Positions 1 to 39,535 of a stretch of 39,535 nt of DNA are shown here, one piece after another. The notes under the pieces were generated by a model. It was given only the letters and a program-made list of their open reading frames with translations, made no database searches and had not been told where the DNA came from. The position numbers and the translations under genes are program-made. The stretch is from a virus: IMG/VR virus record IMGVR_UViG_3300007344_000011, positions 1 to 39,535 of that record; one strand, 5' to 3'. Every line of letters begins with the position of its first letter. Position 1 is the first letter of the stretch.

Positions 1-123
1 CGATCTGACGAGCAGGAAAGCAACGCCGAGGAAGCCTACGATAACTGCTTTGACGAGGGCACCGCGGGCGGCTTCGGTGCCCTGCGCCTGCGCGCCAAGT
101 ACGAGGACGAGCAGGACGAGGAC
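1..123. repeat. Terminal direct repeat, left copy (circular join)
   Basis: Bases 1-123 are identical to 39413-39535, and the portal reading frame continues without a break across the join. The simplest reading is an assembly overlap of a circular or circularly permuted molecule, so the unit genome is 39,412 bp. A physical terminal repeat lying inside the portal gene is much less likely. Confidence 0.95.
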
Positions 124-1788
124 GATGACCACCAGCGCATTTGCATCGAGCCTGTTTTCGATGCTGACATGTCCGTGTTCTTTGATGCGGATGCCAAGCG
201 CCAGGACAAGTCGGACGCCAAGCAATGCTGGCTGATTTACACCATGATCCCAGATGACTTTCGGGATGAGTGGGACGTCGAGCCGGCCAGCTTCGACCGC
301 ACCAACAAGATGACGCGCTTCGACTGGTACACTCCGGACGTGGTTTACGTCGCTGAGTATTACGAGGTCGAATTCAAAAAAACAAAGGTGCATTTCTTCA
401 GACTGCCGGCCACCGACGAAGTGCAGAAGGTATACGCCCGCGATCTGGACGATGAAAAGCGGGCCGAGCTGGAAGCCATGGGCTTTATTGAATCGCGCCA
501 GAAGACAATCACCGAGCGCCGGATTCACAAATACATCATCGACGGAATGCAGGTGCTCGAGGACTGTGGCTATGTCGCCGGGGAGTACATCCCGGTCGCG
601 CCCTACTACGGCAAGCGCATGTTCATCGACAACAAGGAACGCATGTTCGGCCACACCATGCCGATGATGGATGCCCAGCGCATTTACAACATGGAAATTT
701 CCGCGCTGGCCGAACAGGCGTCAGCCTTTGGTGAGTCGATCCCGATCTTTACCCCGGAACAGGTAGCCGGCCAAGAAAACAATTGGGCGAACAAGAACGT
801 CAAAAAGCCGCCATACCTGCTCATCAACCCGATCACCGATGCCCAGGGCCAGACGTTGCCGGCGGCACCGATCGGCTACACCCAGCCGCCCGTGATCCCG
901 CCCGCGCTGCAAGGGCTTATTCAGCTGGTGCAATCCGACATCATGGAACTTGCCGGCAATCAGCAGGCCGGTGACGAACTCCAATCGAACGTGTCGGGCA
1001 AGGCCGTGGAGCTGGTGCAATCCCGCCTCGACATGAAGTCGTTTATCTATCAGGACAACTTCAAGAAAACGATGCGCCAGGTGGGCGTCATCTGGCTGTC
1101 GATGGCCAAGGATTTGTACGACGAGGAAGGCCGCAAAATGCGGACTATCGGAAAGGACGACACCGAGTCTCAAGCGATCCTGAAGCAACCGGCCGTGGAT
1201 AAGCAGGGCCAAAACTACATCAAAAACGACTTGAGCATCGGCCGCTATGATGTCGCCGTCGATGTGGGACCGGCCTTCGCCAGCAAGCGCGACAAGGCAG
1301 TTCGTGGCCTGCTGGGCGTCCTGCAGTTCATTGAAGACCCATCGATGAAAGCTGCGGTGGTGGGCATGATCCTGCAGAACATGGACGGCGAGGGGATGGA
1401 TGATTTGCGCGCCTTTGCTCGCAAGGGTCTGGTAGCTGCGGGCGTCATCGATCCGACCGACGAGGAAAAGGCCGAAATGCAGCAGACCCAGGAAAATGCG
1501 CCACCAGATGGCCAGAACGAATTCCTGTTGGCCAGCGCCAAGGAAACCCTATCAAAAATCCCACTCAACGAAACCAACGCCATCAAGAACATTGCCCAGG
1601 CACAGCTGGCCCAGGCAAATGCGGCGAAGGCCGAGACCGACGCCGCCGCAACCCTGGCGACCATTCAAGGACAGATCGCCCAGCTTATGGCCGCCGTACA
1701 GGCGATTGCAGGCCCTTCAGTAACAGACCAAGTGCCACCCCAGGAAATGCAGCAGGCTGAGCAGCCACCGCCGCCAGGCGCCCTTTAA
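1..1788 (+). CDS. Portal protein, P22 gp1-like (C-terminal 84%, 5' end across the join)
   Basis: The portal forms the dodecameric ring at the unique capsid vertex through which DNA is packaged and ejected, and it is the docking platform for terminase and tail factors. The frame is open from base 1 and joins in phase to the piece starting at 39092, giving a 702-residue protein; P22 gp1 is about 725 residues. The segment includes a conserved aromatic/acidic stretch (YEVEFKKTKVHFFRLPATDE) and a C-terminal Ala/Gln-rich helical tail ending in a PPPP run. That tail matches the long C-terminal helix and barrel of P22-type portals. The next genes are scaffold and coat, as in P22. The stop is followed after 8 nt by a strong terminator. 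The family call rests on sequence style, length and gene order. Confidence 0.93.
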   Translation, partial: RSDEQESNAEEAYDNCFDEGTAGGFGALRLRAKYEDEQDEDDDHQRICIEPVFDADMSVFFDADAKRQDKSDAKQCWLIYTMIPDDFRDEWDVEPASFDRTNKMTRFDWYTPDVVYVAEYYEVEFKKTKVHFFRLPATDEVQKVYARDLDDEKRAELEAMGFIESRQKTITERRIHKYIIDGMQVLEDCGYVAGEYIPVAPYYGKRMFIDNKERMFGHTMPMMDAQRIYNMEISALAEQASAFGESIPIFTPEQVAGQENNWANKNVKKPPYLLINPITDAQGQTLPAAPIGYTQPPVIPPALQGLIQLVQSDIMELAGNQQAGDELQSNVSGKAVELVQSRLDMKSFIYQDNFKKTMRQVGVIWLSMAKDLYDEEGRKMRTIGKDDTESQAILKQPAVDKQGQNYIKNDLSIGRYDVAVDVGPAFASKRDKAVRGLLGVLQFIEDPSMKAAVVGMILQNMDGEGMDDLRAFARKGLVAAGVIDPTDEEKAEMQQTQENAPPDGQNEFLLASAKETLSKIPLNETNAIKNIAQAQLAQANAAKAETDAAATLATIQGQIAQLMAAVQAIAGPSVTDQVPPQEMQQAEQPPPPGAL

Positions 1789-1796
1789 CCCCCATG

Positions 1797-1821
1797 ACCG
1801 CCATTAACTTGGCGGTTTTTT
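1797..1821 (+). terminator. Rho-independent terminator after the portal gene
   Basis: A perfect 7-bp stem (ACCGCCA / TGGCGGT) with a 6-nt loop is followed by six T residues at 1816-1821. It lies 8 nt past the portal stop and should end or attenuate the terminase-portal transcript. Confidence 0.9.
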
Positions 1822-1833
1822 ATGTTATATACT
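1804..1833 (+). promoter_or_regulatory. Candidate sigma70 promoter for scaffold and coat genes
   Basis: TTAACT at 1804-1809 (4 of 6 to consensus) and TATACT at 1828-1833 (5 of 6) are 18 bp apart. The -35 lies within the loop of the terminator. A promoter is expected here, because a strong terminator separates the portal from the abundantly needed coat gene. The match is moderate and untested. Confidence 0.4.
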
Positions 1834-1888
1834 CGGCTTACGGCATCCATTGGCCGAAACAATGAGTGAAATGACCAAAGGTGAAACG

Positions 1889-2761
1889 ATGACAACGGCA
1901 GATAACACCGGCTTGAATGCAGACCTCGACAACGAAACCGAAACCGATATCGAAAATAACCTGTTACCAGGCGAAGGCGATCAAGGCGACGATGACGAAG
2001 GCGAACTGGTAATCACGCTGGGCGATGAGTCCCCGCCAGACTCGAACGATGGTGAGCATCAAGACGACAACGAGGCCCCGGCGTGGGTCAAGGAACTTCG
2101 GAAAACCAACCGTGAACTCGCTCGCAAGCTGAAGGAAGCTGAGACCAAAGCCAGCTCCCAACAACAGCAGCAGCAAGAACCGGAAGCGCCTGTACTGGGC
2201 GACAAGCCAACCCTGGAAAGTGCCAACTATGACGAGGACGAGTACCAAGCCGCCCTCGATAAGTGGTACGAGAAAAAACAGGAATTGGCTGAATACCAGA
2301 AGGCGCAACAACGCAAGTTGGACGAGGCGAAAGCCAGTCAGCAAAAAGTTATGACCGATTACAGTGCCGCGGCCAGAAAGTTGAAAGTTCCAGACTTTAA
2401 GGCAGCTGAAGACACGGTGATCGAGTTCCTTAGCGCTGACCAGCAAGGCCTGATCCTTAACGGCGCCGATGATCCAGCGAAGCTTGTGTATGCTCTCGGC
2501 CGATCCCCGGAAAAGTTGAAAGCCATCGCATCTATCACCAACCCAGTTAAATTTGCATTTGCAGTTTCCAAACTCGAGGGAGAAATCAAAGTGTCCAAGC
2601 GCGATAAGCCTGCACCAGAAACCGGCCGTGTGAAAAACAGCGCCGGCACCACCCGCGAAAACGGCACGGATAAAGTCCTCGAGCGCTTGGAAAAGGAAGC
2701 CGATGTAACCGGCGACCGCACCAAAATTCAGGAATACAAGCGCTCTCTCAAGAGCAAGTAA
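1889..2761 (+). CDS. Capsid scaffolding protein
   Basis: This is the likely internal scaffold that directs procapsid assembly and then leaves, like P22 gp8 (about 303 aa). The start ATG 1889 was chosen because AAAGGTG sits 5 nt upstream, giving 290 aa. ATG 1862 and TTG 1850 are in frame but have no ribosome-binding site. The protein is highly charged, with an acidic N-terminal third, a Gln run near residue 90, a helical Lys/Glu/Ala-rich middle, and a basic C-terminus ending KSLKSK. A basic helix-turn-helix tail is what P22-type scaffolds use to bind coat protein. Its position between portal and coat supports the call. Sequence identity to named scaffolds is not obvious, so this rests on composition and gene order. 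Confidence 0.85.
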   Translation: MTTADNTGLNADLDNETETDIENNLLPGEGDQGDDDEGELVITLGDESPPDSNDGEHQDDNEAPAWVKELRKTNRELARKLKEAETKASSQQQQQQEPEAPVLGDKPTLESANYDEDEYQAALDKWYEKKQELAEYQKAQQRKLDEAKASQQKVMTDYSAAARKLKVPDFKAAEDTVIEFLSADQQGLILNGADDPAKLVYALGRSPEKLKAIASITNPVKFAFAVSKLEGEIKVSKRDKPAPETGRVKNSAGTTRENGTDKVLERLEKEADVTGDRTKIQEYKRSLKSK

Positions 2762-2786
2762 CCACTCATTGTTTAGGTGAACCAAA

Positions 2787-4064
2787 ATGGCTAACAGTTT
2801 CAGCAAGGAAGAAAAGGTAGCCTTCGACCTCGTTCTCGAAGGCTTTCACGACAATCTGGTTTTGTCCAAAGCGGTAAAGATTTTCCGCAATGATCAAACC
2901 ATGATGGCGCGCACCAACGACATCATCTGGCGCCCACAGCCCTACATCGCTCTGAGCTATAGCGGCTTGGACCAGACGGGCAACTTCAAGGACCAGACCC
3001 AACTGTCGGTGCCTGCTCGCCTCAATCAGTACAAGTCGAGCCCGTTCCAGATGACCGCCCTCGAGCTGCGCGATGCGCTTCAGGAAAATCGCCTGGGCGA
3101 AGCCGCCAAGCAAAAGCTGGCATCGGACATCAACGTCTTCTGCACCGACTTGGCGTGCCAGCAGGGGACGCTGGTGGTCAAGCGCACCTCGGCCGCGTCG
3201 GGCTTCGATGACCTGGCTCAAGCTGATTCGATCATGAACGAGCAGGGCATTATCTCTTCCCTGGGGCGCCGCCTGGCTGCCTTCTCGTCCCGCGATTACA
3301 ACAGCATGGCCGCGAACCTGGCCGGTCGCCAGACCATGAACGAGAAGCCGACCACCGCTTACGAGCGGGCGTTGATCAACTCGAACATCAGCGGCTTCGA
3401 CGTGCTGAAGCTGGATTACACCCGCCGTCTGGTAGCGGCTGCAGGTGTTGGCGTGACCATCACCGGGGCAAACCAGTATTACACCCCCGTGGCGACCACA
3501 GCCGACATCAACGGCGGCGGCATCAACGTCGATAACCGCTATCAAACCGTAGGTATCACCGTCACTTCTGGCACCGTGAAGGTCGGCGATGCGTTCACCA
3601 TCGCGGGCGTTGATGCGGTACACCACATCACCAAGGAGGACACCGGCCAGCTCAAGACTTTCCGTATCACGGCCATTGTCACGGGTGCGGGTGGTACCGG
3701 TACCGTGCAAATCTCGCCGCCGATCATTTCCGGCCAGGGCGCTACCGTTGCCGAGCTGCAGTACAAGAACGTCAGCGCTACTCCGGCCGCTGGCGCCGCC
3801 GTGACCTTCCTCAATACCACAACTGCAGCCATCAACCCGTTCTGGGCTGAGAGTGCAATCGAGTTGCTGCCAGGTCGCGTTGAGTTCCCACAAAATGCGG
3901 GCATGGAAGTCATGCGCGGCTCGACCGAACAGGGTTTTGAGCTGGTCATGGTCAAGCAAGGCAGCATTGACAGCGGCAACATCAAGTATCGCTTCGATAC
4001 GTTCTTTGGCGGCGTGATGAATAACCCTGAGATGTGCGGGTTCACCATCTTTAACCAGGCTTAA
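2787..4064 (+). CDS. Major capsid (coat) protein, P22 gp5-like
   Basis: 425 residues; P22 gp5 is 430. It builds the T=7 icosahedral shell around the scaffold. Visible similarities to P22 coat include an N-terminal helical segment, NDIIWRPQPY (P22 has NTIWMPVEQ), a mid-protein helical block ending in CTDLACQQGTLVV, and an inserted beta-rich domain after ITGANQYYTPVATTADINGG with NVDNRYQTVGITV (P22: VNVDNRFATVTL), followed by NPFWAESAIELLPGR (P22: NVFWADDAIRIV). This gives good support for the HK97-fold coat with the P22 I-domain. Its ATG is preceded by TTTAGGTGAACCAAA. A terminator-like hairpin follows 24 nt after the stop. Confidence 0.95.
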   Translation: MANSFSKEEKVAFDLVLEGFHDNLVLSKAVKIFRNDQTMMARTNDIIWRPQPYIALSYSGLDQTGNFKDQTQLSVPARLNQYKSSPFQMTALELRDALQENRLGEAAKQKLASDINVFCTDLACQQGTLVVKRTSAASGFDDLAQADSIMNEQGIISSLGRRLAAFSSRDYNSMAANLAGRQTMNEKPTTAYERALINSNISGFDVLKLDYTRRLVAAAGVGVTITGANQYYTPVATTADINGGGINVDNRYQTVGITVTSGTVKVGDAFTIAGVDAVHHITKEDTGQLKTFRITAIVTGAGGTGTVQISPPIISGQGATVAELQYKNVSATPAAGAAVTFLNTTTAAINPFWAESAIELLPGRVEFPQNAGMEVMRGSTEQGFELVMVKQGSIDSGNIKYRFDTFFGGVMNNPEMCGFTIFNQA

Positions 4065-4088
4065 CGGCCATCCATCGAGTAACACCAG

Positions 4089-4110
4089 ACGGGGCCTGAT
4101 GGCCCCGTTT
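4089..4110 (+). terminator. Terminator-like hairpin after the coat gene
   Basis: A perfect 8-bp GC-rich stem (ACGGGGCC / GGCCCCGT) with a TGAT loop is followed by only a short, interrupted T stretch. It may partly terminate or stabilise the 3' end of the coat mRNA. Confidence 0.6.
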
Positions 4111-4129
4111 GTCTATCGGGAGAATGATC

Positions 4130-4645
4130 ATGCTTGCAAAAACGATGCTGTACATCGCCGGCCTTACCCAAAACATCTGGGGTATCCTCGTCGACACTAT
4201 CGAGGTGGACGAGCACGAGGTCGAAGACTATCTGGCCCAGGGCTGGTTTTATCACCCCTTCGAGGTTCGCGATGCCGCCGCCGCCGCGGCGCTGGAAGCC
4301 AAGAAGCCGGCAGAGCCCAGCGAGCTGGAATTGCTTCGCCAGCAACTGGCCGATAATCAGCGCCTTCTGGATGAGGCGAACCTCAAGCTTTCCCAGGCCC
4401 CTGCTGTGCCCATACAGGGCGCGCAAACCTTTATCCCTGCCGGTGGTGCCGATTCTACGGCCAATCCGAATGGCGGGGCCAGCAGCACCACCACAGCCCC
4501 TACCGAACCGACTGCCGATGAAATCGAGCTGGCGCTAAAGATCAAGCTGGCCGAGGAAGCTGCCAAGAAGGGCGTCAAGATCGACGGGCGCTGGAACTCC
4601 ACCAAAATCCAGGCAGCGCTTGATAAAGCGGCAGGCGGTGCGTAA
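4130..4645 (+). CDS. Unknown virion-module protein between coat and gp4-like gene
   Basis: 171 residues from ATG 4130, chosen because GGGAG sits 7 nt upstream; ATG 4124 and TTG 4109 are in frame but poorly spaced. The N-terminal 55 residues look folded (NIWGILVDTIEVDEHEVEDY, then GWFYHPFEV). A helical Ala/Glu/Leu segment follows, then a low-complexity Ala/Gly/Thr/Pro linker at about residues 100-130. The C-terminal helical part contains KKGVKIDGRWNSTKIQAAL, a pattern resembling SAP-like or peptidoglycan/DNA-binding helical repeats. The stop overlaps the next ATG by one base (TAATG), implying coupling to the gp4-like gene. A capsid-vertex or head-completion role is suggested only by position. 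Confidence 0.75.
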   Translation: MLAKTMLYIAGLTQNIWGILVDTIEVDEHEVEDYLAQGWFYHPFEVRDAAAAAALEAKKPAEPSELELLRQQLADNQRLLDEANLKLSQAPAVPIQGAQTFIPAGGADSTANPNGGASSTTTAPTEPTADEIELALKIKLAEEAAKKGVKIDGRWNSTKIQAALDKAAGGA

Positions 4646-5145
4646 TGACCACCAAGCGCGAAGTCATTCTGGCGGCCTACGAGGAACTTGGCCTGGCGGA
4701 ATATAATTTTGATATTTCGCCCGAGGAAATGGCATCAGCGCGAAAGCGCCTCGACCGGATGATGGCCGAGTGGGAAGCGAAAGTGACCACCGGCTACATG
4801 ATCCCGCTCGACCCCGACGATTCGGATGAAAACGATGAGTGCGGAGTGCCTGACGCGATCATTAACGCCATGGCCATGAACCTGGCGGTTCGCATGGGGC
4901 CGAGTCTGGGCAAGGTGCTTTCCCTGGAAACGCGGGTTGGGGCAAAGAACGCATATGACGGCATGCTGGGCTTCCTTGCCGTCACCCCGTCGATCAAATA
5001 CCCCAGCACGCTGCCAGTGGGCGCCGGCAACAAGCCGCTACCGGGCCGCCGAGAGTTCTTTCAAGAGCGGAAAGACATCAACACCACGAGGAACGGGAAC
5101 ACCCTCGATGGCGACTGTGGCGACCCGTTCACCTTCAACCAATAA
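4645..5145 (+). CDS. Head-to-tail joining (head completion) protein, P22 gp4-like
   Basis: 166 residues, the same length as P22 gp4, which adds to the portal after packaging and nucleates the tail. Shared features are an N-terminal EVILAAYEELGLAEY helix, a central LDRMMAEWEAKVTTGYM helix (P22: LEAMMAEWYQDGIITGYVF), the acidic loop DPDDSDENDECGV, then AIINAMAMNLAVRMGPSLGK and a Pro/Gly-rich PSTLPVGAGN near the end (P22: PSRMPTGSGN). It is the last plus-strand gene before the inverted cassette. Its final 11 bases overlap, tail to tail, the end of the needle-like gene on the other strand. Confidence 0.88.
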   Translation: MTTKREVILAAYEELGLAEYNFDISPEEMASARKRLDRMMAEWEAKVTTGYMIPLDPDDSDENDECGVPDAIINAMAMNLAVRMGPSLGKVLSLETRVGAKNAYDGMLGFLAVTPSIKYPSTLPVGAGNKPLPGRREFFQERKDINTTRNGNTLDGDCGDPFTFNQ

Positions 5146-5869
5146 TCACATCCCAGCTCGAGCCGTTGTATTGAACCTGCACGGTTTTATATTGGACGGC
5201 CACCGCAATGGTGGCCGATCCATCCAGCAGAATCCCACCACCATCCAACGTAACCACATTGGCCGATCCGTCCACCTTCTTGACCGTCACCAGCTGTAGG
5301 AGCGAAGGTGCGGCCGGTAGCGTCACGGTGAACGCTCCCGCGGCGGCATCTGCGCGCACGGTGATCGGCTGATACGATGGCGCCGCCAGGACTGAATAGG
5401 CGGCCGTGACGTTGGCCAGGGCCGGGGCGAATGGCGGCGTCGGTGCAGGGATGTCGGGGAAAATCGGTGGCCTAAAGTCGAGCAACATGGCCTCGATGTC
5501 GTCCACCTTTGCCGCAAGCCCGCGGTACGCCTGGGGCTCGAGGTGGGCTAGTTGCTGCTCTACCAGCTCGATAATGGCCAGCAGTCCGGAAGGTAGGCCA
5601 TTCCCCCCGCTCTGATCAACCGCTTGATCTAGGGCATCCTGCGCGATCCTGGCGGCATTGTTGGCGGTTCCCTGGGAGGCGGCGGCAATCTCGGCCGCGT
5701 CCATGATCAGCGCGAGCAGCTTATCGAGGTATTCCGGGATTGCGACCACCGTGTCGACACCCAGTGACTCGAGGTAGCGAATCAGCTGTGGGTCATTTGT
5801 CAGCTGGGCAATAAGCCGGCGATCCGCCCGGAAAGAGCGCGACGTGAAAGGATTGATTGCGTCAGACAT
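5135..5869 (-). CDS. Tail needle-like protein (P22 gp26 / knobbed needle candidate)
   Basis: 244 residues. The N-terminus (SDAINPFTSRSFRADRRLI) resembles the portal/gp10-plug end of tail needles. A heptad-friendly helical middle follows (residues about 50-130, with NNAARIAQDALDQAVD). A proline-rich hinge (PPIFPDIPAPTPPFAP) leads to a beta-rich C-terminal domain (AFTVTLPAA ... NVVTLDGGG ... YNGSSWDVI), typical of trimeric phage tips and knobs. P22 gp26 (233 aa) is a trimeric fibre that plugs the tail, and some relatives have C-terminal knobs. The ATG overlaps the end of the gp10-like gene by 8 nt, keeping the P22 order 10-26 but on the opposite strand. A minor tail fibre is the alternative. 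Confidence 0.7.
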   Translation of the reverse strand: MSDAINPFTSRSFRADRRLIAQLTNDPQLIRYLESLGVDTVVAIPEYLDKLLALIMDAAEIAAASQGTANNAARIAQDALDQAVDQSGGNGLPSGLLAIIELVEQQLAHLEPQAYRGLAAKVDDIEAMLLDFRPPIFPDIPAPTPPFAPALANVTAAYSVLAAPSYQPITVRADAAAGAFTVTLPAAPSLLQLVTVKKVDGSANVVTLDGGGILLDGSATIAVAVQYKTVQVQYNGSSWDVIIG

Positions 5870-7280
5870 TCAGGGGCTCCAGGGCAGCTTCAAGCCGCAT
5901 AAATGACACGATGCAGGCGTTCGCGCCGCGGTAGCGCATGCCCATCATCTGCTCAAATTTGATTTTCGGCCGGTACTCCAGGCGTTTCTTGCGCTGCCCT
6001 TGCGTCCCCATGCTGATGAGTCGCTCGATGCTCCACTCGAGGCCATCCATTGACCACGAAAAGAACATGTGAGGATCATCACCGATAGCGGCGCGCCCGG
6101 GCGAACCAATCAGCTCCACGGCGTGCAGAATCGCGCCCTTGCTCTCGTTGTAGATCAGCACCGTATTGAACTGCCACCCGACATCCTCGCCGTACTGGGT
6201 AAAGATGTCTTTGTCGAGCATCCCAATGCGGGGAAGGTTCCTGTCATCGACAAACCATTTGTTATATGCGAACAGGAAGTGTCGCCCGTGGAATGGCGTG
6301 GCCAGGTCCGGCGATGAGTGCAGCGTGTACCAGACGGGAGCCTCGAGCACCAAGGATGCCGCGGCGTCATAAACCAGCGTATGGCGCGGCAAGCTGATGA
6401 TCAGGTTTTGGTGGCGCCGACTCATCCGCGCAACGATGGTCGATGCGGCCAGTTCGCCTTCCGGGTACTCGAGCAGCACGTCTTCAATCTCCCGGGTTGC
6501 GATCTTGGTGGCGGCACCGCCAGCCCCCAGGTAAACCGAACACGGCTCATCGTCGGCGCCACCAACGAACGCCAGCACTTGGTCAAAGCGGCAAAACATC
6601 TGGGTACCTACGGCGCCTTTCTCGATCATGGCGCCCACGTTCCTGGCGAACGGAAAGCCGGTGCCCCCCACGTTGTCGAAAATCTCGATGGTGTTTCGGT
6701 TGAATGCGTAAAGTTCCTGGCGCAGTTTCATCACGCCGACGATGGGGTCGGGATCGGCTTCGGATGATCCGTAGCGCAGCACGTTCACGCTCATTCGGTC
6801 ATTGAGGTCGGTCACGACGAGCGACACGCCATCGGTGGACACGAAATAGCCATCCATCCACACCACATCGATGCAGACGCCAAGGTTAGGGTCGGTCACG
6901 CGCACCAGCTTCGAGGCATCCCAATAAAACAGGTTCTTGTTCGAGGCAATGGCCATGACCTCGAAAGACTTTGTGAATGTCACATCGAGCCCGTTATCCC
7001 CCACATCCCCCAGGATGGTGAGCAGCCCGCCCTCGTTCATGCTGCAGAAGTATTTCCCGATCACCCAATAAGCCACACCGTTCCACTGGAACCCGCCACG
7101 ACCTCGGCCGGTGATCGTGCCGTTCACGGTGTTGTATTGGCTGATGCCTTCGGCGGTGCGCAGATACCCGGCCGATACGCCGGTTTCAGCCGGCACTGGA
7201 ATGAGGTTTTTAGGGTAGGCCGAACGGAAGTCGACCCCAGTATCAGCGGTGAAACCGGACAGAATGCTAACCTGCGACAT
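5862..7280 (-). CDS. Packaged-DNA stabilisation / tail hub protein, P22 gp10-like
   Basis: The start ATG 7280 has AGGA 9 nt upstream and gives 472 residues, exactly the length of P22 gp10. Gp10 binds gp4 and forms the hexameric tail hub to which the needle and tailspikes attach. The protein is beta-rich with repeated short strands (GGFQWNGVAYWVIG, VVWMDGYFVSTDG, LYAFNRNTIEIFDNVG), the pattern expected of this beta-propeller-like hub family. Further upstream in-frame starts would run into the divergent fibre gene. It is the first gene of a minus-strand pair embedded in an otherwise plus-strand late operon, so it needs its own promoter between 7281 and 7374. Confidence 0.85.
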   Translation of the reverse strand: MSQVSILSGFTADTGVDFRSAYPKNLIPVPAETGVSAGYLRTAEGISQYNTVNGTITGRGRGGFQWNGVAYWVIGKYFCSMNEGGLLTILGDVGDNGLDVTFTKSFEVMAIASNKNLFYWDASKLVRVTDPNLGVCIDVVWMDGYFVSTDGVSLVVTDLNDRMSVNVLRYGSSEADPDPIVGVMKLRQELYAFNRNTIEIFDNVGGTGFPFARNVGAMIEKGAVGTQMFCRFDQVLAFVGGADDEPCSVYLGAGGAATKIATREIEDVLLEYPEGELAASTIVARMSRRHQNLIISLPRHTLVYDAAASLVLEAPVWYTLHSSPDLATPFHGRHFLFAYNKWFVDDRNLPRIGMLDKDIFTQYGEDVGWQFNTVLIYNESKGAILHAVELIGSPGRAAIGDDPHMFFSWSMDGLEWSIERLISMGTQGQRKKRLEYRPKIKFEQMMGMRYRGANACIVSFMRLEAALEPLNV

Positions 7281-7374
7281 GTTCGTGATCCTGAGTGATT
7301 TTTGAGCAGTCGCCGATATTGTATGGAAAAATAGCTTGCACGTTCCGATTAATGCCATTAAGGGGTTCACCACA
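7281..7374. promoter_or_regulatory. Divergent intergenic region between gp10-like and fibre genes
   Basis: This 94-bp gap must contain a minus-strand promoter for the gp10/needle pair and possibly a plus-strand one for the fibre gene. On the minus strand there is TACAAT (5 of 6 to the -10 consensus) at 7323-7318, about 38 nt before ATG 7280. No convincing -35 is visible. On the plus strand only the AAGGGG ribosome-binding site at 7359-7364 is clear. Confidence 0.4.
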
Positions 7375-8802
7375 ATGCCAACCATTGACCAGCTCAATCA
7401 GGTTTCAGGCCTGCAGCCATCCGATATTTTTCCGTTGTTCGTTGGCATGTCCCAATCGACACGCCGCGCCACGCTCGCCCAGCTGCTGCAGTTCATGCAA
7501 GACAGCCTGATCCTTCCTAGTCCGGACCTGGCCATTCAGTACGCGGCGCCATCGACGGACGCTTTCGTGGTGCCGATCACCCAGCCAACCACGGGTAACA
7601 CTGACGTCCATTTGATCCTGACCCCGGCGTCTGCATTTGCAAGTGGCACCATTCGGCTCCCGCCCAAGGACGGCCTCAAGGATGGCCAGATTGTGCGTGT
7701 GAACACCACCCAGGCCATCACGGCCCTGACCTTCGACTTGAACGGCGCCAGCACCATCACGGGCGGCCCTACCACCCTGCAGGCGAACAATACGTTTACC
7801 CTCGCCTACAGCATGCCCGCGTCGAATTGGTACATGCTCGAGCGCAGCGTCCCCAATCCTGCAACGGTTGACACCATCCAGACGCTGCTGAATAAAACTT
7901 TCGTGGCGCCGGCCCTGGGCACGCCGATCAGCGGCGACCTGGCCAACTGCCTAAATTTGCCAATCGGATCTGGTGTTTCTGGGCTTGGCGCGGGCGTCGC
8001 CACCTTCTTGTCCCTGGGCACCGCCGCCGCGCTGCTCGCATTGATGACGCCGAACGCCACGGGTAGCGGTTCGCTAGTGTTCAACAGCAGCCCGCTTTTC
8101 ATCGGCCCGCGCCTGGGTACGCCGTTCAGCGGCATTCTGAGTAACTGCACCGGGCTTCCTATCTCGACGGGCGTTGCTGGCCTGGCTGCTGGCGTTGCTG
8201 CCTTCCTGGCGGCTCCCACCTCGGCCACGCTGCTGGCGTTGCTGGCAGATGCCACCGGCACAGGCGCGAACGTATTCAATAACGGGCCAACGCTCATTGC
8301 CCCACGACTGGGAACCCCATTTAGCGGCGACCTTTCCAACTGCATCAATTTGCCAATTTCTACCGGCGTATCTGGTCTGGCTGCGCTGGTGGCGGCATTC
8401 CTGGCTGCGCCATCATCGGCCAACCTGCTGGCGGCGATGACCGATAAGAGCGGAACCGGCCTTTGTGTTTTCGCCAACGGCCCAACGCTCGCCGCTCCAG
8501 TTCTGAATGCGCCATCGTTCGGCGCGCCAGTAACCAAGACCGCGGCGTTCACCTTGGGCGCCACTGAAAACATGGTGATTTGCAACGGGACTGCCACTAT
8601 TCCCGTGACGCTGCCAGCAGCATCGAGCGCGCCAGGACGTACCGTGCGTATCAAGAACATTGCCGCATTCACTGTTACGTCAGCGACCGCAAACGTAGTG
8701 CCGCTTGCTGGTGGTGCTGCAGGTACTGCCATTCTCCCGGCAACTGCAGGTGCTACTGCACTGCTCGTCAGTGATGGCGCCAACTGGATTATCATGGCCT
8801 AA
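7375..8802 (+). CDS. Fibre-like virion protein with three 65-residue repeats
   Basis: 475 residues from ATG 7375 (AAGGGG 10 nt upstream). Residues 1-50 look like an attachment segment (MPTIDQLNQ...FVGMSQSTRRATLAQL). A first beta domain at about 70-170 ends in SNWYML. Three tandem repeats of exactly 65 residues start near residues 180, 245 and 310, each beginning LGTP(I/F)SG(D/I)L.NC and continuing LPI..GV.GL. A truncated fourth copy begins near 375. The C-terminal domain (TIPVTLPAAS...SDGANWIIM) resembles the tip domain of the needle-like protein. Repeats of this type are common in trimeric tail or head fibres. Whether it sits on head or tail cannot be told; it lies next to the gp10/needle pair. 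Confidence 0.75.
   Translation: MPTIDQLNQVSGLQPSDIFPLFVGMSQSTRRATLAQLLQFMQDSLILPSPDLAIQYAAPSTDAFVVPITQPTTGNTDVHLILTPASAFASGTIRLPPKDGLKDGQIVRVNTTQAITALTFDLNGASTITGGPTTLQANNTFTLAYSMPASNWYMLERSVPNPATVDTIQTLLNKTFVAPALGTPISGDLANCLNLPIGSGVSGLGAGVATFLSLGTAAALLALMTPNATGSGSLVFNSSPLFIGPRLGTPFSGILSNCTGLPISTGVAGLAAGVAAFLAAPTSATLLALLADATGTGANVFNNGPTLIAPRLGTPFSGDLSNCINLPISTGVSGLAALVAAFLAAPSSANLLAAMTDKSGTGLCVFANGPTLAAPVLNAPSFGAPVTKTAAFTLGATENMVICNGTATIPVTLPAASSAPGRTVRIKNIAAFTVTSATANVVPLAGGAAGTAILPATAGATALLVSDGANWIIMA
7912..8496 (+). repeat. Three tandem 195-bp coding repeats
   Basis: Repeat units begin at 7912, 8107 and 8302, with a partial fourth at 8497. The spacing is exactly 195 bp, or 65 codons. Each encodes an LGTP-x-SG motif followed by NC, LPI, GVSGL/GVAGL, an AAFLAAP-type helix, and a ...G.G..VF..GP end. 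The repeats are better conserved at protein than at DNA level, which points to old duplication. Confidence 0.85.
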
Positions 8803-8840
8803 CGACCACACCCACCGACCACCACTTAGGAATACCGAAA

Positions 8841-9149
8841 ATGACTATCAAGGCACCGATTAACCCAGCCTACGGGAATGGCCAGCTCGTCGCGGCCACC
8901 ACCACGGCGGCCACCATCACCCTGGGGGCGAGCACCAAGCAAGTGATGTTCCTCAACCTGGGCCCACAGTCTGCCTATGTACGCATGACTCCGGGCGCCG
9001 TTGTTGATGCCAGCCAGGTGGACGCCATCCTGCCGGTCAATATCCCGGTGGTGTACACCAAGTTTGAAGACATTCGGACTATCAGTCTTGTGTCGACTAG
9101 CACCTCGTCCATCCACGTAATGCCGTGCGAAGGCCTGGCCGGCTTCTAA
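8841..9149 (+). CDS. Small beta-rich virion protein, unknown
   Basis: 102 residues, rich in Thr, Ala, Val and Ile. It has alternating strand patterns (QVMFLNLGPQSAYVRMTPG, TISLVSTSTSSIHVMP) and no signal peptide, membrane segment or catalytic motif. TTAGGAAT lies about 10 nt before the ATG, inside a leader resembling several other genes of this phage. Placement between the fibre-like gene and another small beta-rich protein suggests a decoration, head-fibre-base or tail accessory protein. I do not recognise the family. Confidence 0.7.
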   Translation: MTIKAPINPAYGNGQLVAATTTAATITLGASTKQVMFLNLGPQSAYVRMTPGAVVDASQVDAILPVNIPVVYTKFEDIRTISLVSTSTSSIHVMPCEGLAGF

Positions 9150-9160
9150 GGGGAACTGAC

Positions 9161-9505
9161 ATGGCAATCACCTACAGCAAGCTTTTTGAACCGGCCGCAT
9201 TAACCGCCGTCGCGGCCACCCTGTACACCGTCCCAACCGTGCCAGGTTCCAGCCTGTTACGCGGTGGCCGTATGCGGCTGACCAACACCAGCGGCACCCC
9301 AAAAACTGGGCGCCTGTACGCGGTTCCGGCCGGCCAGGTCGCCTCGGATACCTACATTTTCTTCAGTGACCAGACGGTGCCGGCGTTCGGATATGTCGAC
9401 GTCGACATCCCAATCCTTGCGGCCGGTGATTATCTGCAGGCCCTGGCCAATGGCGGCGCAGGCGTAAATGCACAGCTCATCGCGGGCGGGGTATTCAGCG
9501 CATGA
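9161..9505 (+). CDS. Small virion structural protein, beta-sandwich type
   Basis: 114 residues from ATG 9161 (GGGGAACTGAC upstream). The pattern TLYTVPTVPGSSLLRGGRMR ... TGRLYAVPAGQ ... DYLQALANGGAGVNAQLIAG is often seen in small phage virion proteins next to fibre genes. These form trimeric beta-sandwich or decoration-like modules. Its TGA overlaps the next ATG (ATGA), coupling it to the hydroxylase gene. The precise role is unknown. Confidence 0.7.
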   Translation: MAITYSKLFEPAALTAVAATLYTVPTVPGSSLLRGGRMRLTNTSGTPKTGRLYAVPAGQVASDTYIFFSDQTVPAFGYVDVDIPILAAGDYLQALANGGAGVNAQLIAGGVFSA

Positions 9506-10098
9506 AACACTTCCTACGCATTGCCGATCAGGTCGACGTCATGCCGTTGCTGTTGGCCATCCAGCGGCGCCCAGAGTTATGGGCTGAAGACACGTATTTG
9601 CGCCATTACCCCCAAGGCCCTTTTGAGGATGTTGAAACCATTTTCCTACGCTTTCCTGTACGCATCTTTTTTGATGATGAGGACGTCGCCGAGCAAGAAC
9701 GCAAGGTAGAGCTATACAAGGCCAATATGCTCCCGGGGTTCGATCAGCATGAGTCGATCGATTATCCGAACTATGCGCTGTTCCCAGAAGCGCGGGAGCT
9801 TGTGCGTGCGCTCATGACTCGAGTGAGCGGCGTTCGCCTGGGGCGCGTGATGATCAACAAGGTTCGCCCGGGCGGCCGAATCTTTCCACATGCCGATTCA
9901 CCGGAGCACGCCAACTACTGGAACAACCGCTTGCACATCGTCCTGCAGTCGCTACCGGGCAATGACTTCAGGTGCATGGACGAGCATGTCCACATGCGAA
10001 CCGGTGAGGTCTGGTGGTTTGATCACCGGCTTGAGCATGAAGTTATCAACAATAGCGCGGATGATCGCATTCATCTGCTGATCGATATTCGGAGCTGA
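9502..10098 (+). CDS. 2-oxoglutarate/Fe(II) dioxygenase, aspartyl/asparaginyl beta-hydroxylase-like
   Basis: 198 residues. The C-terminal 90 residues carry the full signature of the Asp/Asn beta-hydroxylase fold. The HxD metal pair is H130-A-D132, followed by NRLHIVLQ, GEVWWFDH, the distal histidine H179 (LEHEVINNS), and R189 (DDRIHLLID), which would bind the 2-oxoglutarate carboxylate. Such enzymes hydroxylate Asp or Asn side chains; related phage copies are of unknown substrate. The gene is translationally coupled (ATGA) to a small virion protein and followed by a GNAT gene, all inside the late structural operon. A virion-protein modification role is possible but inferred. All catalytic residues appear intact. 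Confidence 0.85.
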   Translation: MKHFLRIADQVDVMPLLLAIQRRPELWAEDTYLRHYPQGPFEDVETIFLRFPVRIFFDDEDVAEQERKVELYKANMLPGFDQHESIDYPNYALFPEARELVRALMTRVSGVRLGRVMINKVRPGGRIFPHADSPEHANYWNNRLHIVLQSLPGNDFRCMDEHVHMRTGEVWWFDHRLEHEVINNSADDRIHLLIDIRS

Positions 10099-10102
10099 TC
10101 CT

Positions 10103-10564
10103 ATGCTGACTGCACACGTCGAGCCGCTCATGTCCCAGATTGAGGAAATGAAAGCCCTATTTCCCCTGCACTACGAGGAACTTGCGCTTAATCAGGACAA
10201 GGTGCCGCTGTCGCCTCAATGGCACGTCTACGAGCAGCGCGAGGCCCGCGGCGAGACGGTGTATGTCACGTTGCGCGAGGAAGGCGCCCTGCTGGGTTAC
10301 ATCGTCATGTTCGTGGCGCCTGGCCTGCATTATGAGACCTGCTTAACTGCCCACATGGACATCCTGTTTGTGCGCCCTGATCGGCGCGACGCGGCCGCCA
10401 AGGGCGTGTTCCTCATGATGGATACCCTCGAGGCCGAATTGCGGCGCCGCGGCGTCAAGCGCTGGTTTATGGGAACCAAGCTGCATAAGGACATCGGCGC
10501 AATTTTTAAACGCCGTGGGTTCACTCCGGTCGAAGTCACACATTCCAAATGGTTGGGAGAATAA
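10103..10564 (+). CDS. GNAT-family N-acetyltransferase
   Basis: 153 residues. The ATG 10103 has GGAG 8 nt upstream; a second ATG at 10130 is possible. The order fits GNAT: strands VYVTLREEGALLGYIVMFV, then MDILFVRPDRRDAAAKG (acetyl-CoA motif A, with the basic R-x-x-x-x-A-x-x-G turn) leading into a helix (VFLMMDTLEAELRRRGVKR), then IGAIFKRRGFTPVEV (motif B with the typical late aromatic). These enzymes acetylate amines using acetyl-CoA. GNATs of this type sit between tail and ejection genes in several podoviruses, and their substrate is not established. Co-expression with the neighbouring hydroxylase suggests both act late. Confidence 0.82.
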   Translation: MLTAHVEPLMSQIEEMKALFPLHYEELALNQDKVPLSPQWHVYEQREARGETVYVTLREEGALLGYIVMFVAPGLHYETCLTAHMDILFVRPDRRDAAAKGVFLMMDTLEAELRRRGVKRWFMGTKLHKDIGAIFKRRGFTPVEVTHSKWLGE

Positions 10565-10566
10565 TC

Positions 10567-11199
10567 ATGGTCGCTACAGCAGTAGGAGTTGCAACGGTAG
10601 CTGGCGGAGTTTACGGGGCCAGCCAGTCGAAAAAGGCAGCGAATAAGGCAGCTGATGCGCAATCAGAAGCGAGCCAGGCCGGTATCGATGAGCAGCGCCG
10701 CCAGTTCGATAAGGTTCAAGAATTGCTGTCGCCCTATGTGAAAGCCGGCACCGGGAGTTTGGCGGCCCAGCAAAACCTGATTGGGCTAAACGGGGCCAAG
10801 GCCCAGCAAGCGGCAATTGATGCGCTTCGAGCATCACCCGCATATACATCTGCCATGCGATCCGGTACCGATACCATCAACGCCAATGCGTCGGCTACCG
10901 GTGGCCTGCGCGGCGGCAATACCCAGGAAGCGCTGGGCCGGTTTGGTGGAGACCTGCTGACCAACTTGGTGCAGAGCCAGTTTTCCAACCTGGGCGGATT
11001 GACCAACCTGGGCCAGAACTCGGCGGCGCAGACTGGCAGCGCGGCCATGTCCAGCGGCAACAACATTGCCGGGCTTCTCCAGCAGCAGGGAGCGGCCCAG
11101 GCTGGCGGCTATATCGCAACTGGCAATGCAAATTCACAGATTGCCAATTCGTTAACATCTGGTCTCGGCGCCTTCCTTGGCGCTGGCGGCAAGTTCTGA
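10567..11199 (+). CDS. DNA ejection (pilot) protein, P22 gp7-like
   Basis: 210 residues from ATG 10567 (GGGAGA 6 nt upstream); P22 gp7 is about 229. The N-terminus is a hydrophobic Ala/Gly/Val stretch followed by GASQSKKAANKAADAQSEA. This layout is common to the small injected proteins that are packaged in the head and form a conduit across the cell envelope. Then come FDKVQELLSPYVKAGTGSL and long Gly/Asn/Gln/Ala-rich amphipathic stretches. It is followed directly by gp20-like and gp16-like genes, the same trio order (7-20-16) as P22. Confidence 0.85.
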   Translation: MVATAVGVATVAGGVYGASQSKKAANKAADAQSEASQAGIDEQRRQFDKVQELLSPYVKAGTGSLAAQQNLIGLNGAKAQQAAIDALRASPAYTSAMRSGTDTINANASATGGLRGGNTQEALGRFGGDLLTNLVQSQFSNLGGLTNLGQNSAAQTGSAAMSSGNNIAGLLQQQGAAQAGGYIATGNANSQIANSLTSGLGAFLGAGGKF

Positions 11200-11209
11200 G
11201 GCTCGAAAA

Positions 11210-12523
11210 ATGGACCCTATCAACTACAGCGGCTCGCTCATCGGTCTGACACAAGACCCGGCACAGGCGCTCATGGGCGGCCTGAAGACTGGTGCGGCCG
11301 TGGCTGACCTGCAATATCAATCACAGCAGCGCCAACTCCAGCAGCAGGCTATGCAGCGTCAGCAAACCGACCTGTCTGCGTTGATGGCAAATCCCAATCC
11401 GACTGCCCAGGATTATGCAAATTACACGATGCGCAATCCCCAGGCTGCAGAAGCAACCAAGCAAGCTTTCGGCCTGCTGGATGAACAACGCCAGAAACAA
11501 ACCATTGGCGTAGCGTCCAAGGTTTATAGCGCACTGCAGGCGGGCCGCGCTGACCTGGCAGACCAAATCCTCGAAGCCCAGGAACAGGCCCATGGCAACG
11601 GCGGAAACCCTGGCGACCTCGAGTCTACGAAAGTGCTGCGCGAGCTGGTAAAGACTGATCCAAAGCAGGCCACGCAAATGGCCGGTCTGTTTCTGTCATC
11701 CGCGATGGGGGCAAAAAACTTCTCTGGCGCCTTTGGCGCTATCGGCAAGGAGGCGCGGGAATCTGAAGCCTTCCCCGTCGCGCAGCAGCAGGCACAGGCC
11801 AACCTGGCCGACACCAAAGGCCAGACGGCCGCCCGCGAAACCGAGTTGGGGTACAAGGCCCAGGAACTGGAAATTAAACGCGATGACACCAAAATCAAGG
11901 CGCTGACTGCGCAACTCGGCAAGGAAACCAACGAGCTTAAAAAACAGGAAATTCAGTCAAAGCTGAATGACGCCCAGGCGGCGCGGGATCAGAAGCAAGT
12001 CGACAAGGTGGCCAAGTACCAGGGGATTGCGGCGAAGGTAGACGATGCGCTCGACAACATCGCCAGAATCAAAAACTCCCCCGGCCTCGATGCGAACTTT
12101 GGTGTTCGTGGCGCGATTCCAAACATCCCCGGTACCGATGCTGCTGATGCTGCAGCCGCCATTGAAAACTTGAAGGGCAAGGCATTCATGGCTGCTTACG
12201 AGGGCCTGAAGGGTGGCGGGCCAATCACCGATATCGAGGGCACCAAGGGCACCGACGCCATGGCCGCGCTGGGCAAGTCGCAAAGCAAAGAATCGTTCCT
12301 GAAAAACCTCAACATCATGGAAAAAATCCTCAAGGACAATAAGGAACGTATGGCCTTCGAGACCGGCCAGGTAAACAAAGAACATGCCCCGGTGGCTATT
12401 GCCAGCCACCCGGTTTATGGCGACATCACCCAGGCGCGCATTGATGCGATTGCCGCCAAGGCCGGCTTGACCAAGGAACAGAAAGCCGAACTCGTGACGC
12501 GACTCCAGCAAGGGGGCCAGTGA
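11210..12523 (+). CDS. DNA ejection protein, P22 gp20-like
   Basis: 437 residues from ATG 11210, with GAGG 8 nt upstream overlapping the previous stop; P22 gp20 is about 471. It is largely alpha-helical and Gln/Ala/Lys-rich: a Gln-rich segment at residues 30-55 and a long coiled-coil-like stretch at about 190-275 (ETELGYKAQELEIKRDDTKI...). A C-terminal region (ALDNIARIKNSPGLDANFGV..., GTKGTDAMAALGKSQSKESF) resembles phage internal virion proteins. It should be ejected with the DNA. The stop codon shares one base with the next ATG. Confidence 0.85.
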   Translation: MDPINYSGSLIGLTQDPAQALMGGLKTGAAVADLQYQSQQRQLQQQAMQRQQTDLSALMANPNPTAQDYANYTMRNPQAAEATKQAFGLLDEQRQKQTIGVASKVYSALQAGRADLADQILEAQEQAHGNGGNPGDLESTKVLRELVKTDPKQATQMAGLFLSSAMGAKNFSGAFGAIGKEARESEAFPVAQQQAQANLADTKGQTAARETELGYKAQELEIKRDDTKIKALTAQLGKETNELKKQEIQSKLNDAQAARDQKQVDKVAKYQGIAAKVDDALDNIARIKNSPGLDANFGVRGAIPNIPGTDAADAAAAIENLKGKAFMAAYEGLKGGGPITDIEGTKGTDAMAALGKSQSKESFLKNLNIMEKILKDNKERMAFETGQVNKEHAPVAIASHPVYGDITQARIDAIAAKAGLTKEQKAELVTRLQQGGQ

Positions 12524-15500
12524 TGCCTTTCCCAAAATCGTTTGATGATCCGGCCTATGACGCCGCCGATGCGGCCGCCGCTGCAAAGGTGGGCATTGAC
12601 CCCATTCTTTTGCAGTCCGTGCGCAAGGTTGGCGAGCGCTCGAATGCCGACCAAGTGAGTGAGAAGGACGCGACCACCCCCTACCAGTTCATCCCGGAAA
12701 CCCGCGCCGCCATCCTGAAAAAATACGGCATCGACGTCACGCTGAATCCTGAGAATGCGGCACTCGGCGCCGGGTACTTGATCAAGGAGGGCCTTGACCG
12801 TAACGGCGGCAAAGCTCGAGAGGCAATCGCGGAATACCATGGCGGCCTTGATCGGTCGCAACATGGCCCGATCAACAAGGCATACGTCAATCGGGTGCTG
12901 GGAGTCACCCAGGATTCATTCCTCGAGCAGATGGCCAACGACATCAAAAACGCGCCGGCCCCGCCAAAGGCTGCCACCCAGGAAGCGGATAATGCGACCA
13001 CTGCTGAAAGCCCCAAGACGACGGCCGATGCGGTAGAGAATGATCCGCTTCTTGACCTGGCCACCACTATCCGCGATGAGCCGTCGACCGGCGCCAAGGT
13101 GCAAGACTTCTTTACCGGCGAGCTTCGCAAGACGCCAGAAACCGAGGCGGCCGAGGACTGGACACAACTTCCCGAATCGCTCAACAACTATGGCTGGAAA
13201 GGCTGGAAAACCGCCGTGGGCACCACCTTTGCCAGTCCGGCCGAGGCGGCCAAGGTCATCAAATCGAACTTCCCAGAGGTCGAGGTGCGCCAGGACGCGA
13301 AGGGCAACTACATCATCAAGTCGGCCGAGAACGGAAAAGACTACGCGATCAAGCCAGGCTTCAAGGTTTCCGACATCCCGCGTGCCGTTGGCTCTGTGGC
13401 TGCCTTCAGTCGAATCGCGGCAATCCCAAGCATCGTTGGCCAGGCCATGGGCGCGGCCGGCGTGCAGGCGGCTATCGAGGGCAGCCAGGCGCTTACCGGT
13501 GGCGAGTTCAACCCCGAGGAAGTCGGAATTGCTGGCGCGGTTGGCGGCCTTGTCCCGGCCGTTTCTCGTGTCGGCGGTGCGGTAGCCTCGAGGCTTGGCG
13601 CTGGAAAGGTAGCCGGCGCAGCTGATGACGTGGCCAAGGCGGCACCACCCCCAGCAGCGGCCCCTGCTCGAGCAGCTGGCGAGCCAGTAGCTGTTCCCGA
13701 AGTGGTGCCCCCGGCGAACCCAGTACAGGCCCGCGCCGCGCAAGCTGATGTGAGCGCCGCCAGCGCAGCGCCTGGGGCAAAAGAAGCCGCGCCCGTATGG
13801 ACATGGCGCTCGGATGGTGAAGTGCATCCTGTTGACCTGATCGATGAGACATTCACGTCGCCGGTAAATGGCCGGGAATATCAGCGCATTCTCTATCAGG
13901 GAAAGTCGACTTACGTGCCAAAGGATGAACTTTCGCCGCCAGGCGCTCCAGCCCAGGCAGCAGCACAGGCCGCACCAGTTGAGGCTGCTGTCCAGGCTGC
14001 GCCCGTTGAGGCTGTGGCAGAAAGCGCACCGGCACCCACTCCAACCCCTAGCGCAGCCGAGAGCGCGGCTACAGCGGCCCCACAGCTCGGCCAATCCGAA
14101 CTGGCAGCCCTGACCAAAGAGGCGGCCGGTACCGGTAGAGCAGCAACTCGCGCTCAAAAGATTTTGGCCGAACAGGCGGCGCCCGACATGGCCACGGTCA
14201 AATCAGCCGAACGCCTGGGCATTGCCGACAATCTGCAAGCCGATCACGTCACGACCAATCAAGAGTTCCGGGAGCTTTCCCAGGCCATCAAGTCGGTACC
14301 GGGCTCGGCTGCTCGAGCCCAGGAACTCGAGGGCCTCAAGGTAGTGGCTAAACGCGCTGATGATCTAGTCGAGGAACTAGGCGGCACGCACGACCTGAGC
14401 ACGCTTTCCCAGAACATCAAGAACAGCATGGTGGCCACAAAGGATCAGCTCGAGGAACAGGCAAACCAGCTGTACCGCCAAATCCGTGAAGCCATCCCAA
14501 CCGAAACCCGTGCAGCCGCGCCCAAGGTGCTGGAGTTCATCCAGGGTCGCGCCAATGCCATGGGCGGCGTGGAAAACTTGAGCACGCTTGAAAAGTCCAT
14601 CGTCAAAAAGCTGAGCCCGAAAACTGTCACCACCACCGAGAAAATTCCAGCCCGTGCCGGCGTAACCTCGGCCAGCACCCGCAAGGTAGATACCACGCTT
14701 GAGCCGCGGTATGCGCTGGTGGACGATGTGCGCCAAACGATCGGCAACGCCGCACGCGCTCGCGGCCCATTCAGTGACGCGGATACCGGTCTGGCGAAAA
14801 AGCTGTACAGCCTGATCACCGAGGATCAGGACGCGGCGGCAGGACTGTACGGCATGGCCGAAATATCGAGCGCCGCAAAGGCTGCTGTACGCACGCGCAA
14901 GGCGCTCGAGAATGACACCGTGGCCCTGTTCGGGAAAAACCTCGGCAATTCTCTGGTGGGCAACCTGGCGGGCGGTACCAAGGCCCTAGCAGCTGGTGAC
15001 ACTGCAAAATTCCTGAAGGTTCTTAACGCGGTGCCCAAGGATCAGCGTCAAGAGGTTGTGGCCTCGGCCTTGAACTATGCGTTTGGAAAATCAGCAAAGT
15101 CTGGCGACATGAGCTTTCACGCATACGCCCGCTGGTTTGAGGGTCTGCAGAAAAATAAACAGGCCTATACCGCTGTGATGTCCAACCTGCCGCCCAGCGC
15201 CCGCCAGTCGCTCCACGATCTGTACAAGGTATCGAATGGGATTTCCCTTTCGAGCAAAGAGCGGATTGTCACCGGCCGACTGAATGCCATCACCAAGGAA
15301 CTCGAGGGCGCTGATACGGCCATGGAACGGGTTTACGATGTCGTCAAGAAGGTGGCAGGCACCGCGGCGCTCGAGGGCGCATCATCTGCAGTCGGGCTTC
15401 CCGGTGCTGGCCTGGCTGCTGGCCTGATGAACGCGCTGAAGACGAAAACCCCAGTGATGCAGGCGGCTGATAAGCTTCTGTCGTCGCCTGAGTTCATCGC

Positions 15501-15675
15501 CATGGCCAGGGCCTCGGCCACCAGTGAGGGCCCGAAGGCCGCAACGGTAAAACGCCTGGCAGCCTCAAAGCGTATGCGGCAATTCTTCAAGGAAGCCGGG
15601 AGCCCACCAGAAATGCGTGATCATGAAAAATGGCTGATGAGCCTGTTTCAGTCGTCCAACCAAACCAAGAAATAG
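12523..15675 (+). CDS. Large DNA ejection protein with lytic transglycosylase domain, P22 gp16-like
   Basis: 1050 residues from ATG 12523 (AGGGGG 6 nt upstream); GTG 12520 is possible but too close. P22 gp16 is only about 609. Residues 15-110 are an SLT-type transglycosylase: IDPILLQSVRKVGERSNADQ with probable catalytic E38, then TTPYQFIPETRAAILKKYGI, ENAALGAGYLI and AIAEYHGGLDR. This domain would open peptidoglycan during ejection. There is an Ala/Gly-rich hydrophobic stretch near residues 290-340. Ala/Pro-rich linkers at about 370-530 enclose a small folded insert (WTWRSDGEVHPVDLID). The helical C-terminal half ends near the tailspike gene. The extra 400 residues are mostly the linkers and C-terminal helices. 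Confidence 0.88.
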   Translation: MPFPKSFDDPAYDAADAAAAAKVGIDPILLQSVRKVGERSNADQVSEKDATTPYQFIPETRAAILKKYGIDVTLNPENAALGAGYLIKEGLDRNGGKAREAIAEYHGGLDRSQHGPINKAYVNRVLGVTQDSFLEQMANDIKNAPAPPKAATQEADNATTAESPKTTADAVENDPLLDLATTIRDEPSTGAKVQDFFTGELRKTPETEAAEDWTQLPESLNNYGWKGWKTAVGTTFASPAEAAKVIKSNFPEVEVRQDAKGNYIIKSAENGKDYAIKPGFKVSDIPRAVGSVAAFSRIAAIPSIVGQAMGAAGVQAAIEGSQALTGGEFNPEEVGIAGAVGGLVPAVSRVGGAVASRLGAGKVAGAADDVAKAAPPPAAAPARAAGEPVAVPEVVPPANPVQARAAQADVSAASAAPGAKEAAPVWTWRSDGEVHPVDLIDETFTSPVNGREYQRILYQGKSTYVPKDELSPPGAPAQAAAQAAPVEAAVQAAPVEAVAESAPAPTPTPSAAESAATAAPQLGQSELAALTKEAAGTGRAATRAQKILAEQAAPDMATVKSAERLGIADNLQADHVTTNQEFRELSQAIKSVPGSAARAQELEGLKVVAKRADDLVEELGGTHDLSTLSQNIKNSMVATKDQLEEQANQLYRQIREAIPTETRAAAPKVLEFIQGRANAMGGVENLSTLEKSIVKKLSPKTVTTTEKIPARAGVTSASTRKVDTTLEPRYALVDDVRQTIGNAARARGPFSDADTGLAKKLYSLITEDQDAAAGLYGMAEISSAAKAAVRTRKALENDTVALFGKNLGNSLVGNLAGGTKALAAGDTAKFLKVLNAVPKDQRQEVVASALNYAFGKSAKSGDMSFHAYARWFEGLQKNKQAYTAVMSNLPPSARQSLHDLYKVSNGISLSSKERIVTGRLNAITKELEGADTAMERVYDVVKKVAGTAALEGASSAVGLPGAGLAAGLMNALKTKTPVMQAADKLLSSPEFIAMARASATSEGPKAATVKRLAASKRMRQFFKEAGSPPEMRDHEKWLMSLFQSSNQTKK

Positions 15676-15687
15676 GAAGTCATCCAA

Positions 15688-17508
15688 ATGAGCGTTCTGA
15701 TGCAAATCAACCCGTTCGATTTTTTCACCGATCAGAAAGGTGATGCGCTCGATGGGGGGTATATCTGGATTGGGCAGCCCGATAAAGACCCACAGTCTTT
15801 CCCGTCGACCGTCTATTACAACAGCGACTTGACCATACCGGCCGCGCAACCGTTGCGCACCAATGCCGGGTATGTCGTTCGCAATAACGCGCCGGCCTTT
15901 CTGTACATCGATGGAACGTACAGCGTGAAGGTGCTCGACAAGAAAAAGCGCATGGTCTACTACCTGCCGAACGTGCTTTTGTCGGCGGCCGGTGCAGCCG
16001 TTTCGTTGTCCGATCTTTTGAACTCCACCAACCCAGCCAAGGGTGCCGGATTGGTAGGATGGCGCCGGTCTGCCCTGGCGACGGCTATCACCAATGTCGG
16101 CCAAATGCTGTCGGCGCAGCCGGTAAATATCTGGGAGTTCGCCCAGTTCGTTACCACCAAGCCAACGCCAAGCAACCCTGCAACCTGGGATTGGACACCA
16201 GCCTTACAAGCTGCAGTAGACGGCGGCATTCCAGTAACCATGCCGATTGGCGAATATCCACTATTCACGCCGGTATTCGTCAAGGGCGGTACTGCAATTT
16301 ACGGCGCCCAGGGCCAGGGTGTTGGGTTCCAGAAAGGCACCATCTTGAAGCCCACCACCTCGGCTTTCCTGTCTTCAGACTTTGGTGTTCAGCAGGTATT
16401 TTTCCGCCTGGCAGACGTGGGGATTTACGGCGGCACAACGGCAATGGACCTGGGCCTGTTCCATGAAGTGGACATGACCGATGTGTCTTTCAACAGCTTC
16501 AGCGTTGGCGCGTTGGTACTGGTGCGCGGCGAGAAACACCGCTTTGAACGAATCCGGTTTGATGCCCAGAAGCCTGGCGTATTCGGCATGTCGGTCGGTC
16601 GCTGGGAAGAATCGCCAGGCCATGGTTATTCGGATGCCTACTTTGCACCGGACGGGGCATTCTTCGACCGGGCCAGCCTGAAAGATATCTTTTTCCAGGG
16701 TGGCGCCGGGGGCTATTTTGCCTATGCCATCAAGTCGAACCTGTTCAGTAGCACCGATATTTCCAACATCGTTTGCCACAACAACAAACAGGCCGGTGAG
16801 ATTAGCGCCCTGTACATCCGCACGCGGATTCAGCTGTGCAACATCGCCGGCTTCGCGCCTGATAACTGGGGCAACTCGGCAAACCCATGTCCCGCGCTAT
16901 TCGACCTGGCGCAAGTGCTTTCTTGCACGTTCGCCAACGTCTCGCCGTCGTTCTCTGGCAACAACGATTACACCAACGGCGTAAGGATGACGAGCGCGGC
17001 CAATACCCTGTTCGCCGGTTGCTGGGCGGCTGGTGATAACGTGACCAAGTTCGGGTTCATCACCGGCACCGGCCTTGGCCAATCGATGACGATGGTTTCA
17101 TGCCGCGGTGCATTCTTTCACTCGAGCGTCTCTTTGCTGGCCAGGCAGCAAGCCGTGCATATTGGCTGCCAGTGGGATGCGGTGCAGGGCGGCTCCGGCA
17201 ACTACAACTTTACGAACAACAACATCGACACGATGATCATGGCCGACACGAACGGCGCCGTCGCGGCGACCGCTCTGGCCCGCTGGAACTTCGCCAACGG
17301 TGGCGGCGCGATGCGTACCGCGTTCACAATCGCCAAGGAGGGGCCAGGCAGCATTGGCCCTGTATTCTGCCTGGGTAGCAACTCGTCACCGGAAGGCAAC
17401 GTAACAGCGGGCCCTGGATCGCTGTATCTGTACAACAACGGGGCAGGCGCTGGCGCGCTGTTCGTCAAGCAATCGGGGACTGGGAATACAGGATGGGTTG
17501 GGAAATGA
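15688..17508 (+). CDS. Tailspike / receptor-binding protein with P22-type head-binding domain
   Basis: 606 residues; the ATG is preceded by AGGAAG. Residues about 1-100 form the head-binding domain of the P22 tailspike family (GGYIWIGQPDKDPQ, TVYYNSDLTI, AAQPLRTNAGYVV, DGTYSVKVLDKK). These attach the spike to the gp10-like hub and portal. After a linker with WDWTPALQAAVDGGIPVTM, the middle region (about 180-520) is a right-handed beta-helix type body (TAIYGAQGQGVGF, LADVGIYGG, VDMTDVSFNSF and similar rungs), expected to bind or cleave host surface polysaccharide. The C-terminus (about 560-606) is a small Gly-rich module. Its stop overlaps the next start. The receptor and enzymatic activity cannot be read from sequence. 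Confidence 0.88.
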   Translation: MSVLMQINPFDFFTDQKGDALDGGYIWIGQPDKDPQSFPSTVYYNSDLTIPAAQPLRTNAGYVVRNNAPAFLYIDGTYSVKVLDKKKRMVYYLPNVLLSAAGAAVSLSDLLNSTNPAKGAGLVGWRRSALATAITNVGQMLSAQPVNIWEFAQFVTTKPTPSNPATWDWTPALQAAVDGGIPVTMPIGEYPLFTPVFVKGGTAIYGAQGQGVGFQKGTILKPTTSAFLSSDFGVQQVFFRLADVGIYGGTTAMDLGLFHEVDMTDVSFNSFSVGALVLVRGEKHRFERIRFDAQKPGVFGMSVGRWEESPGHGYSDAYFAPDGAFFDRASLKDIFFQGGAGGYFAYAIKSNLFSSTDISNIVCHNNKQAGEISALYIRTRIQLCNIAGFAPDNWGNSANPCPALFDLAQVLSCTFANVSPSFSGNNDYTNGVRMTSAANTLFAGCWAAGDNVTKFGFITGTGLGQSMTMVSCRGAFFHSSVSLLARQQAVHIGCQWDAVQGGSGNYNFTNNNIDTMIMADTNGAVAATALARWNFANGGGAMRTAFTIAKEGPGSIGPVFCLGSNSSPEGNVTAGPGSLYLYNNGAGAGALFVKQSGTGNTGWVGK

Positions 17509-17804
17509 TTGCAGTTATTTTGAATGGCGAAGTTATCAACGTGGGCCCATGGCAACATGCGCTCGAGGACGGCACAGAAAACCCGTTGCCAGAAGGCGCC
17601 GTAGAGGGGCCTTTCGACATCGTGCAGACCTCAACCGGAAAGTACGTGCTGGCGTCCTCCTATGCGGAGCTGCGCCGCACCGAGTACCCACCGATTGGCG
17701 ATCAGCTCGACGCGCTGTTTCATGCCGGCGTTTTCCCGCCTGAAATGGCGGCGATGCTCCAGGCGGTCAAAGACAAATACCCAAAACCAAAGGTACCTGA
17801 GTGA
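17505..17804 (+). CDS. Small tail-associated protein of unknown function (fibre-assembly type)
   Basis: 99 residues from ATG 17505, which overlaps the tailspike stop (ATGA); ATG 17493 is an in-frame alternative. The C-terminal half has the pattern YPPIGDQLDALFHAGVFP...MLQAVKDKYPKP. This closely resembles a short conserved segment (YPxxxDQLDALxxGG...AVKxxYPKP) found in small proteins encoded just after tail-fibre genes in many phages, some thought to help fibre assembly. No membrane segment. The stop shares a base with the holin start. Confidence 0.78.
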   Translation: MIAVILNGEVINVGPWQHALEDGTENPLPEGAVEGPFDIVQTSTGKYVLASSYAELRRTEYPPIGDQLDALFHAGVFPPEMAAMLQAVKDKYPKPKVPE

Positions 17805-18025
17805 TGGCTATCCAACTCGTTCCAGCGGCAAAGAAGTGGCATAAGCGTTGGTCTACCTGGCTGCTCGGATCGGCCGGCCTGCTATCCAGCTTGCAGGCTT
17901 TCGTCCCGGGCATTCAGCAGTACATGCCGGCGAGCGCCTATAACGTCACCATGATCTGTCTGGCGGTGCTGACATTTGCCGCCGCCCAGGTTAAACAATT
18001 CGACGAATCGGGAGTCGGCCAATGA
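17804..18025 (+). CDS. Holin, two membrane segments
   Basis: 73 residues from ATG 17804, overlapping the previous stop (TGATG). A basic N-terminus (KKWHKRWS) precedes two hydrophobic spans, about residues 18-35 (WLLGSAGLLSSLQAFV) and 48-65 (NVTMICLAVLTFAAAQV), with a charged tail. Holins time lysis by permeabilising the inner membrane. Position immediately before the endolysin and its ATGA overlap with it strongly support the call. A pinholin cannot be excluded, but the endolysin has no obvious SAR segment. Confidence 0.85.
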   Translation: MAIQLVPAAKKWHKRWSTWLLGSAGLLSSLQAFVPGIQQYMPASAYNVTMICLAVLTFAAAQVKQFDESGVGQ

Positions 18026-18447
18026 ATTACGCACGCCTGAAAAAACAGCTCGAAGTCGACGAGCTGCGCAGTAAGAAAATCTATCTCGATTCTGCATCGC
18101 CACCCAAGTGGACTGGCGGTATCGGCCGGAATCTTACCGACCGCGGGTTCAGCGATGATGAGATAGACCTCATGTACGCCAACGATGTTCGGATGGCCGA
18201 GGCCGATGCCCGGGCGCTGGTGCCCAATTTCGACCAGCTCAACGATGTGCGCCAGGAAGTGCTGGTAAACATGTCTTTCAACCTGGGCAAGTCGCGGCTG
18301 TCGGGGTTTAAAAAGTTCCTGGCAGCCCTGGCCATTCAGGATTTTTCCCGTGCGGCCGATGAAATGAAAGAGTCGGCATGGTACGACCAGACCAAGAGCC
18401 GCGCCGTGCGCCTCGTATACGCTATGCGCTTTGGGAATTTCAAATGA
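18022..18447 (+). CDS. Endolysin, GH24 lysozyme (T4 lysozyme family)
   Basis: 141 residues. Hydrolyses the glycan backbone of peptidoglycan at lysis. The catalytic signature is visible: E14 in VDELR and D23 in IYLDS (spacing of 9, as in T4 E11/D20), then T31 in WTGGIGRNLT. The downstream helical lobe includes LNDVRQEVLVNMSFNLG (the family's conserved R-x-x-V-x-x-x-x-F-N-x-G) and AWYDQTKSRAVRLVYAMRFG. No signal peptide or anchor, so export should depend on the holin. Overlaps both neighbours by 4 nt. Confidence 0.93.
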   Translation: MNYARLKKQLEVDELRSKKIYLDSASPPKWTGGIGRNLTDRGFSDDEIDLMYANDVRMAEADARALVPNFDQLNDVRQEVLVNMSFNLGKSRLSGFKKFLAALAIQDFSRAADEMKESAWYDQTKSRAVRLVYAMRFGNFK

Positions 18448-18698
18448 GCCTGGCATCCATCATCGCGCTGATCGGCGCCGCTATCGGCGTCCTACTGGGC
18501 TTCCTCGGCGGCAACAAGATAGGCAAGTCTGCCGGGCGCAAGGAAGGCGCTGAGCAGGCCACCCAGCAGCAACAAGTAACCCAAGCAAAGGCGACCGTAC
18601 AGGCCGTCAAGGATCGATCCAATGTTGACCAAAAAGTCTCTACCGCTACTGACGCTGATCTTGATAGCCGGCTGTCAAAGCACAGCCGCCCCGATTGA
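18444..18698 (+). CDS. Inner-membrane spanin (i-spanin, Rz-like)
   Basis: 84 residues. An N-terminal hydrophobic anchor (residues 4-23, SIIALIGAAIGVLLGFLGG) is followed by a charged, Gln-rich helical region (GRKEGAEQATQQQQVTQAK...) suited to a periplasmic coiled coil. It starts inside the endolysin stop (ATGA). A lipoprotein frame begins within its 3' end, the classic Rz/Rz1 arrangement. Spanins fuse inner and outer membranes in the last step of lysis. It is shorter than lambda Rz. Confidence 0.85.
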   Translation: MSLASIIALIGAAIGVLLGFLGGNKIGKSAGRKEGAEQATQQQQVTQAKATVQAVKDRSNVDQKVSTATDADLDSRLSKHSRPD

Positions 18699-18825
18699 TA
18701 CCGCGTGCAGCTGGGTTAAGCCGATCAGTACTAACAAGGCCGACCGTGCGTTGATGGCCAGGGCACTGAAAGAGCAGATTGCAGCGCATAACGACCTGTT
18801 CGATATGCATTGCCCAGGCCAGTAA
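18622..18825 (+). CDS. Outer-membrane spanin lipoprotein (o-spanin, Rz1-like)
   Basis: 67 residues in another frame, overlapping the i-spanin end by 77 bp. It has a lipoprotein signal peptide, MLTKKSLPLLTLILIAGCQS: a basic N-terminus, a Leu-rich core and lipobox LIAGC with the lipidated Cys at residue 18. The mature part is only about 50 residues and lacks the proline richness of lambda Rz1, but location and lipobox make the role clear. Last gene of the late region; a strong terminator follows. Confidence 0.85.
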   Translation: MLTKKSLPLLTLILIAGCQSTAAPIDTACSWVKPISTNKADRALMARALKEQIAAHNDLFDMHCPGQ

Positions 18826-18830
18826 CAAGA

Positions 18831-18862
18831 AGGGCGCCACATCGGCGCCCTTTCTCTTTTTC
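18831..18862 (+). terminator. Rho-independent terminator ending the late region
   Basis: A perfect 7-bp stem GGGCGCC / GGCGCCC (18832-18838 and 18844-18850) with a 5-nt loop is followed by a T-rich tract at 18851-18861. It sits exactly between the converging late and early-left operons. Confidence 0.92.
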
Positions 18863-19144
18863 CTACGTCTCTCGATGCTCGTCCACAAACGCCTGATCGA
18901 CCTGCAGGCCTTGCGGCTGGACAATCTTTTTCTGGTGTCTGCTGAGCTGCTTTTCTGCGCACTTCACCGAGTCAATTACCTTCTGGATGCCGCGCACGAA
19001 TGCATCGGGCTTGCCCTGCTTTCCGGCCTCGAGCTTCGCCAGTAGCCGGGTGATGCCGTCGCTCAACTTGAACAGGTCGCGGGATGCAATCTCGCAGGTT
19101 TCAGCGGCCCACTGACGGCCGGCGCGTTCTTCAATCATGCTCAT
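18863..19144 (-). CDS. Small helical protein of unknown function (end of early left operon)
   Basis: 93 residues from ATG 19144 (GAGGA about 7 nt upstream); an in-frame ATG at 19138 is possible. It is mostly helical and charged (KLSDGITRLLAKLEAGKQG, FVRGIQKVIDSVKCAEKQLS), with a basic Gln/Lys segment before the end. No recognised domain. The start overlaps the preceding gene by 14 nt. Last gene of the leftward operon, converging on the late terminator. Confidence 0.7.
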   Translation of the reverse strand: MSMIEERAGRQWAAETCEIASRDLFKLSDGITRLLAKLEAGKQGKPDAFVRGIQKVIDSVKCAEKQLSRHQKKIVQPQGLQVDQAFVDEHRET

Positions 19145-19328
19145 TTTCGGATTCCTCGGTTTCGGTTTCGATCACAATTGCAGCCATGCGTTTGGCGCTC
19201 ATCAGCAGCAGCTCGCCGTGATCCTCATCATCCAGCACCGGCATGGCCACGAACATGACGCCGGCCTTGGCCAGCCCATTGGCCACATCTAGAGCGGTGC
19301 GCAGTTTGGCAGGATTTGCGCGTTTCAT
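19131..19328 (-). CDS. Small acidic protein of unknown function
   Basis: 65 residues. An N-terminal helix (KLRTALDVANGLAKAGVMFVAMPV) is followed by an acidic tail (DDEDHGELLL, ETETEESENEHD). The ATG overlaps the stop of the exonuclease gene (ATGA), so it is probably co-translated. An acidic tail could mimic DNA, but nothing supports a specific function. Confidence 0.68.
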   Translation of the reverse strand: MKRANPAKLRTALDVANGLAKAGVMFVAMPVLDDEDHGELLLMSAKRMAAIVIETETEESENEHD

Positions 19329-19963
19329 TTGCCACCCCCGGCGAAGTGCTTTTGCATTGCGAAATACACCTCGGCGCAGCCAACCGTATCCGCTTTTGCC
19401 CGGTGCGCCCCTTCAAAATCTCGACCGGTGAAAAACTTGAAAGCCTCGGCCAAGTTCGGGGTTTTGAACGAATTCTTAAAGCTGGTTTTCAGCATCTTTT
19501 CAGTGGGAGGAAGCTTGATGATTGGCTTCGAGTTCGTGGCCGTGCAGTAGGTCGGCGTCAGCTTGAGTCGATCGGCCGCGGCATCGCCGAAATAGCGCTT
19601 GATGGCGATCCGCATAATCCTGTCATCGAACGCGCAGTTATGGGCCACGCGCAGCGAGGCGCGCTTGTGCATGTGCCCGAACTTCGACACGGCTTCGCGC
19701 TCGTCGATGCCATTAATTATGGCCATTTCCGTGGTGATGCCGTGAACGTCTGAGGCTGATTTTGGGATGGTCCAATCGTATGGCCTTACCATTGCTTCCA
19801 TTTCGTCGACAAACTCGCCCTCGGCGCTGTACAGCCGTATGCACAGGTCAACAAGGTGGGGCTGGCCAACGTGGTTACTTGGCTGTTTGAAAAGAGGAAA
19901 GCCAGTGGTTTCCGTGTCGTACACGCCCACCAGCGCAGCAGGCTCGAGTATCTGAAAAGTCAT
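19325..19963 (-). CDS. DEDDh 3'-5' exonuclease (DnaQ/RNase T type)
   Basis: 212 residues. All three exonuclease motifs are present: Exo I D16-T-E18 in VYDTETTG; Exo II in VAHNCAFDDRI (H108, N109, D113); Exo III EGAHRAKADT with H187 and D192. These enzymes remove nucleotides from 3' ends of DNA or RNA using two metal ions. It carries no polymerase domain, so it is a stand-alone nuclease of the epsilon-subunit type, probably serving replication or recombination next to the ATPase and RecT/YqaJ genes. CGGAGA precedes the ATG. Confidence 0.9.
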   Translation of the reverse strand: MTFQILEPAALVGVYDTETTGFPLFKQPSNHVGQPHLVDLCIRLYSAEGEFVDEMEAMVRPYDWTIPKSASDVHGITTEMAIINGIDEREAVSKFGHMHKRASLRVAHNCAFDDRIMRIAIKRYFGDAAADRLKLTPTYCTATNSKPIIKLPPTEKMLKTSFKNSFKTPNLAEAFKFFTGRDFEGAHRAKADTVGCAEVYFAMQKHFAGGGK

Positions 19964-19978
19964 GTCTATTCTCCGGGA

Positions 19979-20230
19979 TCAGTGCCGCGTTTCTTTGGGG
20001 ACGATGTTCACTTTAGGCAGGTCGCGTGCAGTCTGTATAAACCTTGCCATGTCACCTAGCGCACGGATGGCCTGCTCGCGGCTGGCAGTCCCGGCCAGGT
20101 ACTTGGCGCCCCCAATGATGTATAGGGCGATGACATCTAAAACCTCATGGGAGGTCTCCGGGTCTGCAAGTTCCAGAAGTTCCTGCAGTTGTTTTGCCGC
20201 ATGGTCGATCAACAGTTGGCGGTCTTTCAT
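19979..20230 (-). CDS. Small helical protein of unknown function
   Basis: 83 residues from ATG 20230 (GGGAA upstream); ATG 20275 is in frame but lacks a ribosome-binding site. All-helical pattern (LLIDHAAKQLQELLELAD, EVLDVIALYIIGGAKYL, QAIRALGDMARFIQTARDL) with no membrane segment long enough to span. It lies between the ATPase and exonuclease genes. I do not recognise the family. Confidence 0.7.
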   Translation of the reverse strand: MKDRQLLIDHAAKQLQELLELADPETSHEVLDVIALYIIGGAKYLAGTASREQAIRALGDMARFIQTARDLPKVNIVPKETRH

Positions 20231-20281
20231 GGTTGTATTCCCAGTGCTGGGCGCCAGCTCGGCGCCCATGGTCATTGTCTG

Positions 20282-22021
20282 TTACGCGCTTTCCGCGATG
20301 CCGTTCTCAATCCAAATTTGCTGCACATCATCGTCCATATCAGCCGCAAGGCCTTTCAGCGTTCCGCAGATGATCGCGTTATTGATCGCGTCCAAATCGT
20401 GCAGCTCGAGCAGCAGCGTGACCAGCTGCCCGCGGCCTTTCATATCGAGCACATCGAAGCGATCCAGCAACACGAACTTGAGGCCGCTGATTTGGGCGAT
20501 GGCCAGGGCGATAAGCGTGTCGGCGCGCCACTGTGCTGACTCACTGAGCAAGCCATACAGGCGGCCATCGGCGGTGATGTCCATGTCGTTACTGATCGAG
20601 ACTCTTTTCCAGCCGCCCAGCTTGCTGAGTTGTGTCAGCGAGTCATTTACCGGTTTGAGCGCGGTGGCCAGAATCTCGGCCGGGATGCCTTCGGGCGAAA
20701 GTGCGTTGGCGATCAGCAGCCAGCTGATTACCTCTTCATGATACTTGCGGGCATTCTTGTTGGTGGCCTCGGCGCTGCCCAGCAGGTTCTGGCGATCTTT
20801 CATAGCGTTAACCTGGGCGCGCAATTCCTCGGCCTCGAGTCGCTGGGCCTGGAGCCCATCGGCGTAGGTTTTTGCTTGAGCCAGGTCAACTTCCTCTGGC
20901 GGGTTGGCGTTCAGCGTGGCCAATTCAGTGGCGGCATTTTGCGCAAGCGTAACGGCAGCGACCAGGCCTTCAATTTCAGTATTGATGGAAGCGATAGAGC
21001 CTCGAGCATTCGTGACCTTCAGCGCCAGGTCGCTGGTGGCTTTTGTGTCAGCCTTCAGGCCGGCAAATTTCTCGAGTGTCTGGCCCTTGATGGTCAATTC
21101 AGCTTCACAGCATGGGCACTTGACCGGCACCACTCCGGCCTGGGCCTCCTGCAGTTTGTCGCGCAGCAGGTCGAAGTTTTCCTGGGATGCCTTCAGCCGA
21201 ACCCGGGCGGCCTCTAAGCGCTCGCTGGCGTCGGGCAATTCGCTGGCCACTGCCTCGAGGTCATCGCGGCGCGTGTAGTAGTCGTTCGCATAGGCGATTT
21301 TCTGATTCATCGTCGCCATGTACTCGACACCGCGCTCGACGTTCTTTGAAACCTTCGCGTGTTTGGCAATCACCTTATCGATGGCCAGCGGCGTCACCTC
21401 GTCGGCGCTCATGCCTTCAGGAATTTCTAACTCCCACTCGGCCGACTGTTTCGCGCCCCAGTTCTGGCCAGTAAGTGCGCGGAAAGCACCCTTGGCCAAG
21501 GTGGCATATTCGGCCGCTTCCTTGGATGCAGACGGGAAGCCGGCCTTGAGGTTGCCCTTGATTTGATCGACCAGCACCGGCAACGCGCCCAGCTCGAGCA
21601 AGCGCGCCGCTGTAGCATCAGCGTTCACCTTGCAGCCAGTCAGTCGGAACAGCATGCGGCGGCGCTCGTCCACCGATTCGCGGGCAAAGCGGCCGGCGTC
21701 GATGATGTACGGAACAAATTCGGAGCCCTGGAACGTATCGGCCAGGTGATCGCCGCTCGGCAACTTGTATTCAGCGATGGCCGTGTCGTCATTCATCAGG
21801 GTAACGCGGCCTTTCTTTGCATCGCCGTGCAGCAGCTGGCCCAGTTCTTTTTTCAGCTTCACGCGGCGCGGCTCGCCCACAAACGCCATGCTGATGGCGT
21901 CAGAGATAGACGACTTCCCGGCCTCGTTATTGCCGATGATCATGGTCACAGCTTTGCGGAGGTCGATGTCTGCGCGGGCGATGCCCAGCACGTTGGAAAT
22001 TTCCAGTTTTGTCAGTTGCAT
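20282..22021 (-). CDS. SMC/SbcC-like recombination ATPase with zinc-hook motif
   Basis: 579 residues from ATG 22021 (AGGGGA 5 nt upstream). The N-terminus LTKLEISNVLGIARADIDL with Walker A G30-N-N-E-A-G-K36-S-S is typical of the RecF/SbcC/Rad50 group. Long helical arms (about 170-480) are interrupted near residue 300 by VKCPCCEAELT, a C302-x-x-C305 hook that can pair through zinc. Walker B lies near 515-523 (LKFVLLDRFDVLD). Such ATPases process DNA ends, usually with an MRE11-type nuclease; none is visible, but a DEDDh exonuclease and RecT/YqaJ lie close by. The arms are much shorter than in cellular SbcC. Two nt separate it from the upstream small gene. Confidence 0.88.
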   Translation of the reverse strand: MQLTKLEISNVLGIARADIDLRKAVTMIIGNNEAGKSSISDAISMAFVGEPRRVKLKKELGQLLHGDAKKGRVTLMNDDTAIAEYKLPSGDHLADTFQGSEFVPYIIDAGRFARESVDERRRMLFRLTGCKVNADATAARLLELGALPVLVDQIKGNLKAGFPSASKEAAEYATLAKGAFRALTGQNWGAKQSAEWELEIPEGMSADEVTPLAIDKVIAKHAKVSKNVERGVEYMATMNQKIAYANDYYTRRDDLEAVASELPDASERLEAARVRLKASQENFDLLRDKLQEAQAGVVPVKCPCCEAELTIKGQTLEKFAGLKADTKATSDLALKVTNARGSIASINTEIEGLVAAVTLAQNAATELATLNANPPEEVDLAQAKTYADGLQAQRLEAEELRAQVNAMKDRQNLLGSAEATNKNARKYHEEVISWLLIANALSPEGIPAEILATALKPVNDSLTQLSKLGGWKRVSISNDMDITADGRLYGLLSESAQWRADTLIALAIAQISGLKFVLLDRFDVLDMKGRGQLVTLLLELHDLDAINNAIICGTLKGLAADMDDDVQQIWIENGIAESA

Positions 22022-22022
22022 G

Positions 22023-22190
22023 TCATTCCCCTGTTTCGGTCGGTTGAATCTTTTTCGCCTTGGCCACTTTTGCAATTTGAGCGCGTAGCCACTCGGCGCC
22101 CATGTGATCCCGGAAAACAGACCACTCAAAATCATTCATGCGGATGTTTCGGTTGGTGCGTTGTTCGTCAGTGCTTTTTGGTCTGGCCAT
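22023..22190 (-). CDS. Small ribbon-helix-helix-like DNA-binding protein candidate
   Basis: 55 residues from ATG 22190; GTG 22205 is in frame. The N-terminus MARPKSTDEQRTNRNIRMND is basic and strand-like. It is followed by FEWSVFRDHMGAEWLRAQI, a helix-turn-helix arrangement typical of short Arc/MetJ-type repressors in phages. It is the first gene after the internal terminator and the perfect inverted repeat at 22214-22245, so autoregulation at that repeat is a natural idea but unproven. Confidence 0.65.
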   Translation of the reverse strand: MARPKSTDEQRTNRNIRMNDFEWSVFRDHMGAEWLRAQIAKVAKAKKIQPTETGE

Positions 22191-22213
22191 GGTATTTTGT
22201 CTCACTCATTAAT

Positions 22214-22245
22214 GCCACTGCATCCTAAATGATAAATGCAGTGGC
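22214..22245. promoter_or_regulatory. Perfect 10-bp inverted repeat, operator candidate
   Basis: GCCACTGCAT at 22214-22223 and ATGCAGTGGC at 22236-22245 are separated by an AT-rich 12-nt spacer. It lies between the terminator at 22254-22285 and the small DNA-binding gene at 22190. Half-sites match the CGCCACTRC element also found at 28202, 32546 and 32559. There is no T tract, so an operator or control site fits better than a terminator. Confidence 0.6.
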
Positions 22246-22253
22246 GTAAACAT

Positions 22254-22285
22254 AAAAAAACCCCAGCGAGTTAAGCCGGGGTTTT
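22254..22285 (-). terminator. Internal terminator of the early left operon
   Basis: Read on the minus strand: AAAACCCC, a 13-nt middle with GC/GC pairs, GGGG, then seven T residues. It lies 17 nt past the stop of the winged-helix gene. The plus-strand reading also ends in a T-rich stretch, so it may work in both directions. Confidence 0.85.
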
Positions 22286-22301
22286 CACTTTTTAAACGGA
22301 A

Positions 22302-23426
22302 CTACTCGGCCTTGATGATGGAGCGAATACCCATATCGTTTTCTTCAGTGATGACGCCATCAAGCTCGAGGCGCTCAAGGGCCTGGGTCACAGTGTCATC
22401 ACCCAGCGAGAAAGTGACCATGATGGTCCCGGACGAAACCTTGCCTTTCTTCAGTACGTGCGCCTTGATCTGCTCGTACAGCTCGTCAGTCAGCGCGACC
22501 GGCTCATCGTCTCCGCCGAACTTTTCACCGGACAGGTCCGTCTGCCCCCCTTCGCCTGGCTCGCCATCGAATGACAAATTGGACGTGTCAACCGGTGCGC
22601 CTTTTTCCGCGGTTTCGTCAACCATCACGCCAGCGGGCTCGCGCACAATTCTGTAGCCGGTTTCCGAATTTTCATCGAGCACGATTACGCCATCTGCAAC
22701 CTGGCGATCCAGATGCGCCTGAGCTTTGTCGATGCCGATTTTCAGATGGTTTTGAAGCCCGGCCAGGCTGGTGTTTTGTTGGTTCAAGATAAACGCCTTG
22801 GCATCCTCAACAGACTTCGGAGTCAGCTGGATCGCTTTGGCAGCCAGTGCGGCGGCCGATGTTGGCTTCGGGTCGCTCGTGCGCTGGGCCGCCCTGCCCT
22901 TTGGTGCGGGTTCCTTGGCCTTGGTAGCGGTTTTGCCTTTTGTGGTCTCTGGCGGCGTTTCAGGCTCCACCGGATCGATGGCCAAAGACTTCTGATCTTT
23001 CTCGCCCTGGATGGTCTCGAGGCCCTCGAAATAATCACGCGGCGAAAGGATCAGCAGGATTTCCGACTTGTCGTGCGCCTTGTCGGTGAGCGCGTGACGC
23101 TCTGGGCAATCGCCGGCAACGAAGCCTGTAACCTTCAGCTTGCCGTCGATGTTGAGCGATTTCAGCGTGAACGGGATAGCCTTCACGCCGTTGGCCATGA
23201 ACAGGCGCAGCATGTCGATGACCGCCACGCGGGTTTTTTCAGTCAGCTCGTGAATGGCTGCGTCCTGGCCTTTTTCGCCCAGGTCTTTATAGGCCACGCT
23301 GATTCCGCGAAGGATGGCAAGCTGTGCCTCAACAAGATCATGGACGCCAAATTCGGCGGCAACTTCAGAAGGTTTCATGCCGTCTTTTTTGGCTTTTGCA
23401 AGAATGGCGCGTTGTGCTGGAGTCAT
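22302..23426 (-). CDS. Winged-helix repeat protein, unknown (FtsK-gamma-like modules)
   Basis: 374 residues. Residues 1-40 carry a helix-turn-helix-like segment (MKPSEVAAEFGVHDL). Residues 50-150 form an unrecognised mixed domain (VIDMLRLFMANGVKAIPFTL, LILSPRDYFEGLETI). A low-complexity Lys/Pro/Thr linker runs from 150 to 195. Residues about 203-262 (SVEDAKAFILNQQ...GLQNHLKIGIDKAQAHLD) and 312-371 (ELYEQIKAHVLKKGKVSSG...QALERLELDGVI) have the helix-helix-helix-wing pattern of FtsK-gamma-type DNA-binding domains. It sits directly after RecT, so a role in recombination or DNA organisation is inferred. An internal terminator follows. Confidence 0.72.
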   Translation of the reverse strand: MTPAQRAILAKAKKDGMKPSEVAAEFGVHDLVEAQLAILRGISVAYKDLGEKGQDAAIHELTEKTRVAVIDMLRLFMANGVKAIPFTLKSLNIDGKLKVTGFVAGDCPERHALTDKAHDKSEILLILSPRDYFEGLETIQGEKDQKSLAIDPVEPETPPETTKGKTATKAKEPAPKGRAAQRTSDPKPTSAAALAAKAIQLTPKSVEDAKAFILNQQNTSLAGLQNHLKIGIDKAQAHLDRQVADGVIVLDENSETGYRIVREPAGVMVDETAEKGAPVDTSNLSFDGEPGEGGQTDLSGEKFGGDDEPVALTDELYEQIKAHVLKKGKVSSGTIMVTFSLGDDTVTQALERLELDGVITEENDMGIRSIIKAE

Positions 23427-23484
23427 GGTGTTTCCCTTGTGGTCTGTGGTTTGGCTTGGTGCATCGGTTTAGGGTGGAGCGGCG

Positions 23485-24396
23485 TTATTCCATGCCGCCC
23501 ACGTTGCGGGTTTTCTTTTCTCGAATCTCGCCGGTTGTTTTGTCGGCGGTCTCGCCTTCCTTGAGGCCATCGTCGGCCCTTGCTTCGCGCTCTTTACGCG
23601 CCGCGATAGATTCCTGGCTCTCGACCGCCTCGGCCTCTTCCTGCTGCAACTGCTGGTGCTGCTCGACGACGACACCACCGTCGATGATCACATTCCTGCC
23701 TTCCTCGGCGGCGTGCGAGACGTCGACCGCATTGGCCAGCTCGATGGACATTGGCAGGTATTTGATGACCTGCAAGAGCGGGATTTTCCGGGCGTACATT
23801 TCCCAGTTCGCATGGGCGTAGTGACGGCTACCGACCTTGTTCCACTTCTTGAAATGTTTCTCGATTTTCGACATCCGCCACAGCTCGATAATCGGCATTT
23901 CGGAACCCTGCACCCAGCCGATGGCGTAGGCGTGCGTAATGTCGGCCGGGTCTTCAAGGTCGGTCTCATTGTGGATCACCAAGTCGCGCTTTGCGCCATC
24001 GGTAAACGTGTATTCCTGATCCTTGAAAATGACACCAGTGAACACGGTAGCGCGGCCGCTGCGCGCAACGAGGTCGACCAGCCCGCGCCAGCCAGGAACA
24101 AGCGTGCAAGTGTCCTTGTACGGGATCAGGTAGCACTGGCCATTGATGCCAGGCTCGAGGCCCAGCTGCGCCGCCGTCATGATCGATGCCGCAATGCTCT
24201 GGTGGGAACATTTCTGAAGCGCTGGCGAAGTGCTGAAGGCTGTCAGCGCCAGGCGCGTCATGCGATCCGCAGTCAAATGCTTTGGCAGCGCCAGAGCCAT
24301 CTGGCCCTTGATCTTGTCCATGAAGTTGGAAAGGTTGGCCACGGGCGAAAGCTGGCGCTCCCCGGTGACGTGTTGTTTCAGCTGCTGGCCGGACAT
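23485..24396 (-). CDS. RecT-family single-strand annealing protein
   Basis: 303 residues (GAGG 6 nt before the ATG). It carries the recognisable RecT core: MALALPKHLTADRMTRLALT, QKCSHQSIAASIMTAAQLGL, GQCYLIPYKDTCTLVPGWRG, LVDLVARSG, and AYAIGWVQGSEMPIIELWRM with SKIEKHF. RecT coats single-stranded DNA and anneals complementary strands or invades duplex. It pairs with the YqaJ exonuclease encoded just upstream. The C-terminal 70 residues are Glu/Gln-rich and disordered, as usual. This two-gene system should drive phage recombination and concatemer formation. Confidence 0.93.
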   Translation of the reverse strand: MSGQQLKQHVTGERQLSPVANLSNFMDKIKGQMALALPKHLTADRMTRLALTAFSTSPALQKCSHQSIAASIMTAAQLGLEPGINGQCYLIPYKDTCTLVPGWRGLVDLVARSGRATVFTGVIFKDQEYTFTDGAKRDLVIHNETDLEDPADITHAYAIGWVQGSEMPIIELWRMSKIEKHFKKWNKVGSRHYAHANWEMYARKIPLLQVIKYLPMSIELANAVDVSHAAEEGRNVIIDGGVVVEQHQQLQQEEAEAVESQESIAARKEREARADDGLKEGETADKTTGEIREKKTRNVGGME

Positions 24397-24405
24397 GGTG
24401 AACCT

Positions 24406-25308
24406 CTATTTTTTGGGTCGAAGAACTCGGCTGCTATCGGTGCGAGTGTAGGTAGCCGCGATTTTGGGATGGTTGGCGCGGAACAGATCGATATTAAATC
24501 GCTTGGTCTTCTGCTCTTTCCAGGTCAATAGCGCCCTCGATCCGTAGGATAACGTAGTGGCGTCTAACATGAAAAGTTTTATTTCCTGCTCGATGTCCTC
24601 GAGTTCGCCTTTCAGGAATTTGGCCTCCTTTTTCTTGGCCTTCCACTCATTCACGCGCTCGAGAAGTTCCGGCGTTGCCTGGGCATTACGGCCGCTATCC
24701 ACTGGGAACATGCGCAGCACGTCAGCGGCATCTGTAGGCGGCGGCGGGTCACGACGCTGCACCCGGTCCCAGAATTCAAGCTCGGTTTCCCGGATGGCGG
24801 CAATGGTGCTCTCGTCGCGGTGAATCTCAAACACCCGGAAGTCATCAATGCCCAGCATCACCGGCAAAAGCGTGCTCGGTGCGCCATTGCACATCATCCC
24901 ATGCATGCACTGGGCGGCGTAGTAGATCGGCACATCATCGGTACCCTCGTCTCCCCACATGGATTTTTCATAAAAATCGCCGGTTGTCTTGGCTTCCACG
25001 TTTCGGCCGTCGCTGGTTTCCGCGTCAATTTCGGCGGCCAGGAACTTGTGCTGGCGATCAAGGTAGCGATTGTTCCGGTGGATCAGCTCGACGCCGTGCT
25101 CGAGGGTAAGCATGTCGAGCACATACGGCTCCAGGCGCTTGCCGCGCTCGAGGATCTTTTTCTTGGCCTCACTGATTACTTCCTTTTTGCCAAAAACCTT
25201 GGCGTCGTAAACTGCCAGTGGTGTTAACCATGGGCTGATCCCCAGGATTCCAGCCACGTCAGAGCTGCCCAGGTACGATTGACGGTTGATGCTGCCTACG
25301 TTTTTCAC
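24406..25308 (-). CDS. YqaJ-family 5'-3' exonuclease (lambda Exo-like viral recombinase)
   Basis: 300 residues from GTG 25308, chosen because it overlaps the previous stop (GTGA), has AGGGGA 7 nt upstream, and begins the conserved YLGSSDVAGILGISPW signature at residue 12. The PD-(D/E)XK nuclease residues are in place: E60 in GKRLEPYV, D95 in AAEIDAE, E105-A-K107, and Q133 in YYAAQCMHG. It degrades one strand of duplex ends to produce 3' tails for RecT. The C-terminal third (EWKAKKKEAKFLKGELEDIEQEI) is helical. An upstream ATG exists but would lie inside the preceding gene. Confidence 0.92.
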   Translation of the reverse strand: MKNVGSINRQSYLGSSDVAGILGISPWLTPLAVYDAKVFGKKEVISEAKKKILERGKRLEPYVLDMLTLEHGVELIHRNNRYLDRQHKFLAAEIDAETSDGRNVEAKTTGDFYEKSMWGDEGTDDVPIYYAAQCMHGMMCNGAPSTLLPVMLGIDDFRVFEIHRDESTIAAIRETELEFWDRVQRRDPPPPTDAADVLRMFPVDSGRNAQATPELLERVNEWKAKKKEAKFLKGELEDIEQEIKLFMLDATTLSYGSRALLTWKEQKTKRFNIDLFRANHPKIAATYTRTDSSRVLRPKK

Positions 25309-25691
25309 GATTGTTCCCCTTGCTGGTCTGCCTGCTCCCGCGCCGCACGCCTGGCAATCTGTGCGGGGCTTGGCGGGATTTCTCGATAGAAAATTTCGAT
25401 GGTGTAGCGCTTTGATTTCTTCCAAAGCACTGGGCAAGACGGGCGCACTCTGGTCATGAGTTCGCGCATCAATTCGGCATTGCCATATCCCAGGTGTTTG
25501 CCGGCGAATTCCACTTTCTCGCGCTGGGCGGTCGCTTCCAGATAGGCGAGAATTTCTTTCAGATCGGCAACAGGAACTTCGACTACCTGCTGACCAAAGT
25601 CAATGGCCCGGTGCAAGGTTGGCAGCATCCAGCGGGCGGTTTCCATCGCGGCGGCCTGTCGCTCGCCGTAATCTTTCGCGTGCCGGCTCAC
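25305..25691 (-). CDS. Early protein of unknown function
   Basis: 128 residues from GTG 25691, which overlaps the previous stop (GTGA) with GGGGGA 6 nt upstream. Helical N-terminal half (GERQAAAMETARWMLPTLHR, LKEILAYLEATAQREKVEF), then RVRPSCPVLWKKSKRYTIEI and a basic Ala/Arg/Gln tail. No recognised domain. Coupled to the exonuclease gene, so it may be an accessory of the recombination module; that is inference from position only. Confidence 0.7.
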   Translation of the reverse strand: MSRHAKDYGERQAAAMETARWMLPTLHRAIDFGQQVVEVPVADLKEILAYLEATAQREKVEFAGKHLGYGNAELMRELMTRVRPSCPVLWKKSKRYTIEIFYREIPPSPAQIARRAAREQADQQGEQS

Positions 25692-26080
25692 AACTGATCC
25701 CCCCTGGCAAGCTCCAGCTCAATCAGAATTTCGCTGACCAGTCCGTTTATGTCGCCATCGCCCATATCCTCGTTGAGCTTGTATCGGTCAAACACCGCGT
25801 GAACCTTGGCCCATTTTTCCCGGCCTAACTCCACCTCATACGCCCCAGTCTGGAATTGATAGGCCGATTGTCCGGCCGGGAGAATCGAGGCGATATGATC
25901 GGCGCTTGCTGTCGCCAGGGTTTCCGAACAATCGTCACAGCCCAGGACAAAAGTACAACTTACGTCCTGAGTGCGCAGCCGGCCTTCGGCAATACCGGTT
26001 TTGTTATTGCTTACGGCTTGCCAGGTTAGCGCATCGCTCCCGCATTCCCGGCAGTTGGTTATTTTCTTGAGCACATTCAC
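25688..26080 (-). CDS. Zinc-ribbon protein of unknown function
   Basis: 130 residues from GTG 26080 overlapping the upstream stop (GTGA). N-terminal CRECG (C10, C13) and later LGCDDCSE form a CxxC...CxxC ribbon, the arrangement seen in short phage proteins of the Lar/restriction-alleviation-like style, though assignment to that family is not justified. The rest (KWAKVHAVFDRYKLNEDMGDG, LVSEILIELELARG) is acidic and helical. One of three zinc-ribbon genes in this operon. Confidence 0.72.
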   Translation of the reverse strand: MNVLKKITNCRECGSDALTWQAVSNNKTGIAEGRLRTQDVSCTFVLGCDDCSETLATASADHIASILPAGQSAYQFQTGAYEVELGREKWAKVHAVFDRYKLNEDMGDGDINGLVSEILIELELARGDQL

Positions 26081-26538
26081 TTGATCACCCCCAGGTGCCG
26101 CTTGATGTCGGCGCGAATTTTGGAAACTATCGCTGTTTCACGGCGGGACATTGGCACCGTGGCCTGATGCTTGAGAATTCGGCGCTCAACGTCGCGTAGC
26201 AGGTCTTTGGCGGCCATCATTTCGGTGTAGCGTTCGCGGGCAAGTTGTACCAGGGCCAGCACACCGTCACGAAAAGTATCAGCACCGCCGTAGGATTCCA
26301 GCGCCAGGAACACGGCCTTATGCAGTTCGCCGTCATGCTCGGTAGTCAGCAGCAGGGCGAGCACCTTGTCGCGCAATTCCTCGGCTTGTTCGGCAGTAGA
26401 GCCGTAGCACTCGACACGGCTATACCAAGTGCGCTTTCTCGAGTCGGAGGGGAACTGATCCGCGCCATGTACATCGATGCCAGCCCCGAAGTTTCCGCAA
26501 TCGCCCACCGGGTCTGTTTCACCCTTCAGAAATTCCAT
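26077..26538 (-). CDS. Early protein of unknown function
   Basis: 153 residues from ATG 26538, two nt after the previous stop. The N-terminus is polar (GDCGNFGAGIDVHGADQFPS). A helical central section (AEQAEELRDKVLALLLTTEH) and C-terminal helices with basic residues (RRETAIVSKIRADIKRHLG) follow. No motif recognised. Its stop overlaps the next GTG start. Confidence 0.7.
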   Translation of the reverse strand: MEFLKGETDPVGDCGNFGAGIDVHGADQFPSDSRKRTWYSRVECYGSTAEQAEELRDKVLALLLTTEHDGELHKAVFLALESYGGADTFRDGVLALVQLARERYTEMMAAKDLLRDVERRILKHQATVPMSRRETAIVSKIRADIKRHLGVIK

Positions 26539-26540
26539 AA

Positions 26541-27212
26541 TCAGCGCTCCAGCAGTTTGCGGATGTTGGTGGCCAGCTGCGCACGCGGGTTAAGCGCGGC
26601 AAGGGCCTGTTCCAGATAGCGGCGGGCGAGTGCCAGCTCGGCGAGCGTCTCGACTTCGGCGGACTGTTGCGGCCGGATAAATAACTCGGTGCCCACCGGC
26701 AAATCCTCGGCGCGCCAGGCAACGGTGGGATAGTGGTGGACCTTGTTCACGCACTGGTGCCCAATCACGGTACCTACTGAGCTGGCCAACGCTTCGGCGC
26801 CAGGCGTCTTTGCCTTCGCATCCTGGGAGCCGTCGACCACCCACACGCATTCGCTTAACCCGTCTTCCTCGTGGGAAAAACAGCACAGGCTTTGCGTGCG
26901 TGCGCTGGTGCCCCATTCAGCAATGAGGTTGTTGCCGGTGCGAACCCATACATCCGGCGCGCCAGGCTCATGAATGAACTTTGTGCCATAGGGCAGCTCG
27001 TTGAAAGGCGTCGCAACTGGCTCGAGCGCCTGCACCAGCTCAATCAGTTGACCAGCCGTGAACAGCGGATCGCAAGTGACCGAATAGGAGGGGTCGTAGT
27101 CATGACCGCGGCGACCAAATGGATTGGCGTCGGTAAGGGTTGGTACACGGTGTTTCTGGCCCAGGTCCATATGCATGACGTGCAAGAACGCGGAAGGGTT
27201 TGGCTTTTTCAT
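26541..27212 (-). CDS. Early protein of unknown function
   Basis: 223 residues; GAGGA precedes the ATG. The middle contains GQLIELVQALEPVATPFNELPYGTKFIHEP and, further on, DLPVGTELFIRP. These short strand modules have the same 'LPxGTxxF' form, so the protein may hold two related small domains. A helical C-terminus (ELALARRYLEQALAALNPRA) ends it. No catalytic motif seen. It resembles the variable accessory proteins found upstream of recombination genes in lambdoid phages, without a named family. Confidence 0.68.
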   Translation of the reverse strand: MKKPNPSAFLHVMHMDLGQKHRVPTLTDANPFGRRGHDYDPSYSVTCDPLFTAGQLIELVQALEPVATPFNELPYGTKFIHEPGAPDVWVRTGNNLIAEWGTSARTQSLCCFSHEEDGLSECVWVVDGSQDAKAKTPGAEALASSVGTVIGHQCVNKVHHYPTVAWRAEDLPVGTELFIRPQQSAEVETLAELALARRYLEQALAALNPRAQLATNIRKLLER

Positions 27213-27214
27213 GA

Positions 27215-27391
27215 TCAGTCCTCACTTGGTAGGGCGGTGTTCCAGGCGCTGCACTTCGGGCACTGCCCGTGTCGTGCGCGCCAGACTGGCGCATCGGTGT
27301 AGCACTTGCAGTTGCTGCACTGGTGCTGCACGGGTTCATCTGGCGGATCAAGCGGCGGCCCGCCAACGTAGACGCGGTTTATGGGGGTCAT
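27215..27391 (-). CDS. Zinc-ribbon micro-protein (58 aa)
   Basis: Starts at ATG 27391, overlapping the upstream TAA (TAATG), and ends with TGA at 27217-27215. It has a Pro-rich N-terminus (NRVYVGGPPLDPPDEP), then C-S-N-C-K-C and, 16 residues later, C-P-K-C in HGQCPKCSAWN: a complete two-knuckle zinc ribbon. This fold usually binds nucleic acid or protein partners. It follows a second 58-residue ribbon protein. Overlap coupling and intact cysteines argue that it is real. Confidence 0.72.
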   Translation of the reverse strand: MTPINRVYVGGPPLDPPDEPVQHQCSNCKCYTDAPVWRARHGQCPKCSAWNTALPSED

Positions 27392-27567
27392 TACCAGTTG
27401 TCTCCACGATATCCATCGGCGGGGCCGTCATCATCGTCCTGGCCATCGTCCTGTTCTGCATTGCAGCCTGGGCAAAGGCCGTCATTGTCCCGGTACTGGC
27501 CAAGTGTGAAGGGCGCGTGGCAGCTCCAGCACTTGAGCACCGTTAGGCGCCCGTCGATGTTGTTCAT
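27391..27567 (-). CDS. Zinc-ribbon micro-protein with acidic tail (58 aa)
   Basis: ATG 27567 overlaps the upstream TGA (ATGA). CWSC near residue 13 and CPGC near residue 34 form a two-CxxC ribbon (LKCWSCHAPFTLGQYRDNDG). It is followed by an acidic tail with a run of Asp (DDGQDDDDGPADGYRG). Overlaps the next gene through TAATG. Role unknown; such small early proteins often bind host factors. Confidence 0.72.
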   Translation of the reverse strand: MNNIDGRLTVLKCWSCHAPFTLGQYRDNDGLCPGCNAEQDDGQDDDDGPADGYRGDNW

Positions 27568-27746
27568 TGGGCCCACCACACAATCAACTGATCAATCCAG
27601 CCGCGCTTAGCGGCGCAGTAGAGGGCCAGCAGAACAACGGCAGTTGTTGCCATCACCTCGACCGGGCGCACCTTGTCCTGGCTGTTGTCGCCTGGCTTGA
27701 TGGCCTGGCGGATCGGGATACGAACGGCTTGCGGTTTCTTTTTCAT
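27564..27746 (-). CDS. Small single-span membrane protein
   Basis: 60 residues. The basic, polar N-terminus (KKKPQAVRIPIRQAIKPG) precedes a hydrophobic stretch at about 31-46 (VMATTAVVLLALYCAA) and a short aromatic end (DQLIVWWAQ). CGGAG lies 9 nt before the ATG. Probable inner-membrane protein with unknown role. Confidence 0.68.
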   Translation of the reverse strand: MKKKPQAVRIPIRQAIKPGDNSQDKVRPVEVMATTAVVLLALYCAAKRGWIDQLIVWWAQ

Positions 27747-27767
27747 GGCAGTGGCTCCGGTGATGGG

Positions 27768-28151
27768 TTACATGCGCTGGCCAGGGATACGGGGCTTGGG
27801 CTCGACAACCTTGAAGCCCTCGCCATCGTAGGTGTAGTGGTTGACCTTCGAGCGCACGGCGCCCATGTCGTCGGCCATGTAGCGCGTCAGCTCCCGGTCT
27901 GAGTACCCTCCATCGCCAGGCTCAAAGCATTGCACTTGGTTGGTGGTGCGCAAGAAGCCGCCCTTGAGCAAGTTCAACTCGCCTTGGGTTGCCTCGGCCT
28001 GAATGGCGTCGATGCAGTCGTCGCGGCTTGCAGCCACAGCCGGAAACACGTTGGCGATGCAAACGCGCTGGAAGTCGGTCGGGGCAGATGGCGTGGCGCC
28101 TGATCCGCATACGATGAATACGGCGACGAGCTTTGCAGTGATAACTGGCAT
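27768..28151 (-). CDS. First gene of early left operon; probable secreted protein, unknown
   Basis: 127 residues. The N-terminus MPVITAKLVAVFIVCGSGA looks like a signal peptide. The Cys is not preceded by a proper lipobox, so simple secretion is more likely than lipidation. The mature part (FQRVCIANVFPAVAASRDDC, QCFEPGDGGYSDRELTRYMA) holds several cysteines suited to disulfides. TGGGAG precedes the ATG within a leader shared with other genes. First gene behind the predicted leftward promoter. Confidence 0.68.
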   Translation of the reverse strand: MPVITAKLVAVFIVCGSGATPSAPTDFQRVCIANVFPAVAASRDDCIDAIQAEATQGELNLLKGGFLRTTNQVQCFEPGDGGYSDRELTRYMADDMGAVRSKVNHYTYDGEGFKVVEPKPRIPGQRM

Positions 28152-28186
28152 TGGTGTTCTCCCAGGTGGTCGGTGTTGGTGGGCAA

Positions 28187-28215
28187 ACTATGAGGCGTTA
28201 TCGCCACTACGTCAA
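28187..28215 (-). promoter_or_regulatory. Candidate early leftward promoter
   Basis: Minus strand: TTGACG (28215-28210, 5 of 6) and CATAGT (28192-28187, 4 of 6) with 17 bp between. The start point would be near 28180, giving a leader of about 30 nt before ATG 28151. The spacer contains the CGCCACTAC element (plus strand 28202-28210), well placed to be an operator. The rest of the 167-bp divergent gap up to 28318 holds AT-rich sequence with TAAAAT and TATAGA on the plus strand, but no strong rightward -35. Confidence 0.55.
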
Positions 28216-28318
28216 CACCGCAATCAATCAAATACCTAACTAAAATATGAATGCTTGCACTACACATCGGTACCATATAGATTCCCACCCATCGAATTCC
28301 ATCGGAGACCGCTACCCA

Positions 28319-28519
28319 ATGAACCTGAAAAAAAGCGTGATGGTGGCCCTGGCCCAGCGCGGAATGAAACAGAAAGACCTGGCAGACAAGGTAGGGATGA
28401 GCCAGGGCAGCATGAGCCAGCTTGTGGGGCAGACGTCTTGCACTGGCGCCACATTGGTCAAGCTTGCAAGCGCGTTCGGCCTGAAGGTCAGCGAGTTCGT
28501 GGCGCTTGGCGAGGATTAA
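28319..28519 (+). CDS. Cro/C1-type HTH transcription regulator
   Basis: 66 residues from ATG 28319 (CGGAGA upstream). The whole protein is one HTH_3 domain: VALAQRGMKQKDLADKVGMS, then a recognition helix with QGSMSQLVGQ, and the closing helices ATLVKLASAFGLKVSEFV. No peptidase or dimerisation domain. In position it corresponds to cro, the first gene of the rightward operon, across a divergent region with no cI-like partner opposite. It probably controls the early promoters beside it. Confidence 0.85.
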   Translation: MNLKKSVMVALAQRGMKQKDLADKVGMSQGSMSQLVGQTSCTGATLVKLASAFGLKVSEFVALGED

Positions 28520-28564
28520 CCCCCATGAAAGAGGTGATGCAAGATGAATCTGGAGGATACCGGC

Positions 28565-29518
28565 GTGGCTAGAATCCGCTCAATCAAGCCAGAATTCTGG
28601 AGTTCCGAACAGGTGATGTCGTGTTCGTTTCATTCCAGGCTATTTTTTATCGGGTTGTGGACGTTTTGCGATGACGGCGGCGTTCATCCGCTGAAGCCGA
28701 TCACGCTGAAGGCCTTGATTTTCCCGGGTGATAGTATCGATTCCGATAGCATTCGTCGAATGCTCGACGAGTTGTCGGATATCGGTCTGATCGATCTGTA
28801 TCAAGTTGATGGGAAAGAGTACCTGCAGGTTTCAGGGTGGTCGCATCAACGAATCGATAAACACACCATCAAATTCCCATCAAAAGAAATGGGAACACCA
28901 ATAAAATCAGGCACTTCACAAAAAAAATTCGACGAATCATCTAGTAAGAGTCGGAGAGGAATCGGAGAGGAATCGGATACGGATAGGAGTCCATCAAAAG
29001 CTATCCCTCAAATCACGCGAAAAAACATTGAGGACATGTTCAACACTTTCTGGAAGCTGTACCCCCGGAAAGTCGGCAAAGCGGCCGCGCTGAAAAAGTT
29101 TGAGACCAAGTGCAAGACACCCGATGAGTTCGACGCGATCATTGCCGGCCTGGGCCAGCACATCAAACACGTTTTCAACCTGACAGAACCCCAGTACATC
29201 CCGCACGCCATAACCTGGCTGAATCAAGAGCGATGGAAAGACGAGGTAACGCCAAATGCAGGACCAAACACCACCGGACCTTTCGCCGGAACAGCAGGCA
29301 CGCGCCGCCCAAGCCTCGTTGATCAAGTCCGTATCCGTGGGGAGCAACTCGAAGCCGAGCGACATGCAAGTTCGGGACGCCAAGCTGCGGTCGATGCCGA
29401 ACTATGCCCAGCCGGAATGGACCCAGGACGATGGGAGCAAGACTTTGCCAGCATCGACGAGCTTGATGGCTCGCTTGTGGCAGTTGATGACAGAGTTATA
29501 CGGACACAAGTGGACTAG
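28565..29518 (+). CDS. Phage replication initiator, lambda O-like
   Basis: 317 residues from GTG 28565, chosen for the excellent GGAGGA 7 nt upstream and because ARIRSIKPEFWSS is the usual beginning of this family; ATG 28544 is in frame. Residues 1-105 form the winged-helix DNA-binding domain (RLFFIGLWTFCDDGGVHPL, IRRMLDELSDIGLIDLYQVDGKEYLQVSGW). A charged linker follows (KSRRGIGEESDTD), then FNTFWKLYPRKVGKAAALKKF to about 225, the segment that recruits helicase loader. The last 88 codons overlap the P-like gene out of frame, and there the third-position GC is low. The O tail may therefore be a recent extension. Confidence 0.85.
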   Translation: MARIRSIKPEFWSSEQVMSCSFHSRLFFIGLWTFCDDGGVHPLKPITLKALIFPGDSIDSDSIRRMLDELSDIGLIDLYQVDGKEYLQVSGWSHQRIDKHTIKFPSKEMGTPIKSGTSQKKFDESSSKSRRGIGEESDTDRSPSKAIPQITRKNIEDMFNTFWKLYPRKVGKAAALKKFETKCKTPDEFDAIIAGLGQHIKHVFNLTEPQYIPHAITWLNQERWKDEVTPNAGPNTTGPFAGTAGTRRPSLVDQVRIRGEQLEAERHASSGRQAAVDAELCPAGMDPGRWEQDFASIDELDGSLVAVDDRVIRTQVD

Positions 29519-30071
29519 CGTACATGGCCTGGGCGACGAGTCGGGTAACTGGGGAAAGGCCCTGGCAGGTATCGACAAGTACCAGCTGGCAGAAGGTATC
29601 AGGGTCTGTACGCAAAGCGGCGATCCATGGCCGCCGTCCGCGCCTGAATTCCGTGCGATGTGCCTGTCTGGTGGCGATACCAGGGACGTCCCGAACGTTG
29701 CCGACGCCTGGCGGGAGGCTGTCGAAGCCAGCACGGCGCCAACGGAATTTCGCTACAGCCACCCGATTGTGCGCGAGGCTGGGCGCTTGACCGACTGGTA
29801 CAGCATCCGCACTGGCACGCCGAAGGCCGAGACCGTGCAGAACAGGTTCAACAAGCGCTATGCCGACCTTGTGGCCAGGCTTCAGCGCGGCGAGCCGTTG
29901 GTTGATGGTCAAAGGCTGATCGGCCTCGATGCGGAACTGGGCCAGGCTGGAGCCGCGCAGCGGGTAGGCGAGCTTCTGGCGGATAAGATCGCCAAGGATC
30001 AGGGTTTACACCTAAAAACGCCTGACGAGCTTCGCAGGGGCCTTCTTGAAAAGATGGGGATCAAGCGATGA
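29256..30071 (+). CDS. Replicative helicase loader, lambda P-like
   Basis: 271 residues from ATG 29256 (GAGGT 9 nt upstream). The core matches phage replication protein P: LWQLMTELYGHKWTSVHG, WGKALAGIDKYQLAEGIRVC, GDPWPPSAPEFRAMC, followed by helices (AWREAVEASTAP) and a conserved C-terminus (LKTPDELRRGLLEKMGIKR). P delivers the host DnaB helicase to the O-bound origin. About 88 N-terminal codons overlap the O-like gene in another frame; a later start (for example at MQVRDAKLRSMPN, 29364) would shorten but not remove the overlap. The stop overlaps the next ATG. Confidence 0.85.
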   Translation: MQDQTPPDLSPEQQARAAQASLIKSVSVGSNSKPSDMQVRDAKLRSMPNYAQPEWTQDDGSKTLPASTSLMARLWQLMTELYGHKWTSVHGLGDESGNWGKALAGIDKYQLAEGIRVCTQSGDPWPPSAPEFRAMCLSGGDTRDVPNVADAWREAVEASTAPTEFRYSHPIVREAGRLTDWYSIRTGTPKAETVQNRFNKRYADLVARLQRGEPLVDGQRLIGLDAELGQAGAAQRVGELLADKIAKDQGLHLKTPDELRRGLLEKMGIKR

Positions 30072-30238
30072 AACGACCACGGATTCGACTGTCACGACTT
30101 ACCGGCCTGTTCGTGTGCCACGGCAACCGCTGCACAGGAAGCGGCAACAACATGCGCGATGCCTGGCACGCATGGGAAATTGAAATGATCCTCAAGGGCC
30201 AAGGCTCGAGGGTTCCAAAGCAAAAGGTAAAACCATGA
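30068..30238 (+). CDS. Small basic protein of unknown function (56 aa)
   Basis: ATG 30068 overlaps the P-like stop (ATGA). Very basic N-terminus (KRPRIRLSRLTG), then FVCHGNRCTGSG and a helix with AWHAWEIEMILKGQG. The single C-x-x-x-x-x-C pair is too little for a zinc site. TGA 30236-30238 overlaps the next ATG. Coupling on both sides supports it as a real gene; role unknown. Confidence 0.65.
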   Translation: MKRPRIRLSRLTGLFVCHGNRCTGSGNNMRDAWHAWEIEMILKGQGSRVPKQKVKP

Positions 30239-30396
30239 AACCGAGAATTGTCCGAATCCGCGGCGATGAAAAATATTTCAGATTCATGTGCAAAGGTGTT
30301 CGCTCTGATGGGGTAGAGGCCTGGGGTTTTGGCCACACCATCGAGCAGGCATACGCCGAATGGCTCGTGTACGACGAAACTGACATCCCGTTTTAA
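30235..30396 (+). CDS. Small protein of unknown function (53 aa)
   Basis: ATG 30235 overlaps the previous TGA. A compact strand-strand-helix pattern: RIVRIRGDEKYFRFMCKGVR, then EAWGFGHTIEQAYAEWLVYD. It is similar in build to many short phage proteins in which two strands pack on one helix (HicB-like half-fold). I do not claim a family. A leader-type sequence follows before the next gene. Confidence 0.65.
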   Translation: MKPRIVRIRGDEKYFRFMCKGVRSDGVEAWGFGHTIEQAYAEWLVYDETDIPF

Positions 30397-30439
30397 TCCA
30401 CAGAAAAACCACACCACCGACCGCAACTGGAGAAACAAC

Positions 30440-31312
30440 ATGACTGACGCCATCAACACGCAAGCCCTGCAGAAAGCCCAGGCCACCCCGCTGGAGCAGG
30501 CACGGATTTACATGTTCGAGAATTTGCGCATGCTCGAGCGCAACGCCAAGCCGAAAGGCGTAGCCGCGCAAGTGCGTATCGCCATCGACGGCTATGTTCG
30601 GCAGTCGGAGCAGACGCGCCGCGATCTTATGGACGAACTCGAGGCATCCCGGCACCACGCCAAGGGCCTGAAAAGCCATAACGACGAACTGATCGAGTAC
30701 CGCGGCATGCTGAGCGATGCCTACGATAACCAGCGCACGCTGACCCGCAATGCGCTGGTGGAAAGTCGTGGTCTTTCTGATGAGCTGTGGCAGGTACGCG
30801 GCCAGCTCGAGCAGGCGAAGCAACTTGCCGGCGACCAGCCCGCGGCACAGGACATCATCGATCGGCTGCGCAGCCACATCGAACGGCTCGACTCCCAGCT
30901 GGGCGTGCAGGACCAAGCCATTATCCGCATGAGCCAGGAAAAACTGGCCGTGGATAAGCGCCTCGAGGAAGTCTATGGCGACGTGCGCAGCGCCGAGAAT
31001 TACAGCGACAAGCTGAGCGAGGAAGTGGAGCGCCAGAAAGAGGCAGTCCAACGGCTGCTCGAGTTGAATGGCGAACTACGCGAAGCGGCCGGCATTGCTG
31101 GCGACCATGTGCGCGCCCACAACGACGATGTAGGCGTTTTGTATCAGACCTTGCGCGATGCCCAGGCCCAGCTGACTGAATACTTGGCAGGCACCACAGG
31201 CGAGCGCGAGACACTGGGCCGGCTGCTGGGCATCCTCGACAACGGCATCATCTACGACGCAATGCATGGCGAGTTGCGGCATTACGCCGTCACCGAAGCA
31301 AGTGATGCATAA
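30440..31312 (+). CDS. Coiled-coil early protein
   Basis: 290 residues from ATG 30440 (TGGAGAAACAAC upstream). After about 60 residues (ARIYMFENLRMLERNAKPKG, AIDGYVRQSEQTRRDL) the protein is almost wholly charged coiled coil to about 260 (DELEASRHHAKGLKSHNDEL, RSHIERLDSQLGVQDQAIIR, EEVERQKEAVQRLLELNGEL). It ends with GILDNGIIYDAMHGELRHYA. No enzyme motif. It lies immediately upstream of the DnaA-box region. A structural or sequestration role is possible, but no function can be assigned. Confidence 0.72.
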   Translation: MTDAINTQALQKAQATPLEQARIYMFENLRMLERNAKPKGVAAQVRIAIDGYVRQSEQTRRDLMDELEASRHHAKGLKSHNDELIEYRGMLSDAYDNQRTLTRNALVESRGLSDELWQVRGQLEQAKQLAGDQPAAQDIIDRLRSHIERLDSQLGVQDQAIIRMSQEKLAVDKRLEEVYGDVRSAENYSDKLSEEVERQKEAVQRLLELNGELREAAGIAGDHVRAHNDDVGVLYQTLRDAQAQLTEYLAGTTGERETLGRLLGILDNGIIYDAMHGELRHYAVTEASDA

Positions 31313-31526
31313 AATCGCTGTTTTTGTGCATTTCTGACGCGGAATGCACGCAAAACTGCACCAGATGTAAAGCGTTTTGGGTTTTTTGTAACGCAAATCG
31401 CCCCAATTGTTGCATCGCGCCGCTCGCCAGCGTTGATTGTGGATAACTTCACAAACAACTGTAGGATCAAACACTTACAGGGCGAGCGGATTATTTTTTT
31501 GGTGAATCAAAAGAGTGTTCAACATC
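31313..31526. other. AT-rich intergenic region, replication origin candidate
   Basis: This 214-bp gap is the largest non-coding stretch of the early right region. It contains a 7-bp inverted repeat GTGCATT...AATGCAC flanked by T4/A4 runs (about 31322-31358), a GCGTT...AACGC inverted repeat around GGGTTTTTTG, the palindrome CAATTG, a perfect DnaA box (31438-31446), a short CTGTA...TACAG repeat, and an AT-rich end with a run of seven T. It follows the O/P genes. Alternatively it may be a promoter/operator for the gene at 31527. Confidence 0.5.
31438..31446 (-). promoter_or_regulatory. Perfect DnaA box (TTATCCACA)
   Basis: TGTGGATAA on the plus strand is the exact complement of the consensus strong DnaA box. 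It is the only perfect box I noticed in intergenic sequence. Confidence 0.6.
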
Positions 31527-32294
31527 ATGGAAAATAACGTGTTTTTGAATGGCGTTTCGCGCAACGACCTGGCCTTTGCCCTTGGCTTCAGCTGCCATGG
31601 GTACCAGAACCGCACCGACCAGGCGGAAGACATGCGCGCAGCGCGGGAACGAGTGCGCAAAGCGCTGGGCGAGTCGATGGCGATGGATGGATTGATGGCG
31701 TTCATCGAGGACATGGAAAAGCCTCGCCCCATCCGCTTTGCTGACCTGCCGGTGGTTGATTCCCTCGACCAGCTTTCGCTTGGCCATCAAATCGAGCTGT
31801 TGCGCGATGCTCTCGACCACATCGCCAAGACCTGCCACCAGTCGCGCCAGCAGTCACGGCGGATACGCTGGATCGAGGCGCGGGCCAATGGTGCGCTAGA
31901 GGGCAAGCCGTATGACGCCAAGCTGTTGGACCTGCCAATTCAGGTTGACCGGGAGATTGACCGATTCAAGCGCCGTGATGGTCGGCAGATGGCGCGCATC
32001 CGTGAACTTGAGCAGGCTCTTAAGTTCTACGCCGACCGCGAGCATTACCATTTTGAAAGCGGCAACTGGGACACGGTGAGCGGCGAGCCGTTAAATATCC
32101 TGTGGAATGGTGATGAGCCGGACTTTATTGAAGATGGCTCTGTTGCACGTGCTGCGCTCAAACCGGTAGAGGGTGGCGATCAGCTCAATACGATTACAGG
32201 CAACGACACCGTTGCCCCTTGCGCGCCTCAGTCGCCACATAACTACCACCTCGGCGAGTGCATCAAGTGCGGCGCCATCAGCCCAACGGAGTGA
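31527..32294 (+). CDS. Early protein of unknown function, C-terminal zinc-binding-like motif
   Basis: 255 residues from ATG 31527; GTG 31515 is in frame and has GGTGAA further upstream. Helical middle (SLGHQIELLRDALDHIAKTC, EIDRFKRRDGRQMARIRELE). ALKFYADREHYHFE...FIEDGSVARAAL is a phrase common in small phage proteins of unknown role. The end HNYHLGECIKCGAISP has an H-x-x-H-x-x-x-C-x-x-C arrangement that could hold zinc. Confidence 0.7.
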   Translation: MENNVFLNGVSRNDLAFALGFSCHGYQNRTDQAEDMRAARERVRKALGESMAMDGLMAFIEDMEKPRPIRFADLPVVDSLDQLSLGHQIELLRDALDHIAKTCHQSRQQSRRIRWIEARANGALEGKPYDAKLLDLPIQVDREIDRFKRRDGRQMARIRELEQALKFYADREHYHFESGNWDTVSGEPLNILWNGDEPDFIEDGSVARAALKPVEGGDQLNTITGNDTVAPCAPQSPHNYHLGECIKCGAISPTE

Positions 32295-32296
32295 GC

Positions 32297-32545
32297 ATGA
32301 CGGAAAAGGTGGTTTCAATCGGTGGCGCACCGCTGCCAGGTGAGCCCGTGCCGGAAGTGCTGGTGATCCTGCGCGGCATGCTGGCCGAGGCCGAACAGGG
32401 CAACGTGCGCTCGCTGGCCCTGACGTGGACGGATAGCGGTCGGTCGACCTTTACCAACTGGCACTCTGACAATGACTACTTCGCGCTGATGGGTGGCGCG
32501 GGCTTTCTCCACCACCGGCTGATGTTGGGCGTTAAGACGGATTGA
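32297..32545 (+). CDS. Small phage protein of unknown function
   Basis: 82 residues from ATG 32297, two nt after the previous stop, with GGAGTGAGC upstream. Pattern: EPVPEVLVILRGMLAEAEQG, then VRSLALTWTDSGRSTFTNW, then FALMGGAGFLHHRLMLG. A helix, two strands and a closing helix recur in many conserved phage proteins of this size. No enzymatic residue cluster. A repeat pair and a terminator follow directly. Confidence 0.72.
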   Translation: MTEKVVSIGGAPLPGEPVPEVLVILRGMLAEAEQGNVRSLALTWTDSGRSTFTNWHSDNDYFALMGGAGFLHHRLMLGVKTD

Positions 32546-32568
32546 CGCCACTACATCGCGCCACTACA
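32546..32568 (+). promoter_or_regulatory. Tandem CGCCACTACA elements
   Basis: CGCCACTACA occurs at 32546-32555 and again at 32559-32568, 13 bp apart, in the gap between the previous stop and the terminator. The same element lies in the leftward promoter (28202) and in the inverted repeat at 22214-22245. Control sites such as operator or readthrough elements are possible. Confidence 0.5.
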
Positions 32569-32572
32569 CTGC

Positions 32573-32604
32573 AAGGGCCCGCTAGACCAGCGAGGCCCTT
32601 TTTT
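32573..32604 (+). terminator. Rho-independent terminator inside the early right operon
   Basis: AAGGGCC (32573-32579) pairs with GGCCCTT (32594-32600). An inner CGCT/AGCG stem extends it, with one bulged A and a 5-nt loop; six T end at 32604. The next ATG is only 20 nt away, so no new promoter fits between them. Confidence 0.9.
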
Positions 32605-32623
32605 ATTACCTGGGAGTTACACC

Positions 32624-33148
32624 ATGAAGACCGATTACACGTTGACCGATGAATACCTCGAGGCTGTGCAAGTGAATGAGGGTACCTGGCTTGGCCTAGA
32701 CATGGGCCGCGCCCTCTCGCCTGATGCCCAGCGGGTTTACGTTGTGCATGGCAGTGGCGGCATTCACCTCGGAAAAAACTACCTGGCCCGGCTGTACACG
32801 CACGGTGCAAATCAAGACATGCAAGCCGCCCAGCGCCTGGCCGCGTTTGAAGCGCAGTGCGTGGCGCAGCAGCCAGGGGATGACATGCTGAGCGATGAGC
32901 AGATTCAGGCCCAGGTACTGCGCAACCGCCAGCAGTACGAGCAGGCCCGCGATGTGCTCGCCGCCCAGAAGGCAATGCCCAAGCCGCGCATCCTGACCCA
33001 GCAAGACGAACAGCTGAATATGGCCTACCAGAACGGCTTCGATGACGGCGAGGTACTCGGCCGCATGGCCATGCTGCGCCTCGTCTGCAAGCTGGCCATT
33101 GTTGGGGTGGCAGCTGCTACGCTGTTCGCGTTCATCATCCTGGGGTAA
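32624..33148 (+). CDS. Early protein with C-terminal membrane anchor, unknown
   Basis: 174 residues; TGGGAG before the ATG. Soluble N-terminal region (TDYTLTDEYLEAVQVNEGTW, HGSGGIHLGKNYLARLY), a Gln-rich helical middle (EQIQAQVLRNRQQYEQARDV), and one hydrophobic span at the end, about residues 154-173 (LAIVGVAAATLFAFIILG). That arrangement gives a tail-anchored inner-membrane protein with the bulk in the cytoplasm. Function not recognised. Confidence 0.72.
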   Translation: MKTDYTLTDEYLEAVQVNEGTWLGLDMGRALSPDAQRVYVVHGSGGIHLGKNYLARLYTHGANQDMQAAQRLAAFEAQCVAQQPGDDMLSDEQIQAQVLRNRQQYEQARDVLAAQKAMPKPRILTQQDEQLNMAYQNGFDDGEVLGRMAMLRLVCKLAIVGVAAATLFAFIILG

Positions 33149-33154
33149 CGACCA

Positions 33155-33391
33155 ATGACCTTTACCGAAGACCTGCAGGCGCTGCACAACACGCTGCGCA
33201 CTGCCATCGCGCTCGTACCTGGCGAGCAAATAGACCCAGTGCTGAAAGAGGTCGCCGTCGAGGCCTACGCTCTCGGCATGAAGCGCGGCATCGAGCGCAC
33301 CCACCGCCACGTCAAGCGCGTGGTGTACACCATCACCGGGATGCTTGCCGGCGTTGTTGCCCTGGCAGTCATTGCAGGGTGGACAGTATGA
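33155..33391 (+). CDS. Small tail-anchored membrane protein, unknown
   Basis: 78 residues. Helical soluble part (TEDLQALHNTLRTAIALVPG, VAVEAYALGMKRGIERTHRH) and a C-terminal hydrophobic span at about 58-77 (TITGMLAGVVALAVIAGWTV). Same topology as the gene just before it; the two may work together. The stop overlaps the next ATG. Confidence 0.7.
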   Translation: MTFTEDLQALHNTLRTAIALVPGEQIDPVLKEVAVEAYALGMKRGIERTHRHVKRVVYTITGMLAGVVALAVIAGWTV

Positions 33392-33564
33392 CCGGCCGCG
33401 GCCGCTGGAACGGCGCCCTGTACTTCTGGTATCGAAACCGCAAAGGAGCCGGTCTGCATTTTCGCTGGGTTTCCAAGGCGTATTCGCCGCTGTTCAGCGA
33501 GCGCTATGGCCACGAGAAGGTACTGAAGCTGGGCAGACTTTGGATTAAGAGGCTGAAGCCATGA
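33388..33564 (+). CDS. Small basic protein of unknown function (58 aa)
   Basis: ATG 33388 overlaps the previous TGA. Aromatic, strongly basic, strand-rich sequence (GRGRWNGALYFWYRNRKGAG, RWVSKAYSPLFSERYGHEKV, RLWIKRLKP). Probably nucleic-acid-binding or simply a small fold; no family recognised. ATGA overlap with the following gene. Confidence 0.68.
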   Translation: MTGRGRWNGALYFWYRNRKGAGLHFRWVSKAYSPLFSERYGHEKVLKLGRLWIKRLKP

Positions 33565-33866
33565 ACCACGCATTTCACCACGTCCTGAGCCGGCTTAACC
33601 AGGCCGCCAATGGCCCGCAAGAGGGGCGCAAGACCGACACGCGCACCGTGCAACTCGATGACCTGCGCCAGCTGCTCAACGACTGGAATCGGCTCGATGA
33701 CCTGGCCAGGCTGCGCAACAAGGATGCAGACCGTTACGTCTGGCTGCGCGACCACAGCAGCGCCGGCAATCAGTTTTATCTGAGCACGCCACTGTGGTTC
33801 ACGGGCGTTCGTTTCCGCGCCGTCGACGTAGACAACGCCATCGATGCCATGGCCAAGGGGGAGTAG
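33561..33866 (+). CDS. Conserved small phage protein of unknown function
   Basis: 101 residues. The helical N-terminal half (VQLDDLRQLLNDWNRLDDLA) is followed by KDADRYVWLRDHS and, at the end, AVDVDNAIDAMAKGE. The 'RYxWLRD...VDxAIDxAM' combination is widespread in small phage proteins with no assigned role. Two nt separate its stop from the start of the peptidase-like gene. Confidence 0.75.
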   Translation: MNHAFHHVLSRLNQAANGPQEGRKTDTRTVQLDDLRQLLNDWNRLDDLARLRNKDADRYVWLRDHSSAGNQFYLSTPLWFTGVRFRAVDVDNAIDAMAKGE

Positions 33867-33868
33867 TC

Positions 33869-34315
33869 GTGACCGCACTCATCAAACACCAGAAGCAACC
33901 CTGCCCAACGAGCTGTATGTCGGCATGCGTGGCCATGGTCGCCGGCCTACCAGCGGGCGCCGTGCGCCGCGACATGCACGACCGATTCAGAAACAAGGGG
34001 ATGAGCCTGCGCCAGATGCTTGACGAGCTGTCTATCCCGTTCACCGAGTTCAGCACGGTAGACGATAGCAGGCTCGAGTTTGTCGGCGCCTACCTTTGCA
34101 CGATGCCATCACTGAATATCCCTGGCGGCATACACGCGGTGGTCATCGAGGTGACAGGCACCACGCATCACGTTCTTGATCCGAATCGTGGAAGGAAGGG
34201 CCGCAAGTTCTACGTAAAACGCGGAACCAAGGCTCGTAACGGCGTGGAGCTGGGAGGGTTTACCGTCGACGCATACATCTGCCACAGCTGGCTAAGGGAT
34301 CGCCCACATGACTGA
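33869..34315 (+). CDS. C39-like cysteine peptidase candidate
   Basis: 148 residues from GTG 33869 (AAGGGGGAG 6 nt upstream). It has the residue order of papain-like C39-type peptidases: Q10 (oxyanion hole) in HQKQPCPTSCMSACVAMVAG with C16 as likely nucleophile, H89 in GGIHAVVIEV, and D104 in HHVLDPNRGRKG. In that family the enzyme cuts leader peptides or related substrates. Here there is no transporter domain, and similar stand-alone proteins in phages have unknown substrates. It could also be a non-peptidase papain-like fold such as an amidase or deubiquitinase type. Overlaps the RusA gene by 8 nt. Confidence 0.68.
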   Translation: MTALIKHQKQPCPTSCMSACVAMVAGLPAGAVRRDMHDRFRNKGMSLRQMLDELSIPFTEFSTVDDSRLEFVGAYLCTMPSLNIPGGIHAVVIEVTGTTHHVLDPNRGRKGRKFYVKRGTKARNGVELGGFTVDAYICHSWLRDRPHD

Positions 34316-34964
34316 ATTGGAGACGCTTCACGAATTCATCCGTGAACTTGCCAGCGGGAGCTGGGAGATTCGCCACGCTTACGAGGAATTGGGGTTTAGC
34401 TATGACAAGGGCCCCGACCTGCTCCCGCCGCCTGGGCGTGACCTACCTGGCGGCCTGACCATCGTTATCGAGGGCGAGCCCCAGGGCAAAGGCCGGCCGC
34501 GCTTCACCGTGCGCGGCGACGGCAAAAACCGGTTTGTCCAAGTGTTCACCGATGACCGTACCGCGGCCTACGAGGAACTGATTCAGCTCGAGGTGCTGCG
34601 CGTGATGGGCGGCATGGAACTGATGCGCGAGGTGACATCGATCCGGCGCCGCACCATGGCCGAGGCCTACGCCGCGTTTGGCTACACGCCGCATTTCATG
34701 GGGCCAGTTCGCATCGAAATGGAAATGCGCCACCCGGTGCGCGTCAGCTGGACAAAAGCCAAGACGGCCGGCGCACTTTCTGGCCACATCGCTCCGACGC
34801 TCAAGGTCGACTTCGACAACTGCGCGAAGGTGTTCTGTGACGCCTTCAATGGGATTTTGTGGGGTGATGACACGCAAGTGATCCGCGCCAGCATCGAGCG
34901 CACCTTTGCCGAGGAACCCAGCGTGCTGGTGCGCGTGATCCCGCTCGACTTGGAAAGCGCGTGA
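34308..34964 (+). CDS. rusA: RusA-family Holliday junction resolvase
   Basis: 218 residues. The resolvase domain starts near residue 50: VIEGEPQGKGRPRF is the typical RusA opening. The metal-binding acidic cluster follows in LKVDFDNCAKVFCDAFNGILWGDDTQV (D168, D170, K174, D178, D187, D188). RusA cuts four-way junctions symmetrically and would resolve recombination or replication intermediates before packaging. The first 45 residues and the insertion at about 95-130 (MELMREVTSIRRRTMAEAYA) make it longer than E. coli RusA (120). Overlaps both neighbours. Confidence 0.92.
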   Translation: MTELETLHEFIRELASGSWEIRHAYEELGFSYDKGPDLLPPPGRDLPGGLTIVIEGEPQGKGRPRFTVRGDGKNRFVQVFTDDRTAAYEELIQLEVLRVMGGMELMREVTSIRRRTMAEAYAAFGYTPHFMGPVRIEMEMRHPVRVSWTKAKTAGALSGHIAPTLKVDFDNCAKVFCDAFNGILWGDDTQVIRASIERTFAEEPSVLVRVIPLDLESA

Positions 34965-35182
34965 AGCGTGCGCCGTATACCGAGTGCAAACTCTACATAG
35001 ACGGCGCCGAAGGCCTGGCAGTTGGTGACTTTATCGTCACCACAAAATCGGCGTATCTTGTGCAGACTTTGCGCACCAACCGAAACCGGCCAGAACGCAA
35101 GCACATGCAGTGCCTGCGCTGGCCGATCAACGATGTTCCACCAGATGCCCGTTGCTTTACGATGACGTGGTATCGACGCTGA
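34961..35182 (+). CDS. Small conserved phage protein of unknown function
   Basis: 73 residues from GTG 34961, overlapping the RusA stop (GTGA). Strand-rich: CKLYIDGAEGLAVGDFIVTT, SAYLVQTLRTNRNRPERKHM, QCLRWPINDVP, ending FTMTWYRR. The 'YLVxxLRxxxxxPxRxxLQCLRWP...WYRR' pattern recurs in small proteins of transposable and temperate phages, function unknown. Confidence 0.72.
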   Translation: MKRAPYTECKLYIDGAEGLAVGDFIVTTKSAYLVQTLRTNRNRPERKHMQCLRWPINDVPPDARCFTMTWYRR

Positions 35183-35205
35183 CCAACTACCACTGAGGAA
35201 TCACC

Positions 35206-35808
35206 ATGAAAGGCTACATCGGCACGAAAATCGTATTGGCCCTGGCCATGACCCGCCTTGCGTATAACCAGTATCGCGGCTGGGAAGTGCCAGCCAACGA
35301 GGACGGCAACGACGCCGGCTATTTGGTGGAATACACCGATGGTGGGAAGCCCAACGTAGTAGGCCATGCCGGCTATGTGAGCTGGAGCCCGAAAGAACAG
35401 TTCGATGGCGGGTACATCGAGATTGGGGAAATTGGAGGCCTCGATCCTTTCCGCGTGCGCCTGCTGGGCGAGCGTGCGCAGCTGAGCGCCAACCTCGAGA
35501 AGCTGAAAACCTTCCTGGCCGGTGATGCGGTAAAGCCGCTGAGCGACCGTGCGAAAGGCCTGTTGGTGCGCCAGCTGTACGCCCAGCAAGACCTGCTGTA
35601 CATCCTCGACCAGCGCCTGGCACTGATCGACATCGAGGCCGAACAAGCCAGGCTCGAGGAAGCCGCCGAACGCCAGCGCCAGGCTGACTTGGCCGAGGCC
35701 GATCAACACCAGCAGGAACATGAGCAGGCGCTCGAGGACGCTGCCAAGCTGAAGGCCGAAAGCCTGAAAGCGGATGAGCCCTTGCCGCCTGCCGATCCTG
35801 TCGAGTAA
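35206..35808 (+). CDS. Two-module early protein, unknown
   Basis: 200 residues; GAGGAATCACC before the ATG. Residues 1-72 (MKGYIGTKIVLALAMTRLAY, YRGWEVPANEDGNDAGYLVE, GHAGYVSWSPKEQFD) form a conserved phage domain that in other phages is fused to or encoded near varied partners. Residues 78-150 form a helical module (FRVRLLGERAQLSANLEKLK, AKGLLVRQLYAQQDLLYILD), often a stand-alone small gene. The last 50 residues are Glu/Gln/Ala coiled coil. So it is likely a fusion of two otherwise separate small proteins. Last protein gene before the tRNAs. Confidence 0.75.
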   Translation: MKGYIGTKIVLALAMTRLAYNQYRGWEVPANEDGNDAGYLVEYTDGGKPNVVGHAGYVSWSPKEQFDGGYIEIGEIGGLDPFRVRLLGERAQLSANLEKLKTFLAGDAVKPLSDRAKGLLVRQLYAQQDLLYILDQRLALIDIEAEQARLEEAAERQRQADLAEADQHQQEHEQALEDAAKLKAESLKADEPLPPADPVE

Positions 35809-35932
35809 CATCCGTCACGCGGGGTATTTGGCAGTTTGGTCACTGCCCCGCTGGCCGGTCACGCCGCCGAGGCCGCCAGCATGTTGTTTCCCAGGCTCCG
35901 CCGCCTTGCCCCCGTCACGGGCTTTCAGTTGA

Positions 35933-36008
35933 AGCGAGGTAGTTCAGTTGGTAGAACGCTGGGCCCATACCCCAGACGTCGCGGGTTCGAGTCCCGCCCT
36001 CGCAACCA
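35933..36008 (+). tRNA. tRNA-Met-like (anticodon CAU), initiator-like features
   Basis: 76 nt with a full cloverleaf: acceptor GCGAGG/CCTCGC with an A1.A72 mismatch, D stem GTTC/GAAC, anticodon stem CTGGG/CCCAG, T stem GCGGG/CCCGC with loop TTCGAGT, and 3' A-CCA encoded. Anticodon loop CCCATAC gives CAU. Three G:C pairs next to the loop, the 1-72 mismatch, and CGCAACCA at the 3' end are hallmarks of initiator tRNA. However, T11:A24 is elongator-like and position 33 is C instead of the near-universal U. It may be Met, Ile2 (after lysidine), or an initiator mimic. Confidence 0.85.
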
Positions 36009-36089
36009 CGTTCAGAAGCGGTGGAGATTGAAACCAGATCCACGCGGTCATGCTGGAAGGGAAAGCGCCCAGCCTTCGAACACATTTAC

Positions 36090-36167
36090 AGGGGTTTCGC
36101 CAAGCTGGCCCAAGGCATCGGGTTTTGATCCCGACATTCCCAGGTTCGAATCCTGGAACCCCTTCCA
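36090..36167 (+). tRNA. tRNA-Gln (anticodon UUG)
   Basis: 78 nt: acceptor AGGGGTT/AACCCCT, D arm with GCC/GGC, anticodon stem TCGGG/CCCGA with loop TTTTGAT (UUG), T arm CCAGG TTCGAAT CCTGG, discriminator T, CCA encoded. The anticodon arm and T arm resemble bacterial tRNA-Gln closely. An 81-nt spacer separates it from the first tRNA; that spacer has a GTGGA/TCCAC hairpin but no cloverleaf. Confidence 0.93.
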
Positions 36168-36274
36168 CCATTGCCGCCATCGGTTGTTATCGAGCTACGG
36201 CATATCCCCGGCGTGAACGGCACCAGCCTGCGCCGGCCCTATCAACCAACGCCACGCCCGCACATGGAAGTGCA

Positions 36275-36304
36275 AGCCCAGCCATAAACCCGCTGGGCTT
36301 TTTC
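36275..36304 (+). terminator. Rho-independent terminator after the tRNAs
   Basis: An 8-bp stem AGCCCAGC / GCTGGGCT (36275-36282, 36292-36299) with a 9-nt loop is followed by a T tract to 36303. The rest of the stretch 36168-36363 holds no gene that I can see. After the terminator, CGCGATTTATGCT may serve a promoter for the micro-gene at 36364. Confidence 0.88.
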
Positions 36305-36363
36305 ATGGCCGCGATTTATGCTCAAGACCCCAAGCAATCCCAACCGCAACGAGGTGACACCAG

Positions 36364-36489
36364 ATGGCCAAAGCACCGGTAAAAATGCCGAGCAAAAACA
36401 AAGTAGAAAATTCCCGCGCCGACATGAAGGACGACAAAGCGCTGGGGATGAAAATGGGCGGTGGCAAGAAGCCGGCCAAGAAGAAATAG
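36364..36489 (+). CDS. Lys-rich basic micro-protein (41 aa)
   Basis: ATG 36364 with GAGGTGA 7 nt upstream; TAG at 36487-36489. Begins MAKAPVKMPSKNKVENSRAD and ends with GGGKKPAKKK; about a third of residues are Lys, none is Cys or aromatic. Such a peptide could bind nucleic acid or be a packaged internal peptide, but nothing is proven. It is flanked by terminators on both sides (36275-36304 and 36502-36546), so it forms its own transcription unit. Confidence 0.65.
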   Translation: MAKAPVKMPSKNKVENSRADMKDDKALGMKMGGGKKPAKKK

Positions 36490-36501
36490 TCGCGATCAGT
36501 T

Positions 36502-36546
36502 GCGACCCGAAAAGCCTGGCTGTTGCTGGGCTTTTTTGTGGGTCGC
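36502..36546 (+). terminator. Terminator with nested outer stem
   Basis: Inner hairpin AAAAGCC/GGCTTTT (36510-36516, 36529-36535) extends through TGGC/GCTG with a TGTT loop and ends in six T. An outer GCGACCC/GGGTCGC pair (36502-36508, 36540-36546) encloses it and could form an alternative structure. Confidence 0.85.
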
Positions 36547-36576
36547 GTTTATCATCTGGCCATCATCCAGCGAGCA

Positions 36577-36696
36577 ATGACCATGCCCTACGAATTTGAA
36601 GACGCTATACAAGACCTTGAACTAGAAGCCGTTGAGCTTGGTCAGTTGGATGACTTGCCACCCACCGACCCATCTGAAGAAAGGTCTAAACCATGA
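36577..36696 (+). CDS. Acidic micro-protein (39 aa)
   Basis: ATG 36577 (in-frame ATG 36583 also possible); TGA at 36694-36696 overlaps the next ATG (ATGA). Very acidic: PYEFEDAIQDLELEAVELGQ then LDDLPPTDPSEERSKP. Ribosome-binding site weak (GCGAG). Coupling to the membrane-protein gene supports it; function unknown. Confidence 0.55.
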   Translation: MTMPYEFEDAIQDLELEAVELGQLDDLPPTDPSEERSKP

Positions 36697-37034
36697 ACCG
36701 CACCGCCTACAACGAGACAAGACCCGTGGACCTATCCAATTTGTTTTGGGCCTTTATGGTCAAGTACGGCTTCCCCGTGGCCGCACTGGCTGGCTCTGTT
36801 TTGTCGCTTGCGCTGCTCAAACCGTTGACGAAAAAAGAGGCCGGGGCATCCGTCGCGGTCGGGTTCTTCACCGCGATTTTCTGTACCGACCTGATCATCG
36901 TGCATTTCGGATTCAGCTTTGAAGGCATGGCCCGTAACGGCATCGCCTACCTCGTTGGTCTGTTTGCCATGAACGTCATCCCGGTGGTGAAAATTGCACT
37001 TAAGCGCTGGCTACCATCCACCCTGCCCAAGTAA
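36693..37034 (+). CDS. Holin-like membrane protein, three spans
   Basis: 113 residues; GAAAGG upstream of the ATG. Three hydrophobic segments at about 20-44 (FMVKYGFPVAALAGSVLSLA), 51-72 (SVAVGFFTAIFCTDLIIVHF) and 82-102 (GIAYLVGLFAMNVIPVVKIA), with short charged loops and a basic C-terminus (LKRWLPSTLPK): class I holin topology. Genes of this kind often lie just before terminase in Pseudomonas phages. With the two-span holin by the endolysin, this phage could carry a holin pair or holin/antiholin. Confidence 0.75.
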   Translation: MNRTAYNETRPVDLSNLFWAFMVKYGFPVAALAGSVLSLALLKPLTKKEAGASVAVGFFTAIFCTDLIIVHFGFSFEGMARNGIAYLVGLFAMNVIPVVKIALKRWLPSTLPK

Positions 37035-37052
37035 CCGCCGACGACGCACCAG

Positions 37053-37076
37053 GCCGCCGCACCAGGCGGCTTTTTT
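37053..37076 (+). terminator. Rho-independent terminator before the terminase genes
   Basis: A 6-bp GC stem GCCGCC / GGCGGC (37053-37058, 37065-37070) with a 6-nt loop and T6 at 37071-37076. A following TATGCT (37096-37101) could be a -10 for the terminase operon. Confidence 0.9.
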
Positions 37077-37132
37077 GTGGGCGCTCGATTTGCAGTATGC
37101 TTGCCCCTGACCAACTGATAGAGGGCCCGCAC

Positions 37133-37639
37133 ATGGCGGCCAAACAACCAAAGCGCGGACGGAACTACTACAAACCAGAATTCTGTGAGAAGGCGCGCAA
37201 CCTTTGCTTACTCGGCGCCAGTGACGTGCAGCTGGCCGCCGCCTTGAACGTGTCCGTATCGGCGCTCAACGCCTGGAAAAAGAAATACCCCGAATTCCTC
37301 GAGGCGATCCAGTCGGGCAAGATCATTGCTGACTCGCTGGTGGGCCACAGCCTGTTCAAGATGGCCACCGGGTTCACTCGCCCCGAAATTGATATCCGGG
37401 TGGTGAAGGGCCAGATCGTGAAGACCGAAATTGAACGGTACTACCCGCCCAGCTTCCCGGCCGTGGCGTTCTACCTGACCAATCGTCAGCGGGAAATCTG
37501 GCGCCATCATCAAGAGCTTGAGCACTCCGGCACCATCGCGGCGAGCGACATGTCTGACGAGCAGCTCGACGCCAAGATGGTGGCCTTGGCCAAGGAACTG
37601 GGCATTGCCGTTCCTGACTTCAGCGGTGGCAAGGAATGA
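37133..37639 (+). CDS. terS: Terminase small subunit
   Basis: 168 residues from ATG 37133 (GAGGG 7 nt upstream); P22 gp3 is 162. It recognises the packaging site on phage DNA. Residues about 20-55 form a homeodomain-like HTH: EKARNLCLLGASDVQLAAAL, then NVSVSALNAWKKKYPEF. Then come helices with HSLFKMATGFTRPEID and RYYPPSFPAVAFYLTNRQRE, a phrase common to TerS of many podo- and siphophages. The last part binds TerL. The stop overlaps the TerL ATG. Confidence 0.9.
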   Translation: MAAKQPKRGRNYYKPEFCEKARNLCLLGASDVQLAAALNVSVSALNAWKKKYPEFLEAIQSGKIIADSLVGHSLFKMATGFTRPEIDIRVVKGQIVKTEIERYYPPSFPAVAFYLTNRQREIWRHHQELEHSGTIAASDMSDEQLDAKMVALAKELGIAVPDFSGGKE

Positions 37640-39087
37640 AAGCCCCCGACTCGACGGTGCGCCTGCAGAAAGAGGAATTCCTTGAGCTGCTCGAGGAAAA
37701 GAAGCGTCGTCGCCGCGGGCGTCGGATGTTTTCGTTCAAGCCATACCAGTGGCAGGGCAACTTCTACAAATCAGGGCGCACCCACAAGCAACGCCTGATG
37801 ATGGCCGCCAACCGGGTGGGCAAGACCTACTCCGCTGCCTACGAAATGGCGCTACACCCTACCGGCCGGTATCCAGACTGGTGGGAGGGGCACCGCTTCA
37901 GCGGGCCTATCGTCGCCTGGGCCCTGGGCGTTACCGGCGAGCAAATCCGTGACGTAATCCAGAAAAACCTGTTGGGCGACTGGGATGACAAGACCAATGG
38001 TCCTTCGGGCACCGGGGCAATCCCACGCGAGGACATCGGCGGATTCATCCGATCGCCGCAAACCAAGAACCTGATCAAAGACGTACAGATTCAGCACGTC
38101 ACCGGGGGCATGTCCAAGCTGTCGTTCAAGGCCTACAGCCAGGGCCAGCATGTGTTGATGGGCGACTCTATCGACCTGATATGGATTGACGAGGAACCGC
38201 TCGACCAAGCCATCTATCCGCAATGCCTCGTTCGTACAATGACCGGCGACCAAGGCCGCGGCGGCATCGTGATGATGACGTTCACGCCAGAAAACGGCAT
38301 GACGCCCATCGTCGCCCAGTTCATGGAAGACATTCAGCCAGGCCAGGAACTGTTCAACGTCACATGGGACGATGCGCCCCACCTTACCGACGAGGTGAAG
38401 GCGCAGATTCTGAAAGCGACCCCGGTGCATTTGCGTGAAATGCGCTCGAAGGGCGTGCCAGCTGTTGGTGCCGGCCTCATCTTTACCCAGGCCGATGAAG
38501 ACATCATGATCGATCCGTTTTCGATCCCGCCGCACTGGGTCATCATCAACGGTTGCGACTTCGGGTGGAATCACCCACAAGCCCATTGCCAGCTGGCTTG
38601 GGACCGTGACGCCGATGTCGTTTACCTCGTGAATTCATGGCGCAAGGCCGAGCAGGATGCCTCCCAGGCATGGACCGCCGTTAAGGGCTGGGCCCGACAC
38701 TTCCCCACCGCATGGCCGCACGATGGTCTGCAGCATGAAAAGGGCGGTGGTGAGGTGCTGAAAGAGCAGTACAAGACGGCCGGCTTCAACATGCTGCCGT
38801 TCCACGCAACCTGGCCAAGCGGGAGCAACAGCGTAGAGGCCGGTATCTGGGAGCTAAACGAGCGCATGACAAACGGCACGTTCAAGGTGTTCAAGAACCA
38901 ACAGGCCTTCTTCGAGGAAAAGCGGCTCTACCACCGCGACGACAAGGGCAAGATTGTGAAACTACGCGATGACCTGATATCGGCTGTACGCTATGCCTAC
39001 ATGATGTTGCGCTGTGCTGTGCCGAACACCGCCGCCAAGGTTCGCGCCCAAGCCATCGTTCCCCCTACCGTAAATCACTGGAGTTAG
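37636..39087 (+). CDS. terL: Terminase large subunit, P22 gp2-like
   Basis: 483 residues (P22 gp2 is 499). Motor ATPase and headful nuclease. N-terminal ATPase: an adenine-binding segment FKPYQWQGNFYKSG, Walker A MAANRVGKTYSA (residues 56-67), Walker B LIWIDEE with D185 and E186, and a coupling motif near MMTFTPENG. C-terminal RNase H-like nuclease: GCDFGWNHPQAH gives the first Asp, with further acids in the middle and RDDLISAVRYAYMM near residue 450. Overlaps TerS (ATGA) and is followed after 4 nt by the portal. Headful packaging fits the permuted assembly. Confidence 0.95.
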   Translation: MKAPDSTVRLQKEEFLELLEEKKRRRRGRRMFSFKPYQWQGNFYKSGRTHKQRLMMAANRVGKTYSAAYEMALHPTGRYPDWWEGHRFSGPIVAWALGVTGEQIRDVIQKNLLGDWDDKTNGPSGTGAIPREDIGGFIRSPQTKNLIKDVQIQHVTGGMSKLSFKAYSQGQHVLMGDSIDLIWIDEEPLDQAIYPQCLVRTMTGDQGRGGIVMMTFTPENGMTPIVAQFMEDIQPGQELFNVTWDDAPHLTDEVKAQILKATPVHLREMRSKGVPAVGAGLIFTQADEDIMIDPFSIPPHWVIINGCDFGWNHPQAHCQLAWDRDADVVYLVNSWRKAEQDASQAWTAVKGWARHFPTAWPHDGLQHEKGGGEVLKEQYKTAGFNMLPFHATWPSGSNSVEAGIWELNERMTNGTFKVFKNQQAFFEEKRLYHRDDKGKIVKLRDDLISAVRYAYMMLRCAVPNTAAKVRAQAIVPPTVNHWS

Positions 39088-39091
39088 CCGC

Positions 39092-39535
39092 ATGGCACGC
39101 CCAAAAACGCAAGAGCGGCTAAACGCCGTCCACCGCCGAGCCGTGAAGGGCTTCGACGCCTCATACATGCCACAGACGGACGTTCGCCTGCACTGCCTTC
39201 AGGCGCGCCGGTTCGCCTATGTCCCGGGCGCCCAGTGGGAGGGGAACCTAGAAGCGCAGTTTGCCAACCGGCCGCGCTTTGAAATCAACAAGGTGCTCGA
39301 CTCCCTGATGCGTATTTTCAGCGAGTACCGAAACAACCGGGTGACGGTCGAGTTCAGGGCCAAGGATGACCTGGCCAACGATGACACCGCCGACGCACTA
39401 AACGGCATGTTTCGATCTGACGAGCAGGAAAGCAACGCCGAGGAAGCCTACGATAACTGCTTTGACGAGGGCACCGCGGGCGGCTTCGGTGCCCTGCGCC
39501 TGCGCGCCAAGTACGAGGACGAGCAGGACGAGGAC
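39092..39535 (+). CDS. Portal protein, P22 gp1-like (N-terminal part, continues at base 1)
   Basis: The ATG at 39092 lies 4 nt after the TerL stop, with a GGAG ribosome-binding site 8 nt upstream. The first 148 codons lie here; codon 108 is equivalent to base 1 of the window. The N-terminus (MARPKTQERL...) contains RFEINKVLDSLMRIFSEYR and a stretch rich in Asp and Glu (EDEQDED) just before the join. The TerL-portal-scaffold-coat order is the standard head module of P22-like phages. The gene looks intact once the circle is closed; only the linear cut makes it appear broken. Confidence 0.93.
   Translation, partial: MARPKTQERLNAVHRRAVKGFDASYMPQTDVRLHCLQARRFAYVPGAQWEGNLEAQFANRPRFEINKVLDSLMRIFSEYRNNRVTVEFRAKDDLANDDTADALNGMFRSDEQESNAEEAYDNCFDEGTAGGFGALRLRAKYEDEQDED
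39413..39535. repeat. Terminal direct repeat, right copy (circular join)
   Basis: Exact second copy of bases 1-123. It falls inside the portal gene after codon 107, and the first base of the copy is the first base of a codon in both places. P22-type headful packaging gives circularly permuted DNA, which assembles in just this way. Confidence 0.95.

Follow-up and report, generated by a model that had tools for sequence, protein, structure and literature searches.

The tRNA-CAU gene at 35933-36008 of the window, by which we mean the whole 39,535-base virus record analysed here, is best read from its sequence as an intact phage initiator tRNA gene, of an under-described type with C33 in the anticodon loop and an elongator-type D-arm. 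The record is that of a podovirus, with portal, head and terminase proteins that match PHROG families. The terminase gene shows 75% identity, across 88% of its length, to the one in Pseudomonas phage PfAn1 (PV364321), which was isolated on P. fluorescens, and from this relationship we infer that the host of the window phage is probably Pseudomonas.

Anatomy and scoring of the tRNA

ARAGORN called a tRNA-Met(CAT) at exactly these positions, and Rfam matched the gene to RF00005 (62.3 bits, E 2.6e-11) with a CAU anticodon and a full cloverleaf, which folds at -29.2 kcal/mol (z -2.55). Parsing in standard tRNA numbering bore out every element named in the initial annotation, that is, an unpaired 1:72 (A1xA72), the GGG/CCC anticodon stem with three G:C pairs at 29-31:39-41, the last letters CGCAACCA (A73 followed by an encoded CCA), U11:A24 and C33. 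It also revealed G2:C71, C3:G70 and G4:C69 and, as a further feature absent from that annotation, C38 in place of A38, the anticodon loop reading C32 C33 C34 A35 U36 A37 C38. Neither the paired 1:72 that allows EF-Tu use nor U33, both expected in an elongator tRNA-Met, is found. The initiator pair A11:U24 is absent as well, which counts against the initiator reading; being secondary, this pair was not treated as defining.

Table 1. Features of the window around the tRNA-CAU gene
Feature	Position	Strand	Evidence and remarks
Phage tRNA-CAU, read as initiator (tRNA-fMet type), with C33, C38 and elongator-type D-arm	35933..36008	+	ARAGORN, Rfam, parsing, comparison
Acceptor stem, 5' side, A1-G7	35933..35939	+	Parsing; G2:C71, C3:G70 and G4:C69 are formylase-type pairs
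D stem and loop, GUUC...GAAC	35942..35957	+	U11:A24, elongator-like; D region log-odds -12.2
Anticodon arm, CUGGG-CCCAUAC-CCCAG	35958..35974	+	Three G:C pairs, C33, CAU, C38; 29-31 log-odds +16.9
tRNA-Gln(UUG)	36090..36167	+	ARAGORN, Rfam; adjoins the tRNA-CAU in L165 too; unannotated in PfAn1
Terminator-like hairpin then U-run, 3' of both tRNAs	36274..36304 (about)	+	Fold; spotted by eye; the 9-nt loop lies outside the limits of the scan
RusA-like Holliday junction resolvase, upstream of the tRNA	34308..34964	+	PHROG, tblastn; kept neighbour in relatives
Terminase small and large subunits, downstream	37097..39087	+	PHROG, tblastn; conserved, used to recognise the phage group

Bacterial tRNA-fMet, as found in P. 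fluorescens and E. coli (L498, L496), shares with the window tRNA the CAU anticodon, the unpaired 1:72, G2:C71, C3:G70 and G4:C69, the three G:C pairs, A73 and CGCAACCA. The window tRNA differs in having A1 and not C1, U11:A24 and not A11:U24, and the loop CCCAUAC and not CUCAUAA; it matches the P. fluorescens molecule at 56 of 77 aligned positions.

We scored these differences as log-odds by region, trained on viral initiators versus elongators. The window tRNA obtained +6.4 for the acceptor and -12.2 for the D-arm, which are independent scores, together with +9.5 at 1:72 and +16.9 at 29-31, which restate known rules since the training sets were picked by these two regions. Its total was +22, as compared to +68 for the host-type tRNA-fMet of P. 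fluorescens, -3.6 for the elongator tRNA-Met and -59 for the tRNA-Ile2 of the same species. The initial annotation had listed an Ile2 species, in which C34 would become lysidine and read AUA, among its options. This identity agrees with the CAU anticodon only; the host Ile2 has G1:C72 and shares only 46/77 aligned positions with the window tRNA, and the unpaired 1:72, the three G:C pairs and the log-odds all contradict it, so that we rejected it as extremely improbable.

The elongator-type 11:24 pair pointed out in the initial annotation is indeed present, but the same type (Y11:R24) occurs in about 20% of phage initiators (27/136, against 1/51 chromosomal C33 initiators, among the matches listed). 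Its link with C33 among phages is not significant (17/66 for C33 and 10/70 for U33, p 0.13, among the matches listed). An elongator becomes an initiator when the 1:72 mismatch and three G:C pairs are transplanted to it (Varshney 1993, as summarized in PMC11231383), while A11:U24 has been termed a secondary formylase determinant (PMC4611024). On these grounds, the chimeric window tRNA would be expected to work. We also observed, in the L544:10392-10423 region, a viral tRNA-CAU with A1xA72, a GUUC/GAAC D stem, C33, C38 and CGCAACCA, whose anticodon stem (GAGCA/UGCUC) is without the three G:C pairs. The CAU tRNAs of phages PB119, Boevelstad and Nican01 (L493, L495 and L506) have initiator-type acceptor stems and elongator D-arms, likewise without three G:C pairs.

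The same locus in related phages

Four of the loci that came out of an IMG/VR pattern scan for C33 initiators (described below), L094, L104, L153 and L165, belong to phages related to that of the window, as tblastn of window proteins showed, and their tRNA lies close to the same RusA genes, terminase genes or both. These were compared together with the window and PfAn1 (six phages). C32, C33, A37 and the three G:C pairs are found in all six and C38 in five of them. Pairs 29:41, 30:40, 31:39, 2:71, 3:70 and 4:69 are invariant, and pairs 7:66, 11:24, 12:23, 27:43, 28:42, 50:64 and 51:63 vary with pairing mostly kept. Between the window and PfAn1 there are five two-sided compensatory changes that preserve pairing (5:68, 7:66, 11:24, 28:42, 51:63); pair 27:43 is broken in PfAn1. 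Invariant initiator pairs combined with covarying other stems are what would be expected of a functional tRNA under selection as an initiator.

A decaying or mis-sequenced gene, of which C33 and A1xA72 might be signs as both are odd by elongator rules, was another option of the initial annotation. We ruled it out as having next to no probability: the compensatory changes and the initiator elements conserved in six phages contradict it, all stems are intact, CCA is encoded and the same loop recurs in an isolate that was sequenced independently. We looked for relatives with a normal elongator tRNA at the corresponding locus, which would have pointed to an error in the window, and found none, as 5/5 relatives with a tRNA-CAU there have C33. 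In the stretches of DNA examined from L001 and L415, which have similar terminases, no tRNA was present.

The PfAn1 tRNA-Met is about 81% identical to the window tRNA and shares its locus, C33, C38, the three G:C pairs and an elongator-type 11:24, but differs by U1:A72, by C11:G24 and by the lack of an annotated adjoining tRNA-Gln. Indeed, 1:72 is a weak U1:A72 pair in five of the six phages and a mismatch in the window copy. The 11:24 pair is A11:U24 in L104 and L153, C11:G24 in PfAn1, L094 and L165, and U11:A24 in the window. In the terminase tree, read without L418 (an extreme branch, probably a bad translation), L104 with its initiator D-arm is placed among phages with elongator D-arms, and therefore tRNA and terminase histories may differ. 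The alternating D-arms at this locus are a natural counterpart of the classic elongator-to-initiator conversion experiments.

These variable positions also bear on whether the gene encodes an elongator or dual-use methionine tRNA. The U1:A72 of the relatives might allow some elongation, the D-arm scores as elongator-type (-12.2), C11:G24 is common to the host elongator tRNA-Met, which also has C38, and the phage CAU tRNAs of Nican01 and Boevelstad pair U1:A72 with the absence of three G:C pairs. Such a function is nevertheless unlikely, considering the 1:72 mismatch of the window copy, the invariance of the three G:C pairs in the lineage and the full initiator D-arms of L104 and L153 at the same locus.

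Among other phages, the Mesyanzhinovviridae/Pamexvirus initiators (Donnerlittchen, QDWS359, PaMx74) resemble that of the window in their initiator-type acceptor stem and adjoining terminase, and differ in their A11:U24 D-arm; Donnerlittchen shares C33, while PaMx74 and QDWS359 keep U33.

C33 in viral and cellular initiators

An IMG/VR pattern scan for initiator-type arms with C33 gave 81 stretches (T-arm and variable-loop motifs had to match exactly in the scans, and what is counted is sequences, not events). There were 66 distinct viral C33 tRNAs with three G:C pairs, of which 62 are without G:C at 1:72 and show many different mismatches and weak pairs at this position. A second scan, for viral C33 tRNAs without G31:C39, gave 44 distinct sequences. 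Among the matches listed, a strong 1:72 pair is absent from 40/44 of these and from 34/69 of the corresponding U33 tRNAs (p about 5e-6); C33 therefore accompanies initiator-type acceptor stems, and its rarity outside them is a further point against an elongator or dual-use tRNA. We also considered that C33 compensates for a paired 1:72, and rejected this since weak pairing is not enriched (14/66 for C33 versus 21/70 for U33, p 0.33, among the matches listed). As a rough estimate, among viral initiators that have three G:C pairs one in five carries C33 (15 versus 55 with one fixed T-arm, where the U33 count of 55 may include host DNA at provirus edges).

In cells, C33 initiators were found, among the matches listed, in Leuconostocaceae, Erysipelotrichaceae, Phycisphaerales, Patescibacteria and some archaeal bins. 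No U33 initiator was matched in 11/12 bacterial genomes checked, three MAG chromosome records included, suggesting that the C33 initiator appears to be the sole one there. At loci L293-L372, only the C33 type was matched in several lineages, e.g. Weissella, Leuconostoc, Convivina and Phycisphaerales. In humans, the initiator carries the anticodon arm CUGGG-CCCAUAA-CCCAG together with C11:G24, and we take its striking likeness to the window tRNA as convergence.

Initiators of Leuconostocaceae, Phycisphaerales, Patescibacteria and the eukaryotic cytosol thus share C33 and the three G:C pairs with the window tRNA. They also depart from it: the chromosomal C33 initiators of the genome scan have A38 (51/51) and mostly A11:U24 (47/51, among the matches listed), and the eukaryotic ones have A54 as well (PMC9023262). 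The statement of the initial annotation that U33 is nearly invariant holds for elongators and fails for initiators, C33 being established in those of eukaryotes (PMC9023262) and present in bacterial genomes too. On this comparative evidence C33 is to be regarded as a feature of initiators, not as a defect. No account of phage initiators with C33 came up in our searches of the open literature.

Retention of the tRNA and its genomic setting

Codon use underlies most explanations of phage tRNAs and is inapplicable to an initiator; AUG has no synonymous codon, and codon compensation therefore cannot explain a phage initiator. We consider it probable that the window encodes a functional initiator, kept for initiation once the host initiator tRNA runs short or is cleaved in its loop, with the changes at 33 and 38 making it a poor nuclease target. 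Two of the four options in the initial annotation accordingly lead, namely that the tRNA acts in initiation and that it stands in for a host tRNA that has been cleaved. In this scheme, charging by host MetRS is predicted from the CAU anticodon and A73, formylation from the unpaired 1:72 with G2:C71, C3:G70 and G4:C69, and acceptance in the ribosomal P site from the three G:C pairs of the anticodon stem. The elongator-type D-arm would cost only a secondary formylation determinant, and C33 would be tolerated as initiators need no A-site decoding. In infected cells, the phage copy would sustain translation starts once the host initiator tRNA is depleted or cleaved in the anticodon loop, while positions 33 and 38 would make it a poor substrate for such nucleases.

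Resistance to nucleases is our first choice for retention because the base 5' of a known cut is changed. Enteric VapC cleaves tRNA-fMet between A38 and C39, as stated in PMC4105405, and 33 and 38 are the positions at which the window loop differs from that of Pseudomonas tRNA-fMet, C38 lying directly 5' of the cut. A loop change at a known cut site, one mark expected of a nuclease-insensitive phage tRNA, is found here. Phage tRNAs have been proposed to escape anticodon nucleases through loop changes (PMC10264068), which, as in the window tRNA, lie at or near known cut sites. The same eLife study reports that S. flexneri phages generally avoid encoding tRNA-fMet, the VapC target, which counts against the evasion reading, whereas the window phage encodes an initiator with a changed loop. 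Bases other than A at 38 were seen in 12/110 phage C33 initiators, 16/70 phage U33 initiators and 0/51 chromosomal C33 initiators (among the matches listed, in sets that are not phylogenetically independent, the chromosomal one consisting of C33-using lineages only), a distribution that is only suggestive of nuclease evasion. C38 and Y11:R24 are also found in the elongator tRNA-Met of P. fluorescens, and because of this C38 could reflect ancestry and not evasion.

A strong rival, to which we give a substantial but clearly smaller probability, is that the initiator is kept only to raise initiation capacity during the phage translation burst, its loop drifting neutrally as no A-site decoding is needed. 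Consistent with this, several bacterial lineages appear to manage with a C33 initiator as their only one, and C33 compensates nothing visible, the 1:72 classes of viral C33 and U33 tRNAs being similar. The C33 invariant in six phages with widely diverged stems fits drift less well, as some reversion to U33 might be expected, and so do the non-A38 bases of phage initiators, which are missing from the chromosomal C33 set. A phage initiator whose anticodon loop is conserved yet unlike that of the host offers a clean test case for nuclease evasion. Only tentatively do we extend the nuclease reading to a widespread phage initiator subtype (C33, often with altered 38 and D-arm) that replaces the host initiator tRNA under attack; if true, initiator cleavage would be a real front in phage defence, in which phages alter the loop read by host nucleases.

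Finally, the gene might make up for a host initiator tRNA gene that prophage integration has disrupted. Such tRNA-dependent lysogeny is known for other phages (PMC10865867), and the window has a gene for a small HTH regulator at 28247-28519. We judge it very unlikely for the window phage, since no integrase was found among 30 window proteins searched against PHROGs (a set leaving out some smaller ORFs) and multiple initiator genes occur in some bacteria (one E. coli cluster has three).

The two tRNA genes follow a block that closes with the RusA resolvase and an unknown gene, and they precede the holin and terminase genes. A sigma-70-like promoter was looked for near the tRNAs and none was found. 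Just 3' of them, at 36364-36489, is a lysine-rich ORF of 41 aa, and a similar small basic ORF lies near the terminase genes of L001; in PfAn1, an HNH endonuclease gene lies downstream of the tRNA-Met. Elsewhere in the window, minus-strand genes at 5135-7397, including a head-closure protein (PHROG 578), lie within the plus-strand structural block, with the same inversion in L165 and a minus-strand gene at the corresponding place in PfAn1.
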